NCBI GenBank assembly: GCA_036268875.1
Contig: DATATI010000063.1
Coordinates: forward strand, 1 to 64,000
DNA from: Polyangia bacterium
GTDB lineage: Bacteria; Myxococcota_A; Polyangia; Fen-1088
Direction of reading: 5' to 3'
Length of the DNA: 64,000 nt
Below, piece by piece: positions 1 to 64,000 of the stretch (the first letter of the stretch is position 1; every line of letters starts with the position of its first letter). The notes beneath the pieces are model-generated. The model was given only the letters and a program-made list of their open reading frames with translations. It did not search any database and was not told the origin of the DNA. The position numbers and the translations under genes are program-made.

Positions 1-221
1 CGGCCAAACCGATCCGCACCTACCTGAACAGCGGCACCATGGACATGCCGGGCTGGATGGCCGCGAACATCGGAATGGCCAACGCTCTGATCGCCAAGAA
101 GTACCACACGCGTTTCGACAGTGGCGTCGGCACGCACGATCCGCCCACCGGCGCGCTGGCCGCCTTTCCCGATTCGCTGCGCTGGCTGTGGCGCGGATAC
201 AAGCTGCCCTGGTATCCGTAA
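1..221 (+). CDS. Fes/IroE-like serine esterase, C-terminal end only (partial)
   Basis: The frame is open to the left edge and stops at a TAA (219-221), so only about the last 72 codons are present. The fragment ends in LRWLWRGY, and has a His-containing loop (THDPPTG) about 20 residues before that. This is how many enterochelin-esterase-like alpha/beta hydrolases end, the His being the last member of the Ser-Asp-His triad. The nucleophile and the fold core lie outside the window, so substrate and export cannot be judged. It is convergent with the phosphoesterase on the other strand, 83 bp away. Family assignment rests on a short tail only. Confidence 0.55.
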   Translation, partial: AKPIRTYLNSGTMDMPGWMAANIGMANALIAKKYHTRFDSGVGTHDPPTGALAAFPDSLRWLWRGYKLPWYP

Positions 222-304
222 GCGGCGGCCTCACCGACGGGAGGCGAGCCTCGCGTCAGTGCGTGAGCTTCCGGTTCGCGATACTGACGCGGTCGCTTCG
301 CTGC

Positions 305-1213
305 CTACCAGCCCCCGGCGGTCTCGGTCTTGGTCACCGGAAGTTCGGTGAGGCGCGGTTCGGCCCCGCCCATGGCGATCTGCCGGTAGCCCAGGCCCTT
401 GAAGGGCGCCGCCGGATCCCACGTCGCGGGCACTTTCTTCGGCACCGACCCGGGCGCCGGCAAGGCGAAGATCAACGAGCGCGCCGCATGGTGCGCGATG
501 TGCTCGGTGTTGTGGTGGTGCTCCTGGTGAATGTGACCGTAAAAGACCGTGACGTTCTTGTACGGCAGCAAAAGATCGATCACCTTGCTGCCGTCCTTGG
601 TCGCCCATTCCCATTGCGGATACAGATCGAACAGCGGCCGGTGCGTCAGCACCACGATGCGGGCGTCTTTCCCGGCCTTCTTCAGATCAGCGGCCAGCCA
701 GTCGATCTGGGCGTCACCGACGGCGCCCGCCTTGTCCGACACGTTGTCCAGCGCGACGAAGTGCACGCCCTTGTGATCGAACGAGTAGTGGGCGGCGCCG
801 AACTGTTCTTGGTACGCGGCCCCGGCGTCCGGCGCGGCATCGTGCTCGCCGGGCAGAAGGTGCAGCGTCTTCACCTTCAGCTTGGCGCTCATGGCCTTGA
901 ACTCGGTCAGGCGTTTGCGGCGGACGGCGCCGTCGTCGGTGGTGTGGGTGAGATCGCCGGTGAAGACGATGAAGTCCGGCTGCGCGGAGACGGCGTTGAC
1001 CGTCTCGATGGCCTTGGGCAGCGTGACGTCGGCCTCCGGATTCGACACACCGGCATATCCCCAGTGCGTATCCGAGAGCTGCAGGAAAAAGAAATCGTCG
1101 GCCAGAGCGGATTTTTTCTTCGACGGCCCCGCCCCGGCCAGACGCGAGGCGAAGACCACCCCACCCACGCTGGCCAGCTTCAGCAAATCTCTGCGGTTCG
1201 GATTTCGTGACAT
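305..1213 (-). CDS. Tat-exported calcineurin-like metallophosphoesterase
   Basis: 302 aa. It opens with a twin-arginine signal (RRDLLK at residues 7-12, then a hydrophobic stretch ending near AGA), so it is probably folded in the cytoplasm and exported through Tat. The dimetal phosphoesterase motifs are in order: D-x-H (SDTHWG, about 48-53), GDLTH (about 86), GEHD in place of the usual GNHD, THRPL, and GHIHQEHHH near the C-terminus. The Asn to Glu change in the third motif is worth noting because that Asn normally bridges metal and phosphate. A GGAGG ribosome site sits 6 nt before the ATG. It lies 48 bp downstream of the anti-sigma gene on the same strand, so it may be part of that operon. 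The substrate is unknown. Confidence 0.85.
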   Translation of the reverse strand: MSRNPNRRDLLKLASVGGVVFASRLAGAGPSKKKSALADDFFFLQLSDTHWGYAGVSNPEADVTLPKAIETVNAVSAQPDFIVFTGDLTHTTDDGAVRRKRLTEFKAMSAKLKVKTLHLLPGEHDAAPDAGAAYQEQFGAAHYSFDHKGVHFVALDNVSDKAGAVGDAQIDWLAADLKKAGKDARIVVLTHRPLFDLYPQWEWATKDGSKVIDLLLPYKNVTVFYGHIHQEHHHNTEHIAHHAARSLIFALPAPGSVPKKVPATWDPAAPFKGLGYRQIAMGGAEPRLTELPVTKTETAGGW

Positions 1214-1261
1214 CGTTGCCTCCTGCCCGTTCCCAACGGAGGCGGCAACGATTTCGTTCCG

Positions 1262-2071
1262 TCACTCCTGATTGATTTTCAAGGCCAGGGCGGTCAGGTC
1301 TTGTCGGTTGACGTCGGAGACCAGCGCGTATCCCAGCTCGCCGTCGCGCCAGAGCAACACCGTGAACCCGCGGGTGGTGGTCTCGGCGATGTCGAAGCGA
1401 CCGCCGGGCGGACGCGCTCCCGCCGGCCAGGCCAGACCTTGCGGCTCGAACACCAGCAAGGTGATGGCGTGCAGCCGCCGCTTGAACAGAAACACCGCGG
1501 CCTTACGGCCGCCGAAGTAACCGATGCTGCCGCCCACCAGCGGAAAATCATCGTCGCCCGAGAACGTCACCCGCGGCGAGAACTCCAGGCGCCCGGTGAA
1601 CCACGGCTTGACCTGATGAATGCCGCCGCTCTCGATGTCCGTCGGGTGCGTGCTGCTGACCACGCGCAGGTGATCGTTGACCGCCTCGTCGACCATCGCC
1701 AGCGCCGGCGACGGCGCGGGTGGCGCCGAGCCAAGGCGCCCGACGATCAGCACCAGCGCCGCCGCCAGACAGCCGCTGAGCAGCGGCGCCACCACCGTCG
1801 CCGCCGACGGCCACCGGCTAGTCCGACGCTCGGGTGACGGCGCGGGCGCCACACCGAGTGTCTGCTCCAGTTGTCGGCGCAGGCTGGCCGAGGCGCGCTG
1901 GCGCGGCAAGCGATCCAACGCGGCGTCCAGCGCCGCCTCGACGTCCAGCTGCTGACGGCAGCGCGCGCAGCCGGCCACGTGGGCGTCGATCGCGCTCACC
2001 ATGGCCGCGTCCAGACGTCCCCGACGACGGTCAGCCAGCAAAGGACGCACGGTTTCACAGTCCATCGTCAT
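1262..2071 (-). CDS. Membrane anti-sigma factor with zinc finger (ZAS type)
   Basis: 269 aa. The N-terminal cytoplasmic part has H31-x3-C35-x2-C38, the zinc-associated anti-sigma motif, which in this family binds the partner ECF sigma factor. One membrane segment follows a basic stretch (hydrophobic run around residues 90-110), and the roughly 150-residue remainder would be outside the membrane as the sensor part. The start ATG at 2071 overlaps the stop of the sigma gene (ATGA), which decides the start and implies coupled translation. A second ATG lies 6 nt downstream. The frame stays open far upstream, but that part shadows the sigma gene. The inducing signal is not visible. Confidence 0.85.
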   Translation of the reverse strand: MTMDCETVRPLLADRRRGRLDAAMVSAIDAHVAGCARCRQQLDVEAALDAALDRLPRQRASASLRRQLEQTLGVAPAPSPERRTSRWPSAATVVAPLLSGCLAAALVLIVGRLGSAPPAPSPALAMVDEAVNDHLRVVSSTHPTDIESGGIHQVKPWFTGRLEFSPRVTFSGDDDFPLVGGSIGYFGGRKAAVFLFKRRLHAITLLVFEPQGLAWPAGARPPGGRFDIAETTTRGFTVLLWRDGELGYALVSDVNRQDLTALALKINQE

Positions 2072-2619
2072 CTCGCATAGTCCCGCAGTTTTTCCCGCAA
2101 AAGGGCCCGGGCGCGCGACAGGCGCGACTTCACCGTGCCGACTGGGCAGCCCAGGATCTCCGCCGCTTCGCTCTCGGTGAACCCTTCGACGTCCAGCAAG
2201 ACGAGGAGGCGCGCCTCTTCCGACAGCGTGGCCAGCGCGGCGTCGATCTCCTCGCCCACCAGGCGGCGCAGTCGGCCGAGTTCGCGATCGTCGCGCAGCA
2301 AGAATTCGTCGGCCGCGCCGTCGATGACGTCCAGCTCGGACAGCAGCGGCTGCGGCTGGCCGCGGTGGTGCAGATCGATGAAGGTGTTGCGCAGGATCTG
2401 GAACAACCACGCCTTCACGTTGCCCGCGACAAACGTGCGCGCCCCGGCGATGGCTCGCGCGTAGGTCTCCTGCACCAGCTCGTCGGCGTCGGCCTGGTGG
2501 TGGGTCAGGCGGCGCGCCAGATCGTACAGGGCGTCGAGGTGCGCCAGCGCTTCGGGTACCAGGGCGGCAGGCGGCGAATCAGGGCGCATCATCCAGGCCG
2601 GGTTGGCCTGGTCGCGCAT
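2068..2619 (-). CDS. ECF-type RNA polymerase sigma factor
   Basis: 183 aa, usual size for the extracytoplasmic-function group. Region 2 is at about residues 25-90 (DELVQETYARA, then WLFQILRNTFID), and region 4 at about 130-183 (LLVLLDVEGFTESEAAEILGC, then GTVKSRLSRAR, the helix-turn-helix that reads the -35 box). Alternative starts are the double ATG at 2592/2589; none has a strong ribosome site. Its last codons overlap the anti-sigma ATG by 4 nt. Family knowledge says the pair is held off until the anti-sigma is inactivated at the membrane. Targets probably include its own operon, but no promoter motif was proven. Confidence 0.9.
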   Translation of the reverse strand: MRDQANPAWMMRPDSPPAALVPEALAHLDALYDLARRLTHHQADADELVQETYARAIAGARTFVAGNVKAWLFQILRNTFIDLHHRGQPQPLLSELDVIDGAADEFLLRDDRELGRLRRLVGEEIDAALATLSEEARLLVLLDVEGFTESEAAEILGCPVGTVKSRLSRARALLREKLRDYAR

Positions 2620-2720
2620 TCTAGAGCGCGGGAGCCGCCGCGTCGGATCGATCTTCACTAACCGAATGAACGGAGGCCGCCGGCGAATCGTTCCCGAAAT
2701 TCGGCGCCGTCGTGGTCGCT

Positions 2721-3950
2721 TCAGGGCGTCAAGGTGATGGTCCAGAGCTGATTGGTCTGGCCCAGGTAATCCCACTGCTGGATGCGATGGCCGTTGTCCA
2801 GGCCAAATTCGGCAACCTCCACAGCCTTGCTGTCGTTCTTGACCACAAGGCTGTAAAGGTTGCCGCCGACAGGTTCGATGGCAAAACGCTGCCCCGTGGC
2901 ACCCTCGTCCGTCCATTGCTGCAGGTTGGCGCCGTTGGCCGTGCTGTTGCGGTCGACGCTGAGGCACTTGCCGCTGTGAGCTGCGCAGATCTTGTAGTAG
3001 CCATCGCCCACCGCGGTGATGTGCCACTGCTGATTGGTGCCCCCGACGTAATCCCACTGATGTACCAACGCGCCGTCGTCCTGCCCCGCCATCGCAACGT
3101 CCAGGCATTTCCCGCTGAGGTTCGAACAGATCCGCTGGGTGGCACCGGGATCGAATGCCAGCTCGTTCTGCCGCCACACCGTCACCGGTGTGTTGAAGGC
3201 CATGCAGGTCTTGAAGCCGTCATTCTGGTTCGGGGCATCGGCGGTCACACAGTGACCGGCGCAAAGCGCGTCGAGGCCAAAGGGGTTCGCATAGGGGGCG
3301 TTGGGTTGGTTCGCGCCCAGGCGGCCGGGCACCACGGACTTGGCCCAGTCGGGTCCGTTGCAATAGAAGGCATCGATCCGTCCCGATCGCGGGTCGGGGG
3401 TGAAGACGTTGCCGAAGAACGTTCCTTCTTGGTTGGGGTAGTCCACGCTGCGCCCCCAGCCGATCGCGTCCGAAGGGGAGACCAGCCACAGGGGAATGTG
3501 GACACCCGCGGTGTTGACGTGGGCCATCAGGCAGGCCGAGACAGCCTGTTGGCAGCCGATATCGCAGGCAGCGGTTTCCCACTGTGGCGCCATGCCTATT
3601 TCACCGGCGAAATTGTACCAGTTGCCGTTTGGATCCTGCTTGGCGAGGCTGTGTCCCGCCGGCAGCGCGCACCTGACCATATACGAGATGGTCATTCGTC
3701 CGAGGTCCGTACTCATGAGCCCGTTGTACGAATTGAGCCCGTTGTATGAGTTGAGCCCGTTGTCGACGTTGAGCCCGTTGTACGAATTCAGTCCGTTGTA
3801 GGAGTTCAGCCCATTGATCTCGCTGAGCCCGTTGGTGCTGGCGGAGGCGGAGCGCTGATCGCCCGTCACCCCCTGCTGTCCTATCTCACTGCAACCGGCA
3901 AACGCATAGATAAGCAACAATGACCCAGACACGCGGAGAACGATACCCAT
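2721..3950 (-). CDS. Lipoprotein with NGLNSY repeats and C-terminal ricin-type lectin domain
   Basis: 409 aa. The signal ends in a lipobox (FAGC, Cys20), so it is a lipid-anchored envelope or surface protein. Residues 40-81 are seven tandem six-residue units starting NGL (mostly NGLNSY). Residues about 85-270 form a Cys-rich domain (motifs such as CALPAGHSL and AACDIGCQ) that I associate with myxobacterial secreted proteins but cannot name. The last ~140 residues are a beta-trefoil lectin with QQW/QLW repeats in three subdomains, predicting carbohydrate binding. The ATG at 3950 was chosen because AGAGG lies 6 nt upstream and the signal peptide begins there; the frame opens 21 nt earlier. It lies about 100 bp before the sigma gene on the same strand. 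Confidence 0.8.
   Translation of the reverse strand: MGIVLRVSGSLLLIYAFAGCSEIGQQGVTGDQRSASASTNGLSEINGLNSYNGLNSYNGLNVDNGLNSYNGLNSYNGLMSTDLGRMTISYMVRCALPAGHSLAKQDPNGNWYNFAGEIGMAPQWETAACDIGCQQAVSACLMAHVNTAGVHIPLWLVSPSDAIGWGRSVDYPNQEGTFFGNVFTPDPRSGRIDAFYCNGPDWAKSVVPGRLGANQPNAPYANPFGLDALCAGHCVTADAPNQNDGFKTCMAFNTPVTVWRQNELAFDPGATQRICSNLSGKCLDVAMAGQDDGALVHQWDYVGGTNQQWHITAVGDGYYKICAAHSGKCLSVDRNSTANGANLQQWTDEGATGQRFAIEPVGGNLYSLVVKNDSKAVEVAEFGLDNGHRIQQWDYLGQTNQLWTITLTP
3708..3833 (-). repeat. Seven tandem 18-bp coding repeats (NGL-x3 units)
   Basis: In frame with the lectin lipoprotein, seven units of 18 bp encode NGLSEI, NGLNSY, NGLNSY, NGLNVD, NGLNSY, NGLNSY and NGLMST. The near-identical DNA of the NSY units suggests slippage or recent duplication, so unit number may vary between strains. 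Confidence 0.9.
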
Positions 3951-4255
3951 CGATGGCCTCTGACCGCACATAAAGCAGTAAGTAAGCCAACACTTTAATT
4001 ATACGTAAACTCCTACAAAGACATGGAATCCCTGAGCTGTGTATGGCCGCAGCATGTTGCTTTTGGGACAGCAAACTGTTGCTTCCCCAACTTTTTTTGT
4101 CCGACAACTCCTTCCTTCGGACATGGGGAAACCCAATGATTCCAGCAGAAACCTACAGCCCAGCGATCGCGGTCCACGCTGATATCGGTGTTCACACCAC
4201 TTGGGGGGTTTTCGTCCCACAGTGGTGACGAGCAGCGCCAGAACGCTGCCAGGTC
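3951..4255. other. 305-bp gap between two leftward genes; no gene seen
   Basis: It lies between the start of the lectin lipoprotein and the end of the MFS gene. It is clearly less GC-rich than the surroundings, especially 3975-4100. Short open frames exist on both strands but none has a ribosome site or recognisable product. It probably holds the lectin gene promoter (see 3998-4003). Confidence 0.6.
3998..4003 (-). promoter_or_regulatory. Possible -10 box for the lectin lipoprotein
   Basis: Read on the minus strand this is a perfect TATAAT, about 48 nt before the start codon and in the most AT-rich part of the gap. No good -35 hexamer lies at 16-18 nt, so the call rests on the -10 alone. Confidence 0.35.
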
Positions 4256-5449
4256 TTATTGGGCGGAGCCTTCGTTGCGCCACGGTCGAAGCGCCGCGGC
4301 TCCGGTCGTGATGACGACCAGCGCAGCGGCTGCGCCCAGACCCGCCCGATCGCCGATATGAGGCGAGCCAGCAGCCAACGCGAAGGGCGCGGCGAAGCCG
4401 ACATAGGTGAACAAATAATAAAGCCCGATGACGCGGCCACGGATCGCAGGCACCGTGGCCTGCTCGACCCAACGTAGGCCGGCGATCAAGCAAGCGCCGT
4501 AGCCGATACCGAGCAGCACCGCCGCGCCCAGGACAGCGGCGGCCGACGATATGCCGACCGCCGCCATCGCCACCAGCAGGCCCATGCCACCGGAAGCAAG
4601 GCCGGTCAGCGCCGCCCTGCGCGGGCTCACCCGACGCAGCATCGGCTGCACGAACACGCCCGAAAGCAGCGTGGCAGCGGTCACCACGCCGGCATAAACA
4701 ACGGCGAAGGAACCGAGCCGATCACGGATCAAGCCAGGCAGGACGATAAAAGCGATGGCCGCGAAACCGAAGACCCAAGGCGCGATGGGGACAATCTCGA
4801 CAAAGAAACCAGCGGGCAAATGAAAATCAGGCCTTTTATTCGACGACGACGATGACGCCGCCCCGCGAGCGTCGGGCGCGCCCCAAGCCAGCGCCAGCGC
4901 CGCCGCCAAACACGCCGCCTGAACCAAATACGGAATCAGCATCGGACGGGGCGCCCATTGCGCCACCAGCGCGGCTATCAGCGGCCCACCGCCGAAACCA
5001 CACGACAGCGCAACCGTGGCTCGGTGGGCGCCACTGCCGCGGGGGCCTCCTGCCGACAGATCGTGCAGCCATGCCGTGCCGGCACTGAAGGTGGCGCCCG
5101 AACCAAAACCAACCACCAACCGCCCGACCAACAACACACCAAATCCTGATGCGCCGGCTGCCAGCACCGCAGTCCCCGCCAGCGCTACCACCGCTGAGGG
5201 CAACACCACGGCGCGACGCCCGTGGCGATCAGACAACGGTCCGCCCAACAACAAACCCGGCACCAATCCGACGGCGTACACCCCGAACAGAACGCCGAGA
5301 TCCGTGGGACGCAAATGCAAGAACGCGCGGTAAAGCAGCAGGAGCGGCGCAAAGTGGTTCGTGCCCCAGGCGGCCGCGAACAGCAAAAACGCCACCCGCC
5401 TCCAACCGCTGGCCGCGAAATCACCATTGCTGGAGCCGACGGTCCTCAA
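4256..5449 (-). CDS. Major facilitator superfamily (MFS) transporter
   Basis: About 397 aa with roughly 12 hydrophobic segments. The loop between segments 2 and 3 carries GPLSDRHGRR, the MFS signature A motif. The frame has no ATG in a sensible place. I chose the TTG at 5449 because it lies 47 bp after the stop of the GH2 gene and just before the first membrane segment; the open frame runs back to 5644 inside that gene. It probably shares an operon with the GH2 gene, so a sugar or sugar-derived substrate is a reasonable inference, but the sequence does not separate sugar uptake from drug-type efflux. Confidence 0.8.
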   Translation of the reverse strand: MRTVGSSNGDFAASGWRRVAFLLFAAAWGTNHFAPLLLLYRAFLHLRPTDLGVLFGVYAVGLVPGLLLGGPLSDRHGRRAVVLPSAVVALAGTAVLAAGASGFGVLLVGRLVVGFGSGATFSAGTAWLHDLSAGGPRGSGAHRATVALSCGFGGGPLIAALVAQWAPRPMLIPYLVQAACLAAALALAWGAPDARGAASSSSSNKRPDFHLPAGFFVEIVPIAPWVFGFAAIAFIVLPGLIRDRLGSFAVVYAGVVTAATLLSGVFVQPMLRRVSPRRAALTGLASGGMGLLVAMAAVGISSAAAVLGAAVLLGIGYGACLIAGLRWVEQATVPAIRGRVIGLYYLFTYVGFAAPFALAAGSPHIGDRAGLGAAAALVVITTGAAALRPWRNEGSAQ

Positions 5450-5496
5450 GGCACTCGCATATCGTTCGGCGCCGCCGTAGGCAAGCGGGCGAGCGC

Positions 5497-8172
5497 TTAG
5501 ATCGTGATCAGCAGGCGATCGACGTTCAACCCGCGCGCTTCGATCGAGAGCGGCGCGCCCTTGCTCGAAGCGCCGCCGCCGGCCAATTGGGCGCGCACCA
5601 CCATCGCTTCGCCGGGCAGCAGCGAGACATAGTTGTCGCTCCACAAAACCGGCAGCACATCTTCGCCGGCGGCGTCCACCAGCCGCAGTTGCACGAAGAA
5701 AGCCAGCCTATCGGAGGTGTTGCGCAGCTCGATGCGCACCCGATCGGCGGCGTCGTCGCCGACGAATCGCTCCAGACGGTCGGCCGTCAGACTGATCGTC
5801 GCGCGGGGCAGACGGCGCAGCGCCGTCAGATCGGCGTACGACTTGGTCGGCGTGTGCATCCAGTTGGTGTTGGCGGCATCCAGCAAGTCCATGGTGGCGG
5901 CCAGCCAGTAAAAGTTGCGACTGACCAGTCGGCCGTCAGCCCGTAATAGGCGCAGGTCGACGAAGTAAGTCCCCTCCGCTTTCGGCGCGGGCAGACGGCA
6001 GATCGTCGTCGCTGACGTCGACGTGGCGGACACCGCGTGTCGCGAGAGGGACAACGTGCGGCCGTCGGTGTCGACCACCCGGGCTTCAACGCTGAGGTCC
6101 AGCGCCGGTTCCGGACGGTCATTGATCACCACCACCTCGCCGGCACCGTAGGCATACATCACGTGCAGCGGCTCACACGCTTTCTTGGTGCCGAAGTACC
6201 CGCCACCCGGCCGCAGGTAGTAATCGTAGAGGTGCCACATCAACGACGGCCAGGCGTTGTTCAGCATCCACTGCACGACGCCGGTAGCCTTGGTCCAGTT
6301 GCGGGCGTAGCCCTCGAACATGGCGCGCTGGGCTTCGTAGGTCATGAGCTGCGACAGCTCGGCGAATTCGTCGATGTTGTTGGCCGGGCCATAACGCGCG
6401 TTGAGCGCCTCGGTGAAGGCACGAATGTTGTGGAAGGCCTGGCCAGCGGCGTGAAAGTTCCACACCTCGTCGATGGGCCATTGGTGCTCCTGTGGCAGCA
6501 TTTTCTTCAGGCTCTCGACTGGCGGCACCGCAGGGCCGGGGTTGATCTCGGTAGCGAAACCAAAGGCCCCGCCGCGATCGTTGTCCTCCAGCCAGTACGT
6601 CGGCGGCACCCAGTCGTACGGTCCCAACATTTTCAAACCGGTGGATCCGGTGACCGCGGCCGGCTTCTGCGAGGCGCTGGAGTGAAACGGATTCGGCCAG
6701 CGCTCTTCTTTCAGAATTTCCAGGTAGCGCGTCTCGACGTGGGCGGGCGGCGGAAAGTCGCTGCCGTACCACCACGTCAACAGCGACGGGTGGCGGCGCA
6801 CGCGCTGCAACTGCGCCCGCAGCGACTCGGCCGCGATGACGTGGTTCTCGTCGGTCCAGGTCTCCCACTTTTCCCAGCAGTCGCAGCAGCACCAGCCGGC
6901 GATGACCAGGATGCCTTCGCGATCGCAGGCGTCCAGGAACTCGCTGCGTTCCAGCATCCCTTCAAAGCGGATGGCGTTCAGATCCATCGCCTTGGCGTAG
7001 CGCAGGCCAATCAGGTCGCGTTCGGGCGTACGGCGCAAGAAAAGATCACCAGCCCACCCGGCGCCGCGGATCAAAAGCGGCACGCCATTGATGAAGAAGC
7101 GAGTGTGTCCTTCGGCGGTGAAGGCGGTGGTGATCTCTCGGATGCCGAAGGCGAATTGATTCTGGTCCGACGGCGCGTCGTTCACCGTGACGAGGAGATC
7201 CAGATCGTACAAGTGCGGCGTGCCGATGGTGTGCGGCCACCACAGGCGCGGCCGTTCGACCGCCAGCGCTGTGTCGTCGCCGCTGTCGATGGCGAAGGGC
7301 AGGCGCGTTCGCGGCGGCACGTCGAAGCGTTTGCTGACCACTCCGACCTCGGTGGTCGCCTGCACGGTGGCCGTCTGCGCGCGGTCGGTGTTGTTCACCA
7401 AGTCGCCGCCGATGGTCAGCAAGGCGCGCCGATGGCCGTCGACGCCTTCCAACTTGGCGGTGACGAACGGCGCCCGCACCGCCACCGGCCCGCTGGTGCG
7501 CAGCCAGACGTCGCGCCAGATGCCGGTGTTCTTGTCGGGCGGCGACGGATTCCAGTCAACCCAGGTCAGGCCCAGGTCACATGGCTCGGGCGGAAAGACC
7601 TCGACGGCGATGACGTTCGGACGATCGCGGTGCAACAGCGCCGTCACGTCGAACTCGTACATCCGGTAGGCGCCGGCGACGTGGTCGCGGTTCGCGATGG
7701 GATGGCCATTCAGCCAGATGTTGGCGCGATAGTTGATGCCGTCGAACTGCAGGCTGGCGAAGGGACCGGCGTCGGCGGGCAACGAAAGCTCTTTGCGGAA
7801 CCACCACGATTGGCGGAACGGACTGTCGTCCGGCATGGAAAAGTTGGAAAAATTCTTCGCCGCCGGCCCCTGCCCCGGAATCGACAACAAATTCGTTCCG
7901 TAAAACGGATCGACGATCTCGCCGGCCGACACCAGGGCGCCGAGAACGGTGGACGGCAAGTCGACGCGGTACCATTGCGAGGTGTCCACGCCCGCCTGCG
8001 ACAGGACCTCCCCCGCGCGGCCGGCCGCGTCTGCCGTCAGGCCGGACGAAGGTTGCACCGACCAGGCGGCATTCAGGCTGACCTGCGTCTGCAAGCGAGC
8101 GACCGCGCCGTCCAGGGCCAGCGGCCCCGGGGTGGGCGTCGACCAGGAAGCCGATGAAGGCGCCGTACTCAT
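5497..8172 (-). CDS. GH2 exo-beta-D-glucosaminidase-like glycoside hydrolase
   Basis: 891 aa. It has the GH2 layout: N-terminal sugar-binding domain (FDGINYRANIWLNG, about 143-156), immunoglobulin-like domains, catalytic barrel and C-terminal beta domains. It matches the exo-glucosaminidase (CsxA) subfamily rather than beta-galactosidase: VDWNPSPPDKNTGIWRDV, a Cys-rich GWCCCDCWEKW, YGSDFPPP in place of the usual NE pair, GPYDWVPPTYW and FATEINPG. In the subfamily the acid/base is the Asp of GSD and the nucleophile is the Glu of the last motif; here they are Asp472 and Glu542. No signal peptide is seen, so it should act inside the cell on imported oligomers. It would release GlcN from the non-reducing end of chitosan oligosaccharides. 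It is divergent from the ROK kinase. Confidence 0.85.
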   Translation of the reverse strand: MSTAPSSASWSTPTPGPLALDGAVARLQTQVSLNAAWSVQPSSGLTADAAGRAGEVLSQAGVDTSQWYRVDLPSTVLGALVSAGEIVDPFYGTNLLSIPGQGPAAKNFSNFSMPDDSPFRQSWWFRKELSLPADAGPFASLQFDGINYRANIWLNGHPIANRDHVAGAYRMYEFDVTALLHRDRPNVIAVEVFPPEPCDLGLTWVDWNPSPPDKNTGIWRDVWLRTSGPVAVRAPFVTAKLEGVDGHRRALLTIGGDLVNNTDRAQTATVQATTEVGVVSKRFDVPPRTRLPFAIDSGDDTALAVERPRLWWPHTIGTPHLYDLDLLVTVNDAPSDQNQFAFGIREITTAFTAEGHTRFFINGVPLLIRGAGWAGDLFLRRTPERDLIGLRYAKAMDLNAIRFEGMLERSEFLDACDREGILVIAGWCCCDCWEKWETWTDENHVIAAESLRAQLQRVRRHPSLLTWWYGSDFPPPAHVETRYLEILKEERWPNPFHSSASQKPAAVTGSTGLKMLGPYDWVPPTYWLEDNDRGGAFGFATEINPGPAVPPVESLKKMLPQEHQWPIDEVWNFHAAGQAFHNIRAFTEALNARYGPANNIDEFAELSQLMTYEAQRAMFEGYARNWTKATGVVQWMLNNAWPSLMWHLYDYYLRPGGGYFGTKKACEPLHVMYAYGAGEVVVINDRPEPALDLSVEARVVDTDGRTLSLSRHAVSATSTSATTICRLPAPKAEGTYFVDLRLLRADGRLVSRNFYWLAATMDLLDAANTNWMHTPTKSYADLTALRRLPRATISLTADRLERFVGDDAADRVRIELRNTSDRLAFFVQLRLVDAAGEDVLPVLWSDNYVSLLPGEAMVVRAQLAGGGASSKGAPLSIEARGLNVDRLLITI

Positions 8173-8431
8173 GAGGTGCGCGCTTTCGCGCCTGCGCGTG
8201 CGTTCGTCGGCCGCGCCAGCCCGCCGACCACTTGAATCGCAGCGATTGACGCGACTGGGTGGGTCCCCTTCCTAAGCGCGAGCGCAGTCTCCGGCATCAT
8301 GAGATTTTTCATTTGTAGCGCGAGGCACGGGGTCCGCGGGGTGACGTTTTTTTTCAACCAAGCGTACGATCTCGTATGAGGGGTCCGTCGAAGCCCCGAT
8401 CCGGTGTCGGCTTGGGCATACTGGCGGCGCC

Positions 8432-9340
8432 ATGAAGTTGGGCCTGGACATTGGAGGAACGAAGATCGAAGCCGCGGTTCTGGACCCCGGCGGCGCGATT
8501 CGTTTTCAGCGGCGGCGGGCCACGCCGGCCAGTTACGCCGGCATGCTGGCGGTGGTGCAGCACCTGGTCGAGGAAGCGGAGAAGACCATCGGGAGTTCGC
8601 TCACCGTGGGCGTGGGCTCGCCAGGGGCCATCTCTCCCCAGAGCGGGATGATGCAGAACGCGGAGAACATCGACGGCCTCGACGGCCGGCGCCTGGACAA
8701 GGATTTGGAGGCCGCCCTGGACCGCCCGATCCGCCTGGCCAACGACGCCGATTGCTTCGCGCTGTCAGAGGCGGTCGATGGCGCGGCGGCCGGCGGGTCG
8801 CTGGTGCTGGGCGTGATCCTGGGAACCGGCTGCGGGGGTGGGTTGGTGGTCGAACGCAAACTGCTGCGCGGCGCGAACGCCTCCGCCGGCGAGTGGGGCC
8901 ACAACAGCTTGCCCTGGCCCGACGCCAGCGAGTTCCCTGCCCCGCTTTGCATCTGCGGCAAACGCGGCTGCATGGAACTTTATCTGTCCGGCCCGGGCCT
9001 GAGCCGCGATCACCTGGAAAAAACCGGCCAGCGGCTGTCGCCACCGGCGATCGTGGAGCGCGCGGGCAAGCGCGACGCGGCTTGCGCCGGAACGTTTGAA
9101 CGCTACGTCGATCGTTTGGCGCGCGCGATGGCCTCCCTGATCAACGTGCTGGACCCCGACGTCATCGTCGTCGGCGGCGGTCTGTCACAGATCGAAGCGC
9201 TTTACACCGAGGTGCCCGCGCAATGGCGCCAGTACGTCAGCGGTTCACGGACTGGAACCAAGTTCGTGCCCAACAAACACGGCGACTCCAGCGGCGTCCG
9301 CGGCGCCGCCCGCTTGTGGGACAACGCGGAAGGCGGCTGA
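8432..9340 (+). CDS. ROK-family sugar kinase (glucosamine/hexose kinase candidate)
   Basis: 302 aa. ATP-binding motif DIGGTK is at residues 6-11 and a second phosphate loop GTGCGGG near 132. EWGHNSLPW followed by the Cys cluster CICGKRGC (172-179) gives the His/Cys zinc site typical of ROK kinases. Overall it most resembles the Mak/NagK branch, whose members phosphorylate fructose, GlcNAc or GlcN at the 6-hydroxyl. It has no N-terminal DNA-binding domain, so it is a kinase and not a NagC-type repressor. In this locus the likely substrate is glucosamine made by the divergent GH2 enzyme; that is inference. It ends 14 bp from the convergent AraC-type gene. Confidence 0.85.
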   Translation: MKLGLDIGGTKIEAAVLDPGGAIRFQRRRATPASYAGMLAVVQHLVEEAEKTIGSSLTVGVGSPGAISPQSGMMQNAENIDGLDGRRLDKDLEAALDRPIRLANDADCFALSEAVDGAAAGGSLVLGVILGTGCGGGLVVERKLLRGANASAGEWGHNSLPWPDASEFPAPLCICGKRGCMELYLSGPGLSRDHLEKTGQRLSPPAIVERAGKRDAACAGTFERYVDRLARAMASLINVLDPDVIVVGGGLSQIEALYTEVPAQWRQYVSGSRTGTKFVPNKHGDSSGVRGAARLWDNAEGG

Positions 9341-9354
9341 ACGCGCGATCGCCT

Positions 9355-11268
9355 TCAGCCTTCTTCGGCGTCCAAAGCGTGCTCGCCCCGGTACGCGCCG
9401 GGCGTCTGGCCCATCACCTTCTTGAAGGAACGGATGAGGTGGTGCTGCGATTGAAAGCCGCTGCTCTGGGCGATCTGTTCGGTGGTCATCTGGGTGGTGG
9501 TCAGCAGCTTCTTCGCTGATTCCACCCGCAGAGCGCGCACGAAGGCCAGGAATGACGTGCCGGTCGCTTCCTTGAACACGCGCACGAAGGCCGGCACCGA
9601 GAAGCCGGCCTTGCGCGCCACCTCGGGCAAGCGCAGCCGTTCGGCGAAGTTTTGCCGCAGGTAGTGCAACGTCGCTTCGATGCGGATGACCTTGGGACCG
9701 TGCAAGGCCTTCGACGATACGAAACACAGCCGCTGCAGCGATTCGCGAAAGCCCTCGATGACCTCGTACAGCGACTGGGCGCTCTCCAGCTTGACGGTCA
9801 GATCGTCGACGAACTGGTCGCGCGCGTCGGTGCGCATCGGATAGCGGCGCTCGATGCGGGCGAACAATTGAAACAAGGTGGCCAGGAAGAGCGAGCGCAC
9901 CACCTCGATCCGCTCGTGCGAATAACTCAGCACCGACCGCACGTAACGATCGCTGGCCAGCCGCACCTCGGCCGGGTTCTCGCGATCGGCGGCCTCCATC
10001 ACCGTGTTGGCCGCCCGCTGCAGATCGCCGTAGCGAAGCTCGCCGTCGCTGGGATCCTGGTCCTGGAACAGCAAGTCCTCTTCCGTCTGGACGCACATGT
10101 GCAGGGCCTGCACCGCTCCGCGCAGCGACGGGTGCAGCGGTGACCCGGGCGCCACCGTCGGGCCGATGCCCACCAGCGACCGCACACCGAACCTGTCACG
10201 CAGGAAAGCCTGGAACTTCTCGGCGCGTTCACGCAGCTCGATGCGGGCGCGGGGTGGACTTTTCCCGCGCTGAGCCGAGGTCAGGATGGCCACGCCGTAC
10301 TCCTGCAGCTTGGTCGCCGCCGTCTCCGGCATCTCGCGCGCAAGCTCGATGCAGGCGCGCTGGATCTGAGCGTTGCGCACCATGCTTTGCACCGGGTTCA
10401 GCGCCTCGGTCCGCGCCGCCACCGGCATCAACGCCAGCGCCGTGGTCGGCAGCCGACTGATGCCCATGCCTTCCTTCATCCATTCGGTCAGATCGCCTTC
10501 GTGGTACCAGGGCGGCAGCAAGAATTTGTTCTCGCCGATGGCCCGTTCGATCCAGTCCTCGATCGGCCACAACCGCGAGATGGCCTCGCTGTTGACAGCG
10601 TCGATGCGCGTGGCCAGTGACGGCGCCCGGTTGTTGCCCAGGTACTCGGCGTACAGCTTGACGAAACGCTTGAGGGCGTCCAGCAGGGGCGGCTCCATCA
10701 CCGGCAGACTCAGGGCCATGCGCACGAACTCGACGAAGTCCTGGTTGGCACTGGCCGGTTTCAGACCGGTCAGCTCCAGCCACTGCTCGCTCAGCGAATC
10801 CCATGTCGACTGCGCGCAACAGAACTGACCGGCGAACAAAAACGTGCGCCCCTCCGGATCCGCCGGCAGCGCATAGAACAGATCCCAAAAGCCAAAAAGC
10901 TGCCGCAGCACCACCTGCTTGGTGCGCCGCGCTTGATCGATGGCTTCCAGGTAGTGCTCGTCGCGCAGCGCCTCTTTGCCGAAGTAGATCTCGAAATGAA
11001 ACGGCTTCGGGCGATCCTTCGGATCACCGAGATCCATCCATTCAAGGCCGCGCTTGCCGTCCCAGCGGATGAGCCAGAACGGCAGCTCGGAGCGGATGCC
11101 GACCACGTTGTGGACGGCGTAGGCGGTGCGCAGCTCGGCCAACCAGCCGGGCTCGTCAGCGCCGCTGGCGGGGGGGCCGCCCGGGCGGGGCGCGCTCGCC
11201 GGCGATTCGGGACTGGCAGTGGGCGTCTTTGCCTTTATCGACGACCGTTGCCTGGCTGTCATGTTCAT
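9355..11268 (-). CDS. AraC-family transcriptional regulator with large sensor region
   Basis: About 637 aa, far longer than a standard AraC protein. The last ~110 residues are the two helix-turn-helix DNA-binding module (LRLPEVARKAGFSVPAFVRVFK, then TEQIAQSSGFQSQHHLIRSFKK). Residues about 45-200 look like a ligand-sensing domain, faintly PocR-like (QLFGFWDLFYALP, FLFAGQF), with a helical stretch after it. Three starts are close together (TTG 11271, ATG 11268, ATG 11262); none has a strong ribosome site. It sits between the ROK kinase and the divergent SIS-domain gene, the position expected of a local activator. The effector is probably a sugar of this pathway. Confidence 0.85.
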   Translation of the reverse strand: MNMTARQRSSIKAKTPTASPESPASAPRPGGPPASGADEPGWLAELRTAYAVHNVVGIRSELPFWLIRWDGKRGLEWMDLGDPKDRPKPFHFEIYFGKEALRDEHYLEAIDQARRTKQVVLRQLFGFWDLFYALPADPEGRTFLFAGQFCCAQSTWDSLSEQWLELTGLKPASANQDFVEFVRMALSLPVMEPPLLDALKRFVKLYAEYLGNNRAPSLATRIDAVNSEAISRLWPIEDWIERAIGENKFLLPPWYHEGDLTEWMKEGMGISRLPTTALALMPVAARTEALNPVQSMVRNAQIQRACIELAREMPETAATKLQEYGVAILTSAQRGKSPPRARIELRERAEKFQAFLRDRFGVRSLVGIGPTVAPGSPLHPSLRGAVQALHMCVQTEEDLLFQDQDPSDGELRYGDLQRAANTVMEAADRENPAEVRLASDRYVRSVLSYSHERIEVVRSLFLATLFQLFARIERRYPMRTDARDQFVDDLTVKLESAQSLYEVIEGFRESLQRLCFVSSKALHGPKVIRIEATLHYLRQNFAERLRLPEVARKAGFSVPAFVRVFKEATGTSFLAFVRALRVESAKKLLTTTQMTTEQIAQSSGFQSQHHLIRSFKKVMGQTPGAYRGEHALDAEEG

Positions 11269-11395
11269 CAATTATTCTGGGGGTGATCGTTTTATCAAGC
11301 GCGCGTTCGCCTGCGGGGCCCCTCGGAATGAAACCGACACGAAACTGATAGAGAATGATCGCGATGCCCCCCTTCCTTCGGTCAGACTCCAGGCC

Positions 11396-12496
11396 GTGAC
11401 CCGTCTCCCGAAGGCGTCCGCCAGCGCTCCTGCGGCGGCTCCAACCACTGAAGATGCCGACTCTCTTTTGCTGCGGGAGATCCAAGAACAGCCGCGCACC
11501 TTGTCGCGGATGCTGGAAGAAGGCTGGACCCATATCCGCGGCGTTTGCCGCTCGATCCGCGCTTTTTCGCCCGAATGGATCAACATCGCCGCCCGCGGCA
11601 CCAGCGACAACGCCGCCCGGTATGCCCAGTATCTGTTCGGCGCCTTCAATGGCCTCAGCGTGGGATTGGCCGCGCCGTCACTGTTCACCTTGTACGAGGC
11701 GGCGCCGCGCTTGTCGCGGGCGCTGACCATCGGCATCAGCCAGTCGGGTCGTTCGCCGGACATCGTCACCGTGGTGACCGAGGCGCGCAAGCAGGGCGGC
11801 GCCACGCTGGCGATCACCAACGATCCGGAATCCCCGCTGGCCAAGGCCAGCCAGCACTGCATCCGTCTGACCGTCGGCGAAGAAAAATCGGTCGCCGCGA
11901 CCAAGACGTACACCAATCAGCTGATGGCCCTGGCCATGCTCAGCGCCGCGCTGGGCGACGAACGCGGTCGCCGGCGCGATCTGGCGCGCGTGCCGGCGGC
12001 GGTGGCCGAGGCGCTGCAACAGTGCGGACCGTTCATCGCCGGGTCGCGCGCCTTTGCCGATGCCAACCGCTTCCTGGTGCTGGCCCGCGGGTTCAACTAC
12101 GCCACCGCCCACGAGATCGCCCTGAAGATGAAAGAGATGAGCTACGTGGTGGCCGAGCCGTACTCAATCGCCGATCTTCTGCACGGGCCAGTGGCGATGC
12201 TGGAGGAAGGGTTCCCGGTGCTGGTGGTGGCGCCTTCGGGGCGCGGCCTGGCCGATGTGCCCAAGCTTCTGGATCTGCTGAGCGAGCGCCAGACGCGGAT
12301 CATCTGTTTGTCAGATCAACCGGACATCTTGAAACGCGGCGAGGTGGCGATTTCGCTGCCAGCAGATCTGCCCGAGTGGTTGTCGCCTATTGTAACCGTG
12401 GTACCGGGGCAGGTGTGGGCCCGTTCGCTGGCTATTGCCAAAGGCCACGATCCGGATAAGCCGCGCGGCCTGAAAAAAGTCACGCTGACGCGCTAG
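11396..12496 (+). CDS. SIS-domain glucosamine-6-phosphate deaminase/isomerase (NagB-II/AgaS type)
   Basis: About 366 aa with two sugar isomerase domains and no glutaminase domain, so it resembles the C-terminal half of GlmS. Conserved pieces are ARGTSDNAARYAQYL, GISQSGRSPDIV, EEKSVAATKTYTNQL and the EISY-like KMKEMSYVVAE...LLHGPVAML. SIS-only proteins of this kind (NagB-II, AgaS) convert amino-sugar phosphates to the ketose phosphate plus ammonia. The frame is open upstream to 11126, overlapping the divergent regulator. I chose the GTG at 11396, which leaves about 45 residues before the first SIS domain; the start is uncertain. It would take the product of the ROK kinase to fructose-6-phosphate. 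Confidence 0.8.
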   Translation: MTRLPKASASAPAAAPTTEDADSLLLREIQEQPRTLSRMLEEGWTHIRGVCRSIRAFSPEWINIAARGTSDNAARYAQYLFGAFNGLSVGLAAPSLFTLYEAAPRLSRALTIGISQSGRSPDIVTVVTEARKQGGATLAITNDPESPLAKASQHCIRLTVGEEKSVAATKTYTNQLMALAMLSAALGDERGRRRDLARVPAAVAEALQQCGPFIAGSRAFADANRFLVLARGFNYATAHEIALKMKEMSYVVAEPYSIADLLHGPVAMLEEGFPVLVVAPSGRGLADVPKLLDLLSERQTRIICLSDQPDILKRGEVAISLPADLPEWLSPIVTVVPGQVWARSLAIAKGHDPDKPRGLKKVTLTR

Positions 12497-12526
12497 CGTA
12501 ACGCTCGCGCCGGCGGCGTCGTTACG
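12497..12526. terminator. Hairpin between convergent SIS and ABC genes
   Basis: CGTAACG (12497-12503) pairs with CGTTACG (12520-12526) around a GC-rich 16-nt loop that contains CGCCGGCG. It overlaps the stop codon of the ABC gene. There is no T-run on either side, so this is a weak terminator candidate. Confidence 0.3.
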
Positions 12527-13496
12527 ACGGCGGGTAAAGATGGCAGCGCACCTCGTGCCCGGCGCCGACGCTGCGGGGTGCGGGCAATTCTGCAAAGCAA
12601 CGATCCATCACGTACGGACAGCGATCGGCGAATGGACAGCCGCTTTGAACCGACAGTCGCCGACTCTGGCTTTGCGCGGAGGCGCCCGCCGGCGCCAGCG
12701 GCACCTGGGGAGACGGCACGGCCGCCACCAGAAGCTGCGTGTACGGGTGCTTGGGCGCGTCCAGCAGGCCGTCGGTGGCGCCGGACTCGACGATCAGTCC
12801 GGCGTACATCACCAGGATGCGATCGGCGAAATAGCGGGCGGCGCCCAGATCGTGGGTAATAAACAGGTAACCAATGCGACGCTGAGTCTTGAGATCGCGC
12901 ATCAGGTTCAAAAGATCGATGCGGATCGAAACGTCCAGCATGCTGGTCGGCTCGTCGGCCAGGATAAGCTGCGGATCGACGGCCAGCGCGCGCGCCACCG
13001 CCACCCGCTGGCGCTGGCCGCCCGATGCTTGATGCGGGCGTTTGCGGGCAAAGTCGTCGGCCGGCGTCAGGCCCACCGTCTCCAGCAGGCGGTGGACGGC
13101 GGCGGCGACGTCCGCGCCTCGGCGCGCCTTGCCGTGGCGGACCAGCGGGCGCGAAAGTTGATAGGCGAAGGTGTGAAACGGATTCAGCGAGGCGAACGGA
13201 TCCTGAAAAATCATCTGCACCCGCGCGCGAAAGCCCAGCGACGGGCGGCGCGGCTCGTGGCGCAGAACGTCCTGCCCGCCGAAGATGATCTGACCGGCGC
13301 TGGGCGTTTCCAGTCGGGCGATCAAACGCGCGGTGGTGCTTTTACCGCTGCCGGATTCCCCGACCAGGGCCACTGCTTCGCCCGCTTCGACGTCGAAGGA
13401 AACCTCGCGCACCGCCGGGACGGCCAGCCGCCGGCCGCGGTCCTTGACCACAAATGTCTTGCCGAGACCGCGCACCGACAAAAGCGGCGCGTTCAC
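12522..13496 (-). CDS. Oligopeptide/oligosaccharide ABC importer ATPase (DppF/OppF type)
   Basis: 324 aa. Walker A GESGSGKST, signature ASGGQRQRVAVARAL (Leu to Ala at the first position), and Walker B LILADEPTSMLD are all present. The C-terminus has the Cys-containing CPFADRCPY segment of the Opp/Dpp subfamily. The start is the GTG at 13496, which overlaps the stop of the partner ATPase (GTGA). The frame is open to 13805, but that region shadows the partner. This is the last gene of the five-gene importer operon. Confidence 0.9.
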   Translation of the reverse strand: MNAPLLSVRGLGKTFVVKDRGRRLAVPAVREVSFDVEAGEAVALVGESGSGKSTTARLIARLETPSAGQIIFGGQDVLRHEPRRPSLGFRARVQMIFQDPFASLNPFHTFAYQLSRPLVRHGKARRGADVAAAVHRLLETVGLTPADDFARKRPHQASGGQRQRVAVARALAVDPQLILADEPTSMLDVSIRIDLLNLMRDLKTQRRIGYLFITHDLGAARYFADRILVMYAGLIVESGATDGLLDAPKHPYTQLLVAAVPSPQVPLAPAGASAQSQSRRLSVQSGCPFADRCPYVMDRCFAELPAPRSVGAGHEVRCHLYPPS

Positions 13497-14473
13497 GGCG
13501 ATCCCGGCTGACCAAGGTGGCAGGCGCTGGCGTGGTCGGGGCCGCGCCCGATCAAAAGCGGGATCTCGCGCCGACAACGCTCGAACACGAACGAGCACCG
13601 CGGGTGGAACCGGCAACCCGGCGGCGGCTGGCGCGGATCGAACGGCGCGCCCGGAATCCCGGCCCGGCTGGCGCGCGGCTGATGGACATCCAAAAAACAA
13701 CCGACCAGGCTGCGCGTGTACGGATGCTGCGGCGTCCGCAACAAACTCGCTGACGGCGCCGTCTCGATCAGGCGGCCGCCGTAGACGATCCCCACCCGCG
13801 AGCAAACCTGCAGCATCAGCGCCAGATCATGGGTGATGAACAGGATCGAGAAGCCCAGTTTCTCTTTGAGCTCCAGAATCTGGGTCAAAAGTTCGCGCTG
13901 CACCACCACGTCCAGTGCGGTGGTCGGTTCGTCCATGATCAAAAGCTTGGGCCGCAGGGCCAGCGCGATGGCGATGACCACCCGCTGGCGCATGCCGCCC
14001 GATAGCTGGTGCGGAAAGCGATCCAGGCGTTCGACGTCAATGCCGACGATGCGAAACAGCTCGACAGCGCGGTCGGCGGCCTCGGCGCGGCTGACGCGTT
14101 TGTGGGCCTGGATGGTGTCGACGATCTGCTCGCGCACGCGCAGCACCGGGTTCAAGGCGTTCATCGCCCCCTGGGTCACCAGCGAGACTTGCTTCCAGCG
14201 AAACTCGGACAGGGCGGCGTCGTCCATCGACAGGACGTCGACGCCGCCGAACAAGATTCGCCCGCCAGTGATGGCCGCCGGCGGCCGCAGCACGCGCAGG
14301 ATGGCCTGGGCGATGGTGGATTTTCCGCCGCCCGATTCGCCGGCCAGGCCGAACGCCTCACCGGCGCCGACGCGAAAGGAGACGTCGTCGACCACGCTCA
14401 CGTCGCCCGCCGCGGTCAGAAAAGTGATCTCCAGATTTTCGACGGACAGCAGATCGGAAGGCGCGTCAGCCAT
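13493..14473 (-). CDS. Oligopeptide/oligosaccharide ABC importer ATPase (DppD/OppD type)
   Basis: 326 aa. Walker A GESGGGKST, signature LSGGMRQRVVIAIAL, Walker B LLIMDEPTTALD, and the C-terminal CRFHPRCSFVFERC Cys motif of this subfamily. It overlaps the upstream permease by 8 nt and the downstream ATPase by 4 nt. It would pair with the DppF-type protein to power uptake. ATG at 14473. Confidence 0.9.
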   Translation of the reverse strand: MADAPSDLLSVENLEITFLTAAGDVSVVDDVSFRVGAGEAFGLAGESGGGKSTIAQAILRVLRPPAAITGGRILFGGVDVLSMDDAALSEFRWKQVSLVTQGAMNALNPVLRVREQIVDTIQAHKRVSRAEAADRAVELFRIVGIDVERLDRFPHQLSGGMRQRVVIAIALALRPKLLIMDEPTTALDVVVQRELLTQILELKEKLGFSILFITHDLALMLQVCSRVGIVYGGRLIETAPSASLLRTPQHPYTRSLVGCFLDVHQPRASRAGIPGAPFDPRQPPPGCRFHPRCSFVFERCRREIPLLIGRGPDHASACHLGQPGSP

Positions 14474-15374
14474 GGCGACTGCGCAAGACCGGCGTGGCGG
14501 CGCTCAACGTGAGCCGTTTCCGCCCGGTGGCGCGCAGGAAGCGGCGTTCGGGGTTGAGCTGCGGGTTGGCGAATTCGTCGAGGCCATTGTTGACCAGCGC
14601 CAGTGCAAAGCCGACCAGGGCGATGGCCACGCCGGTCGGGACGAACGTCCACCACGAGCCCGACGCCAGCGCCACGTCGTTGCTGGCCCAGTAAAGGTTG
14701 GTTCCCCAGCTGACCCGTTCCAGATCGCCGAGGCCAAGAAATTCCAGGCCCACCTCGGCGCCGATGGCGTAGGTGACGGCGCCAATGAACGACGAGGCCA
14801 AAAGCGGCAGCATGTTCGGCAAGATCTCGCACAGGATGACACGCAGATGGGTCTCGCCGGTGACGACGGCGGCGGAAACAAAATCCGATTGGCGCAGCGA
14901 AAGCGCGGCGGAACGAATCACCCGGGCGGTCCACGCCCAGCCGGTCAACAGCAAGACCAGGACGATGGTGCCGGGGCCAGCCGGCAAGTAGGCGGCGATC
15001 ACCACCGCCAGCGGCAGACCGGGAATCAACAGGAACAGATTCACCAGCAGGGTCAGCGCTTCGTCGATGCCGCCGCCGAAGTATCCGGCCACCGTGCCCA
15101 CCAGAGCACCCAGCGCCAGCACCGCCACGCCGACCAGAAATCCCACCGCCAGAGTTCCGCGCGCGCCGGCCACTGTCTGGGCGAAGACGTCTTGCCCCTG
15201 CCCGGTGGTGCCGAACCAGTGCGCGGCGGACGGCGGCGCCAGCGGCACGGCGACGAACTCCGATGGATCGCCGACCAGCCAGGGGCCGACGAAAGCCAGC
15301 AGCGCGAACAGCGTCAAGATCGAAAGCCCGACCAGCGCCTTCCGATTGGCCAGCAGTGAACCAAAGGCGTTCAT
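14466..15374 (-). CDS. ABC importer permease (DppC/OppC type)
   Basis: 302 aa with about six hydrophobic segments. The N-terminus (FGSLLANRKALVGLSILTLFALLAF) is typical of the OppC branch and the EILPNMLPLL segment is the loop that contacts the ATPase. ATG at 15374 overlaps the DppB-type stop as ATGA, which decides the start. It forms the membrane channel together with the preceding permease. Confidence 0.9.
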   Translation of the reverse strand: MNAFGSLLANRKALVGLSILTLFALLAFVGPWLVGDPSEFVAVPLAPPSAAHWFGTTGQGQDVFAQTVAGARGTLAVGFLVGVAVLALGALVGTVAGYFGGGIDEALTLLVNLFLLIPGLPLAVVIAAYLPAGPGTIVLVLLLTGWAWTARVIRSAALSLRQSDFVSAAVVTGETHLRVILCEILPNMLPLLASSFIGAVTYAIGAEVGLEFLGLGDLERVSWGTNLYWASNDVALASGSWWTFVPTGVAIALVGFALALVNNGLDEFANPQLNPERRFLRATGRKRLTLSAATPVLRSRHG

Positions 15375-16345
15375 GGCCCGGTCCGCGGATCCAACCACAG
15401 ATGAACGATGTCGACCAACCAGTTCGCCGCCAGCACCGCCAGCGTGGTGGTCAAGAACAAGCCTTGGATCAGCGGATAATCCAGCGACTTCACCGCACGA
15501 AACAAGAGATAGCCCTGGCCGGGATACGAAAACACGATCTCGGTCAGCAAGGAACCCGACAGCACGAACCCCAGCGCCATCCCGAAGCCGGCGACGTTGG
15601 GCAAAAGGGCGTTGCGGCCAGCGTACTGGAACATGATCCGCCGCGACGACAAACCCTTGGCGTGGGCGAACAGCACATAGTCCTGGGACAGCACGTTGAT
15701 CATCGTGCTGCGCATGCTCAGCATCCAGCCGCCCGCGGTGGCGACGACGATGGTGGCGGCCGGCAGCACGGCGTGCTGGATGACGCTGGCGATGAACGGC
15801 CAGCTCAGCGACGGCACCAGGCGATCGTCATACGCTTGCCGCAGCGGCGACCAGCCGAGGCCGAAGCCAAAGATGAACAGCGCCGCCATGGCCAGCCAGA
15901 AATAGGGAAACGCGCCCAGCAGCGTCAGCACCGGGGGCAGCGCGCTGTCCAGCCAGCCGCCGCGTTTCCAGGCGCCCAGCATGCCCAGGAACGTTCCGGC
16001 CACGAAGCTCAGCAGCACCGCCACGCCTGACAAAAGCAGCGTCCACACCAGCGCCTGGGCGATCACGCTGCCCACCGTGGCCGGGTAATAGCTGATCGAG
16101 ATCCCCAGATCACCGCGCGCCACATGTCCCAGATACTGCAGATACTGCTTCCACAGCGGCGCCCCGGAGAACCCGAAGGCGGTGCGCAAGGCGATGATGG
16201 CCTCCGGGTTCAGGCGGCCGCGGAAGCGCGCGAACATCGCCGTCGCCGGATCGCCGGGCATGAAACGCGGGATGAAGAAGGACAAGGTGATCGACGCCCA
16301 GGCTGCGACGGCATAGAAACCCAACCGTCGAAGCAGAAACCTCAT
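15371..16345 (-). CDS. ABC importer permease (DppB/OppB type)
   Basis: 324 aa with about six membrane segments. The opening MRFLLRRLGFYAVAAW and the early FIPRFMPGDP are hallmarks of the OppB branch. The ATG at 16345 overlaps the stop of the binding-protein gene (ATGA); the longer open frame upstream is the shadow of that gene. Confidence 0.9.
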   Translation of the reverse strand: MRFLLRRLGFYAVAAWASITLSFFIPRFMPGDPATAMFARFRGRLNPEAIIALRTAFGFSGAPLWKQYLQYLGHVARGDLGISISYYPATVGSVIAQALVWTLLLSGVAVLLSFVAGTFLGMLGAWKRGGWLDSALPPVLTLLGAFPYFWLAMAALFIFGFGLGWSPLRQAYDDRLVPSLSWPFIASVIQHAVLPAATIVVATAGGWMLSMRSTMINVLSQDYVLFAHAKGLSSRRIMFQYAGRNALLPNVAGFGMALGFVLSGSLLTEIVFSYPGQGYLLFRAVKSLDYPLIQGLFLTTTLAVLAANWLVDIVHLWLDPRTGP

Positions 16346-18021
16346 CGCGGCAAAAGCCGGGTCAAGACCAGCAGCGCCTGCGGAAACAGGTTGGGCGACA
16401 GCGGCGCGTAGGGGTTGTTCTCGGAGGGAAATCCGGTGAACCGTTTGTCGTTGAACGTGCCCCACAGCGGGCCGGGGAACAGCGGGATGGCCGGCGCCTC
16501 CCGGGCGAAGACCATCTCCAGAGCGTGGTAAAGCCGCATCTGTTTTTCGGGATCGACGGTCTCTTCCAGCGCGGTCAGCTCGCGATCCGCTTCCGGGATG
16601 GCCAGGCGGTGCCAGTTGTCGCTGGCGTCCTGGCCCACCGGTTTCACCGACTGGCGCGACATCAGCCCGCGATAAAAGGTGTAGGGCGTGTTCGAGTAAA
16701 GCGTCCAGCCCATCGACAGATCGAACTCCCCCTTTTGAACGCTGTCGTTCCAGGCATTGTAGTCCAGCGTCCGCATCGTGACGTCCACGCCGGCGGCGCG
16801 CAACCCACGCGCGATCACCTGCGAGGCCACCACCCAGTCGGAGAATCCCACCGGCACCACGATGGTCGGGGCAAAGCGCGCGCCATCCGGCGTGCGGCGC
16901 CAGCCGTCGGCGCCGCGCAGCAAACCCGCCTCGGCGAACAGACGCTCGGCGCCGGCCGGATCATGCGTGACCCACGCCTGCCCGGCGGCCACCGCCGCCG
17001 GATCGCGGTAACGCTCGTGCGCGTCGGAAAGGCCAGTGCCGTCGGACGGGTGGGTGTAGTCGTGCATCGCCACCATCACCAGGCGCGCCCGATCGATGGT
17101 CATGCTCAGCGCCTTGCGCACGCGCGCGTCGCCGAACGGCGCCACCGTGGTGTTGGCGTAGAACGCCACCGTGGCGTCCAGCGCCGGAAACCAGTAGTGG
17201 TGATGCACCGGATCGCGTCCGACGTGGATGCGCTTGACGGCGGGGATGAAGTCGCCGGCCCAGTCCACCTCGCCGTTGACGATGGCCATGATCGATTGAT
17301 CGTTCGCCGGGTACGCTCGCACGTGCAGCGCCTGGATGGCCGGCGGGCCGCCCCAGTAGCGCGGGTTGCGTTCGATGCGATAGGCCTGCGGCTGAAACGA
17401 CGTCACTTCGGTGAAGGGTCCGGTGCCGATCGGGTTCGGGTTGGCGAAGGTCAACGGATCGGCGACGTCCTTCCAGATGTGCGCGGGCACGATGGGATAG
17501 GCCGAGATGTCTTCCAGGCCCGGGACGAACGGACGGGTGAAATCGAAGGCCACGGTGTCGTCGCCGACGGCGCGGGCGGCGCGCAGGTATTCGCCCACGC
17601 CCAGGACGTCCAGGGCCGGGTGCGTGCGCAACAATTCAAAAGTAAAGGCGACGTCGGCGGCGCCGAACGGCTGTCCGTCGGACCACTGCACGCCGTGGCG
17701 CAGGGTGAAGACCAGGCGCAGGTGATCGTCGCTGAAAGAAAAACTCTGGGCCAGCCAGGGCACGTATTGGCCGGTGATGGGGTTCCAGATCAAGAGCGGT
17801 TCGTACATGGACCCGCGCGCCGGCCAGCGCATGTCGCCCGCTTCCAGCAGCGGGTTGAAGTTGCGGGTGAAGGCGGACGTCTTGGGGCCCTCGGCGATCT
17901 CCAGGACGCCGGGCGTGGGCACGGGGCGGGCACCGCCGCAGCCGGCGGTGAAACCCACCGTCAGCGTCACAATGGCAGCCAAGAGCCACGCGCCAAACGG
18001 TCCCAGCTTCAGGCGCGGCAC
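16342..18021 (-). CDS. ABC importer substrate-binding lipoprotein, family 5 (Opp/Dpp type)
   Basis: About 559 aa. The signal peptide ends in TAGC, so this is a lipid-anchored binding protein. The fold is the large peptide/nickel/oligosaccharide class (family 5): FNPLLEAGDMRWPARGSMYEPLL near the start, HGVQWSDGQPFGAADVAFTFE, and FPGPLWGTFND near the end. GTG at 18021 gives a normal lipoprotein signal; a TTG at 18057 is the alternative. Family 5 proteins bind peptides, but the Vibrio chitin-oligosaccharide-binding protein belongs to the same family, so with GH2, ROK and SIS genes beside it a glucosamine oligomer is a good candidate ligand. It is the first gene of the importer operon and is divergent from the deacetylase gene. 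Confidence 0.85.
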   Translation of the reverse strand: MPRLKLGPFGAWLLAAIVTLTVGFTAGCGGARPVPTPGVLEIAEGPKTSAFTRNFNPLLEAGDMRWPARGSMYEPLLIWNPITGQYVPWLAQSFSFSDDHLRLVFTLRHGVQWSDGQPFGAADVAFTFELLRTHPALDVLGVGEYLRAARAVGDDTVAFDFTRPFVPGLEDISAYPIVPAHIWKDVADPLTFANPNPIGTGPFTEVTSFQPQAYRIERNPRYWGGPPAIQALHVRAYPANDQSIMAIVNGEVDWAGDFIPAVKRIHVGRDPVHHHYWFPALDATVAFYANTTVAPFGDARVRKALSMTIDRARLVMVAMHDYTHPSDGTGLSDAHERYRDPAAVAAGQAWVTHDPAGAERLFAEAGLLRGADGWRRTPDGARFAPTIVVPVGFSDWVVASQVIARGLRAAGVDVTMRTLDYNAWNDSVQKGEFDLSMGWTLYSNTPYTFYRGLMSRQSVKPVGQDASDNWHRLAIPEADRELTALEETVDPEKQMRLYHALEMVFAREAPAIPLFPGPLWGTFNDKRFTGFPSENNPYAPLSPNLFPQALLVLTRLLPR

Positions 18022-18200
18022 GCACAAATCATGGTCGGCGTAATGCTTCCCTGTCAATCGGATGTACGTTTCGTGCCGCGCGCCTGCGCTCGTCCGGCGC
18101 CGTGGTATATGCGAGGAGTCCTCGCGTGCCCACGTGTGATGATTTCCCCAAAGCGGCCCGCTCGATCGGCCGCTGCCCTGGCCAGAAAAGGAGGCGACCT

Positions 18201-20291
18201 GTGCTGAAGCTTCATCGTGATTCTCGGTGCGCCTTTTTTTCGGCCGCGCTGCTCTTCGCTGCCTGCGGCGGCACCGGAAACGGCGCCGGCGCCGGCAGCG
18301 GCGGCCAAACCACCAACACCGACGGCGGCAGCGGTGGTAACGGCAACGGGGGGAACGGCGGCAACGCCAGCGGCAGCGGCGGCTCCCAGGGCAACGGCGG
18401 CGCCGGCAGCGGCGGCGCCACGGCCACCGGAACTGGCGGCGCGGTGGGAATGGGCGGGATGACCGGGCTCATCCCGCCGGTCAACGGGGCCATTCCCAGC
18501 ACCATCACCACCTGCGCGGCCGCCGCCGACGCTGGCGCGTTCACCTTCAGCAGCATCCCGGTCTGGCGCGACGACGCCACCGCCGGTTACGTGATGATCC
18601 ACGACGACATGTGCGGCGACACCTTGCGCGGCATCGACAAGTATGCGGTGCCGGCCATGACCGCGCGCGGGATCAACTCGGGCCTGGGGCCGTACGTCGA
18701 GGCCTGCCAGACCACGAACATCTGGAACGTGGTTCAGGACGCCGAGAGCAAGGGCAACGAGATCGTCAATCATTCGTACACCCACGTGAACATCACCGCC
18801 GCCAACTCTGCCCACGAGGTGGTGGACGCCAAGACGCTGTTCGACACCAAGGTGATGCACAAGCTGTCGTTCTTCATTTTCCCGTACGACTTCTTCACCG
18901 ACGAAACCATCGCCGCGGTCTCCACCGCCGGCCACCTGGGCGCGCGCGCCGGCCTGCGCGATCCCTACGACGGCTTCGAGAACTTGCCGATGAACCCGGC
19001 CGCGCTGGTGCCGGCCGGGATGATCGGCAACGATCTGCAGCTGGTGTTCGACGTCTGGCCGCGCACCTATTCAAAGTACGCGCTTTACCACCCTGAGGAC
19101 GTGCTGGACATTCACGTGTGGAACGCCATCGACGCCTGGGACAACCCGCCCACCAGCACCACCGCGACCATCGTCAAGCAGAAGGTCTTCGCCGTGCGCG
19201 AGATGCACAGCGTGTCGATGTCCGACAACCCGCCCGAGGACGGCTCGGAGGGATTCGGGCCAGTGCCGTTGAGCGTCTATCAGAAGCACCTCGATTTCCT
19301 GGTGGCGGCGTGGAAGGCGAACAAAGTCTGGACCACCACGCCGACGTCGGCGATCAAGTACCGCCACGCTCGCACCGCGTGCACAGCCAGCGTGACGGGA
19401 TCGATGCTGACCTTCAACACGTCGAACGCCGACTGCACCAAGTACGCCACCCCGATCAGCGTGATCGTGACGACGGCGAAAGACGTGCCAGGCGTGTCGG
19501 CGTTGCAAGGTGGCAAAGAGGTGGCCACGCGCAAGCTGATGGCGAACACCTTCAGCGTCACCGCCGATCCGACGCTGGGACCGGTGACCCTGGACGGCTG
19601 CACCACGCCCAGCGAGGCCGTCGACACCACCGCGTTCGCCTCGTACAAGAAGCCGACACCGGCGAATTCGGTCTGCGACCTCGAGCAGGTCAAGGGCAAG
19701 GGCTCGCCTGGATTGATGGACAACCTCGAACGCAGCCTGACCGATTCGCTGGTGACGTTCCCCAACCCGGCGCAGGGCGACGGGCGCGACGGCGCGTGGT
19801 CGTGGTACCCCGGCACCGCCACCGTCGAGATCGTCAAGGACGCCACCGCCAACAGCAACGTCCTGCACTTCACCGGCAAGAACCTGGCGGCGTACGCCGG
19901 CGCCACGCTGGCCTTCCTGGGCGGCAACGGCGGCGGCGCTTGTTATGACTCGACCGCGTACAAGGGCGTGCGCTTCAAGATCAAAGGCCACGACACGGCC
20001 ACCGACGTCTACAACGGGAAGATCTACCTCAGCCTGATCACCGCCGAGACCCAGTCGCGCAAGTACGGCGGCGATCACGTCGGCGACTGCGGCCACTTCC
20101 ACGTGCCGGTGACGGTGACCGCCGACTGGCAGACGGTGTCGGTGAACTGGACCGACTTCATGGCGCCGACCTTCGGCACCGCGCCGGTGCCGACCACGCT
20201 GGCCATGACGAAGATGCAGGCGCTGGACTTCGGCGTCTCCAGCGCGACGAGCGACTTCGAGATCTTCCTCGACGACATCGAGCTCTTCTGA
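18201..20291 (+). CDS. Secreted CE4 (NodB-like) polysaccharide deacetylase lipoprotein with C-terminal carbohydrate-binding-like domain
   Basis: 696 aa from a GTG with a perfect AAGGAGG 6 nt upstream. The signal ends in FAAC, then a long Gly/Ser/Asn/Thr-rich linker (residues about 25-95). The deacetylase domain has IHDDM (Asp135, Asp136) and HSYTH (His191, His195), the base and metal-binding Asp-His-His set of CE4 enzymes, plus FPYDFF and a later REMHS that fit motifs 3 and 5. From about residue 540 to the end is a beta-sandwich-like domain (GAWSWYPG, FKIKGHD, DFEIFLDDIELF) resembling CBM11/CIA30 domains. It would remove acetyl groups from a surface or external polymer such as chitin. The importer operon is divergent from it. 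Confidence 0.8.
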   Translation: MLKLHRDSRCAFFSAALLFAACGGTGNGAGAGSGGQTTNTDGGSGGNGNGGNGGNASGSGGSQGNGGAGSGGATATGTGGAVGMGGMTGLIPPVNGAIPSTITTCAAAADAGAFTFSSIPVWRDDATAGYVMIHDDMCGDTLRGIDKYAVPAMTARGINSGLGPYVEACQTTNIWNVVQDAESKGNEIVNHSYTHVNITAANSAHEVVDAKTLFDTKVMHKLSFFIFPYDFFTDETIAAVSTAGHLGARAGLRDPYDGFENLPMNPAALVPAGMIGNDLQLVFDVWPRTYSKYALYHPEDVLDIHVWNAIDAWDNPPTSTTATIVKQKVFAVREMHSVSMSDNPPEDGSEGFGPVPLSVYQKHLDFLVAAWKANKVWTTTPTSAIKYRHARTACTASVTGSMLTFNTSNADCTKYATPISVIVTTAKDVPGVSALQGGKEVATRKLMANTFSVTADPTLGPVTLDGCTTPSEAVDTTAFASYKKPTPANSVCDLEQVKGKGSPGLMDNLERSLTDSLVTFPNPAQGDGRDGAWSWYPGTATVEIVKDATANSNVLHFTGKNLAAYAGATLAFLGGNGGGACYDSTAYKGVRFKIKGHDTATDVYNGKIYLSLITAETQSRKYGGDHVGDCGHFHVPVTVTADWQTVSVNWTDFMAPTFGTAPVPTTLAMTKMQALDFGVSSATSDFEIFLDDIELF

Positions 20292-21484
20292 CCGTTCGCT
20301 GCCGCGCTTTCATTATTGGCGTAGGCGCCGTCGCCGCAGTCCTGGGGTTTGGCGCGCGTTCGGCGGGCGCGCATATGTACGCCGCCAGCGCCTTCGAGGC
20401 GGTGACCGATGGCCAGGACCTGTACGTGCAATTTCGGATCGACGCCACCTCGACCGTCGATCATCTGAACCGTGCGCGCACCGGCGGCGAACCGATCGGC
20501 AAGGAAGGGCTCGACGAACAAAGCCTGACCATCTCGGATTATGTGGGGACGCACTTTTCGGTGCGCAACGACGCCGACAGCTGCGCGCCGCGCACGCGGC
20601 AACCGGCACATTTTGACAGCCGCACCGAAAAAGTTTTCGTCAGCATCGTCTATCACTGCGCGCATCCACTGCACGTGCTGACCCTGCGGACCGCGCTGTT
20701 CGAGCAGGACGCCACCCCGCACCAGTTGCTGGGGACGTTCCGCCACAAGCGAGCGCTGGAAAATTATCTACTAACGCCCGCCGCGACGGAGGCGGTCATC
20801 GACCTTGGCCGCCTGGCGCAGATCGGACCATCCGAGGCGACGCCGCCTGGACAGATCCACGTGGCCACGCCGCCGCCCGGGGCCTTCGACGGCGAGGCCG
20901 CCCTGCCCGCGCACGGCGGCGCCCAACCGATCGGCACCGGGTTCTGGGCGTTCCTCAAGCAAGGGATCCTGCACATCCTGGGCGGGCTCGACCACGTGCT
21001 GTTCGTGGTCGCGCTGGTCAGCGTGGTGCTGTCGTGGCGCCAGCTGGCGCAGGTCGTGACGTCGTTCACCCTCGCCCACAGCTTGACGCTGGCGCTGGGG
21101 GCGCTGGACCTGGTGCGCCTGTCACCGCGGCTGGTGGAACCGCTGATCGCCGCGTCGATCGTCTACGTCGCCGTCGAGAACGTGGCCCGACCGCAGCCGC
21201 GCGCCCGCCTGGGCGTCACCTTCGGTTTCGGATTGGTGCACGGCTTCGGGTTCAGCAGCGTGCTGCGCGATCTGGGCCTGCACAAGGGCAATCTGATCTC
21301 GGCCCTGGTGGGCTTCAACCTGGGCGTCGAGCTGGGGCAACTGATGATCGTGGCGCCGCTGGCCCCACTGGTGTGGTGGCTGCAGCGGCGGCTGGACGCG
21401 TACCGCCGCGTGCGCCTGCTGGTCAACGCCCTGGTGGCGCTGGTGGCCGGTTTCTGGTTCGTGCAGCGCGTGGCGGTCCGGTGA
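20288..21484 (+). CDS. HupE/UreJ-like membrane protein with N-terminal exported domain
   Basis: About 398 aa if started at the CTG at 20288, or 369 aa from the first ATG at 20375. Translation upstream of that ATG gives a convincing signal peptide (basic VRCR, hydrophobic run, SAGA before HMYA), so the true start is probably upstream and non-standard; the CTG overlaps the preceding stop as CTGA. Residues about 30-185 would be an extracytoplasmic domain. The C-terminal ~200 residues have six membrane segments with GLDHVLFVVAL, FTLAHSLTLALG and GLVHGFGFSS, the HupE/UreJ_2 pattern. That family is linked to nickel or other metal transport in some members, but many are uncharacterised. Confidence 0.75.
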   Translation: MTVRCRAFIIGVGAVAAVLGFGARSAGAHMYAASAFEAVTDGQDLYVQFRIDATSTVDHLNRARTGGEPIGKEGLDEQSLTISDYVGTHFSVRNDADSCAPRTRQPAHFDSRTEKVFVSIVYHCAHPLHVLTLRTALFEQDATPHQLLGTFRHKRALENYLLTPAATEAVIDLGRLAQIGPSEATPPGQIHVATPPPGAFDGEAALPAHGGAQPIGTGFWAFLKQGILHILGGLDHVLFVVALVSVVLSWRQLAQVVTSFTLAHSLTLALGALDLVRLSPRLVEPLIAASIVYVAVENVARPQPRARLGVTFGFGLVHGFGFSSVLRDLGLHKGNLISALVGFNLGVELGQLMIVAPLAPLVWWLQRRLDAYRRVRLLVNALVALVAGFWFVQRVAVR

Positions 21485-21637
21485 ACGCCGTCGACGGCGG
21501 CGTGTAAGACACATGAATTTTACGGCCACGGCGTTGACACCAAACAAACACGGCCCGCGTTGGGTCCAAAGCTACGATCACCAGCGTCGGGGCGGCGCCG
21601 GGAGCAGGAAGAAAACGATTCGAAACGGAGCGCGACG

Positions 21638-23446
21638 ATGAAGGCACTGACCCGCGAGCACCTCACCTGGATGAGCCTGCTGACGGCGTTGGGCTGCGCC
21701 GGCGTTAAAAGCGGCGCCACGGGATCCGGCGGCGCCGCCGGCACCACCGCCAGCGGATCGGGCGGCAGCGGCGGCAGCACCGCCAGCGGCAGCGGCGGCA
21801 ACATTACGCCGCCACCGGTGACGGCGTGCCCGAACAACCGCTGCAGCGACTTTCCGTCCAGTCCCATCGTCGACACCGGAACGCCTCCCGACGCGCCGAC
21901 CATGTTTGGCGGCGCACCCAGCGGCGCCGGGCCCTGCGTGTTCGAACCGGAGGACGGCGCGCTGTTCCCGCGCGGCTGGTTGCGCCCGCGCTTCAAATGG
22001 TCGGGCACCACCGGCGTTCATCGCATCACCATTCACGCCGACCAGCAGGACAAAGATCTGGTCGCGTACACCAGCCAGACGTCGTGGACCATGCCCAAGG
22101 ACATCTGGACCGCCCTCGGCCAGCACACTGTCGAGCAGGACATCACGGTCACCGTGCGCGCGGCCAGCGGCGGCGAGAGCGCCATTCATTTTCAGATCTC
22201 GTCGGCGGCCGCCGGCGGATCGGTGGTTTTCTGGGCGGCGAAACCGGAAGGCATCCTGGACGACGGCGCCAACACCAACGACCTCAGTGAGCTGCGCGGC
22301 TTCTCCGTCGGCGACGAGAGCACGGTCTCGGTCCTGCAGATAGCCCAGGTCAAGCAGCCGAGCATGGGCGAGGACGGCGAGGCGCGACCGGTCGCTTGCA
22401 TCGGCTGTCACGCCGCCACGCCCGACCATGGGTACGTCGGCTTCATCGACGACTTTCCCTGGAACCTGGCCATCGCCGGCGTGAACACCGGCATCCAGGG
22501 CGACCCGCTGCCGGGCCTGACCGACGGCGGCAAGCTGTCGCTGAACATGCCGTACGGCGGAATGATGGCGTTCTCCCCGGCGCAGTGGGCGACCGGCCAT
22601 CGACTGGTCTTGGTGGCTTCCAGCCTGCACGACTATGTGAACTGGCGGGATCGCGACGACAGCGGCGAGGCGGGACGGCTCATCTGGTACAACCTGGACG
22701 GCCCGCCGCCGGTGACGACGATGGACACCGACGGCAACCCGATTCCCACCCTGACCATGGGCACGAACTATGGCGAGGTGGCGCGCACCGGCGACACGCG
22801 CGGTGCCGCCAACCCGACCTGGAGCCACGACGGCAACGACATCGTTTATTGCTCGACCACCGGCACCAAAGACGGCGAAGTCTTTCAAGGCACCACCGAT
22901 CTCTACAAAGTCTCTTTCGCCGGTGGCAGCGGCGGCCCGGCCGCGCCGCTGATGGGCGCCGCCGATCCAGGCTATGAAGAGTACTACCCGGCGTATTCGC
23001 CCGACGACAAGCTGATCGTCTTCAACCGCGTCCCGGCCGGCGAACGAGCCTACGCCAACCCTGATTCCGAGCTGTTCGTGGTGCCGGCGGCGGGTGGCAC
23101 CGCGGTGTCGCTGAAAGCCAACACGCCGCCCGCCTGCACCGGCAAGAAGACCCCCGGCGTGAACAACCACTGGGGCCGCTGGTCGCCGCGCATCACCGCC
23201 GCCAATGGCAAGAACGTCTACTGGATGTTGTTCTCTTCGTACCGCTCGGACATTCCACCGAGCACGATCGTCGACGACGAGACCAATGCCGCCGTACAGA
23301 TCACGCAGCTCTACATCACCGCGGTGGTGCAGGACAGCGCAGGACAGATCCAGACCTACCCGGCGATCTATCTTTGGAATCAGCCGATCACCACGATCAA
23401 TGCCACGCCGATCTGGGAAGACATCCAGATCCCCCTCGTTCAATAG
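21638..23446 (+). CDS. Lipoprotein with TolB/PD40-type propeller repeats and one CxxCH motif
   Basis: 602 aa. The signal ends in ALGC, followed by a Gly/Ser linker. The middle has a single CIGCH (Cys254, Cys257, His258), the covalent haem-binding motif of c-type cytochromes. Around and after it are propeller-type repeats with the PD40 look (NPTWSHDGNDIVYC, YYPAYSPDDKLIVFN). The ATG at 21638 was chosen because GGAG lies 8 nt upstream and the signal begins there; the frame is open from 21560. It could be an outer-surface electron-transfer or scaffold protein. A single haem motif can also be accidental, so cytochrome function is only a possibility. Confidence 0.7.
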   Translation: MKALTREHLTWMSLLTALGCAGVKSGATGSGGAAGTTASGSGGSGGSTASGSGGNITPPPVTACPNNRCSDFPSSPIVDTGTPPDAPTMFGGAPSGAGPCVFEPEDGALFPRGWLRPRFKWSGTTGVHRITIHADQQDKDLVAYTSQTSWTMPKDIWTALGQHTVEQDITVTVRAASGGESAIHFQISSAAAGGSVVFWAAKPEGILDDGANTNDLSELRGFSVGDESTVSVLQIAQVKQPSMGEDGEARPVACIGCHAATPDHGYVGFIDDFPWNLAIAGVNTGIQGDPLPGLTDGGKLSLNMPYGGMMAFSPAQWATGHRLVLVASSLHDYVNWRDRDDSGEAGRLIWYNLDGPPPVTTMDTDGNPIPTLTMGTNYGEVARTGDTRGAANPTWSHDGNDIVYCSTTGTKDGEVFQGTTDLYKVSFAGGSGGPAAPLMGAADPGYEEYYPAYSPDDKLIVFNRVPAGERAYANPDSELFVVPAAGGTAVSLKANTPPACTGKKTPGVNNHWGRWSPRITAANGKNVYWMLFSSYRSDIPPSTIVDDETNAAVQITQLYITAVVQDSAGQIQTYPAIYLWNQPITTINATPIWEDIQIPLVQ

Positions 23447-23652
23447 TCACGCGCGCCGCGCGCGTGGCGCGCGCGCCTCAGCCCGCGGTGTGAAAAGGCC
23501 GCCACAGCGCCATGCACGTCGTGGCCGCGATCACATCGCGCCGTCGATGGAAGATGGTGGTGGCGGCGTCGGCAGCAGGCGAGCGCCCGACTTTGTGCGC
23601 GTTCACCGCCGATGCCGCGCGGTCGCTCACCGGCGGCCATCACTGGCGCGAG

Positions 23653-23684
23653 CCTTGCGAAGGAAGCGGGAAACCTTCGCAAGG
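23653..23684 (+). promoter_or_regulatory. Hairpin that covers the ribosome site of the Cys-rich lipoprotein
   Basis: CCTTGCGAAGG (23653-23663) and CCTTCGCAAGG (23674-23684) are a perfect 11-bp inverted repeat with a 10-nt loop. The right arm contains the first four bases of the Shine-Dalgarno AAGGAG (23681-23686) of the next gene, whose ATG is at 23695. If the stem forms in RNA, translation would be blocked until it opens. Confidence 0.6.
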
Positions 23685-23694
23685 AGCTCTTACG

Positions 23695-24615
23695 ATGAAA
23701 CCTGCGTCGCTGCTGATCCCTCCTCTTCTCGCGCTCACCACCGGAGCGTGCATGTGCTTGCCCGATCAAGGTCCCAACGATTGGGGCGATAATTCCAGCC
23801 GCTGTGAGAACACCGGCTGCGATGCCGACCAGTCCTGCGACTACAACAGTCATCAGTGCACGGCGCGCCCGTCGAGCGACAGCGGCGGTCGCGCCGGCGG
23901 ATGGAATGGCGGCGGCAGCGCCGGCACCGGCGGTTACCGCACCGACGGTGGTGCGGGTGGCGCTACCAGCAGCGGCGCGGGCGGAAGCGCCGGCGGCGGC
24001 GCGACCGGCGCCGGAGGCGGCAGCACCACCGGCGGCGCTTGCGCGGCGAACGGCGAATGTTACGGCGGCGCTTGTTGCCAATCGGGAACCTGTCAGGCGC
24101 ATCCGACGCCGCTCTGCACCTTCAACAACCAGTGCGGCGCGAACGGCCGCTGCCGCGACGGCGCTTGCGAACAGGGCTGCGCCACCAACGCCGCCTGCGG
24201 CACCGGACAGATCTGCAACGGCGGCTTCTGCCTCGCCGCGCCCGGCGGCGGCGGCCTTTGCGTCTACGATCTGGACTGCGGCGCCGGCCACACCTGCATC
24301 AACGGCTTTTGCCACCTCGACTGCACCACTGACGCCGCCTGCGGCGCCGGCGATCGCTGTTTGCAAGGCGTCTGCAAGCCCGACGATTCACCGCAGCCTG
24401 GCTGCCACACGGACGTCGACTGCAGTGGCGGCGCGATGTGCGTGAACGCCGTCTGCCGGGAGGCATGCACCACCGACGCCCAGTGCTGTCTGAACGGCCC
24501 TGCCGGATCAGTCTGCCGCATAGGCTTCTGCCTGACCGCCCACGAAGCGGCGCCCGCCTGCCATCTCAGCGCTGATTGCGACGGCAAGACCTGCATCGAC
24601 GCCGCCTGCCAGTAA
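23695..24615 (+). CDS. Cys-rich secreted lipoprotein (disulfide-rich repeats)
   Basis: 306 aa. The lipobox is TGAC. After a Gly/Ser-rich linker (about residues 60-115) come five to six short Cys-rich repeats of the form C-x-N-x-x-C...G-x-x-C...G-x-C (for example GAGDRCLQGVCK, GHTCINGFCH, GRCRDGACEQGC), as found in many myxobacterial surface proteins. They should be disulfide-bonded outside the cytoplasm. No enzyme motif is seen. AAGGAG 8 nt before the ATG fixes the start. A GC-rich palindrome (23450-23480) lies in the gap after the previous gene. Function unknown. Confidence 0.75.
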   Translation: MKPASLLIPPLLALTTGACMCLPDQGPNDWGDNSSRCENTGCDADQSCDYNSHQCTARPSSDSGGRAGGWNGGGSAGTGGYRTDGGAGGATSSGAGGSAGGGATGAGGGSTTGGACAANGECYGGACCQSGTCQAHPTPLCTFNNQCGANGRCRDGACEQGCATNAACGTGQICNGGFCLAAPGGGGLCVYDLDCGAGHTCINGFCHLDCTTDAACGAGDRCLQGVCKPDDSPQPGCHTDVDCSGGAMCVNAVCREACTTDAQCCLNGPAGSVCRIGFCLTAHEAAPACHLSADCDGKTCIDAACQ

Positions 24616-24665
24616 GGCGGGCATCCTCCCCGCGGATTGAGCGTTCCGCCGCCCGCGCCTGTTGT

Positions 24666-25580
24666 TTACGGGTTGCGGGCGGCGGCGATCTGTTGGCGCG
24701 CCGGCACCGACCGCACCGGCAACACCACCGACGCCGGCGGCCGCGTGCCGCCCGCCCGCGACCGCGCGATCCATTCCATCGCCAGACCCGATCCGGACGG
24801 CACTTCGACCGTCGCCAGCAGGCGGCCTTCGCGCACCAGGCGCTGCCCAAAATCAGGCGAGCCATCGCAACCAATCACCGGCGTGGCCCCCAGCTTGGGA
24901 TCGCCGAAGCGCACCGCCGCCGCGTGCAAAGACAGCTGCGCGCCCATCGCCATGTCGTCGTTCTGCGCGCAGATCACCGCCGCCGGCGTGGCGCGGCCTT
25001 CCCCTGCCAGCCAGTCCGCGACGGCGACGCGCGCACCGTCGCTGGTCCAGTCGCCGTCGACCAAGGTCAACGTCCAGGGGCCGCCTTCGATCTCCTCGCG
25101 CAGGCCTTCCAGGCGCCGCTTCGCCGACGAGGTGTCGGGGCGACCCAGGACGCAGACCACGTGGCCGCCGCGGGCCAGCGCCGCCTTCAACTGCCGGCCT
25201 TGCAGCCGTCCGATCTCGATCTGGTCGGCGGTGACGCTGAAGATGGGCAGGTTGGGAAAATCATCGCGCAGGCGATCGACATAACCCGCCGCGCGGTTCA
25301 GCAGCACCCAGCCGACGCCGGCGGCGCCCACCGCCCAAGCCGGCTCGCGCAGGATCTCGTCCAGCACCGGGCTGACCATGACCGCCGCCAGCTGCGCCGA
25401 TTCGGTGCCATGAGCGACGGCCGCGATCTGCGCCGCCTGCCGCTCCGGATCATCCTGCGCCTCGAGGACGGTCACCCGAAACCCCAGGTGATTCGCCGTG
25501 GCCAGCGCGTCTTCGCGCATCCGATACTGATAGTCGTTTTCCAGGCTACGAAGGAACAGTGCAATCAGGTCCCGAGCCAT
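24666..25580 (-). CDS. Cytoplasmic periplasmic-binding-protein-like sugar-binding protein (orphan)
   Basis: 304 aa, a complete type 1 periplasmic-binding fold like ribose/LacI sensor domains: LFLRSLENDYQYRM at the start, VLGRPDTSSAKRRLEGL, CAQNDDMAMGAQ and VIGCDGSPD. It has neither a signal peptide nor a helix-turn-helix, so as read it would be a free cytoplasmic binding protein. No ABC transporter or kinase partner is beside it. It might be a sensor that touches another protein, or a domain that lost its partner. It is convergent with the Cys-rich lipoprotein gene. Confidence 0.75.
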   Translation of the reverse strand: MARDLIALFLRSLENDYQYRMREDALATANHLGFRVTVLEAQDDPERQAAQIAAVAHGTESAQLAAVMVSPVLDEILREPAWAVGAAGVGWVLLNRAAGYVDRLRDDFPNLPIFSVTADQIEIGRLQGRQLKAALARGGHVVCVLGRPDTSSAKRRLEGLREEIEGGPWTLTLVDGDWTSDGARVAVADWLAGEGRATPAAVICAQNDDMAMGAQLSLHAAAVRFGDPKLGATPVIGCDGSPDFGQRLVREGRLLATVEVPSGSGLAMEWIARSRAGGTRPPASVVLPVRSVPARQQIAAARNP

Positions 25581-25651
25581 GACGCATTTTTACACGTTCC
25601 CTGTTTTTTGGCTTCTTTTTGCGGCCGGATCAAATGGCTACGGCAAAGTGG

Positions 25652-26695
25652 CTACGGCTCCACCACCTCGAAGGCGCTGGCCGGGATGGCTTTGAGACCG
25701 TTGATATCGTCATCGTTCCAGCCGGCGTTTTGTTCGCTTTGAAAGAAGAAGTTGCTGCCGTTGTCCGCCAGCATGAGACCGTATTTCTTGAACGCCTGCG
25801 TGAACAGCTTGGCCTGGCCCGTGAGCTTGCTGTCGTCATAGCTGGCCTTGAGCCGGATGCGCAGACCCATGGGCGGTGCATTGGGATCGGTGTCCGAGCA
25901 ACCTCCGGGGACCGCTTCGTGGGTGGCGGGCGCCATGAAGCTGCCGTGCGTGCACTTGAGGGTGAAACGGATGGCGTGCGTGATGGCCCCGGCCATCGCC
26001 TCGTCGAAGCGGGCCAGGCCGGCATAGATCGGCAGTCCAGCGGCGTCCGCCGACGTCCAGCCGCTCTGGCGCTGGCCGTAGCTTTTCTTGGTGAGATCCC
26101 ATTTCGCGCCGTTGGCGCAGTGCCAGCCACTGGCGTAGTGACAGCCGTACCCTTCGTAAAGCTCGCACGTCCCCTTCTGCACGGTCAGAAGGTGGCAGTC
26201 GCCGTCGCACTTGCTGGGATCGGTCGTCCCTTCCAGTTGCACCGATGCCGGATTGGGAAATGGATAAGGGCCGGGATCGCTCTCGTCGGCGTAGGTGTCG
26301 AAGGTGACTGGAATGGACGCCTCACTTTGCGGCACGACATTGATCGGAATGCCAAAGTCAGAGCCAAAGTCAGGATGGATCTTGATCGCGCCCACCAGCG
26401 CTTGCAGCTTGGGTGTCCACGTCGTGTCGACCGCCGATCCCGAGACGTCCTTGTTCCACAGATCGTCGCCGGTGAACAGCGAGCAGCCGCTCGACCCAAC
26501 CGGCGGCATCACTGCGGCGCCGCCGCTGCCCGTGGCCGTCGCGCCGCCGCTGCCCATCCCGGTCGTCGCGCCGCCACTGCCGGCGGAGGTGATTCCACCG
26601 GCGCCGCCTCCTTGATCGCCGCTGTTTCCACAACCAGCGGCCGCCGTCGCGGCCAGCAGCGCCACCGGGATCCATTTCAACGTCGGTGTGTTCAT
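25652..26695 (-). CDS. Secreted lipoprotein of unknown function (WTSADAAGLPI family)
   Basis: 347 aa. Lipobox AAGC, then a Gly/Ala/Ser-rich linker, then a ~280-residue domain with DLWNKDVSGS, HPDFGSDFGIPI, GPYPFPNP, QSGWTSADAAGLPIYAGLAR, HAIRFTLK and MLADNGSNFFFQS. I recognise these as a conserved family seen in soil bacteria but know no function. A GGAGG 3 nt before the ATG at 26695 fixes the start. It begins 11 bp after the EAL response regulator on the same strand, so they are probably co-transcribed. Confidence 0.7.
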   Translation of the reverse strand: MNTPTLKWIPVALLAATAAAGCGNSGDQGGGAGGITSAGSGGATTGMGSGGATATGSGGAAVMPPVGSSGCSLFTGDDLWNKDVSGSAVDTTWTPKLQALVGAIKIHPDFGSDFGIPINVVPQSEASIPVTFDTYADESDPGPYPFPNPASVQLEGTTDPSKCDGDCHLLTVQKGTCELYEGYGCHYASGWHCANGAKWDLTKKSYGQRQSGWTSADAAGLPIYAGLARFDEAMAGAITHAIRFTLKCTHGSFMAPATHEAVPGGCSDTDPNAPPMGLRIRLKASYDDSKLTGQAKLFTQAFKKYGLMLADNGSNFFFQSEQNAGWNDDDINGLKAIPASAFEVVEP

Positions 26696-26706
26696 GCTCC
26701 TCCGTT

Positions 26707-27852
26707 TCACCAGGCCACGGCCGGAAATTCACGCCCGGGCCGCGCGAAGAGAAATCCCTGCAACAGATCGCAGCCGAGATCGACCAGGACGTCGCGTTCT
26801 TCGGTGCGTTCGATCCCTTCCGCGATCACCACGATGCCCAGATCGGCGCACAGCTTGGTCAGCGAGCCGATGAGCTTGCGCTTGGTCGGCTCCCGATCCA
26901 CGTCGCGCACCAAGGCCATGTCGATCTTCACGATGTCTGGCTCGAGATACGCAAAGCTGTTCAGCCCGGCGTAACCGGCGCCCAGATCGTCGATGGCCAC
27001 TCGATAGCCCAGAGCCCGCAATGCGGCCACGCGGCGGCGAACGTCCTTCACTTCGTCCAGCGAAGCGCGCTCCGTGACCTCCAGAACCACGCGGTCGGCG
27101 TGCCGGGACAGCGCCGCGTCGGCGGACAGCAGCGAATCGTCCAAAAGGTCGCGGGTGTGCAGATTGACGAAAAGCGACGCCTGCGCAGGAATGCCGTCCA
27201 GCGCGCGGGCCGAACGGCCGCGGATGGTGCGGCCGAGCTCGGACAGACGGAACAGACGCTCGGCCGCCGCCAGCAGGGTGTCGGGAAACGGCAGCTCTTT
27301 TTCGTCGGTGCGCACCAGCGCCTCGTAACCGAACACGGTGTGCCCCGACCACGAGACAATCGGCTGAAAGGCCATCCACAGCGACTGCAGCGCGCGGCCA
27401 AAGCTAGCGTCCAAGCCTGGCAACTCGCCGATCTCGTGACGATTGTCGCCAAGGTATTCGGTGGCCTGGCGCTTGAGTCGCGCGATCTTGTGCAGGTGCA
27501 CCGCCCGCTCGGCGGTGGTCACCAACGCCCGGGTGTCGACCGGTTTGGACAGATAACGGGTGGCCCCGTATTCGACTGCCTCCATGGCGCTTTCCACCAG
27601 TGGGCTGGCGGTCATCAGGACCACCGGGATGTCGATGTTGCGGGCCCGCACGGCCCGCAGAAGCTCGATGCCGTTCATGCGCGGCATGGTGATGTCGCTG
27701 ATGACCAGATCGAACTCCTTGGCTTCGAAGGCTTCGATGGCCTCGCTGCCGTCGCCCGCGGTATCGACGTCAAACCCGGCCGTACTGAGGCTGCGGGCCA
27801 GGACCCGCAACAGCGCCGGCTCGTCGTCCACAAGCAGAATCCGATCGCGCAT
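26707..27852 (-). CDS. Response regulator with EAL cyclic-di-GMP phosphodiesterase domain
   Basis: 381 aa. Receiver at residues 1-120 with Asp53 in SDITMP as phosphate acceptor and Lys in SKPVD. The EAL domain (about 150-381) keeps YEALVR, FVNLH, EVTERA, AIDDLGAGYAG, VKIDM, AEGIE and LLQGFLFARP, so the metal and catalytic residues I can check are there. It should break down c-di-GMP when a partner kinase signals. The lipoprotein gene follows 11 bp downstream. No histidine kinase is beside it. Confidence 0.9.
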   Translation of the reverse strand: MRDRILLVDDEPALLRVLARSLSTAGFDVDTAGDGSEAIEAFEAKEFDLVISDITMPRMNGIELLRAVRARNIDIPVVLMTASPLVESAMEAVEYGATRYLSKPVDTRALVTTAERAVHLHKIARLKRQATEYLGDNRHEIGELPGLDASFGRALQSLWMAFQPIVSWSGHTVFGYEALVRTDEKELPFPDTLLAAAERLFRLSELGRTIRGRSARALDGIPAQASLFVNLHTRDLLDDSLLSADAALSRHADRVVLEVTERASLDEVKDVRRRVAALRALGYRVAIDDLGAGYAGLNSFAYLEPDIVKIDMALVRDVDREPTKRKLIGSLTKLCADLGIVVIAEGIERTEERDVLVDLGCDLLQGFLFARPGREFPAVAW

Positions 27853-27983
27853 TCCGTATGACTTCCGCCAGAATCGTACGCGGGATCGGCAAACCCCACA
27901 ATTGGGCTTGTGCGCCGGCCGAATTATCGGTCATTGGCCGTGAAGGGTGCCGACGGCCCCCGCGCGCTCGCTCGTTTCGCCTG

Positions 27984-28427
27984 TCAGGCTTGGTCGGCGG
28001 CGGCGGCCGGACCCAGGCAGCCAGACAAGGCGTCAAAGATTTGCCGCAAGGAGAACGGCTTGGGAATGAACTTGCGCACATTCACCGATCCCCGCGGCCG
28101 GCCGCCCTGAGCGTCGGGGCGATCCAACGATACAGCGCTGAGAACGATTACCGGAATTTCTGCCAATTGCGGATTGGCGTGCATCCGATCCAGCACTTCC
28201 CACCCCGACACCATTGGCATCATCAAATCCAGGATCACCACGTCCGCTTTTTCCGGGCGATTGAGGATCAAAAAATCCAGCGCCTGCTTTCCGTTGGCGG
28301 CCGGAATCACGGTGTATCCGCCCTGTTCCAGCTCGTCTTCCAGCACGTCGCGTACGTCCGGATCGTCTTCCACCAGAAGGACCGTGCGCCCACTCCGCGA
28401 CCGCCTCCCTTCCCCCGACGTCATCAT
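27984..28427 (-). CDS. Single-domain response regulator (CheY-like)
   Basis: 147 aa: a short basic lead, then one receiver domain with the acidic pair EDD, Asp67 in LDLMMP, and Lys in IPKPF. A C-terminal tail of about ten Ala-rich residues follows. There is no output domain, so it would pass the phosphate or act by binding a partner. It lies 131 bp upstream of the EAL regulator, same strand, and is divergent from the Ser/Thr kinase. Confidence 0.85.
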   Translation of the reverse strand: MMTSGEGRRSRSGRTVLLVEDDPDVRDVLEDELEQGGYTVIPAANGKQALDFLILNRPEKADVVILDLMMPMVSGWEVLDRMHANPQLAEIPVIVLSAVSLDRPDAQGGRPRGSVNVRKFIPKPFSLRQIFDALSGCLGPAAAADQA

Positions 28428-28506
28428 TCCGATCTAAATTGATTCATTGATCGGCGGTTATCAAGCGTTACCGACGTGTTAACGTCCCTGACCTCTGAAC
28501 GATCGG

Positions 28507-30285
28507 ATGACGTTGCAGTCCAAATACTCCATCGTGCGAAAAATCGCCGATGGCGGGACCGCCGAAATCTTCTTGGCGAAACAGCACGGCGCCCAAGGTT
28601 TCGAGAAGGGTGTCGTTCTCAAGCGGATTTTCACCGAGTTTTACGCCGATCCGCAGTTTCGACACATGCTGGTCGACGAGGCTCATATCGCCATGAGTCT
28701 GAACCACAGCAACATCGTCCAAGTCCTGGATCTAGGCGAGGAGGACGGGCGCTATTTCTTGGCGCTGGAGTTGGTCGACGGGTGGACGCTGGATGCCGTC
28801 TTGCGGCGGGCAAAGACCGCCGGCTCGCCGTTTCCACCGCCGCTGGCGCTCTATGTAACCGCCGAGGTCTGTCGGGCGCTGGCGTATGCGCACGCGAAGA
28901 CGCGCGACGGAAATCCGCTGGGGATCGTTCACCGCGACGTCAGCCCGCACAACGTCCTCATCAGCGAACAAGGCGAGGTGAAACTGACCGACTTTGGCAT
29001 CGCCAAGGCGGCCATCAAGCGCGAGCAAAGCCTGGGCAACATGATCAAAGGCAAGATCGCCTTCATGTCACCCGAGCAGGCGTCGGGCAGCGAGATCGAC
29101 GCGCGTTCCGATCTGTTTTCGCTGGGGACGATGCTGTACGTGATGATCACGCGGCACTATCCTTTCGACGCGCCCACTGACTTCGAGACGTTGATGCAGG
29201 TGAAAAGCGGCGACTTCCTGCCGCCCGAGACGGCGCGCCCCGGATTGAACCCCGAGCTTTACCGGGTGATTCGCAAGGCCATGGGCAAGGCTCCCGACGA
29301 TCGTTATCAGCGCGCCGATGAGATGCTGATCGACGTCGAACAAGTGATGCGTCTGGCGTTCCGCCCCGTCGGCCAGACGGAACTCGTGCGCTGGCTGGCT
29401 GAGCTGGCGGACAAAGACGGCGCCACGCCGCTGACCCGGCAAGTACCGGTCAGTCAGGAACAGCCAACGCCGGGCGCGCTGCCGGCCAACCTGAACGTCG
29501 TGCCCGACTCGGGGCTGGTGCTGGACCTCAGCGAGGCCGAGCTGGTGACGCCGCAAGAACGGCCAATGCCGCCGCCGCTGCCCGGCACGGTGACGCCACA
29601 AGCGGCGGCGACCACGGAACCGATCACCGCCGGTCCGCGAACGCTGAAGATTCGGCTGCGCTTCCGCGGCATCGCCATGCTGGCCGCCGGTGTGACGCTG
29701 GCGCTGGTGGGCGTGTCGGCGGCGATCAAATCGTGTGGCGGGCCGCGATCGATCGCCACGCCCCCGCCACCGACCATGGCCGCTGCTCCCCCGCCGAACG
29801 CCGCGCCCGCGCCGCCCGGGATCACTGATGCGACGCCGCCCACGGTGGCTGGCCCGCCGCCGCCCAGCGAGCCCAAGGCCGTCGCCGCCGCCGATCCGCT
29901 CCCGGCGCCAGCCGTCGAACCGCCCGCGCCAAAATCCGAACCGCCGGCCGCGGAGACCAGCGCGCCCGCCAGTCACTCGAGGCAAGTGGCGGTGGCGATC
30001 AAAAGCGATCCCGACGGCGCCAAGGTCACCACCCGCCACCATGCCTACGGCACCACGCCGGTCTCGGTGATGCTGCGTCCGGGCCACCGCTACGTCCTGA
30101 CGCTGACCAAACCTGGCTACGCACCCGCCACCACCCGCTACTACGTCGAGCCCGTCGATACCCAGACGGTGCAGGTATCATTGAAGAAGGCGAACGAACC
30201 CAAAAAAGCGGCCGCCGCCACGCCGCCCTCCGGCCAGCCACCACCAAAAAACGCCAAGGCGAACTGGTGGAAGTTTTCACGCTGA
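28507..30285 (+). CDS. Membrane Ser/Thr protein kinase with C-terminal PEGA domain
   Basis: 592 aa. The kinase domain (about 7-285) has the ATP Lys39 (VVLKRI), the catalytic loop HRDVSPHN in the variant common in myxobacteria, DFGIAKA, and SPEQASG in the activation segment. A Pro/Ala-rich linker, one membrane segment near 390-405 and a second Pro-rich stretch follow. A PEGA domain (about 495-570, SDPDGAKVTTRHHAYGTTP) lies at the end and probably sits outside. It likely senses an envelope cue and phosphorylates cytoplasmic targets. Confidence 0.9.
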   Translation: MTLQSKYSIVRKIADGGTAEIFLAKQHGAQGFEKGVVLKRIFTEFYADPQFRHMLVDEAHIAMSLNHSNIVQVLDLGEEDGRYFLALELVDGWTLDAVLRRAKTAGSPFPPPLALYVTAEVCRALAYAHAKTRDGNPLGIVHRDVSPHNVLISEQGEVKLTDFGIAKAAIKREQSLGNMIKGKIAFMSPEQASGSEIDARSDLFSLGTMLYVMITRHYPFDAPTDFETLMQVKSGDFLPPETARPGLNPELYRVIRKAMGKAPDDRYQRADEMLIDVEQVMRLAFRPVGQTELVRWLAELADKDGATPLTRQVPVSQEQPTPGALPANLNVVPDSGLVLDLSEAELVTPQERPMPPPLPGTVTPQAAATTEPITAGPRTLKIRLRFRGIAMLAAGVTLALVGVSAAIKSCGGPRSIATPPPPTMAAAPPPNAAPAPPGITDATPPTVAGPPPPSEPKAVAAADPLPAPAVEPPAPKSEPPAAETSAPASHSRQVAVAIKSDPDGAKVTTRHHAYGTTPVSVMLRPGHRYVLTLTKPGYAPATTRYYVEPVDTQTVQVSLKKANEPKKAAAATPPSGQPPPKNAKANWWKFSR

Positions 30286-30475
30286 CGCGCGGTCGACCAA
30301 GCGCTCCTCTTCGAAAAACCAGCGGCCTCCGATAGTTAGCCCTGGCGGCGGTGGCCGAATAGCGGACCGGGGCGCATCGGCCTCCGCGACATCGTAAGAT
30401 CTGGTTTATCCCGAGCGGAGGGCGGCTGTGTTTTTCCGGCAAGGTGCCGATATTTCTCTTCAGGAAGGTGCTCTC

Positions 30476-30988
30476 ATGGACCTGTTAGAAGAAGTCGGGT
30501 CTTGTTTCGTCTCTGAGGTGATGGGCACAGAGCTATACACGCTGACCCCCGATACCGCTGTGGCGTCGGCGCGCCGACTGGCCATGGCTAACGGCGTGGA
30601 ACACCTTTTGGTGCTGGAGAAGGGCTCGCTGGCTGGAATCGTCTGTGGCGACGACCTGCGCGCGGCTTCCCGCGATGCGCTGGTGGGCGAGTGCATGAGC
30701 TCGCCGGTGCTGTGCATCGCGCCCGAGACCACCTTGCAAGAAGCCATCGAGATCATGGCCGAGAACAATGTGGGGTGTCTGCCGGTGGTCACCGGCGATT
30801 ATCTGGTCGGGATCATCTCGCGCCATGCGCTGGCCACCGCTGGCCTGACCGAAGACGGATTACCCGAACCGGAGTCTTGCGCCGCTTGTCATTCGGGCAA
30901 ACGCGTTCGCCGCGACCCGCGCGCCGCCGGCACACCGCTGTGCGAGACCTGCCTCGGCCGCACGGCGACGAAGCCGTTCGCCGACTAG
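30476..30988 (+). CDS. Two-CBS-domain protein with C-terminal zinc-ribbon-like tail
   Basis: 170 aa. Two CBS motifs (about 12-65 and 72-125: VSEVMGTELYTL, then GECMSSPVLCIAPETTLQEAIEIMAENNVGC). The tail has CAAC...CETC, a four-Cys pattern that fits a small zinc site. CBS pairs usually bind adenine nucleotides. The ATG at 30476 was chosen for the AGGAAGG upstream and the CBS spacing; the frame opens 48 nt before. It stops 29 bp before the methyltransferase gene, so the two may be co-transcribed. Confidence 0.8.
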   Translation: MDLLEEVGSCFVSEVMGTELYTLTPDTAVASARRLAMANGVEHLLVLEKGSLAGIVCGDDLRAASRDALVGECMSSPVLCIAPETTLQEAIEIMAENNVGCLPVVTGDYLVGIISRHALATAGLTEDGLPEPESCAACHSGKRVRRDPRAAGTPLCETCLGRTATKPFAD

Positions 30989-31017
30989 ACTGCGCCTGGG
31001 GTAGAGTCGCCGGCTTC

Positions 31018-32850
31018 ATGGCGGACGGACGCGACGGGCGCGGCAAGCGCGGCGGGCCCGACGCCGACGCGGTATTGAGCCGCGGCGGGCGCAAGCTGGA
31101 AGCGGCCCTGGAAAAATTTCCGCTGGGCGACGCCGTGAGGGCCGCCGCGGCGGTGGACGTGGGAGCGTCGACGGGCGGGTTCACAGCGGCGCTGTTGCGG
31201 CACGGGGCGCGCGCGGTGACCGCGGTCGACGTCGGCCACGGCCAGCTGCACACGGCGCTGCGGGGCGACGCGCGCGTGACGTCGCTGGAAAACGCTGACT
31301 GGAAGACGCTCTCGTTGACTCAGGCCGCGGGACCGTTTGATTTCTTCACCGTCGACGTCAGCTTTGTCGCCGCCCGGAGCATGCTGCGCGGCCTGGCCTT
31401 TCGGCTGCGAGACGGTGCGCAAGGCATTGTGCTGGTCAAGCCGCAGTTCGAGCTGCCCGACAAGCAAGTGCGCGAAGGCAAGGTCGACGATCCGAACCTG
31501 CGGCGGGCAGCGATGGAGCGTTTCGGCGACAAAGCGCGAGCGCTTGGTTTTGAAATCCTGGGCGCGGAGGATTCGCCGGTGGCAGGCGGCAGCGGCACGG
31601 TGGAAATCCTGGCTTGGCTGCGGTTTCGCGGCCGCCCTGATTCGATGCCCCGCCCCGGCGAACGGCGCGAAAAAGCGCCTGCCGCCCGGCGCCGCGCCAG
31701 CCGCGCCGACCAAGCGAACGCCCGCTGGCCGTGGTTCTTGATCAGCGGGCCGGGGCTGGAAGGCGTCACCGCCGACGAGGTCGGTGCTTTGCCCGGCGTC
31801 GCCGATGTGCAGCGCGTGGACGGCGGCGTGGAATTTTCAGCGCCGCCGGCGGTGGCGATGCGCGCGAACCTCTGGCTGCGCACCGCCACCCGGGTGGTGG
31901 CGCGTCTGGGCGCTGCGCCCGCGCGCGAGTTCAACCGTCTGCGCCGCGCGCTGGCCGGTTTGCCGTGGGAACGCTTCGTCGGCGCCGACACGGCGGTGAA
32001 GATCAGCGCCACCACCTCGCGCTGCCGGCTTTTTCACACCGGGGCGCTGGCCGAGACCACCGCGCTGGCCATCGCCGATCGGGTGAAAGGCTGGCGCGCC
32101 GATCAAACACCGGCGACCGGTGGCGAGCCGCTGATCATCCTCCTGCGCGGCGTCGAGGACACCTTCACCGTGAGCGTCGATTCGTCGGGCGAGCGGCTGC
32201 ACCGGCGCGGTTGGCGGCTGGAGACGGCGGCGGCGCCGCTGCGCGAGACGCTGGGCGCCGGGCTGCTGGCGCTGTGTGGGTGGGACAGTCGCACGGCCTT
32301 TTGCGATCCGATGTGCGGCGCCGGCACGATGGTCATCGAGGCGTGCGCGCAGGCGCTGAACCTCGCACCCGGTTTGCAGCGCGACTTTGCTTTTCAGCGC
32401 TGGCCAATCTTCGACGCCGAGCTGGCCGCGGCCTGGAACGACCTGCGCGGCGAGGCGCAAGCGGCCAGGCGCTCGCAACCGGCGGCGCCCATCGTCGGCT
32501 CTGATCGCAGCCCACAAGCGATCGAAGCGGCGCAACGAAACGCCACCCGCGGCGGCTTCGGCGATCTTGTGGCATTGACCTGCGCCGAGCTGGGCGCGGT
32601 TCGCCCGCCGGCGGCATCCGGGTTGGCGTTGCTCAATCCGCCCTACGGCCGCCGCCTGGGCCATCCGCACGCCGCCACGCGCCTGTACCGCGACATCGGT
32701 CGGATCTTGCGGGCGCACTTTCGCGGCTGGCGCGTCGGCTTGCTGGCGGCGAACCAGGCAGCGGCCAACGCCAGCGGCCTTCGCGCCACCACCACCCACC
32801 GCCTCTCCAACGGCGGCTTGCCGGTCACGCTGCTGGTCGTCGATCTTTAG
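31018..32850 (+). CDS. Fusion of a TlyA-like rRNA methyltransferase and an RlmL-like THUMP methyltransferase
   Basis: 610 aa in one uninterrupted frame. Residues 1-215 are the FtsJ/TlyA methyltransferase: LSRGGRKLEAAL, DVGASTGGFTAALL (SAM site), DVSFVAARS, VLVKPQFE and GTVEIL, giving the K-D-K-E set. The S4 RNA-binding domain that normally precedes it in TlyA is absent, and no room exists upstream. After a basic linker (about 215-235) comes a THUMP domain (about 240-400, TSRCRLFHTGALAE) and an RlmL-type methyltransferase with MCGAGTMVIEACAQALNLAPG and the catalytic LLNPPYGRRLG (N2-guanine type). The predicted job is modification of two rRNA sites; which ones is not certain. Confidence 0.85.
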   Translation: MADGRDGRGKRGGPDADAVLSRGGRKLEAALEKFPLGDAVRAAAAVDVGASTGGFTAALLRHGARAVTAVDVGHGQLHTALRGDARVTSLENADWKTLSLTQAAGPFDFFTVDVSFVAARSMLRGLAFRLRDGAQGIVLVKPQFELPDKQVREGKVDDPNLRRAAMERFGDKARALGFEILGAEDSPVAGGSGTVEILAWLRFRGRPDSMPRPGERREKAPAARRRASRADQANARWPWFLISGPGLEGVTADEVGALPGVADVQRVDGGVEFSAPPAVAMRANLWLRTATRVVARLGAAPAREFNRLRRALAGLPWERFVGADTAVKISATTSRCRLFHTGALAETTALAIADRVKGWRADQTPATGGEPLIILLRGVEDTFTVSVDSSGERLHRRGWRLETAAAPLRETLGAGLLALCGWDSRTAFCDPMCGAGTMVIEACAQALNLAPGLQRDFAFQRWPIFDAELAAAWNDLRGEAQAARRSQPAAPIVGSDRSPQAIEAAQRNATRGGFGDLVALTCAELGAVRPPAASGLALLNPPYGRRLGHPHAATRLYRDIGRILRAHFRGWRVGLLAANQAAANASGLRATTTHRLSNGGLPVTLLVVDL

Positions 32851-32855
32851 GCAGC

Positions 32856-32872
32856 GATCGGGGCGATCTTTT
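32856..32872 (+). terminator. Small hairpin plus T-run after the methyltransferase fusion
   Basis: GATCG-GGG-CGATC followed directly by TTTT, 6 nt after the stop codon. The stem is only 5 bp, but it is in the right place between two convergent genes. Confidence 0.4.
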
Positions 32873-32950
32873 GGCGTGCTCCGAACCCCGCCCCCGCGAG
32901 AGCGAAGCCGCGTCGCCACGCAAGCACCCCGCGATGGCGCAGCCGCGTCG

Positions 32951-33667
32951 CTAGATCACGTTCTCGATGACACGGCCGCCGGCGGATTGCGGGCGGTGCA
33001 GCTTGTAGCCCATGCCGCGCACCGCCTCCAGATGGACGCCCAGCGGTCCCAGCTTGGCGCGCAGGTTCAGCACGTGCGTGTCGACGGTGCGGACGCGGCC
33101 GACGTGGCGATAACCCCACACCCGTGACAGCAACTCTTGTCGGGTGAAGACCCGCCCGGCGCGATCGACCAGAAAGCGCAGCAGCTGAAATTCGTACGGC
33201 GTCAGCTTCAACGAGCGGTCGCCGACGAACGCCTGCAGCGACGTGCAGTCCAGCGTCATCTCGCCGTAACGGATGCGCGGCGTTGTCAGCGACGTCTGGT
33301 CGCGCCAGCGCAATTGCTGGACCCGCGCCGACAGCTCTTCTGGCCCCAGCGGCATGACGATGAAGTCATCGGCGCCCATCTCCATGTCCATCACGGAAAT
33401 CCGCGCCAGGTCCACGCACATCAGCACACGGATGTTGGCCAGATCCTCGCGCTCGCGGATGCGGCGGATGGCGTTGCGGCCGATCTCCAGGTGAGAGCCT
33501 GCTTCGATGACGATGATGTCCGGAACGCCATACGACCGTGGCATCTCCGCCAGGTCGTAGCCGACGGTGGTCACCTCGTGGCCCAGGCTGCGCAAAAGCG
33601 TCGAAGGTGCTTCGGCGCGAACATCATTTCGGCCGTGATCCAGTGTAACGACAATTGCCCGCAACAT
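32951..33667 (-). CDS. OmpR-family regulator with a degenerate receiver
   Basis: 238 aa. The C-terminal ~95 residues are a clear OmpR winged helix (LTPYEFQLLRFLVDRAGRVFTRQELLSRVWGY, RTVDTHVLNLRAKLG). The N-terminal receiver fold lacks the usual residues: the acceptor Asp is Glu (IIVIEAG), the Thr/Ser site is changed, and the conserved Lys is missing (MPLG). It should therefore not respond to phosphorylation in the usual way, as known for GlnR-type regulators. No kinase is beside it. Confidence 0.85.
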   Translation of the reverse strand: MLRAIVVTLDHGRNDVRAEAPSTLLRSLGHEVTTVGYDLAEMPRSYGVPDIIVIEAGSHLEIGRNAIRRIREREDLANIRVLMCVDLARISVMDMEMGADDFIVMPLGPEELSARVQQLRWRDQTSLTTPRIRYGEMTLDCTSLQAFVGDRSLKLTPYEFQLLRFLVDRAGRVFTRQELLSRVWGYRHVGRVRTVDTHVLNLRAKLGPLGVHLEAVRGMGYKLHRPQSAGGRVIENVI

Positions 33668-33808
33668 TACTGAAAGAGTCCTCCTCGAAGCCCTCGACGG
33701 GGGTATCGAGTCGACTCAAGTCTAGGCAGGCCTCCGTAACGGGATCATTTCCGGCCTGAACATTTCATGTAACTTCCGCTCCTTCCGACCGAGCGGCGCG
33801 CCCGGCGG

Positions 33809-34855
33809 TCAGTAAACGGTCCAGCGACGGGGCAGGAAGTATTCTTCGTACGTGCGCAGGGCGTAGCGATCAGTCATCCCGGTGATGAAGTCGGCGATGG
33901 CGCGCGAAAGGCCGTCGGACTCGGGAACGCCTTTCGGCCAGTGCTTGGAGCGAAATTCGTCGGCGTGATTGTGAAAGTAGGCCCACAGCTCGCCGATGAT
34001 CCGCTGCGCCTTCTCGAACTCGCCGCGGATCTCGTCGCGTTCGTAGACCGTTTCGTAGAGGTAGTCGCGCAGCGCGATCAGCGCGTCCAGGACTTCGTCG
34101 GTCATGCGGATCTGGCGCTTTTCTTCCAGGCGAGACGAATCGACCATGTCGTTGACCATGCGCGCCACCCGATCGCTGTGCGAAGCGCCCAGCACGGCCA
34201 GGATCCCTTTCGGCACGTCGCTGGCGTTCACCACCCGACCACGAACCGCGTCGTCGAGATCGTGGTTCACGTAGGCGACGATGTCGCTGATGCGGACGAT
34301 CTGTCCTTCCAGCGTCATGGCCATGAGATTCGCGTTGTCCGAGATGATGTGCCCTTTGCCCTTCGAGTGCTTCAAGATGCCGTCACGCACCTCGACGCTG
34401 AGGTTCAGGCCGCGCCCGTCGCGTTCCAGCACCTCGACCACGCGCAGCGACTGTTTGACGTGGTGAAAACCGTCCGGCATCAGCTTGGCCAGCACCTTCT
34501 CGCCGGCGTGGCCGAACGGCGTGTGGCCAAGGTCGTGGCCCATCACGATGGCCTCGGTCAGCGATTCGTTCAGGCGCAACGCGCGGGTGACGGTGCGGGC
34601 GATCTGCGCCACCTCCAGCGTGTGGGTGATGCGCGTGCGGTAGTGATCGCCCTCGGGCGCCAGAAAAACCTGCGTCTTCCCGGCCAGGCGCCGAAACGCC
34701 TTTGAATGAATGATCCGATCGCGATCGTGCTGGAAGATGGGCCGCACCGGATCGGGCGGCTCGGGCTTGGCGCGACCGCGGCTTGACCGGCTTTTTTGGG
34801 CGAACGGGGACAGCACTGCCTCCTCGTCGGCTTCCAGCTGCTCGCGGATGTTCAT
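33809..34855 (-). CDS. dgt: Deoxyguanosinetriphosphate triphosphohydrolase-like HD protein (dGTPase)
   Basis: 348 aa. HD-domain nucleotide hydrolase: AFRRLAGKTQVF, HTLEVAQIAR, then HDLGHTPFGHAGE for the metal site. It matches the short dGTPase branch, which removes triphosphate from dNTPs. Its ATG overlaps the stop of RNase R as ATGA. The pairing with an RNase suggests a nucleotide-salvage or RNA-quality role, but that is inference. Confidence 0.9.
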   Translation of the reverse strand: MNIREQLEADEEAVLSPFAQKSRSSRGRAKPEPPDPVRPIFQHDRDRIIHSKAFRRLAGKTQVFLAPEGDHYRTRITHTLEVAQIARTVTRALRLNESLTEAIVMGHDLGHTPFGHAGEKVLAKLMPDGFHHVKQSLRVVEVLERDGRGLNLSVEVRDGILKHSKGKGHIISDNANLMAMTLEGQIVRISDIVAYVNHDLDDAVRGRVVNASDVPKGILAVLGASHSDRVARMVNDMVDSSRLEEKRQIRMTDEVLDALIALRDYLYETVYERDEIRGEFEKAQRIIGELWAYFHNHADEFRSKHWPKGVPESDGLSRAIADFITGMTDRYALRTYEEYFLPRRWTVY

Positions 34856-37098
34856 CGGCGGGGTTTTCCTTTGCGCTTGCTCGGGCCTTTGCTGGGCTTG
34901 CCCGAGGGTTTGCTCTTGCCGCGCGGCTTGCCTTTGCCGCCGGCCGCGCTGGCCCCGCCGCGCGTGCTTTTGTCGACGGGAAAGTGCGGGCGCTCGGCCT
35001 TGCCGCGGTGGCGATCGCTCTCGCCGCGCCGGTGACGCCCGCGACCCGCGCCGTCGTCGCCGCGTCCGTAGACCTCGGTCCGTTCGGCGGCGCGGTGTTC
35101 GTGCAGCGCGAAGTCAACCTTGCGGCGGACCACGCTGACCGACTGCACCTCGACCTTGACGGTGTCACCGAGGGCAAACGTCCGCCCCGAACGCCGCCCG
35201 ACCAGCCGGCAGGCCGGCTCGTCATAAACATAGTAATCGTCGGACAACGCTTCCAGGCGCACCAGGCCTTCGACGAACGGATCGTCGATGACCACGAACA
35301 CGCCGAAGCCGGCCACACCGGAGATGGTTCCGTCGAAGACGTCTCCGATGCGATCGCGCAGGAAAAACGCGCGATAGAGATCGACCACCTCGCGCTCGAC
35401 CTCCATCGCCTGGCGTTCAGAGAACGAAGACTCGGCGGCCATCTTTTGCAGGGCCGCGCGATCCGGCACCGGCGCGTCGGCGGGCTTGCGCCAGCCGCCC
35501 GACGGCTTGCCCTGCCCGGCCAGCCGGCTTTTCAGGAGGCGGTGGTCGATCAGATCCGGATAGCGCCGGATCGGCGACGTGAAGTGCAGGTAGTCCGACG
35601 AGGCCAGCCCGAAGTGGCCGATGTTCACCACGTCGTACGTCGCCTGCTTCAGCGAGCGCAACATCTGGAACGACAGCGGCTTTTCCGCCGGGTGATCCTT
35701 CAACCGATCCAGCACGCGGTGCAAGCCGAGCGGCGTGCGCGCGTCGTCGACGTCGATGGGGATGCCGTAGTGTTCGGCCAGCGTGGCGAACTCTTCCATG
35801 CGGCCGCGGTCGGGAGCGTCGTGGATGCGCCAGAGGGCGTCTTCGTTGCGCTGGTGAAAGCTGCGGGCCACCGCTTCGTTGGCCGCCAGCATGAACTCTT
35901 CGATCATTGAATAGGCCTGGCGCTCGCCCGGATCGCGGCGCGATTTGCTGATGGCCCGCACCAGGCGCGGATCGTCGTCGTCAAGCTCGACCTTGGGCTC
36001 GGGCAGATCGAAGTTCAAGGCCCCGCGCCGGACGCGCTGGGCGTTCAGATTTCGCGCCAGGCTGACCATCGCCCGCAGCGACGGCAAGAACGGTTCGTAC
36101 TTCTTGCGCTTGCCGCGCGTGTCGCCGGCCAGCGCCGCCGCCACGCCCGGATAATCCAGCCGCGCCCGGGAGTGAATCACCGCCGCGCAGAAGTCCGTGT
36201 CGATGATGTTGATCTGCCGATCGAAATCGATGCGCACCACCATCGCCAGCCGGTCTTCTTCTGGTACCAGCGAACAGATGTGCGCCGACAGCGGCTCGGG
36301 CAGCATGGGGATGGCCCGGTTGGGCAAGTAGATGCTGCAGCCACGCTTGCGCGCCTCGGAGTCGACGGGCGCGCCCTCGCGGACATAGTGCGAGACGTCA
36401 GCCACCGCCACCCACAGCCGCGTTCCGTTGTTGGGCAGCCGTTCGATCGCCACCGCGTCGTCGAAGTCGCGCGCGGTCTCGGGATCGATGGTGGTGAACT
36501 CGATGTGGCGGAGATCTTCGCGGTCGATCAGATCTTCCGGCTGCACCTCTTTCGGCAGGTACTCGGCCTGGCGGGCGACGTCGTCGGGAAATTCCTCGGT
36601 GACGTCGGCGCAGGCCAGCACCTTCTCGACCTCGGTGCGCGGATCATCGGGATCGCCCAGCACCTTCAGCACCTCGGCGGCCAGTGGGCCGTCGGGCACG
36701 TCGGGGTAGCGGGTGATCTCGGCGACCACCGCCTGGCCGACCAGCGTCTGCGCGACGTGGCCGCTCAGGCTGACCGGGCCGGTGATACGCGGATCGTCGG
36801 GCTGCAGGATCATTTGCTTGCCGGCGCGGGCCAGCTGTCCGGTGATCTTGGCGCGGCCGCGGGCGATCACCCGCAGCACGCGGCCCTCGAATCCGCGCAC
36901 GCCTTGCCAGGCCTCGATCTCGACGCTGTCGGCGTCCATGGCAGCGCCCCGGCTGCGGGCCGAGATGTGGACGTCTTCGGACTTGTCGTCGGGGACGACG
37001 AAGCCATAGCCGACCGGGTGGATCTTGATCCGCCCGGTTAATTTTCGCGCAGGGGCGCGCGACGAGGGAATTCGTGAACTTGTCTCTTCAATACTCAA
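34852..37098 (-). CDS. rnr: Ribonuclease R
   Basis: 748 aa (E. coli RNase R is about 813). Cold-shock-type domains (about 25-170, GYGFVVPDDKSEDVHIS), then the RNB catalytic domain with TIDPETARDFDDAVAIER (the Asp set that binds magnesium), then an S1 domain (about 625-700, GTISGVAGFGVFVV), then a Lys/Arg/Gly-rich tail. It degrades structured RNA 3' to 5'. There is no ATG: the TTG at 37098 is the only start at the expected place and has no clear ribosome site. Confidence 0.93.
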   Translation of the reverse strand: MSIEETSSRIPSSRAPARKLTGRIKIHPVGYGFVVPDDKSEDVHISARSRGAAMDADSVEIEAWQGVRGFEGRVLRVIARGRAKITGQLARAGKQMILQPDDPRITGPVSLSGHVAQTLVGQAVVAEITRYPDVPDGPLAAEVLKVLGDPDDPRTEVEKVLACADVTEEFPDDVARQAEYLPKEVQPEDLIDREDLRHIEFTTIDPETARDFDDAVAIERLPNNGTRLWVAVADVSHYVREGAPVDSEARKRGCSIYLPNRAIPMLPEPLSAHICSLVPEEDRLAMVVRIDFDRQINIIDTDFCAAVIHSRARLDYPGVAAALAGDTRGKRKKYEPFLPSLRAMVSLARNLNAQRVRRGALNFDLPEPKVELDDDDPRLVRAISKSRRDPGERQAYSMIEEFMLAANEAVARSFHQRNEDALWRIHDAPDRGRMEEFATLAEHYGIPIDVDDARTPLGLHRVLDRLKDHPAEKPLSFQMLRSLKQATYDVVNIGHFGLASSDYLHFTSPIRRYPDLIDHRLLKSRLAGQGKPSGGWRKPADAPVPDRAALQKMAAESSFSERQAMEVEREVVDLYRAFFLRDRIGDVFDGTISGVAGFGVFVVIDDPFVEGLVRLEALSDDYYVYDEPACRLVGRRSGRTFALGDTVKVEVQSVSVVRRKVDFALHEHRAAERTEVYGRGDDGAGRGRHRRGESDRHRGKAERPHFPVDKSTRGGASAAGGKGKPRGKSKPSGKPSKGPSKRKGKPRR

Positions 37099-37141
37099 GC
37101 GGTATCCGTTTCTGTTCTTGTGGTTACTGTTATCGAAAGTT

Positions 37142-38479
37142 TCACTGTGGTGGTTGTGTTGGTCGGCCCGGAATCACAGTGGATCGCAGCGCATAGAGCT
37201 TGCGATCATCCGAGCCGACAAAGATGGTTCCGTCGGCGGCCAGCGCCGGCGAGCTGTCGACGTCGCCGCCGAGCTCGACCGACCAGCGCAGCTGGCCGTC
37301 GGGCTCGAGCGCGTACAAACGATCGTCCTGCGAGCCGAACAGCACCGCGCCCTTGGCGTCGATCAGCGCCGACGACAAGATGCGGTCGCCGGTGCGGAAG
37401 GTCCAGTCCAGCGTCCCGTCCAGACGAACCGCGTAAAAAAGCGCGTCGAACGACCCGATGTAGACGTCGCCGTTGCCCAGCGCCGCCGACGCGCGGATGT
37501 CGCCGCCGGTGGTCAGGGCCCAGCGCATCACCCCGTCGGGACCGAGGGCGTACAACTTGGAATCGTCGGAGCCGATGTAGATCGTGCCGTCCTCGCCGAT
37601 GGCCGGGCTGGATTCGACGTCGCCGCCGGTGCGGAAATCCCAGCGCTTGGTGCCGTTGGGGTTGATGCCGTAAACCAGATCGTCCTGACTGCCGGCGACC
37701 ACGGTCCCGTCAGGCATCACCGCCGGCGCCGATGACACGTGCCCGCCGGTGGCGAAGCGCCAGCGCAAGGTGCCGTCCGGGTTGATGGCGTACACGCCGT
37801 CGCCGCCGGTGTAGATGGCCCCGTCGGGGCCGATGGTGGGACCGGCGTCGACGTCGCAGCGGCTGGCATCGGGTCCGATGCCCACGCGCTGGGGGCACGA
37901 TCCAACCTGGAAACTCCAGCGCGGTTTGTCGCTGCCGGCGGGAAAGGCGTACAGGTGGTCGTCGTCGGAGCCGACGACGATCCCGCCGTCGTGGCCGATC
38001 GCCGGCGAGCTGAAGATGATGTCGCCGGTCAGGTGCGACCAGCGCAAGGTCCCGTCGTGGGTCACGCTGTAGACGCGCCCATCGTGCGACCCGAACAGCA
38101 CCGCTCCGTCGTCGGCCACCGCCGGCGACGAGGTGATGGGACCACCGGTGGAGAACGTCCACCACACCGCCGGCTTCTTCGCCGGTAACAAGAACGGCGA
38201 TCGCCCACGGTGCAGGACACCCAGGCGAAACATCGGCAGCACCGGCTCTTTCACGATCGGCGGGAACGGTGGCGCCGTGGGCGCGTTCGGCGCGCCCGGC
38301 GGGGCGCCTGCCAGCGGTGGGCGAACGCGCGCCCCGGGGGGCGGCGGCCACACGCACGTGCCGGTTTCGCAGATCCGCTGCAGCTTGCAGTCACGATCCG
38401 ACGCGCACGGGTTCATCGTGGTCGCGCACGCGGCCAGCAGCACGGGCAAAAGCCCGACCAGCACCCAAACACGCCACAT
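37142..38479 (-). CDS. PQQ-type beta-propeller lipoprotein
   Basis: About 445 aa. Lipobox AAC after a short hydrophobic signal; a Pro-rich segment; then about eight repeats with the pattern SSPA...DG...GS-DG-Y/LYA...G-T-RW (for example SSPAVADDGAVLFGSHDGRVY), a PQQ-type propeller as in BamB. No PQQ-binding catalytic residues are recognisable, so it is probably a binding or scaffold protein. ATG at 38479 chosen because the signal begins there; the frame opens at 38935. It is 43 bp before RNase R on the same strand. Confidence 0.8.
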   Translation of the reverse strand: MWRVWVLVGLLPVLLAACATTMNPCASDRDCKLQRICETGTCVWPPPPGARVRPPLAGAPPGAPNAPTAPPFPPIVKEPVLPMFRLGVLHRGRSPFLLPAKKPAVWWTFSTGGPITSSPAVADDGAVLFGSHDGRVYSVTHDGTLRWSHLTGDIIFSSPAIGHDGGIVVGSDDDHLYAFPAGSDKPRWSFQVGSCPQRVGIGPDASRCDVDAGPTIGPDGAIYTGGDGVYAINPDGTLRWRFATGGHVSSAPAVMPDGTVVAGSQDDLVYGINPNGTKRWDFRTGGDVESSPAIGEDGTIYIGSDDSKLYALGPDGVMRWALTTGGDIRASAALGNGDVYIGSFDALFYAVRLDGTLDWTFRTGDRILSSALIDAKGAVLFGSQDDRLYALEPDGQLRWSVELGGDVDSSPALAADGTIFVGSDDRKLYALRSTVIPGRPTQPPQ

Positions 38480-38644
38480 CACCAAGTCACCGAACACGTT
38501 CGCGGCCGCTCCAGGCGAGCCACACGAAAAAGAAATCCTTCTGATGGGCCACAAGACTAAGGCAATTTGGAAAACGTGCAAGCGGTCCCCGCAGCGGCGG
38601 CCCTGGCGTCCGTCGGAGCGGGTGTTCTCTGTTATCTTGCTTTG

Positions 38645-39715
38645 ATGCGTTTGTTGTCGGCCGCGCCGCTGTTGTTCCTGGTGGCGCTCGCGGCGTCCGG
38701 ATGCCACAAGGCCGCGCCTGCACCCGCGCCACCGGCAGAGACGGCCGCGGCCGCCAGCGACGCGCACGACGACGGCCAGGCGATCGCCGCCACCGCTGCG
38801 GCGGCGACCGTCCCCGCCGCTCGCGCGAACCTGGCCAAAGGCGCCATTCGTCACGTCATCATCGTCAGCGAAGATGGCTTGCGCCCGGACGCGCTGATGG
38901 ACGTTCACCCGCCGGTGCACGAAGCGATCATGCACAAGGGATCATGGTCGCTGGTGGCGCAGACCATCCGGCATGCGTCGACGCTGCCTTCGCACGCGGC
39001 GATGTTGTCCGGGTTCGATATGAAGGAACACGGCCTCAGCTGGAATTCGTGGCAGCCGCAACGCGGGTACATCCTGGTGCCGACCATCTTCGATGCCGCG
39101 TCCAAGGCCGGCGACAAGGCCGCTGCTTTCGTCGGCAAGCGCAAGCTGGAACACATCGCCCACCCCGGCTCGGTCGACGTGTTTTCGCGCCCGGGGTTCT
39201 TCTGCAAGAAAGTCGTCGAGGAAGCGACTCGCTATTTCGTCGACAAGCGCCCGCAGGTCGAGTTCATTCACTTCTCCGATCCCGACGAGCGCGGCCACGC
39301 CGTGGGCTGGATGTCCGATCCGCAGATGGACGCCATCCGCCACACCGATCGCTGCCTGGGCACGCTGGTCGACGCCGTCACCGCCGCCGGCCTGGACGAT
39401 CAAACCCTGTTCATTCTGTCGGCCGATCACGGCGGCCACGGCCGCAATCATTCGGGCGCCATCAAGGAAGATCGTTTGATCCCATGGATCGCCTGGGGCC
39501 CGGGCGTGCGCCCGAACCACCGCATCCGCACCCCGATCAGCACCGTCGACACCGCGGCGACGGCGTTGTGGGCGCTCGGTTATCCCGGTCCGCCGGGCAT
39601 GCTGGGGCGTCCGGTGTTGGAGGCGTTCGACGCCAGCATCGGCGGCACCGATCCCGCGAGTACCACGGCGGTCGCACCGACGGCAGTACCAGCCGCGGCC
39701 CCGGTCACGCGATAG
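38645..39715 (+). CDS. Alkaline-phosphatase-superfamily lipoprotein (nucleotide pyrophosphatase/phosphodiesterase type)
   Basis: 356 aa. Lipobox SGC, Ala/Pro-rich linker, then the metal and nucleophile motifs of the type I phosphodiesterase family: VSEDGLRPD, ASTLPSHAAML (Thr or Ser nucleophile), DPDERGHAVGW and SADHGGHG. It would cleave phosphodiester or sulfate esters outside the cytoplasm. The ATG at 38645 lacks a good ribosome site, but it starts the signal peptide. Substrate not known. Confidence 0.8.
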   Translation: MRLLSAAPLLFLVALAASGCHKAAPAPAPPAETAAAASDAHDDGQAIAATAAAATVPAARANLAKGAIRHVIIVSEDGLRPDALMDVHPPVHEAIMHKGSWSLVAQTIRHASTLPSHAAMLSGFDMKEHGLSWNSWQPQRGYILVPTIFDAASKAGDKAAAFVGKRKLEHIAHPGSVDVFSRPGFFCKKVVEEATRYFVDKRPQVEFIHFSDPDERGHAVGWMSDPQMDAIRHTDRCLGTLVDAVTAAGLDDQTLFILSADHGGHGRNHSGAIKEDRLIPWIAWGPGVRPNHRIRTPISTVDTAATALWALGYPGPPGMLGRPVLEAFDASIGGTDPASTTAVAPTAVPAAAPVTR

Positions 39716-40053
39716 CCGCGGCGTAGGCAGCAGGTCTTGGTACAACGCCCCAAAAGTCTGGAACCAGGCCGGTACCAGGTGGGGCACGTCGGAAGGTCGA
39801 CCTCGCGGTTGGCTAGCGCGCGGCTTCGACGTCGCGACCCGTTCACCGTCGAGGGCCGCTTGCTTGCTCGCCGACGGACCACGGTCTGTATTGGCGTGGA
39901 GCTCTTCCATGAGGCTTTCGTCGCGAGCGGCATCCGCCACCCTTCGCTTGCGGCAGACCGTGATCCGTCGCCGAGCTTTTGTTCCGGACGCGGGGCGGAT
40001 GCACGCGCTAGCCGACGCGAGGTCGACCTCACAATCCCCGCGACGAGGACCAA
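39716..40053. other. 338-bp gap between convergent genes
   Basis: No gene with a ribosome site or a recognisable product. Most of it is the element with terminal inverted repeats (see next entry). Open frames on both strands cross it but do not match a known family. Confidence 0.6.
39794..40029. repeat. 236-bp element with ~26-bp terminal inverted repeats (MITE-like)
   Basis: The left end AGGTCGACCTCGCG (39794-39807) then GGCTAGCGCG (39811-39820) is matched in reverse complement at the right end: CGCGCTAGCC (40004-40013) then CGCGAGGTCGACCT (40016-40029). Between the two matching blocks are 3 nt on the left and 2 nt on the right. Inside there is no transposase. No clear target duplication is seen at the ends. 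It could be a small non-autonomous mobile element, or a bidirectional transcription-stop structure between the convergent genes. Confidence 0.55.
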
Positions 40054-41145
40054 TCAGAACTTCCGGATCGGCGGCTCGCCCGGCGACAGCGCCGGCGGGC
40101 CTTTGGGCACGGTTCGCCGCACGCGCGACAGGTTCAGATCGAGCTCGCTGATCTTGCGCACCATCACCGGCACGCGCGTTCCCGAGCGTAGCGACCGTCG
40201 CTGTGGCGGCTCGCGGCCGGACGCCGAGGGCGCGGTGGGATCGAGGCGGCGCGACAGGCGGCCCACCACTTCCACCACGTCGCCGGGAGCGATGTTGATC
40301 TCGGCGCCGAAGACCTCGCGGTCATCCAAGCGCAGGCGGGTCAAGAACGGATGATCCAGTTCCAGCAGCGTGGTGCTTTGAAACTGCACGCGTTCATCGG
40401 AGGGAAAGGGATCCAGCAGCATGCCGCCCGACACTTCGATCCAGATCGGCTCGTCGGTGCCGTCGTCCAGCAGAAAATCCAGGGCCGCTTCGTGGAAGAA
40501 ATCGCTGCTGACGAACGCGCCCTTGCGAAACCGGGCCAGCGACCACACGGTCTGCCGGCCGCTCAGCGCCGACACCGCCGTCCGCCGCGCCACCACCACC
40601 CCGCGCACCGCCACCGCGTGGCGATCGGCGATGCCGCGCAATTCGGAGATGCGATAGCGCCGCCGTCCGACGATCAAACGGTGCAGCCGGTTGGCCAGCC
40701 GCACGCCCAGCGGCCCTGACATCGCCGACAGCACGGTCGCCGCCGCCACCGCCGCCATCGCCATCCCCAGCTCGTCGCCGGCCATCGACAGCACGCCCCA
40801 CGCCGCCAGCCCCGCCGCGGTCGCCGACGTGGCCGCCGTCGCCAGCCGCACGCCGCGGGGGAACGAAATCCAGCGCGCGATCGGACCGCCGGTGCGTTGC
40901 AAGGCGATCGGCTCGCCTTCACTGGTGGAGCCGCCGCGCGAGAAGACGTCCATCGCGCGCCCCACCAGCGCGTTCAATCGCCGGCCGACCCGCGCCCGCC
41001 AGGTGGGCGGTGTCGGCGACAGCGGACGGACGAGATGGTGTCCGCTGGGACCGTCCCAGTCGGCCAGCTCATCGCGTTCCGGAACGACCAGATCGTCCAC
41101 ACGGCCCTCGCCTTCAATTGTCACACGCGAAGGTGGGGTTTGCAT
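40054..41145 (-). CDS. Membrane protein of unknown function (GIDE/OB-fold-like C-terminal part)
   Basis: 363 aa. Two hydrophobic segments (about 95-140, Ala-rich) follow a basic region. The rest is a soluble domain with VAVRGVVVARR, FFHEAALDFLLDDG and later GDVVEVVGRLSRR, reminiscent of GIDE-type or OB-fold domains. No catalytic motif. ATG at 41145 chosen because it is the first in the frame after a weak upstream run; ribosome site is poor. It is divergent from the multi-receiver operon, 89 bp away. Confidence 0.55.
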   Translation of the reverse strand: MQTPPSRVTIEGEGRVDDLVVPERDELADWDGPSGHHLVRPLSPTPPTWRARVGRRLNALVGRAMDVFSRGGSTSEGEPIALQRTGGPIARWISFPRGVRLATAATSATAAGLAAWGVLSMAGDELGMAMAAVAAATVLSAMSGPLGVRLANRLHRLIVGRRRYRISELRGIADRHAVAVRGVVVARRTAVSALSGRQTVWSLARFRKGAFVSSDFFHEAALDFLLDDGTDEPIWIEVSGGMLLDPFPSDERVQFQSTTLLELDHPFLTRLRLDDREVFGAEINIAPGDVVEVVGRLSRRLDPTAPSASGREPPQRRSLRSGTRVPVMVRKISELDLNLSRVRRTVPKGPPALSPGEPPIRKF

Positions 41146-41234
41146 GCGGGGAACACCGCAAACGCACCGGCGCAGGCCAGCCGCGATCGAAGAATCCAAG
41201 ACGATACTTATTTGAGATACAATCGTCTGCCCTC

Positions 41235-43022
41235 ATGGTGGAAAGCGACGCTGCCCCGCGGCCACTGGAAGCGTTGCGAAACGCGGCGCGCGGCGGCCAG
41301 GAACGATTTCTGGTGGGATTGTCCGACGCCACCGAGCGCCGCCGCTTCGCCGCGGCGCTGGGCACGGAAGGCTACGTGCTGGAGGTGGGCACCAACGAAC
41401 AGGCGATCACCCGCCTGGCCGACGAGTCGTTCGATCTAGCGATCATGGACCTGGACGATCCGGCGGCGACGCAAGATCTTCTGGCGGCCTCGCGCGAGCT
41501 GCGGCCATTTTCGGACATCGTGCTGGTGGCGGCCAGCGATCCGCAGCGCTGCGGCGAGACCTTCGGGCGCGAGACCGCCGCCGTGCTGCCGCGCCCGCTG
41601 CCCGAGGTCGAGGCCCTGCTGCGCGCCCACGTCAAACGGCTGGCTGGTTTCCGTCGCGCCCGCACCCGCGGCCTCCTGATCATGAACGCCTTCGCCGGCC
41701 ACCGCGACGAGTTGGTGGCGTCCGAGCCGGATCTGGCGCGCGAGCTGGACGCCATGCTGATCCAGGCTCGACAAGACCCGACCATCATTGTCATGGGCGA
41801 TGACGATCTGAAGGCCGCCGCCGGCGCTCGAACGGCAAGCGCCAGCACCCACCCCGACGCGGTGGTGGTCGGGCTGGAAGGCCGGCAGCTTCTGGACGCG
41901 CGGCTGGCCGAGGTGCGGGCCCGGGCCACCGGCGCGGCGGTGGTGATCGTCGACGCCGCGCCGACGAGCGAGCGCCTGCGCGACGCGCTTTACGGCGGCG
42001 TGCGCGCGTATCTGCCGCGGACGTCCCTGAATTTGCTCGGTCGGGTGGTGGCGTCGGTGTCCAAGCGCCGGCAAGGCGAGGCCATCGGCGTCAAGCTGAT
42101 CGAGCACCTGGCCAAGGTCGGCGTGCTGACCAACCAGGACACCGAACGCACGCCCGCCCCTCACCGCGACATCGACATCCGTTTGATCGCCGACGCCTCG
42201 ACGCCGCGCGCCCGCACACCGGTGGTGCCGACCGGGCACGAAGTCCTGGTGGTCGACGACGAGGCGGTGGTGCTGACCGTGCTGCGCGAGGCGCTGCGGC
42301 GCGGAGGTTTCCGCGTCACCACCGCCGCGTCGGCCGAAGAGGCCATCGACCTGATGCAAAAGCGCCGTTTCGATCTGGTGCTGACCGACAAGAACCTGCC
42401 CGGCGCGTCCGGCCTGGAGGTGCTGCGGCAGGCGCGCCTCCTGTCGCCGGCGCCGGCGATTGTTCTCATCACCGGGTACAGCTCGTACGACACGGCGGTC
42501 GAGGCGCTGGACATCGGCGCGCACGATTACATCGAAAAACCGATCCGCGACGTGGAAGACTTGCGCTTTCGCATCCGGCGCGCCCTGTCCCGCCGCGACG
42601 AACAGCTGGCGCGGCCGCGCATCACTCGCTCGGGCGGCAACGCCGGGCGCATCTTGCTGGTCGAAGTGGAAGGCACGCGGCGGCAGCTGCTCGCCGATTA
42701 CCTGGGCAAGACCTATCAGGTCACCGCCGCCAAGGACGGCGACGACGCGCTGGAGCTGATCAAGCACCAGCAGTACGATCTGGTGCTGTCCGATCGCCAC
42801 CTGTCCGGATCGTCGGGCCTGCGGGTGATCGAACACGCGCAGCGTTTGCTGCCCCACTGTGCGTCCGTGCTGTACACGGCATACCCGTCCTATGAATCGG
42901 TGAAGGAAGCGTTCGCCACCGGCGTGGACGCCTACCTGGTCAGGCCGGGCGACGATCTGAAAAAATTGGGCGACAAAGTCGCGGAAGCTCTCGGCGGTCG
43001 CGGCGGAATACTGTTAGGGTGA
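41235..43022 (+). CDS. Multi-receiver response regulator (three to four receiver-like domains)
   Basis: 595 aa, no DNA-binding or enzyme output domain. Residues about 25-140 and 160-315 look like degenerate receivers (DLDDP; VVIVDAAPTSERLRDALYGGVRAYLPR). Residues about 335-445 are a full receiver with VVDDE, TDKNLPG and Lys in EKPI. Residues about 472-585 are another with SDRHLSG but Arg in place of the Lys (VRPGDD). It would integrate or relay phosphate signals. It is the first gene of the ATP-grasp operon, 34 bp ahead of the double ligase gene. Confidence 0.8.
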   Translation: MVESDAAPRPLEALRNAARGGQERFLVGLSDATERRRFAAALGTEGYVLEVGTNEQAITRLADESFDLAIMDLDDPAATQDLLAASRELRPFSDIVLVAASDPQRCGETFGRETAAVLPRPLPEVEALLRAHVKRLAGFRRARTRGLLIMNAFAGHRDELVASEPDLARELDAMLIQARQDPTIIVMGDDDLKAAAGARTASASTHPDAVVVGLEGRQLLDARLAEVRARATGAAVVIVDAAPTSERLRDALYGGVRAYLPRTSLNLLGRVVASVSKRRQGEAIGVKLIEHLAKVGVLTNQDTERTPAPHRDIDIRLIADASTPRARTPVVPTGHEVLVVDDEAVVLTVLREALRRGGFRVTTAASAEEAIDLMQKRRFDLVLTDKNLPGASGLEVLRQARLLSPAPAIVLITGYSSYDTAVEALDIGAHDYIEKPIRDVEDLRFRIRRALSRRDEQLARPRITRSGGNAGRILLVEVEGTRRQLLADYLGKTYQVTAAKDGDDALELIKHQQYDLVLSDRHLSGSSGLRVIEHAQRLLPHCASVLYTAYPSYESVKEAFATGVDAYLVRPGDDLKKLGDKVAEALGGRGGILLG

Positions 43023-43056
43023 TGGCGTCCGCACGTCGTTGCGGCGACCAAGGTCT

Positions 43057-45291
43057 ATGAGAATAGCCTTCACCCACAATCTTCGGCTGACCGACAGCGA
43101 AGAAGAGGCCGAGTTCGATTCCGCCGACACCGTCAACGCCATCGCCGAAGGCCTGCGCGCCGGCGGTCACGAGGTCGAGAAGATCGAGGTCACCGGCCCG
43201 GCGTCGCGGCTGGCGGCGCGCATCGAATCGTACGGCCCCGACCTGATTTTCAATACAGCCGAAGGCCGGCGCGGCCGCGCGCGGGAGGCGTTTTACCCGG
43301 CGCTGTTCGAAGAGCTGGGATTTCCGTACACCGGCTCGGACGCCTACGTCCTGACCGTCACGCTGGACAAATGGCTGACCAAGCTGGTGCTGGGCGGGCA
43401 AGGCATCGATACGCCGCGCGGGAAGCTGCTGACGCCCGACGAGCTGAAGCGCATCAAGGACCCGGGCACGCTGGGTCTGGCGCTGCCAGTGATCGTCAAG
43501 CCGAACTATGAAGGCTCGTCGAAAGGAATCGGCGACGACGCGGTGGCGCGCGATCCGCGCGCGCTGGCCGAGCTCTTGCCGCGGGCGCTGCGCGCCTATC
43601 CGAACGGCGTGCTGGTGGAAGAGTTCATCGCCGGCACCGACGTCACCGTGCCGTTTTTGGAAGGCCGCGGTGACGAGGGGATCTTGCTGCCGGTCGATTA
43701 CGTGTTCGATCCAGGCGCCCGCAACCGCTTCAACATCTACGATTATCGGCTGAAATCCGCTGATTCCAGCAAGGTCCAGGTGCGCTGCCCGCCCGATCTG
43801 CCGCGCGACGTGGTGTCGCGGCTGCGCACCATCTCCAAGGCCGCGGGCCGAGCCGTCGGCCTGCGCGACGTCGGGCGCATCGATTTTCGGCTGGGCGAGG
43901 ACGGACGCATCTATCTACTGGAGGTGAACGCCCTCCCCTCGCTGGAACGGGGGGCCAGCCTTTTCGCGGCGGCGGCGCGCGAAGGACTGGATCATTCCGA
44001 GACCCTGGCGGTCATCGTGGAAAGTGCGGCCCGGCGTCAGGGGCTGGTGGTGAAACCGGGCGCGCGGCGCCGGCGTCCAGCCGAGCCCTTGCGCATCGGA
44101 TTCACCCACAACGTCAAGCGCGTCGACAGCAAGGGCGGCAACGACACCGAGGCCGAGTACGACGCCCCCGAGACCATCGACGCCATCCGCGACGCGCTGG
44201 AAAGTTACGGCCACCAGGTGCTGCCATTCGAGGCCACCGCCGAGCTGCCGCGCCAGTTGATGGAGACGCCGGTCGATCTGGTGTTCAACATCGCCGAGGG
44301 CGTGACCGGCCGCAACCGCGAGGCGGCGGTCCCGGCGCTGTGCGAATTGCTGGGCATCCCGTACACCGGCTCTGACGCCGCCACGCTGTCGATCGCTCTC
44401 GACAAGGCGCTGTCCAAGCGGGTGCTGATGCAGCACGGGATCCTCACCGCCGAATTTCAGGTGATGGAGACCGGGCGCGAGCGGCTGTCGCCCAAGCTCA
44501 AGTTCCCGCTGATCATCAAACCGAACCAGGAAGGTTCGTCGAAAGGTGTCAGCGCGTCGGCCTCCGTCGTCGACGACGACGCCGCCCTGCGCGCGGTGGT
44601 GAAGGAGCTCATCGAACGCTACCGCCAGCCGGCGCTGATCGAGGTTTACATCCCCGGCCGCGAATTCACCGTCGGTCTTCTGGGCGATCGTCGGCCGCGC
44701 GTGCTGCCGCCAATGGAGATCCTGTTCAAGGACAAGTCGAACCCGCGGCCGGTCTACGACTTTCAGATCAAGCAAGAGTGGGAAAAACATGTCAGCTATC
44801 AGTGCCCGGCCGATCTGACGCCGGTCGAGCTGAAGGCGGTCGAGCGGGTGGCGCGCGAGACCTTCGCCGCGCTGGACTGCCGCGACGTCTCGCGCGTGGA
44901 CATGCGCATGACCCCCAAGGGCGAGCTTTACGTCATAGAGGTCAACCCGCTGCCGGGGCTGACGCCGGGTTATTCGGATCTGTGCTTGATCGCGGCGGCG
45001 GCCGGGATCGAATACCGCACGCTGATCGGCGAGATTCTGGAAGGCGGCCTCAAGCGTCTGCGGGAAAAACGCCGCGAGGCCAAGGCCGCCGAGGGCAAGT
45101 CGCTGTTCCCGCTGGCGCCGACGGCGAACGGCGGCGCCACCAGCGCGGGCAACAGCAACGGCAGCAACGCCAACGGAAACGGAAATGGAAGCGGCAACAC
45201 CACCGGCGCTGCCGGCGACGGCAAGTCCGCGGACAAGCCACCGGCGGTGGCCGCCGCGCCGGGGCCCGTGATCATTCCGCCAACGGAATGA
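43057..45291 (+). CDS. Tandem D-Ala-D-Ala-ligase-like double ATP-grasp protein
   Basis: 744 aa made of two homologous halves (about 1-335 and 350-680). Each has NTAEGRRGR/NIAEGVTGR, FPYTGSDA/IPYTGSDA followed by LDK, the ATP-binding loop YEGSSKG/QEGSSKG, and the metal-binding end EVNALPS/EVNPLPG. The halves are close enough to be an internal duplication. The catalytic Glu-containing N-terminal motif of true Ddl is not clear, so I do not call it a D-Ala ligase. The C-terminal ~65 residues are low complexity (Asn, Gly, Ser, Ala). It likely forms peptide bonds between small molecules. Its stop overlaps the next start (ATGA). Confidence 0.85.
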   Translation: MRIAFTHNLRLTDSEEEAEFDSADTVNAIAEGLRAGGHEVEKIEVTGPASRLAARIESYGPDLIFNTAEGRRGRAREAFYPALFEELGFPYTGSDAYVLTVTLDKWLTKLVLGGQGIDTPRGKLLTPDELKRIKDPGTLGLALPVIVKPNYEGSSKGIGDDAVARDPRALAELLPRALRAYPNGVLVEEFIAGTDVTVPFLEGRGDEGILLPVDYVFDPGARNRFNIYDYRLKSADSSKVQVRCPPDLPRDVVSRLRTISKAAGRAVGLRDVGRIDFRLGEDGRIYLLEVNALPSLERGASLFAAAAREGLDHSETLAVIVESAARRQGLVVKPGARRRRPAEPLRIGFTHNVKRVDSKGGNDTEAEYDAPETIDAIRDALESYGHQVLPFEATAELPRQLMETPVDLVFNIAEGVTGRNREAAVPALCELLGIPYTGSDAATLSIALDKALSKRVLMQHGILTAEFQVMETGRERLSPKLKFPLIIKPNQEGSSKGVSASASVVDDDAALRAVVKELIERYRQPALIEVYIPGREFTVGLLGDRRPRVLPPMEILFKDKSNPRPVYDFQIKQEWEKHVSYQCPADLTPVELKAVERVARETFAALDCRDVSRVDMRMTPKGELYVIEVNPLPGLTPGYSDLCLIAAAAGIEYRTLIGEILEGGLKRLREKRREAKAAEGKSLFPLAPTANGGATSAGNSNGSNANGNGNGSGNTTGAAGDGKSADKPPAVAAAPGPVIIPPTE

Positions 45292-46400
45292 GACAGCGGC
45301 TGCGCGACCTGGGGTTTTCCGTCGGGAGATTCCCGGTCGGCCCGCACAACGCCATCACTGACGTGGGCGGCGTGCGCGTCGGCCACACCACCATCATCTC
45401 CGGCGACGGTCCGCTGGAGGTCGGCGAAGGCCCGGTGCGCACCGGCGTCACCGCCATCATCCCCACCGAAGCGGTGTACGAAAACCGCGTCGTCGCCGGC
45501 AGCTTTGTCCTGAACGGCGCCGGCGAGCTGTCGGGCCTGACCCAGGTCGCCGAATGGGGATTGCTGGAGACGCCGATCCTGCTGACCAACACGCTGGCGG
45601 TCGGCAAGGTGTCGGACGCGGCGGTCAAGTGGATGACCCGGCGGTTTCCCAAGATCGGCAACGACGAGGACGTGATCATTCCCATCGTCGGCGAGTGCGA
45701 CGACTCCTGGTTGAACGACGCCGTCGGCCGCCACGTCCGTTCCGAGCACGTCTACCGCGCCATCGAACAGGCCACCGGCGGCGCGGTCGACGAAGGCTCG
45801 GTGGGCGCGGGCACCGGACTTATCACCTGCGACTTCAAGGCCGGGATCGGCACCAGCTCGCGCCGGGTGGAGATGGACGCCGGGCCTTACATCCTGGGCA
45901 TCCTGGTGCAGTCGAACTTTGGCGTGATGCGCTCGCTGCGGGTGAACGGCGCGCCGGTGGGCGAGGTGCTGGAACGAAACTTCAAACAGCCGCGCCGCGA
46001 GCGCAACGCCGGTTCAATCATCACCGTCATCGCCACCGACGCCCCGCTGCTGTCGTCGCAGCTGGTGCGTCTTTGCAAGCGGGCGGCACTCGGCATCGGG
46101 CGCATCGGGTCGTTCGCCGCGCACGGCTCGGGTGAGATCATCGTGGGGTTCTCCACGGCGAACAAGGTCCCACGCCAGACCTCGAAGATGACCGCACAGC
46201 TGAGCGTGCTGCTGGACGAGGCCTGCGATCCACTTTATGAAGCCGTGGTCGAGGGCACGGAGGAGGCGATCTTGAACGCCCTGTGCATGGCCGACGAGAT
46301 GCGGGGCCAATCGGGACATCTGGCGCCGGCGCTGCCTCTCGACCGCCTGGCCGAGATCCTGCGCGCCTACGAGGCGGCGTTCGCGCAACAGTCGACCTGA
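45288..46400 (+). CDS. P1-family (DmpA/BapA-like) self-cleaving aminopeptidase
   Basis: 370 aa. Conserved pieces: DVGGVRVGHTTI near the start, GTGLITCDFKAGIGTSSRR, and the autocleavage site NAG-SIITVIATDAPL, where Ser243 would become the nucleophile after self-cleavage. In this Ntn-hydrolase family members cut N-terminal residues from peptides, often D-amino acids or beta-peptides. It overlaps the double ligase by 4 nt (ATGA), and the GshB-like gene follows 5 bp later. Confidence 0.9.
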   Translation: MRQRLRDLGFSVGRFPVGPHNAITDVGGVRVGHTTIISGDGPLEVGEGPVRTGVTAIIPTEAVYENRVVAGSFVLNGAGELSGLTQVAEWGLLETPILLTNTLAVGKVSDAAVKWMTRRFPKIGNDEDVIIPIVGECDDSWLNDAVGRHVRSEHVYRAIEQATGGAVDEGSVGAGTGLITCDFKAGIGTSSRRVEMDAGPYILGILVQSNFGVMRSLRVNGAPVGEVLERNFKQPRRERNAGSIITVIATDAPLLSSQLVRLCKRAALGIGRIGSFAAHGSGEIIVGFSTANKVPRQTSKMTAQLSVLLDEACDPLYEAVVEGTEEAILNALCMADEMRGQSGHLAPALPLDRLAEILRAYEAAFAQQST

Positions 46401-46405
46401 TTTTC

Positions 46406-47446
46406 ATGCGCATCTGCTTCGTCGTCGCCGACACCCGCACGCAGCAACCAAGCTATGCCGGCGTGTACCTGGCGATGGCCGCTCACCGGCGCGGCCACGA
46501 CGTGCGGTTCGTATCGGTCGAGAACCTGTCGTTCCTGGATGACAACAACGTGCTGGCCACCACCACCCGGGTGCGCACCGGCGACTATCAAAGCACCGCC
46601 GATTATGCGGCGGCGCTGGCGTCGGACGAGGCGGTCAGCGAGGAAGATACGCTGGGCAGCTTTGACGTGGTTTTCCTGCGCTACAACCCGGTGCGGGAGG
46701 CGGCGGGCGGCCCGCCCGCGCCGGTGATCGACTTTGGCTGGCGCTTGCGTCTGGGCGGCACGCTGGTGGTCAACGATCCGGAAGGCCTGCGCCGCGCCGG
46801 CAGCCGCATGTATCTGAGCGATTTTCCCGCCGACGTGCGCACGCGGACGCTGGTCTCGCGATCAAAGCCGCGCCTGAAAGAATTCCTGCGCGCCCTCGAC
46901 GGACCGGCGGTGTTGAAACCGCTGGCCCCGCGCGGCGGCGAGCGGGTGTTTTACCTGCGCCGCCGCCAGGTCTCGAACCTGAACCAGATCATCAGCACGC
47001 TGACCAAGGACGGCTACGCCATCGCCCAGGAATATCTGCCCGAGATCGAGCAGGGCGAAAAACGCCTGCTGTTGCTGAACGCCGAACCGATCCGCATCGG
47101 CGATCGGGTGGCCATCTATCGCCGGCGCAGCAGCCTGGGCGGCAACGGCGACGGCGGCCCCGCCCCGGCCATGCGCGGCAAGTGCGAGTTCGGCCCGGTC
47201 GAAACGCGCATCTGCGACATCATGCGGCCCAAGCTTCTGGCCGACGGTCTTTACTTCGTGGGCGTGGACATCGTCGGCGACAAGATCCTCGAATTGAACG
47301 TCTTCACCCCAGGCGGCATCCACTCGATCCACGAGCTTTACGGCATCGATGTGGCGGACATCGTGATTCGCGATCTGGAACGGCGGGTGCGGCTGCGCGC
47401 CGCTTATCGAACCACGTTCGATCCGGAAGCGGCCGACGTGGTTTAG
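46406..47446 (+). CDS. Glutathione-synthetase-like ATP-grasp ligase (GshB type)
   Basis: 346 aa. The order of motifs follows bacterial glutathione synthetase: FLRYNPVREA, LVVNDPEGLRRAGSRMY, AVLKPLAPRGGERVF, AQEYLPEIEQGEKRLLLLN, YFVGVDIVGDKILELNVFTPGG. It joins a carboxylate to an amine with ATP. No GshA is nearby, so the substrate is not necessarily gamma-glutamylcysteine. It ends 4 bp from the convergent propeller gene. The GshB-like label is for the fold and motifs, not a proven reaction. Confidence 0.85.
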   Translation: MRICFVVADTRTQQPSYAGVYLAMAAHRRGHDVRFVSVENLSFLDDNNVLATTTRVRTGDYQSTADYAAALASDEAVSEEDTLGSFDVVFLRYNPVREAAGGPPAPVIDFGWRLRLGGTLVVNDPEGLRRAGSRMYLSDFPADVRTRTLVSRSKPRLKEFLRALDGPAVLKPLAPRGGERVFYLRRRQVSNLNQIISTLTKDGYAIAQEYLPEIEQGEKRLLLLNAEPIRIGDRVAIYRRRSSLGGNGDGGPAPAMRGKCEFGPVETRICDIMRPKLLADGLYFVGVDIVGDKILELNVFTPGGIHSIHELYGIDVADIVIRDLERRVRLRAAYRTTFDPEAADVV

Positions 47447-47450
47447 CGCC

Positions 47451-50288
47451 TCAGATCGAAGGCGCGCCGCCGATTGGTACTCCGCCACCGACGGCACCGC
47501 CCGCTGCGGTGGGGAACGGGAAGCAAACGATGGTCGGGGGGACGGCGTCCAGGTACGGCACCGGGGTTCCGTCCTCGACGGCGCCGTCAAGAGCGCAATA
47601 CTGGTCGCTGCGAATGTGGGTCAGGCGTTCCTTGACCGCCGTGGCGTCGAGCGCCGTGATGACCAGTCCGTCGGCGCTGAGCTGCCAGCCTGTGCTGGCG
47701 TCGGCGAAGACCACGGTCAGGCCGATCGCCGTCGGTGGCGATCCTTCGGAGCAGGCGATCTGAGGGCCGACACTCAGACGCTCGGGCTTGAATGCGTTGA
47801 GGCTGCCGGCGAAGGTCGAGATCTGGCAGCGCGCGCCTATGCGGTCGATGCGGGCGTGCACATCCCCTTGGTCGTTCAGTCGGTACACGGCGATGGGGGT
47901 GGCGAACTCTTCGATGACGTTCAGCGACCAGGAATCGGGCGTCTGGCTGATGGCGTAAACGGAGGAATCGCCGAAAGCCAGGGCGCTACCGGCATTGGGC
48001 GCCGAGCTGGTCGAAACCGTGCGCACGATGTCCTCCGCCAGGTCGAACGTCACCTCCGACGTCAGCAGCTGATTGGCGACGGCGGTGATGTTCAGCCGGT
48101 GCGCGGCCGGGTTGAACACGTCCTGCGCCACGTTGTGATAACCCGAGTACGGCAGGAACAGTCGCTGATTGTCGGTGTCGAGGCGGATGCGCTGATCGTC
48201 GGCGACGCCCAGCCAGGACGAGACCAGGTCGGCGTTGAACTCGGTCCCGAGCAGCAGGTTGCCGATCTCGCTGGCGTCGTCGCGGTTGAACAGGGTCAGC
48301 TTCTGCAAATTCCGAGGGACGCCGCCATAGCTGAAGGCGACGGTCCCCGGTCCCAGCACGCCGTCCGCGGCCAGGATCAGCTGGTCGCTGGAGCCGGGCA
48401 TGACGAACTGGTTTCGCGCCTTGGGGAACGAGGGCGTCGTGAGATCGAGCATGATGACGTCTGACCAGTTCGGAATGTTCATCGGGTTTTGATAGTCGTA
48501 GTAGGCGCGGGAGATCATCATCCGGTCGTCCGAGAACAGCGTCGAATGACCGCCCGAATACGAGCTCCCGGCGCTGCGCTGTCGGGGGGTGGCTTGCGTG
48601 CCCAGCTTGGCGATCGAGTTGCCGATCAGCAGCAGCGTGTGCAGCTGCTCGCCCTGGTTGGTGAGGACGTAGAACTGACCGTGCTGGAACTGCAGATCGT
48701 CCTTTTGCTCGATCGAGCCGGCCACCTCGAGCGGCTTGCCGCTGAAGGTGAGGGAATCGACGTTGACGGCGCCCGCGCCCGGGTCCGCCATCTCGTAGAT
48801 CTGTTCATCCAGTTTGACGAAGTCGCCGGCGTCATAGCGATAGACCACGAACTGCGTCGACGCCTGATTGACGTAGGTCGGATACGACACGACGTTGGTG
48901 GCGTACTGGTCGCAGATATAGTCATGATAGGTGTACGTCGAGCAGGTCTGGCCGACCCGAACATAGATGTATTGGCTGACGGTCGGCGCCGCTTCCTGTA
49001 TGCAATCGAGCAGCGTCTTGCCGTTGCAAGAATAGTCGCCCTTGTTCGACTGCGGCGGGCGGTAGTCGGGATTGGGACGTTGCTCGTACTTGGGCGCGCA
49101 CGACTGCACCGAACGCGCCGGACCCTCGTGCGACAGCGCGCAGTAGGAATAGGTCTGGGTCTGCGTGCCCGTGAACACCGTACGGTTCACGTCGCGGCTC
49201 ACCACGACATAGCGGTCGCTGGCGCTGATGAACGGTTTGAAGTTCCTGGTGGTCGAGATGACGTCGCCCACGGCCAGCGTGGCGGCGGCGTCGACGGGGT
49301 TCTGGCCCGCGAAGGGATCGGTGTTGACCGGATCGTTGAGGAACTCTTCGTGCCAAGCGACCGTAAGCGCGGCGTCCCACTTGATCGCGGTGACGGCCAC
49401 GCCGGTGCTGGGGTTGTAGGCGCTCGCCAGCCCCGTGGCGGGCACGGGCGCGGCACCGCCCGTCGCGCCGCCGCTGGTCGCGGCCGGAGCGGGCGACGGC
49501 GTCGGCGCCGCGATCGGCGTCAACAGATTCGTGTAGACCACGACAGTGCTATCGAACAAGCGGGCGTCCTGAATGCTTTGCTGATCCAGCATGACCGCGT
49601 CGACGAAGTCGAAGCCCGTCGGGCTGACGCGGAAGCGGAGCAGAGCCGACTCACTGACGGATAGGCCGTTCACCAGCAGCACCAATTCGTTGCCCTGGTA
49701 GAAAAAGTACTTGGGCTGCCCGGGCAACTTCAGCGCGCAGCTCAGCACCGGCGTGGGGCCGTCGGTCTTCACGGCCAGGAGGCCGTGCCGCTGCGACAAA
49801 AAGATCGCCGTGTTCTCTTGATAGCCCACCAGATCGGGGCGAACGATGGTCGGGGCCGAATTGGAAGCGCCCGCCGCGTTCGCGCTGGGAACCTCGGGCC
49901 GCGGCGCGGGAATGCGCCCCTGGAAAAGAGGCGGCAGCGACTGGTCCTTGAGAATCTCGATCGGGTGGGTCCAGGTGATCCCACCAAGCGCGTCGGCCGT
50001 GGTCTGGAAGGCGGTGGCGTTGCTGATCGGGCAACGTTTGGCGGCGATCGGATCCAGACGGCTGACCTGGTCGACGAACGCCTGTTCCTTCATGACGGCG
50101 CCGTCGCCCGGCACGCGGACCAGGCTGCGGTAACTGACCGTGTAGTCGCTGCGGTCAATCGGCGTCTTGTCGCTGGGCTTCGATCCGCCGCCGCTGCCGC
50201 AGCCGGCGAGGCTGCCGGCCACTGTCATCCAGAGCGTTGCGCCCAGGGCGCGAAAGGTCGCACTCGTCGGTCTCGTTCGCGTCGCCAT
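47451..50288 (-). CDS. Large secreted beta-propeller lipoprotein
   Basis: 945 aa. Lipobox LAGC and then an SGGGS linker. The long body is consistent with the secreted C-terminal beta-propeller family (DRMMISRAYYDY, NWSDVIMLDLTTPSFP, GLLLGTEFNADLVSSW-like segment). A Cys-rich patch with SYCALSHEG is in the middle. No catalytic motif. AAGGAG 7 nt before the ATG at 50288 fixes the start. It is transcribed toward the ATP-grasp operon. Confidence 0.7.
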   Translation of the reverse strand: MATRTRPTSATFRALGATLWMTVAGSLAGCGSGGGSKPSDKTPIDRSDYTVSYRSLVRVPGDGAVMKEQAFVDQVSRLDPIAAKRCPISNATAFQTTADALGGITWTHPIEILKDQSLPPLFQGRIPAPRPEVPSANAAGASNSAPTIVRPDLVGYQENTAIFLSQRHGLLAVKTDGPTPVLSCALKLPGQPKYFFYQGNELVLLVNGLSVSESALLRFRVSPTGFDFVDAVMLDQQSIQDARLFDSTVVVYTNLLTPIAAPTPSPAPAATSGGATGGAAPVPATGLASAYNPSTGVAVTAIKWDAALTVAWHEEFLNDPVNTDPFAGQNPVDAAATLAVGDVISTTRNFKPFISASDRYVVVSRDVNRTVFTGTQTQTYSYCALSHEGPARSVQSCAPKYEQRPNPDYRPPQSNKGDYSCNGKTLLDCIQEAAPTVSQYIYVRVGQTCSTYTYHDYICDQYATNVVSYPTYVNQASTQFVVYRYDAGDFVKLDEQIYEMADPGAGAVNVDSLTFSGKPLEVAGSIEQKDDLQFQHGQFYVLTNQGEQLHTLLLIGNSIAKLGTQATPRQRSAGSSYSGGHSTLFSDDRMMISRAYYDYQNPMNIPNWSDVIMLDLTTPSFPKARNQFVMPGSSDQLILAADGVLGPGTVAFSYGGVPRNLQKLTLFNRDDASEIGNLLLGTEFNADLVSSWLGVADDQRIRLDTDNQRLFLPYSGYHNVAQDVFNPAAHRLNITAVANQLLTSEVTFDLAEDIVRTVSTSSAPNAGSALAFGDSSVYAISQTPDSWSLNVIEEFATPIAVYRLNDQGDVHARIDRIGARCQISTFAGSLNAFKPERLSVGPQIACSEGSPPTAIGLTVVFADASTGWQLSADGLVITALDATAVKERLTHIRSDQYCALDGAVEDGTPVPYLDAVPPTIVCFPFPTAAGGAVGGGVPIGGAPSI

Positions 50289-50505
50289 GAGGGGCTCCTT
50301 GTCCAGCGGTTCCAATTGCCCCTTTCCATCAGCAAGCGACGTGCCCAGGTATTCGGCGCGGGCGTTCCGCGGATTTCCCCGGCGATCAGAAGGCCCAGGC
50401 CCCCGTTCGCGTCTCACATTCCTGAGGTTCGCGACGAAAAGAGTCCGGACGCGGGAGCCTGATCCGACGGCCTGACGACCGCCGCATGCTAACGTCGCGT
50501 CGCCC

Positions 50506-51048
50506 ATGAGACGATCCTGCTTTGCTTTCACGCCCGGCGCCCGCGCTGCCGCCGGCGGGCTGCTGCTGGCGCTGCTGGGCGCGGCCCGACCGGCGCGCGC
50601 CCAAGATCAGACGGTCTCGACGGTCGACCGGGTCCAGCTTGTCATCCCGCCGTCGCCGGAGGCGCCGCGGTCCACGGGCGTCATCGCCGGATCGCTGACC
50701 GCGCTTTTGCCGTTGATGGTTGGCAGCGTGCTGATGTCGGAGGACAGCCGCCCCAGCCGCCAGCGCGACGGCGTCTACATCATCCTGGGTGGCTTCGCCG
50801 CCGCGCCGCTGGTCTCGCACGCCGTCGACCGTCGCTGGAAACGTGGCACGATCTTTGGCCTGGCGTCGCTGGCCACCACCACCGCCACCTTCATCAACAT
50901 GAATGACCGCGATCCCTTCGATCCCGATCTGGCCAATCGCAAGCGGCTGCCGTTCGGCGTCCTGCTGTCGTCGGCGTTCTTCGCCGCCACCGTCGGGGTG
51001 ATCGACAGCTTCATCAACGGCCCGGTAGCGAAGGAGCGACAGCCATGA
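50506..51048 (+). CDS. Small exported membrane protein of unknown function
   Basis: 180 aa. A signal peptide ends in PARAQ; two or three further hydrophobic stretches (about 60-80, 93-105, 145-165) suggest an integral membrane protein. No known motif. First gene of the DUF4266 cluster; its stop overlaps the next start (ATGA). Confidence 0.65.
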   Translation: MRRSCFAFTPGARAAAGGLLLALLGAARPARAQDQTVSTVDRVQLVIPPSPEAPRSTGVIAGSLTALLPLMVGSVLMSEDSRPSRQRDGVYIILGGFAAAPLVSHAVDRRWKRGTIFGLASLATTTATFINMNDRDPFDPDLANRKRLPFGVLLSSAFFAATVGVIDSFINGPVAKERQP

Positions 51049-51266
51049 AGCGATTCGTGTTGCTGGTGCTGGCGGCCGCGACGCTGGCGTCGACCGCCGC
51101 CTGCGTGGTGGTGCCGCAGAACCGACGCAAGCACCTGGCTGATCCGATGATGCGCTTCGACGCGGACGCGCTGGAGGCGCACAAGAAGCAAAAGTTTTAC
51201 AGCACCCGGGAAGGCGCCGCGGGCGGCGACGGAACGCCAGCAGGCGGTGGCTGCGGCTGCCAGTGA
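51045..51266 (+). CDS. DUF4266 small lipoprotein
   Basis: 73 aa. Lipobox AAC, and the family pattern LADPMM...FYSTREGAAGG...CGCQ at the end. DUF4266 proteins are found next to DUF3570 and thioredoxin-like proteins, as here. ATGA overlap upstream, GTGA overlap downstream. Molecular role unknown. Confidence 0.8.
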   Translation: MKRFVLLVLAAATLASTAACVVVPQNRRKHLADPMMRFDADALEAHKKQKFYSTREGAAGGDGTPAGGGCGCQ

Positions 51267-52441
51267 CGGTGATTCTTGCCGCTGTCGCGCTGCTGGCGAC
51301 GGTCACACCGGCGGCGGCCGTCGGCGTGGTGCCCGCCGCAGAGCCGGCACCGCCGGTCTATCAGATCGAATCGGTGCGCGTGCGCTACACGCATTACGTG
51401 CAGACCGGCATCGGCTATCAATCGGCCGCCGGGCCGGCCGGCGCGCCGGGCTCTGAAGCCGCCACCATCGAACAGCCGCAGGCCGAGGTGGTGGCGCGTC
51501 TCGGCGATCGCTTGACCCAGCGGGTGTGGGTTCCGGTCGACGTCATCACCGCCGCCTCGCCCGATCATTCGCGCTATGGCAAGCCGCTGGATGCGCCCGT
51601 CGACGCCGTCAGCACCGCCTCGCGCGTCAACAGCGCCGAATCGCTGGAGACGTCGTCGACGTACCGCTGGAGCCGGACCACCGACGTGTCCTTCCGTGCC
51701 GGCATCCACATCGAAGAGCCGTTCGAATCGTGGTCGTTCGGGATGGGCTACTCCCGGTCGCTGGCCGAGGACAACGCGGTGATCGCCGCCAGCGTTAACC
51801 AGGTGGTCGATTGGTTCGACAGATTCGCCCTGGACGGCACGCGCCACAGCCGGGCCAGCCGATCGACCACCAACGTCAACCTGTCATTGACCCAGCTTTT
51901 GTCGCCGACCACCGTGGCGGCGTTCTCGTACGGTGGCACCGTGCAAGAAGGCACGTTGACCAACACCTGGAACAGCGTGCTGCTGTCCGACGGCACCCGC
52001 GGCGATGAACGCATGCCGCGCGTGCGGCAGCGCCACGCCCTGGCCGCCCGCCTGGCGCAGTGGCTGCCGTGGCAGGGCGCGCTGAAGCTGTATTACCGCG
52101 CGTATCTCGATGACTGGGGCATCGGGGCGCACACCGTCGAGAGCGATCTGGCGCAGCGGATCTTGCCGTTCTTGCACGTGCAGGCCGTCTATCGATTTCA
52201 CCATCAGTCGGCCACGAGGTACTTCACCACCAGCGGCGATCCGATGGGCACCGGCTATCGCACCGCCGACAGCGATCTGGCTGGGTTCCGGGCCCAGACC
52301 ATCGGCGGGGCAATTTCCTTCGATCTGCCGATGATTCGCTGGATGCAAGACCTGCACGCCGATATCGGATATGAACACTACTTTCGTTCGAACCAATTGA
52401 CCGTCGACATCACCACATGCGCTCTGGGTTTGCGTTTCTAG
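51263..52441 (+). CDS. DUF3570 outer-membrane beta-barrel-like protein
   Basis: 392 aa, signal peptide, then many alternating strands with aromatic ends and a final DITTCALGLRF, as expected for an outer membrane barrel. Matches the DUF3570 pattern (TQRVWVPVDVITAASPD, VHAQ-like barrel strands). GTG start at 51263 overlaps the previous stop. It overlaps the next gene by 25 nt. Confidence 0.8.
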   Translation: MTVILAAVALLATVTPAAAVGVVPAAEPAPPVYQIESVRVRYTHYVQTGIGYQSAAGPAGAPGSEAATIEQPQAEVVARLGDRLTQRVWVPVDVITAASPDHSRYGKPLDAPVDAVSTASRVNSAESLETSSTYRWSRTTDVSFRAGIHIEEPFESWSFGMGYSRSLAEDNAVIAASVNQVVDWFDRFALDGTRHSRASRSTTNVNLSLTQLLSPTTVAAFSYGGTVQEGTLTNTWNSVLLSDGTRGDERMPRVRQRHALAARLAQWLPWQGALKLYYRAYLDDWGIGAHTVESDLAQRILPFLHVQAVYRFHHQSATRYFTTSGDPMGTGYRTADSDLAGFRAQTIGGAISFDLPMIRWMQDLHADIGYEHYFRSNQLTVDITTCALGLRF

Positions 52442-52956
52442 CGTCGCTGGCCATCGCGCTGGCCGTGAGCGCCGGCTGTGCGGGCGGCGCCGGGCGCTCC
52501 GCGGCGGGCACGCCGGCTGCCGCGTCCGCTTTCACCTTTCGTGATGTGGTGCTGAGCGATCTCAACGGCCGTCCGACCCGGCTGGCGGACGCGGTCGGCC
52601 ACCAACCGGCGTTGCTCAGCTTCTGGGCGCCGTGGTGCGATCCCTGCGTGCGCGAACAGCCGGCGCTGGAAAGTTTGTCTCGCCAGGCCAGCGCCTGCGG
52701 CGCCACCGTCGTCGGTGTGGCCGTCGGCGAGACCCGCGCCACCATCAATCGGTTCGTTCGCGCGCGGCGCCTGGATTTTCCCCAGCTGGCCGATCAGGAC
52801 TTTCATCTGTCCGACGCTCTCGGCCAGCGGCGCATCCCCGCCACGTTGGTCTTGGACGCTGACCAGAACGTCATCTTCACCGGCGAGAGCCTGGACGCGC
52901 GCGCGGTCGCCGCGCTGAAAAAAACCGTCGCCGGCGCCGACTGCTCATGGCCATAG
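52417..52956 (+). CDS. TlpA-like thioredoxin-fold lipoprotein
   Basis: 179 aa. Lipobox SAGC and a thioredoxin fold with WCDPC (Cys74, Cys77) and a cis-Pro loop (RIPATLVLD). It is probably a membrane-anchored thiol-disulfide protein in the periplasm. It overlaps the barrel gene by 25 nt and so is coupled to it. Confidence 0.85.
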   Translation: MRSGFAFLASLAIALAVSAGCAGGAGRSAAGTPAAASAFTFRDVVLSDLNGRPTRLADAVGHQPALLSFWAPWCDPCVREQPALESLSRQASACGATVVGVAVGETRATINRFVRARRLDFPQLADQDFHLSDALGQRRIPATLVLDADQNVIFTGESLDARAVAALKKTVAGADCSWP

Positions 52957-53009
52957 CCGCTCACAGGCAGCGAGCACCGCGCGCGCAGTTATGATGTAAT
53001 AGGCAGGCT

Positions 53010-54200
53010 TTGGCCGATCAGGATCCACCGCAGCGGCCGCCGATCCCGCTGAAGATGCGGACCGAGGAGTTCTCGGTTCCGAACCCGGCCTTCCTGCCGG
53101 GGCCCATTTTGACGCTGTCTCCCGAGGAGATCGCCCGCTTCTTCGTGCGCGTGCGGCGCGAGCAGGACGACACCGAGCGCTGGGACGTCCGCCTGGACGC
53201 TGCTCTGCGGGAGATCCTGGAGCGCGCCAACGACTTCGTGCCGTCAGAATCAGGCGGCATCTTGCTGGACGATCCGCGTGCCAAGCTGGCCGGCTCCCCG
53301 GCGCCGCGCCTGACCTTCATCGCCGCCTTCGGTCCGGGCGGTGAGAATCTCCTCGGCAAGCGCGTGCCCAGCGATCGGGGATTCGCCGGGCAGATCTACC
53401 GCTCGGGCCGCCCGTTCCCGACCGACGCGCTGGCGCCCGAGGATCCGATGGTGCAGGCGGCGGTCGGCACCGAGCTGCGTACGCTGATCGGCGTGCCGGT
53501 CATCGTCGGCGAATCGATCTGCGGCGTGCTGTACCTGGCCAACCGGCGCTCGGGCGGGTCGTACGTGCCGCGCGACAAGGAGCTTTTGCGCATTTTCGCC
53601 GCTTACATGTCTTCGTCCATCCAGAACGCGCTGGATGCCATCCGCGCCCGCGCCCTGGCCCGGGTCGACGATCTCACGGGCCTCTTCAACAGCCGCTATT
53701 TTCACACCCGGCTGGAAGACGAGATCGTCCGCGCCGATCGCGACAACAGCGAGCTGTCGATGCTGTTCATCGATCTCGATCGGTTCAAGACCGTCAACGA
53801 TCGCTTCGGCCACCTGGCGGGAAGCTGGACGTTGCAGAAGGTGGCGCGCCTCCTGGCAGAGAACGCGCCGCCCGCCGCGGTGCTGGCCCGTTACGGCGGC
53901 GACGAGTTCGTGGTCATCCTGCCGGGATCGAATCTGCAGCGCGCCAAGCAGACCGCCGAGACGCTGCGGGCGATCATCGCCGACACGACCTTCTTCGACG
54001 CCGCCTCGGGCACCAGCGACACCACGCCGCTGCCGCGCATCTCGGCGTCGCTCGGCGTGGCGTCGTACCGCGAGCACCTGGCCCCGGGCGGCTCGCACCA
54101 GCGACGGGAGAACATCTTCCTGCGCCTGGCCGATTCAGCGATGTACCGGGCCAAGGCCAACGGCCGCAACCGCGTCGAGTCCGCCGAGGCCGAAGAATAA
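53010..54200 (+). CDS. GAF-GGDEF diguanylate cyclase
   Basis: 396 aa. GAF domain about 50-210 (GILLDDPRA, GVPVIVGESICGVLYLANRR), then GGDEF about 225-390 with YGGDEF, DLDRFKTVNDRFGH and SLGVASY. The catalytic residues needed to make c-di-GMP are present. No obvious inhibitory I-site (RxxD five residues before GGDEF) is visible. Start is a TTG at 53010 with a weak AGG upstream; an ATG at 53055 is the alternative. Confidence 0.9.
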   Translation: MADQDPPQRPPIPLKMRTEEFSVPNPAFLPGPILTLSPEEIARFFVRVRREQDDTERWDVRLDAALREILERANDFVPSESGGILLDDPRAKLAGSPAPRLTFIAAFGPGGENLLGKRVPSDRGFAGQIYRSGRPFPTDALAPEDPMVQAAVGTELRTLIGVPVIVGESICGVLYLANRRSGGSYVPRDKELLRIFAAYMSSSIQNALDAIRARALARVDDLTGLFNSRYFHTRLEDEIVRADRDNSELSMLFIDLDRFKTVNDRFGHLAGSWTLQKVARLLAENAPPAAVLARYGGDEFVVILPGSNLQRAKQTAETLRAIIADTTFFDAASGTSDTTPLPRISASLGVASYREHLAPGGSHQRRENIFLRLADSAMYRAKANGRNRVESAEAEE

Positions 54201-54225
54201 ACCGGTCGGGACCAACAAAAGCGAA

Positions 54226-54268
54226 CGAGCCCCGAAGGCCGATCCAGATCGATCGGCCGCGGGGCTCG
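54226..54268. terminator. Strong hairpin between convergent genes
   Basis: CGAGCCCCG/CGGGGCTCG (9 bp) outside and GGCCGATC/GATCGGCC (8 bp) inside, separated by a small bulge, 6-nt loop. Read leftward, a T-rich stretch (CTTTTGTT) follows, so it fits a terminator for the FlgM-like gene and may stop the cyclase gene too. Confidence 0.65.
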
Positions 54269-54289
54269 CGCGGAAGACGAGACCGACGG

Positions 54290-54514
54290 CTACTCGTCCA
54301 GCGCCGGGATGCCGGCCACCAGCAAGATGCGGGTGGCGAGGGCGCGCGGGCTGACCTGATATTGACCGGCGCCGACCAGGCGGCGCAGCAAATCGACCCG
54401 GGCGGCGCGCGTCATCGCCGGATGAACAAAGGCGTGCTTCGCGGAGTGCGGAGCGGAAAGAGGAGCACGGTTGTGGTTGATGTGGCGGGTGGTATCTCGC
54501 ATACCCACACCCAT
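54290..54514 (-). CDS. FlgM-like small protein (putative anti-sigma-28 factor)
   Basis: 74 aa. The C-terminal half RVDLLRRLVGAGQYQVSPRALATRIL follows the pattern of FlgM, where it binds FliA. The N-terminal ~35 residues show no similarity. A FliA-type sigma gene lies 0.8 kb upstream on the same strand, which raises the odds. Alternative ATG at 54502. Too short to be certain. Confidence 0.55.
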   Translation of the reverse strand: MGVGMRDTTRHINHNRAPLSAPHSAKHAFVHPAMTRAARVDLLRRLVGAGQYQVSPRALATRILLVAGIPALDE

Positions 54515-54646
54515 CGGCCGCCCCAGAAAAAATCTTAAGCGGAAAAATCACACCGCCCGAATTGCCCCACAATTGCCAGTCGTTGCCCGCGAATATTCAG
54601 GCCAGCACGAAGAACGGCAGAATCAAAACGCCGAGCTGCGAGGAGT

Positions 54647-55225
54647 TCAGTTGCCACCGCAGGTAGGGAACTGAATGCCACCCGGCTGAGCCGTCAAAGT
54701 GCAGCGAGAGCCGTCACTGCACTCGTCACCGATCTGAAAATAGTGGCCAGAACTCTGCTCGAAGCATTCGTAGATCGGCGCCTGGTAAACATCACACGAA
54801 GGCATCACGTTGTACTCCAAGGTCGATTGAGGGTCGGTGACGAGAAACAGATGGCAGGTGCCATCGCCGCATGAGCTGTCAATAGGCACTTCGAAATCCG
54901 TTTCGGTGCCAGAGCCCGCCGGCTTCGTCTGGACGTGACAGTCAGCCTGGCAGACGCCCATGAAGGGCGTGCCTTCGGGGGTGTCGACATAGATTTCCCC
55001 GAAACTCAGATCGTTGGCGATTTGAGGAACCACGCAGTAGCCAACGTGAGCGCCGGCGCACGGATCTTTGTAACCCTTCGCGCTGTAGGCGATTTCACAC
55101 GCACTGCCAGCCTTCAGACCGAGGGTCGTCTTACCGACGTTCGGATCGCCAGGGTCGGAAGCGGAGTCGCAGCCGGCGGCCAAGGTAACGAATGCCAGAA
55201 CCAGAGTGCATTTGAGCTTGTTCAC
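54647..55225 (-). CDS. Cys-rich lipoprotein of unknown function
   Basis: About 192 aa from a GTG at 55225 (frame open to 55309). Lipobox AAGC, then about 14 Cys spread through the chain, for example GYCVVPQ, GVCQADCHV, SSCGDGTCHL and CSDGSRCTL, probably disulfide-bonded. No known motif. It sits between the FlgM-like and FliA genes, same strand. No clear ribosome site. Confidence 0.6.
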   Translation of the reverse strand: MNKLKCTLVLAFVTLAAGCDSASDPGDPNVGKTTLGLKAGSACEIAYSAKGYKDPCAGAHVGYCVVPQIANDLSFGEIYVDTPEGTPFMGVCQADCHVQTKPAGSGTETDFEVPIDSSCGDGTCHLFLVTDPQSTLEYNVMPSCDVYQAPIYECFEQSSGHYFQIGDECSDGSRCTLTAQPGGIQFPTCGGN

Positions 55226-55318
55226 TTGTGTCTGCCCAAATGGATCGCGTTGGGGGAATTCGTACAACCAAACATCGCTGTGCTCATCGGCAGATCGAAT
55301 TCGCCGCAACAGCCACGC

Positions 55319-56077
55319 TCAGGCCGCTGCCTCGGTGGCCAGATCGTCCAGGGATTCGCGCAGGCGCTTGGTCGCCTCGCCGTGAATCTGGCAGACACGC
55401 GATTCGGTGACCCCCAGGACGGCGCCGATCTCTTTCAGGTTCAAATTCTCGCAGTAGTAGAGGGAGAGGACCTGCTGCATCTTCTCGGGCAGGTCCTCGA
55501 TGCCGTTCACCAGCTGTGACAGCATCTCGCGGCGAGAGGCCTGCTCGAACGGGTCGGCGGCTTGTTGATCACCGGTGCGCTCCAGCAAGTCGGGACCGGC
55601 GTCGTCGATACCCACCACCGACGAGCCAGACAGCTTCTGCTGGCGCGCGTAAAGCTCGTCGACGCCGACGCCCAGGCGGCGGGCGATCTCCTCCTGGTCA
55701 GGCGTACGGCCAAGCTGCGCCTCCAGGCGCCGGGTGGCGTCGCGCAGTTCGTTCGACAGCCGGCGCATGTCGCGTGACAGCGTATCGCGCGAGCGAAGAT
55801 CATCCAGCATGGCGCCGCGGATGCGGAACTCGGCGAAGGCCTCGAATCGGTCGACGCGCTTCGGATCGAAACGCTCGGCGGCCTCCATCAAACCGATCAC
55901 GCCCGACGAGATCAGATCGTCGATCTCCACGTGCGCCGGCAGGCGGCGGGCCAATCGACGCGCGACCTTCTCGATGTAAGGAAAGAACTTCGCCGCATAC
56001 TCGTTGCGGCGCACGATCAGTTCTTTCTGGCTGGTCTTGCGCGCTTTGTTCGCCTTCTTACGTTTCTTGGCTGCCAT
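55319..56077 (-). CDS. fliA: FliA/WhiG-type RNA polymerase sigma factor (sigma-28 family)
   Basis: 252 aa. Basic N-terminus, region 2 (HVEIDDLISSGVIGLMEAAERFDP), region 3 (LGRTPDQEEIARRLGVGVDELYA), region 4 (LKEIGAVLGVTESRVCQIHGEATKRL), all as in FliA. The symbol is for the family; whether it serves motility or another regulon is unknown, as no flagellar genes are visible. It follows the sigma-54 activator gene on the same strand. Confidence 0.88.
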   Translation of the reverse strand: MAAKKRKKANKARKTSQKELIVRRNEYAAKFFPYIEKVARRLARRLPAHVEIDDLISSGVIGLMEAAERFDPKRVDRFEAFAEFRIRGAMLDDLRSRDTLSRDMRRLSNELRDATRRLEAQLGRTPDQEEIARRLGVGVDELYARQQKLSGSSVVGIDDAGPDLLERTGDQQAADPFEQASRREMLSQLVNGIEDLPEKMQQVLSLYYCENLNLKEIGAVLGVTESRVCQIHGEATKRLRESLDDLATEAAA

Positions 56078-56088
56078 GCAGGGGATCT

Positions 56089-56108
56089 ACAGCACTTGCT
56101 GTGCCACG
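56089..56108 (-). promoter_or_regulatory. Possible sigma-54 promoter upstream of fliA
   Basis: On the minus strand TGGCAC-N5-GTGCTG has the sigma-54 GG and GC dinucleotides 10 nt apart, one mismatch from TTGCW at the -12 element. The start point would fall only about 3 nt before the ATG, which implies a nearly leaderless mRNA. The same bases also form a palindrome (ACAGCA-CT-TGCTGT, 56090-56103). Confidence 0.4.
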
Positions 56109-56299
56109 TTCCTGGCGTGTCGGCGGGGCCGAGATCTCGCCGCTTGCTGATCGCGGCGATCGTCAAACCGTCATCGCCTTGGCGGTCAGGCGAATTGACG
56201 GCCGTCAACCGGATGACGGTGGCAGCGACCATTCACCGTCGGAGATTTGACCCGACGCGGGAACGGAGAATGTGCGTGCCCTGTGCCAGCTGTACGCCG

Positions 56300-57643
56300 T
56301 CAGGCCACGTTCCGGCGACGAAGTTTTTCCACCAAGGTGGTGCGGTTCATACCCAATAGTTCAGCGGCGCGGTTCTTGTTGCCGCCGGTGCGTTCCAGCG
56401 CTTGCCCGATCAGCTTTTCTTCCAGCTGCATCAACAGCACCCGCAGATCAACGCCGCCGGTCGGCAAGTCCAGTGTCCCGCCGTCCAGATCGATGACGCT
56501 GGTGCGCAGCTGGGCCGGAAGGTCTTCCATCTGCACCATGCGGTTGCCGGCGACGATCACCAGACGGTCGATGAGGTTCTCGAGCTCGCGCACGTTGCCC
56601 GGCCAGTCGTACGCACACAGCCGCTGCATGACGTCCAGCGCGAAGCCCGGCACGCTCCGTCCTTCGCGAGAGTTCACCTCGCTGCGAAAGTGCTCGGCCA
56701 GCGGCGGAATATCCTGGCGCCGATCGCGCAGCGGTGGGATCTCGATGGGGATGACATCCAGGCGATAAAACAGATCCTCTCGAAAGGTGCCGTCGTGGAT
56801 CATCGCTTCGAGGTTGCGGTGGGTCGCCGCCACCACGCGCACGTCGATGGGAAACGATTCGCTGCCACCGACGGGCGTCACCTCTCGCTCTTGCAGGGCC
56901 CGCAACAGCTTTGCTTGCAGGTTGCGCGGCATGTCGCCGATCTCGTCGAAGAACAACGTACCGCGCTGGGCGGACAGGAACCGGCCGGTGCGCGCGCGAT
57001 CCGCGCCGGTGAAGGCGCCGCGCACGTGCCCGAACAGTTCGGATTCGGCCAGCGAATCAGGAATGGCCGCCATGTTCACGGCGACGAAGGGCGCTGCCCG
57101 ACGGTGGCTGGCGCCGTGAATCAGGCGAGCCACCACTTCCTTGCCGGTGCCGGTCTCGCCGCGGATCAGCACGCTGGCATCCGTGTCGGCCACCTGGTCG
57201 ACGCGATCGAGGACCAATTTCATCGCCGGGTGATCGCCGATCACCGCCGCGCCAGGCGTCTGCCGGGCCCGGCTGGTGGTGGTCGATTGGGCGTTCAGCA
57301 GCCGCACCAGCGACTGTTCCAGAACCGAGACATGAAAGGGTTTGACCAGCACGTCGGCCGCCCCAGCGCGCAACGCCGCCACCGCTTCCGTCACCGTGCC
57401 GGCCGACGTCAACGCCACCACCGCCACCGGCGGAAACGAATTGCGCAGGGACTGCAGCAACTCTTGTCCGTCGGGCAATTGCAGGTCGGTGATGCACAGA
57501 TCAAAACGCTCGACGGCCAGGCGGGCGATCGCCTCGCGCCCCGTCGGTAATACCGCCGCGTCGTGGCCCAGCGTCTTGATGAGGCGCACCAGTCCCGCGT
57601 GGATCGAGGGGTCATTTTCGACGAGGAGAATCTTCTTACCCAT
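56300..57643 (-). CDS. NtrC-family sigma-54-dependent response regulator
   Basis: 447 aa. Receiver (Asp53 in TDLQLPDG, Lys in VKPF), AAA+ domain with Walker A GETGTGKE, the sigma-54 contact GAFTGA, Walker B GTLFFDEIGDMP, and R-finger region, then a Fis-type helix-turn-helix (NKNRAAELLGMNRTTLVEKLRR). It should activate sigma-54 promoters. ATG at 57643 chosen because it begins the receiver; the frame opens 30 nt earlier. It is 222 bp upstream of fliA on the same strand. Confidence 0.9.
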   Translation of the reverse strand: MGKKILLVENDPSIHAGLVRLIKTLGHDAAVLPTGREAIARLAVERFDLCITDLQLPDGQELLQSLRNSFPPVAVVALTSAGTVTEAVAALRAGAADVLVKPFHVSVLEQSLVRLLNAQSTTTSRARQTPGAAVIGDHPAMKLVLDRVDQVADTDASVLIRGETGTGKEVVARLIHGASHRRAAPFVAVNMAAIPDSLAESELFGHVRGAFTGADRARTGRFLSAQRGTLFFDEIGDMPRNLQAKLLRALQEREVTPVGGSESFPIDVRVVAATHRNLEAMIHDGTFREDLFYRLDVIPIEIPPLRDRRQDIPPLAEHFRSEVNSREGRSVPGFALDVMQRLCAYDWPGNVRELENLIDRLVIVAGNRMVQMEDLPAQLRTSVIDLDGGTLDLPTGGVDLRVLLMQLEEKLIGQALERTGGNKNRAAELLGMNRTTLVEKLRRRNVA

Positions 57644-57770
57644 TTGCCAACTTGATTCATCGGCGGTGGGCATTGCCTCTTGAGCAGTCTTGCTGTTGCC
57701 AAGTTCGCAACAGTGTTCAAGAAAACCCGAAAAACAGCCTGATTCCGGGGTAGACGCGAGCCGGGGGCTG

Positions 57771-58829
57771 TTACCGGCTGTCGCCGATCTTCATCCCGTT
57801 CGCCGCCAGCGCCGCCCGCAGCGCAGGACCCACGGCAGCGCGAATCGCCGCGTTGGCGTATCCCACCCACGATACGGGCGAGAACACATCGAGCGGCGCC
57901 GAGACCGGATTTCCGGCGGCGTCTTCGACGATCACCCCGGCCTCGCGGGCGATGAGGGCGGTGCACAGATCGTACGGATGGCAGCACAGCCCCAGCGCCT
58001 GCCCGCGCGCCGCCAGCAGCGGTTCCACCAGCGGGCGCAGATCGGCGATCCAGCGATCGTGCCCGACCAGCAATTCGTAAAGCTGACCGCCCGTCGAGAT
58101 GTACTGATCTTCGTAGGTCAAGGCCACCCCGGCGCGCGGCGGACCCAGCAGCTGCGCCGCCACCTCATCATCGACAGCGGAAAGCTCGGTGCGAGCGCCG
58201 GGAAAAAACCGCGCCAGACCACCGAAGCCTTGAGCGATGGTGGTTGCCTGCGACGGGTGCAAGTGAAGCGGCGTGCGCGCGCCGGTGAGGCGATTCCAGC
58301 GCTCGGCGTGGGCGCCGCCGCCCGCCTGGGTCCACAGCGTGTCGGCGAGGTGCTGCTTTAGAAGCGGGATCTCTGTCTGCAGCGCCAGCGTGATCTCTGC
58401 CAGCATCGGCGTGCGTCCCCGATAGGGCGCCACGCCGGTGAGGATCCACGCCGGCCGTTTCTGGTACATCAGGCCTCGCGTGCCGTCGATCGGATCGACG
58501 ATGACGACAATCTCCACGTCGTCGACGGCCGTCCCAGCCGGCAACACGGCGCGGCCGTCGCTGCCCAAGCCTTCAGCGACCAGCAGGCACGGCCAGTCCT
58601 CCGCCAGCGATTCGAACCGGTCCAATAACACTGCCTCGGAAACACGATCGATCGCGAAGACGGTGTCGCCGGCGTCGTGGCCCACCACGGCAGCCAGGCG
58701 ATCCAGCGCGGTGGTCTCGCAAGCGGCCAGGACCGCATCGCGAATGCCGTCGTGAATGTCGCGCAGGCGGGCCAGCAGCGCGGCCGGGTTGCGCAGCGTC
58801 GGCCCGTCCGCCCCCACCTCTGCCCGCAC
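57771..58829 (-). CDS. Inositol-monophosphatase-family phosphatase
   Basis: About 352 aa. The metal-binding motif VDPIDGTRGLMYQKRPAW is clear, with VAEGLGSDG before it and the usual GGQLYELLVGHDRWIADLRP and CCHPYDLCTALIAREAG near the end. It removes phosphate from a small sugar or inositol phosphate. GTG at 58829 (alternative 58817) begins just after PheA; the frame runs far upstream, but that is the shadow of PheA. It is in the same orientation as PheA, 5 bp downstream. Confidence 0.8.
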   Translation of the reverse strand: MRAEVGADGPTLRNPAALLARLRDIHDGIRDAVLAACETTALDRLAAVVGHDAGDTVFAIDRVSEAVLLDRFESLAEDWPCLLVAEGLGSDGRAVLPAGTAVDDVEIVVIVDPIDGTRGLMYQKRPAWILTGVAPYRGRTPMLAEITLALQTEIPLLKQHLADTLWTQAGGGAHAERWNRLTGARTPLHLHPSQATTIAQGFGGLARFFPGARTELSAVDDEVAAQLLGPPRAGVALTYEDQYISTGGQLYELLVGHDRWIADLRPLVEPLLAARGQALGLCCHPYDLCTALIAREAGVIVEDAAGNPVSAPLDVFSPVSWVGYANAAIRAAVGPALRAALAANGMKIGDSR

Positions 58830-58834
58830 CTGCG

Positions 58835-59941
58835 CTAGACCGCCTCGGCGCGCGGGTACGAACCCAGCACCTTCACCACGTCGCAGATCTGCTTCACCGC
58901 CGCCAGCGCCGCCGCCACCTGCGGATCGCGCTCGTGGCCGTCGACGTCGACGAAGAAGACGTACTCCCAGGGGCGCCGCCGCGAGGGACGGCTTTCGATC
59001 TTGCTCATGTTCAGTCCGCGCTCGGCGAACGTGCCCAACACGCGGTACAAGATCCCGGGCTCGTCGCGGGTGATCAGCAGAACCGACGTCTTGTCCCGGC
59101 CGGTCGGCTCGGCCTGCTGGCGGCCGAGGACGAAAAAGCGGGTCATGTTGTGCGAAAGGTCCTCGATCTTTCGGCGCAGGACCTGCAATCCATAGATCTT
59201 CGCCGCCACCTCCGACGCCACCGCCGCGCCTTTGGCGTCGTCCAGCGCCCGTTGCGCCGCGTCGGTCGTCGACCGCGACTCGACGATCGTCGCGCGCGGC
59301 AGGTTGCCAGCCAGCCAGCGGCGGCACTGCCCCGCCGCCACCGGGATCGAATAGATGCGTTCGATCTCTGCCAGCTCGACCCCTGGCCGCACCAGCAGGC
59401 AGAGCACGATCTCGAGGGCGATCTCCGCGCTGATCTTGAGGTCGCTCTCGACGAAGCTGTCCAGGGTGTGGTTGATGCCGCCCTCGGTGGAGTTCTCGAC
59501 CGGGACCACGCCGTAATCGACGGTGCCGCGCTCGACCTCTTCGAACACCGCACCGATGGCGCCCACCGGCAGCGCGCGCGCCGATTGGCCAAACTGCCGC
59601 TTGACCGCCATGTACGAGAAGCTGCCTTCCGGTCCCAGGTAAGCCACGCGCACGGTCTTCTCCAGCGACAGGCAGGCGCTGAAGATCTCCTGGAAGACCA
59701 GCCGAATGGCCTCGGTGGGAAAGGGCCCGGGATTGGTCGCCGACAGGCGTTCGGCGATCTGGCGCTCGCGCGAGGGAACATAGAACGGCACCTGCAGCTG
59801 CTCTTTCAGCGTCGCCACCTTCGCCACGAAGGCCGCCCGCTGGTTGAGAAGGCGCAAGATCTCGTCGTCGGTGCCGTCAATCTGCGCCCGCATTTTCGCC
59901 AGCTCGGCGTTTTGCTCCGGCGGTCCTTGCTCCTTGGCCAT
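58835..59941 (-). CDS. pheA: Chorismate mutase / prephenate dehydratase
   Basis: 368 aa. AroQ-type mutase at residues about 15-95 (LAKMRAQIDGTDDEILRLLNQRA), dehydratase about 95-275 (VAYLGPEGSFSYMA, VPVENSTEGGINHTLD, NMTRFFVLG), and an ACT domain at the end (DEPGILYRVLGTFAERGLNMSKIESRPSRR). It makes phenylpyruvate for Phe, with feedback by Phe through ACT as family knowledge. ATG at 59941, no Shine-Dalgarno. Divergent from the FAH gene by 27 bp. Confidence 0.93.
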   Translation of the reverse strand: MAKEQGPPEQNAELAKMRAQIDGTDDEILRLLNQRAAFVAKVATLKEQLQVPFYVPSRERQIAERLSATNPGPFPTEAIRLVFQEIFSACLSLEKTVRVAYLGPEGSFSYMAVKRQFGQSARALPVGAIGAVFEEVERGTVDYGVVPVENSTEGGINHTLDSFVESDLKISAEIALEIVLCLLVRPGVELAEIERIYSIPVAAGQCRRWLAGNLPRATIVESRSTTDAAQRALDDAKGAAVASEVAAKIYGLQVLRRKIEDLSHNMTRFFVLGRQQAEPTGRDKTSVLLITRDEPGILYRVLGTFAERGLNMSKIESRPSRRRPWEYVFFVDVDGHERDPQVAAALAAVKQICDVVKVLGSYPRAEAV

Positions 59942-59962
59942 GGCGAGCGAGCTTACTACACT
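59934..59962 (+). promoter_or_regulatory. Likely promoter of the tyrosine/homogentisate operon
   Basis: TTGGCC (59934-59939), 17-nt spacer, TACACT (59957-59962). This is a good sigma-70-type pair. The start point would fall at or next to the FAH ATG (59969), so the mRNA may be leaderless; the -35 overlaps the pheA start codon region. Confidence 0.45.
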
Positions 59963-59968
59963 AGCCCC

Positions 59969-60949
59969 ATGAAGCTGGGGACGGTACGCGACGGCAGTCG
60001 CGACGGTGCGCTGGTGGTGGTGGCGGCCGACGGGCAGACCTTCACCCGCGCCGGCGCCATCGCTCCGTCGCTGCAGGGAGCGCTGGACGACTGGCGCCAC
60101 ACCGAGGCGCCCTTGCGCGCGCTGGCCCACGCGCTCGAGAGTGGGCGCGCTCCTGCCGAGCCGGTGGACCCGCCGCGCATGTCCAGTCCCCTGCCCCGCG
60201 CCTTCGAATGGGTCGACGGATCGGCGTATCTGAACCACATCATTCTTGTCCGCCAGGCGCGCAACGCCGAGCCACCCGCCACGCTGACGACCGATCCGTT
60301 GGTGTATCAAGGCGGCTCGGGCGTGCTGCTCGGCCCCTGCGATGACATTCCACTTGCCGACGCCGGCTGGGGCCTGGATTTCGAGAGCGAGGTTGCCGTC
60401 ATTCTAGGCGACGTCCCGCAGGGCACCAGCGCCGCCGGCGCCGAGGCCACCGTGCGTCTGGTGCTGCTGGCCAACGACATCACCCTGCGCAACCTGGTTC
60501 CGGCCGAGCTGGCCAAGGGGTTCGGCTTCTTCAACGCCAAGCCAGCGACGGCATTCTCGCCCTTCGCGGTGACCCCGGACGAGCTGGGACCGGCCTGGCG
60601 CGACGGCCGCCTGCACCGCCACTTACGAACTGTTTACAACGGGCAACTGGTGGGCGACGTCGACGCCGGGCCGGAGATGCACTTTTCCTTCTTTGATCTC
60701 ATCGCCCACATCGCTCGCACCCGCGCCTTCACCGCCGGCACCATCCTGGGCAGCGGCACGGTGTCCAGCGCCGAGCGGGCGCGCGGCGTCTCTTGCCTGG
60801 CCGAGCGGCGGGCCATCGAGACCATCGACGCCGGCGCGCCGCAAACGCCTTTCATGAAGGCCGGCGACACCATCTTGATCGAGATGCTGGACGACGACGA
60901 CCGCAGCATCTTTGGCCGCATCACGCAGAAGGTAATCAAAGGACGGTGA
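59969..60949 (+). CDS. Fumarylacetoacetate hydrolase-family protein
   Basis: 326 aa. Metal-site pieces include LDFESEVAVILGD, LLANDITLRNLVPAELAKGFGFFNAKPATAFSP and GTILGSGTVSS, as in the FAH fold. In this operon it would split fumarylacetoacetate into fumarate and acetoacetate, the last step of Tyr breakdown. It is shorter than the classical FAH (about 420 aa), like many bacterial members. The MAI gene follows 7 bp later. Confidence 0.88.
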   Translation: MKLGTVRDGSRDGALVVVAADGQTFTRAGAIAPSLQGALDDWRHTEAPLRALAHALESGRAPAEPVDPPRMSSPLPRAFEWVDGSAYLNHIILVRQARNAEPPATLTTDPLVYQGGSGVLLGPCDDIPLADAGWGLDFESEVAVILGDVPQGTSAAGAEATVRLVLLANDITLRNLVPAELAKGFGFFNAKPATAFSPFAVTPDELGPAWRDGRLHRHLRTVYNGQLVGDVDAGPEMHFSFFDLIAHIARTRAFTAGTILGSGTVSSAERARGVSCLAERRAIETIDAGAPQTPFMKAGDTILIEMLDDDDRSIFGRITQKVIKGR

Positions 60950-60956
60950 CACTTCG

Positions 60957-61616
60957 ATGAAACTCTATGGATACTGGCGCAGCTCGTCGGCCTGGCGGGT
61001 GCGGATCGCCCTGGGATTGAAAGGGATTCAGCACGACTACGAAGCCGTGCGCCTGGCGCGCGAAGGAGGTCAGCAACACGAAGCGCCGTTCACCGCCAAG
61101 AACCCGCTGGCCCAGGTGCCGCTGCTGGAACTGGACGCCCGCCCCGGCGAAGCGGCGCCGCGCCGGATCGCTCAGTCGATGGCCATCCTGGAATTTCTCG
61201 AGGAACATTTTCCCACCCCGGCGCTGTTGCCCGCTGATCCTTGGCTGCGGGCCCGAGCGCGACAACTGGCAGAGGTGGTGAACTCCGGCATTCAGCCCTA
61301 CCAGAACATGCCGCTGCTCAATTACGTCAAGGACGTTCTTGGCGGCGACGAGATGGCGGCGGCGCGTTTTTTCAACCACCGCGGGCTGACGGCGCTCGAG
61401 ACCTTGGCCAAGGAAACCGCCGGGGACTTTCTGGTCGGCAACGCCCCGACCTTCGCCGATGTTTATCTGGTGCCCCAGATGTACAGCGCGCGCCGGTTCT
61501 CCCTCGACGTCACGTCGTTCCCGACGCTGTCGCGCGTGGAGGCCGCGTGCGCCGCGCTGCCGGCGATCCACGCCGCCCACCCCGACCAGCAGGCGGACAA
61601 GCCAGCGACGGGGTAA
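60957..61616 (+). CDS. maiA: Maleylacetoacetate isomerase (glutathione S-transferase fold)
   Basis: 219 aa. SSSAWRVRIALGLKG is the SSCSWRVRIAL-type active-site motif of the zeta GST family, with IAQSMAILEFLEEHFP and DVYLVPQM later. It converts maleylacetoacetate to fumarylacetoacetate with glutathione as cofactor. Between FAH and HPPD genes. Confidence 0.9.
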   Translation: MKLYGYWRSSSAWRVRIALGLKGIQHDYEAVRLAREGGQQHEAPFTAKNPLAQVPLLELDARPGEAAPRRIAQSMAILEFLEEHFPTPALLPADPWLRARARQLAEVVNSGIQPYQNMPLLNYVKDVLGGDEMAAARFFNHRGLTALETLAKETAGDFLVGNAPTFADVYLVPQMYSARRFSLDVTSFPTLSRVEAACAALPAIHAAHPDQQADKPATG

Positions 61617-61625
61617 AATAGGCGC

Positions 61626-62810
<1,185 letters not shown>

Positions 62811-62820
62811 GGAGCCAAGC

Positions 62821-63990
62821 GTGCTCGATCGCATGGTCGCCGGCGAGGTCCCGGCCAAGCCGCACACCGCCCTGCGCGACGCCGCGGGCAACCTGCGCCA
62901 CGAAGAGTGCCTGACCCGAGACGGCTTCGACGGCCCGTTCACCATCCTCTATCATCGCCATCGTCCCCACACCCAGTCGGTGACGCGCGCCGAACGCGGT
63001 TGGCCGTTGCCCCGGGTCGCGGACGCCGATATCGGGCGGCCGCTGTCGCGGCGACATTATCGTTCGCAAGATCTGCCGCGCCCGGGTGGCCCGCCCGTCG
63101 ACGCGCGCCTGCCGTTGCTGTTCAACGACGACGTCGTGCTGTCCGTGATTCACCCCGACGCCGACGATCCGGTCTACGTCAGCAACGGTGACGGCGACGA
63201 TCTGTTCTTCATCGTCGAAGGCGGCGGCACGCTGCGCTCGCCTTTCGGCGATCTGGTCTTCACGGCGGGTGACTACGTCCTGGTACCGAAGGGAGTGCCG
63301 CATCGATTCGTCCTGGCCGCGCCGCCCACGGCGCAATCTTGGCTGAGCATCGAATGCGCCGCCGGGTTCGGCTTGCCCAAGCAGTGGCGCAACGAGGTCG
63401 GCCAGCTGCGCATGGACGCGCCGTACAGCCACCGTGATTTTCGCCGCCCGATTTTCCGCGGCCCCGACGACGACGGCGTGCGCGACCTGGTGGTAAAGCG
63501 CCAGGGTGCCTTTCACGGCTTTCGTTATCAGCACACACCGCTGGATGTGGTGGGCTGGGATGGCACCGTCTATCCGTGGGCGTTTCCCATCCTGAATTTT
63601 CAGCCACGGGTGGGCCTCATCCATCTGCCGCCCACCGTCCACGGCACGTTCGCCGCGCGCGGCGCGCTGGTTTGCAGCTTTGTCCCCCGCCCGCTGGATT
63701 TTCATCCGCAGGCCATTCCCTGCCCCTACCCGCACGCCTCGGTCAGCTGCGACGAGTTCATCTTTTATTGCCGCGGCAACTTCACGTCACGGCGCGGGGT
63801 CGGTCCCGGGAGCATCTCGCACCACCCGGCCGGCATCATGCACGGCCCCCACCCCGGCGCCTACGAAGGCAGCATCGGCGCCCGCGCCACCGACGAGCTG
63901 GCGGTCATGCTGGACACCTATCGCCCGCTGCAAGCGACGCCCGCGGCGCTGGCCATCGAAGACCTCGGGTACCACGATAGTTTCCGTTAG
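62821..63990 (+). CDS. hmgA: Homogentisate 1,2-dioxygenase
   Basis: 389 aa from a GTG with GGGAG upstream. Shows the cupin ring-cleaving pattern (GDYVLVPKGVPHRF, HGTF, FIFYCRGNFTSRRGVGPGSISHHPAGIMHGPHPGAYE). It is shorter than the classic ~430-aa enzyme, as in many bacterial relatives. It opens the ring of homogentisate to maleylacetoacetate, completing the operon. Confidence 0.92.
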   Translation: MLDRMVAGEVPAKPHTALRDAAGNLRHEECLTRDGFDGPFTILYHRHRPHTQSVTRAERGWPLPRVADADIGRPLSRRHYRSQDLPRPGGPPVDARLPLLFNDDVVLSVIHPDADDPVYVSNGDGDDLFFIVEGGGTLRSPFGDLVFTAGDYVLVPKGVPHRFVLAAPPTAQSWLSIECAAGFGLPKQWRNEVGQLRMDAPYSHRDFRRPIFRGPDDDGVRDLVVKRQGAFHGFRYQHTPLDVVGWDGTVYPWAFPILNFQPRVGLIHLPPTVHGTFAARGALVCSFVPRPLDFHPQAIPCPYPHASVSCDEFIFYCRGNFTSRRGVGPGSISHHPAGIMHGPHPGAYEGSIGARATDELAVMLDTYRPLQATPAALAIEDLGYHDSFR

Positions 63991-64000
63991 CCGCTGAATC

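Follow-up and report, generated by a model that had tools for sequence, protein, structure and literature searches.

The closest described systems are ligases of the ATP-grasp type, the S58 aminopeptidases and the pathways of beta-lysine. MysD, which works in mycosporine synthesis, and the BacD-type L-amino acid ligases are Ddl-like/ATP-grasp enzymes that attach amino acids to small molecules; unlike the tandem ligase described here (hereafter DDL2), they are single-domain, and we know of no S58 partner for them. S58 enzymes (DmpA/BapA) are mainly known for their use as tools in work on beta-peptides and carnosine. Enzymes of this type act on beta-alanyl dipeptides (PMC9235088), and the characterised members treated in the literature consulted were studied for breaking down or forming beta-alanyl peptides, carnosine among them (PMC9235088, PMC9570944). 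As for beta-lysine, AblA and AblB form the pathway of N-epsilon-acetyl-beta-lysine, a known osmolyte (PMC12776343).

Compared with the D-alanine–D-alanine ligase (Ddl), DDL2 is alike in the fold of both halves, in the ATP/Mg residues and in the equivalents of Glu15 and Ser150, but it is a fused tandem with a peptidase partner, it has lost Tyr216, it carries a GSSKG loop and an AEFDS-like motif, and its host has other Ddl genes. The partner matches the S58 family (DmpA, BapA and the Pyrococcus D-aminopeptidase) over its full length and keeps the Ser nucleophile with its partner residues, but unlike those enzymes it is translationally coupled to a peptide ligase. With AblA/AblB the relatives of DDL2 share two activities, since they sit with KamA/LAM and GNAT genes, whereas AblA/AblB has neither ATP-grasp ligases nor a peptidase and no AblA- or AblB-type gene lies next to DDL2 in the DNA analysed here. 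In the open-licence literature, no description was found of the DDL2-S58 pair or of KamA with Ddl-like ligases.

Gene order and conservation of the ligase–peptidase pair

The window is the whole stretch of DNA that was analysed, 64,000 nucleotides of a Polyangia bacterium (assembly GCA_036268875.1, contig DATATI010000063.1, positions 1 to 64,000). Its four-gene locus is given in Table 1. The receiver gene ends 34 bp before DDL2, the DDL2 stop codon and the S58 start codon share ATGA in a 4-bp overlap, and 5 bp separate S58 from the GshB-like gene. The start of DDL2 is likely the ATG listed, rather than that of a longer TTG frame from 43039.

Table 1. Features of the locus, in positions of the window
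Feature	Position	Strand	Remarks
Multi-receiver protein	41235..43022	+	595 aa; reading frame and Pfam
DDL2, tandem Ddl-like ATP-grasp ligase	43057..45291	+	744 aa; last ~55 aa disordered
DDL2 half 1 (residues 1-328)	43057..44040	+	
DDL2 half 2 (residues 345-680)	44089..45096	+	
S58 (DmpA/BapA-type) aminopeptidase	45288..46400	+	370 aa; reading frame and Pfam
Codon of the predicted self-cleaving nucleophile Ser243 of S58, motif AG|SIITVIATDA	46014..46016	+	homology with DmpA-type enzymes, PMC9570944
GshB-like ATP-grasp ligase	46406..47446	+	346 aa; PRK12458-like, below cut-off

An earlier note, made from the letters alone, had read here two fused Ddl-like halves, a peptidase overlapping them by ATGA, a GshB-like ligase 5 bp further on and a multi-receiver regulator at the head, and the reading frames and domain searches bear this description out: Dala_Dala_lig_C is found twice in DDL2 (5e-64), the peptidase matches Peptidase_S58 (PF03576) over its full length with 378 bits against a cut-off of 23.9 (6e-113), GSH-S_N and GSH-S_ATP are found in the last protein (6e-35), and Response_reg occurs twice in the first (residues 337-444 and C-terminal). 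The N-terminal half of the multi-receiver protein is receiver-like and degenerate, and the protein is without an output domain. Relatives of the four genes occur in dozens of other genomes with the order kept and 44-88% identity, so the arrangement is beyond chance.

Of the 290 genomes covered by a class-wide search, about 93 have a full-length or nearly full-length DDL2. GTDB contigs, when scanned, gave 66 DDL2 loci, partly from the same genomes and including those of Myxococcus, Corallococcus, Archangium and Anaeromyxobacter. Outside the window the genes were called with a codon-usage caller, and most of the genomes are draft MAGs. At 59 loci, 3 kb or more of sequence was available downstream of DDL2. 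At 44 of these an S58 gene is present within about 6 kb, and in many cases it overlaps DDL2 or is no more than 50 bp away; near the DDL2 of the other 15 none was found. In several Myxococcaceae the two are separated by other genes. The pairing holds down to 44% ligase identity, and families that are far apart share 4-bp overlaps or very short gaps between the two genes (the window, L039, L052, L040, L091, L171 and L163). S58 orthologues that are at least 53% identical were all found in DDL2-bearing genomes (36 of 36) and nowhere else in the sample. HemB and RDD-protein genes are conserved upstream in Myxococcaceae; they look like housekeeping or family-specific neighbours and give no functional hint.

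The receiver gene, on the other hand, was seen only in the window's family and its vicinity, and a GshB-like gene behind S58 is a feature of nearly all members of that family but of none of the other loci examined. Since DDL2 and S58 stay together in relatives while these two genes are family-limited, the conserved unit is the ligase–peptidase pair with family-specific additions. That is to say, the four-gene operon that the earlier note took as the unit is found again within the window's family, with the GshB-like gene next to S58, but outside it the gene order in relatives speaks against such a unit, the receiver and GshB-like genes standing apart from the pair.

The GshB-like protein has both domains of GshB, but its scores of 167.6 and 163.6 bits fall short of the glutathione-synthase equivalog cut-offs of 272 and 299, respectively, and the host genome encodes a genuine GshB (380 bits) at another place. 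The host also carries a second GshB-like paralogue (G000:C41:72942-73958), 53% identical to that of the window and likewise below the GshB cut-off, which is present in many members of the window's family as well.

Several neighbouring genes may be recorded. A divergent gene upstream of the receiver gene (40054-41199, minus strand) is without a Pfam or NCBIfam match, and members of the window's family keep it beside that gene (L039, L040, L045, L048, L052). A large protein of 925-1026 aa, depending on the choice of start, is encoded at 47451-50228 on the minus strand and converges on the operon; Pfam and NCBIfam searches gave no match for it. At L091:10049-12267, an aspartoacylase/succinylglutamate desuccinylase-like gene, for another amide-cleaving enzyme, comes after DDL2 and S58.

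Residues and ancestry of the ligase and the peptidase

The AlphaFold model of DDL2 consists of two well-folded Ddl-like units (mean pLDDT 86) and a disordered tail. The model matches solved Ddl structures. One L-amino acid ligase, 3vot, matched DDL2 weakly. The ATP, Mg and acyl-phosphate residues of Ddl are invariant in half 2 of all 73 proteins aligned (one row incomplete); in half 1 the catalytic residues are kept in about 62 of the 73, some having been lost in about ten lineages, and in the window's DDL2 they are intact in both halves. The equivalents of Glu15 and Ser150 are present in both halves, the AEFDS-like motif being located at the Glu15 site, and this glutamate is the one that in Ddl (E. 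coli DdlB) binds the first residue by its amino group. Tyr216 of Ddl, in contrast, is absent from both halves of every one of the 73 proteins: the site is mostly T/S/N/H/Q in half 1 and L/Q/F/K in half 2, with no Tyr among the residues listed. In addition, the Ser-Ser loop of both halves reads GSSKG, with Lys where the host's Ddl-like genes have Val.

In the tree, half 1 and half 2 form two well-supported clades, both far from the host's Ddl. Half 1 is the sister clade of single Ddl genes adjoining PF14518 iron enzymes, and the half-2 clade includes single Ddl genes from KamA operons. Separate Ddl genes are located elsewhere in the host genome. From the loss of Tyr216, the Lys of GSSKG and the host's own Ddl genes, both halves are therefore predicted to be peptide ligases with a specificity other than D-Ala-D-Ala. 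An ordinary Ddl was rejected in view of the residues, the tree position and the presence of other Ddl genes. The fused protein nevertheless scores 330 bits against the NCBIfam D-alanine--D-alanine ligase cut-off of 243; it exceeds the cut-off because the scores of two domains add up, and automatic annotation is therefore likely misleading. The most divergent DDL2 (L164:6749-8752), located beside a KamA gene, has lost Lys144, Arg255, Glu270 and Asn272 in half 1, which is therefore probably a non-catalytic domain.

The nearest solved relatives of S58 are the Pyrococcus D-aminopeptidase, BapA and DmpA. In DmpA-type enzymes, the self-cleavage site places the nucleophile at the Ser before IIxVIATDA (PMC9570944), and this site rules out the Ser of GSGE as the nucleophile. 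The window's protein has the expected arrangement, a Ser nucleophile after Gly/Asn with Asn, Ser and Glu partners, and Ser243, Asn210, Ser281 and Glu283 are conserved in all 49 loci that cover these positions. As for the self-cleaving aminopeptidase of the earlier note, the family is confirmed, and from these four residues the enzyme would be expected to cleave itself and expose an N-terminal Ser nucleophile.

KamA, GNAT and MATE genes beside relatives

For single genes across the class that are related to the DDL2 halves, the neighbouring genes were called. These relatives recur as pairs of Ddl-like genes accompanied by KamA/LAM, GNAT, a histone deacetylase–GNAT fusion or a MATE exporter, and the half-1 relatives recur with the PF14518 enzyme. 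A KamA gene is present at about 12 of some 38 single Ddl-like loci, against a chance of roughly 1% or less per locus, which is an estimate that takes 1-4 copies per genome and treats related loci as independent. In family f27, DDL2 lies divergently beside a KamA-type radical aminomutase in all three DDL2 genomes, and this KamA is the only close copy of that type in each; the linkage probably goes back to one evolutionary event. In two genomes of family f26, a GNAT gene directly follows DDL2 (with a 4-bp overlap in one), and DDL2 abuts a MATE-methyltransferase-DdlB cluster, to which one genome adds glycosyltransferase and 2OG-oxygenase genes. Family f11 has KamA-Ddl-DdlB-MATE operons, whose single Ddl is nested in the half-2 clade (97/89, 99/99; focused tree). 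S58 was not seen in the KamA-Ddl operons sampled. The earlier note had stated that no carrier or precursor gene is nearby; this holds for the window, but in other families KamA, GNAT, methyltransferase, second-ligase and MATE exporter genes adjoin DDL2 or its half-2 relatives.

The KamA genes of f27, those of the f11 operons and an unlinked gene on contig C66 of the window's genome belong to one type in the KamA tree. By alignment, this type keeps CxxxCxxC, the PLP-lysine motif and the two Asp expected for lysine, which in lysine 2,3-aminomutase (Clostridium LAM) hold the side chain of the substrate lysine. The C66 protein scores 247 bits for the KamA subfamily, above the cut-off of 199, but 265 for the LAM equivalog, where the cut-off is 525, and for EpmB the type reaches 168 bits where 369 are required. 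It occurs in 85 of 93 DDL2 genomes and in 82 of 197 in which no full-length DDL2 was found (Fisher p about 3e-17), a co-occurrence that is not counted as proof because both genes descend vertically and the comparison is confounded by descent. Its presence in those 82 genomes means that it must have other roles or partners too. KamA is absent beside DDL2 in the window and in most DDL2 loci.

A number of further loci with Ddl-like genes were also observed. Operons of the order KamA/LAM, Ddl-like, Ddl-like, (GNAT-histone deacetylase fusion), GNAT occur in several Myxococcota (L152:1395-7037, L151, L148, L142) and look like synthesis of an acetylated beta-lysine peptide. At L122:5067-9198, a KamA domain and a Ddl-like ligase are joined in one 721-aa protein, followed by two Ddl-like genes. 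In five genomes of one family (L113, L114, L115, L166, L167), the gene for a PF14518 heme-oxygenase-like iron enzyme has as its neighbour a Ddl-like gene from the sister clade of half 1, possibly a small-molecule pathway. Ddl-like ligases with a methyltransferase and MATE, in most cases also with a GT4-type glycosyltransferase and a 2OG oxygenase, are found at L110, L137, L136, L165 and L184, and several copies have GNAT and a two-component system nearby; the whole is reminiscent of a natural-product cluster that lacks NRPS and PKS genes. On plasmid pTHIMO01 of Thioflavicoccus mobilis (L132:2557-8038), a Ddl-like ligase is accompanied by diaminobutyrate transaminase, SbnA-type, ornithine cyclodeaminase-like and KamA genes, and on rhizobial plasmids the neighbours of distant Ddl-like genes were uninformative.

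Proposed pathway, rival explanations and meaning

Our preferred reading, to which we give a probability of roughly 40%, is that DDL2 and S58 are a co-expressed pair for the synthesis and hydrolysis of a small non-ribosomal peptide, one of whose residues is a beta-amino acid made by KamA, probably beta-lysine. Judging from the relatives, a KamA-type aminomutase encoded elsewhere in the genome would first make a beta-amino acid, for example beta-lysine, from lysine or an amino acid like it. DDL2 half 2, together with half 1 where it is intact, would then activate a carboxylate as acyl phosphate and couple it with an amine, so that a di- or tripeptide with that beta-amino acid results; the fold and catalytic residues are those described above, and the substrates are suggested by the neighbours of relatives. 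The self-cleaved S58 would release the N-terminal beta- (or D-) residue by hydrolysing the resulting peptide bond, as its family and residues suggest, so that the peptide pool is trimmed or recycled. Members of the window's family may have two additional features, extension of the peptide by another residue through the GshB-like ligase and a link of expression or activity to a phosphorelay through the receiver protein. Ligase and hydrolase may be made together for turnover, for editing, or because the peptide is a store or osmolyte; the last is a reasonable first idea, since N-epsilon-acetyl-beta-lysine is a known osmolyte (PMC12776343). The general proposal of making and trimming a small peptide, already raised in the earlier note, remains the best reading given the non-D-Ala residues and the ligase–peptidase pairing.

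Several observations weigh against the beta-peptide: KamA adjoins DDL2 neither in the window nor in most other loci, its type scores far under the LAM cut-off and also occurs in genomes where no full-length DDL2 was found, S58 was missing near DDL2 in 15 of 59 loci and from the KamA-Ddl operons sampled, and half 1 is degenerate in about ten lineages. S58 enzymes also cut D- and L-residues, so a beta-residue is not forced. A somewhat less likely reading is that DDL2 makes a di- or tripeptide of D- or alpha-amino acids (an osmolyte, signal or store) independently of KamA, and that S58 recycles it as a D-aminopeptidase. The Ddl ancestry of both halves, the annotation of the nearest solved S58 as a D-aminopeptidase and the lack of KamA near most DDL2 loci agree with such a peptide, while the loss of Tyr216 from both halves and the linkage of full DDL2 and of half-2-derived Ddl genes with one type of KamA, seen in two separate families, speak for the beta-peptide. 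A spare or regulatory cell-wall D-Ala-D-Ala ligase, made on envelope signals, would suit the NCBIfam score and the receivers or kinases that adjoin DDL2 in several families; we hold it to be very improbable in view of the separate Ddl genes, the missing Tyr216, the Lys of GSSKG against Val in the host and the distance in the tree, and an aminopeptidase partner would be unexpected for it.

ATP-grasps are also known as protein modifiers, and in other bacteria the KamA-type enzyme EpmB supplies beta-lysine for the modification of EF-P. DDL2 might thus modify a protein or tRNA terminus (cf. RimK-type ATP-grasps and EpmA/EpmB beta-lysylation), with S58 reversing it, but this is improbable: S58 enzymes act on short peptides, the KamA type misses the EpmB cut-off, and the MATE, GNAT, methyltransferase and 2OG oxygenase neighbours of relatives fit small-molecule pathways. 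The view to which we give least credence holds that the genes are neighbours by descent only and catalyse unrelated reactions. The 15 loci without a nearby S58 and the intervening genes of several Myxococcaceae could be so explained, but genes that overlap or nearly touch are seen again in distant families, and every sampled genome with the close S58 orthologue also has DDL2.

In summary, many predatory soil bacteria of the Myxococcota have a DDL2 that is usually coupled to S58, which suggests an undescribed make-and-break pathway for a small unusual peptide. We propose, tentatively, a widespread myxobacterial pathway in which KamA-fed fused Ddl-like ligases make a beta-amino-acid peptide and a dedicated S58 beta-aminopeptidase dismantles it. 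Because DDL2 is liable to be annotated as a D-Ala-D-Ala ligase, a pathway of about a third of the sampled genomes of the class could go unnoticed. Its presence in cultured Myxococcus, Corallococcus and Anaeromyxobacter makes gene deletion and metabolomics feasible, and the conserved, translationally coupled ligase makes the natural substrate of S58 directly testable. If the proposal is true, the S58 enzymes would gain a natural biosynthetic partner, and with it a natural substrate, and a new class of non-ribosomal beta-peptide metabolite would be added.
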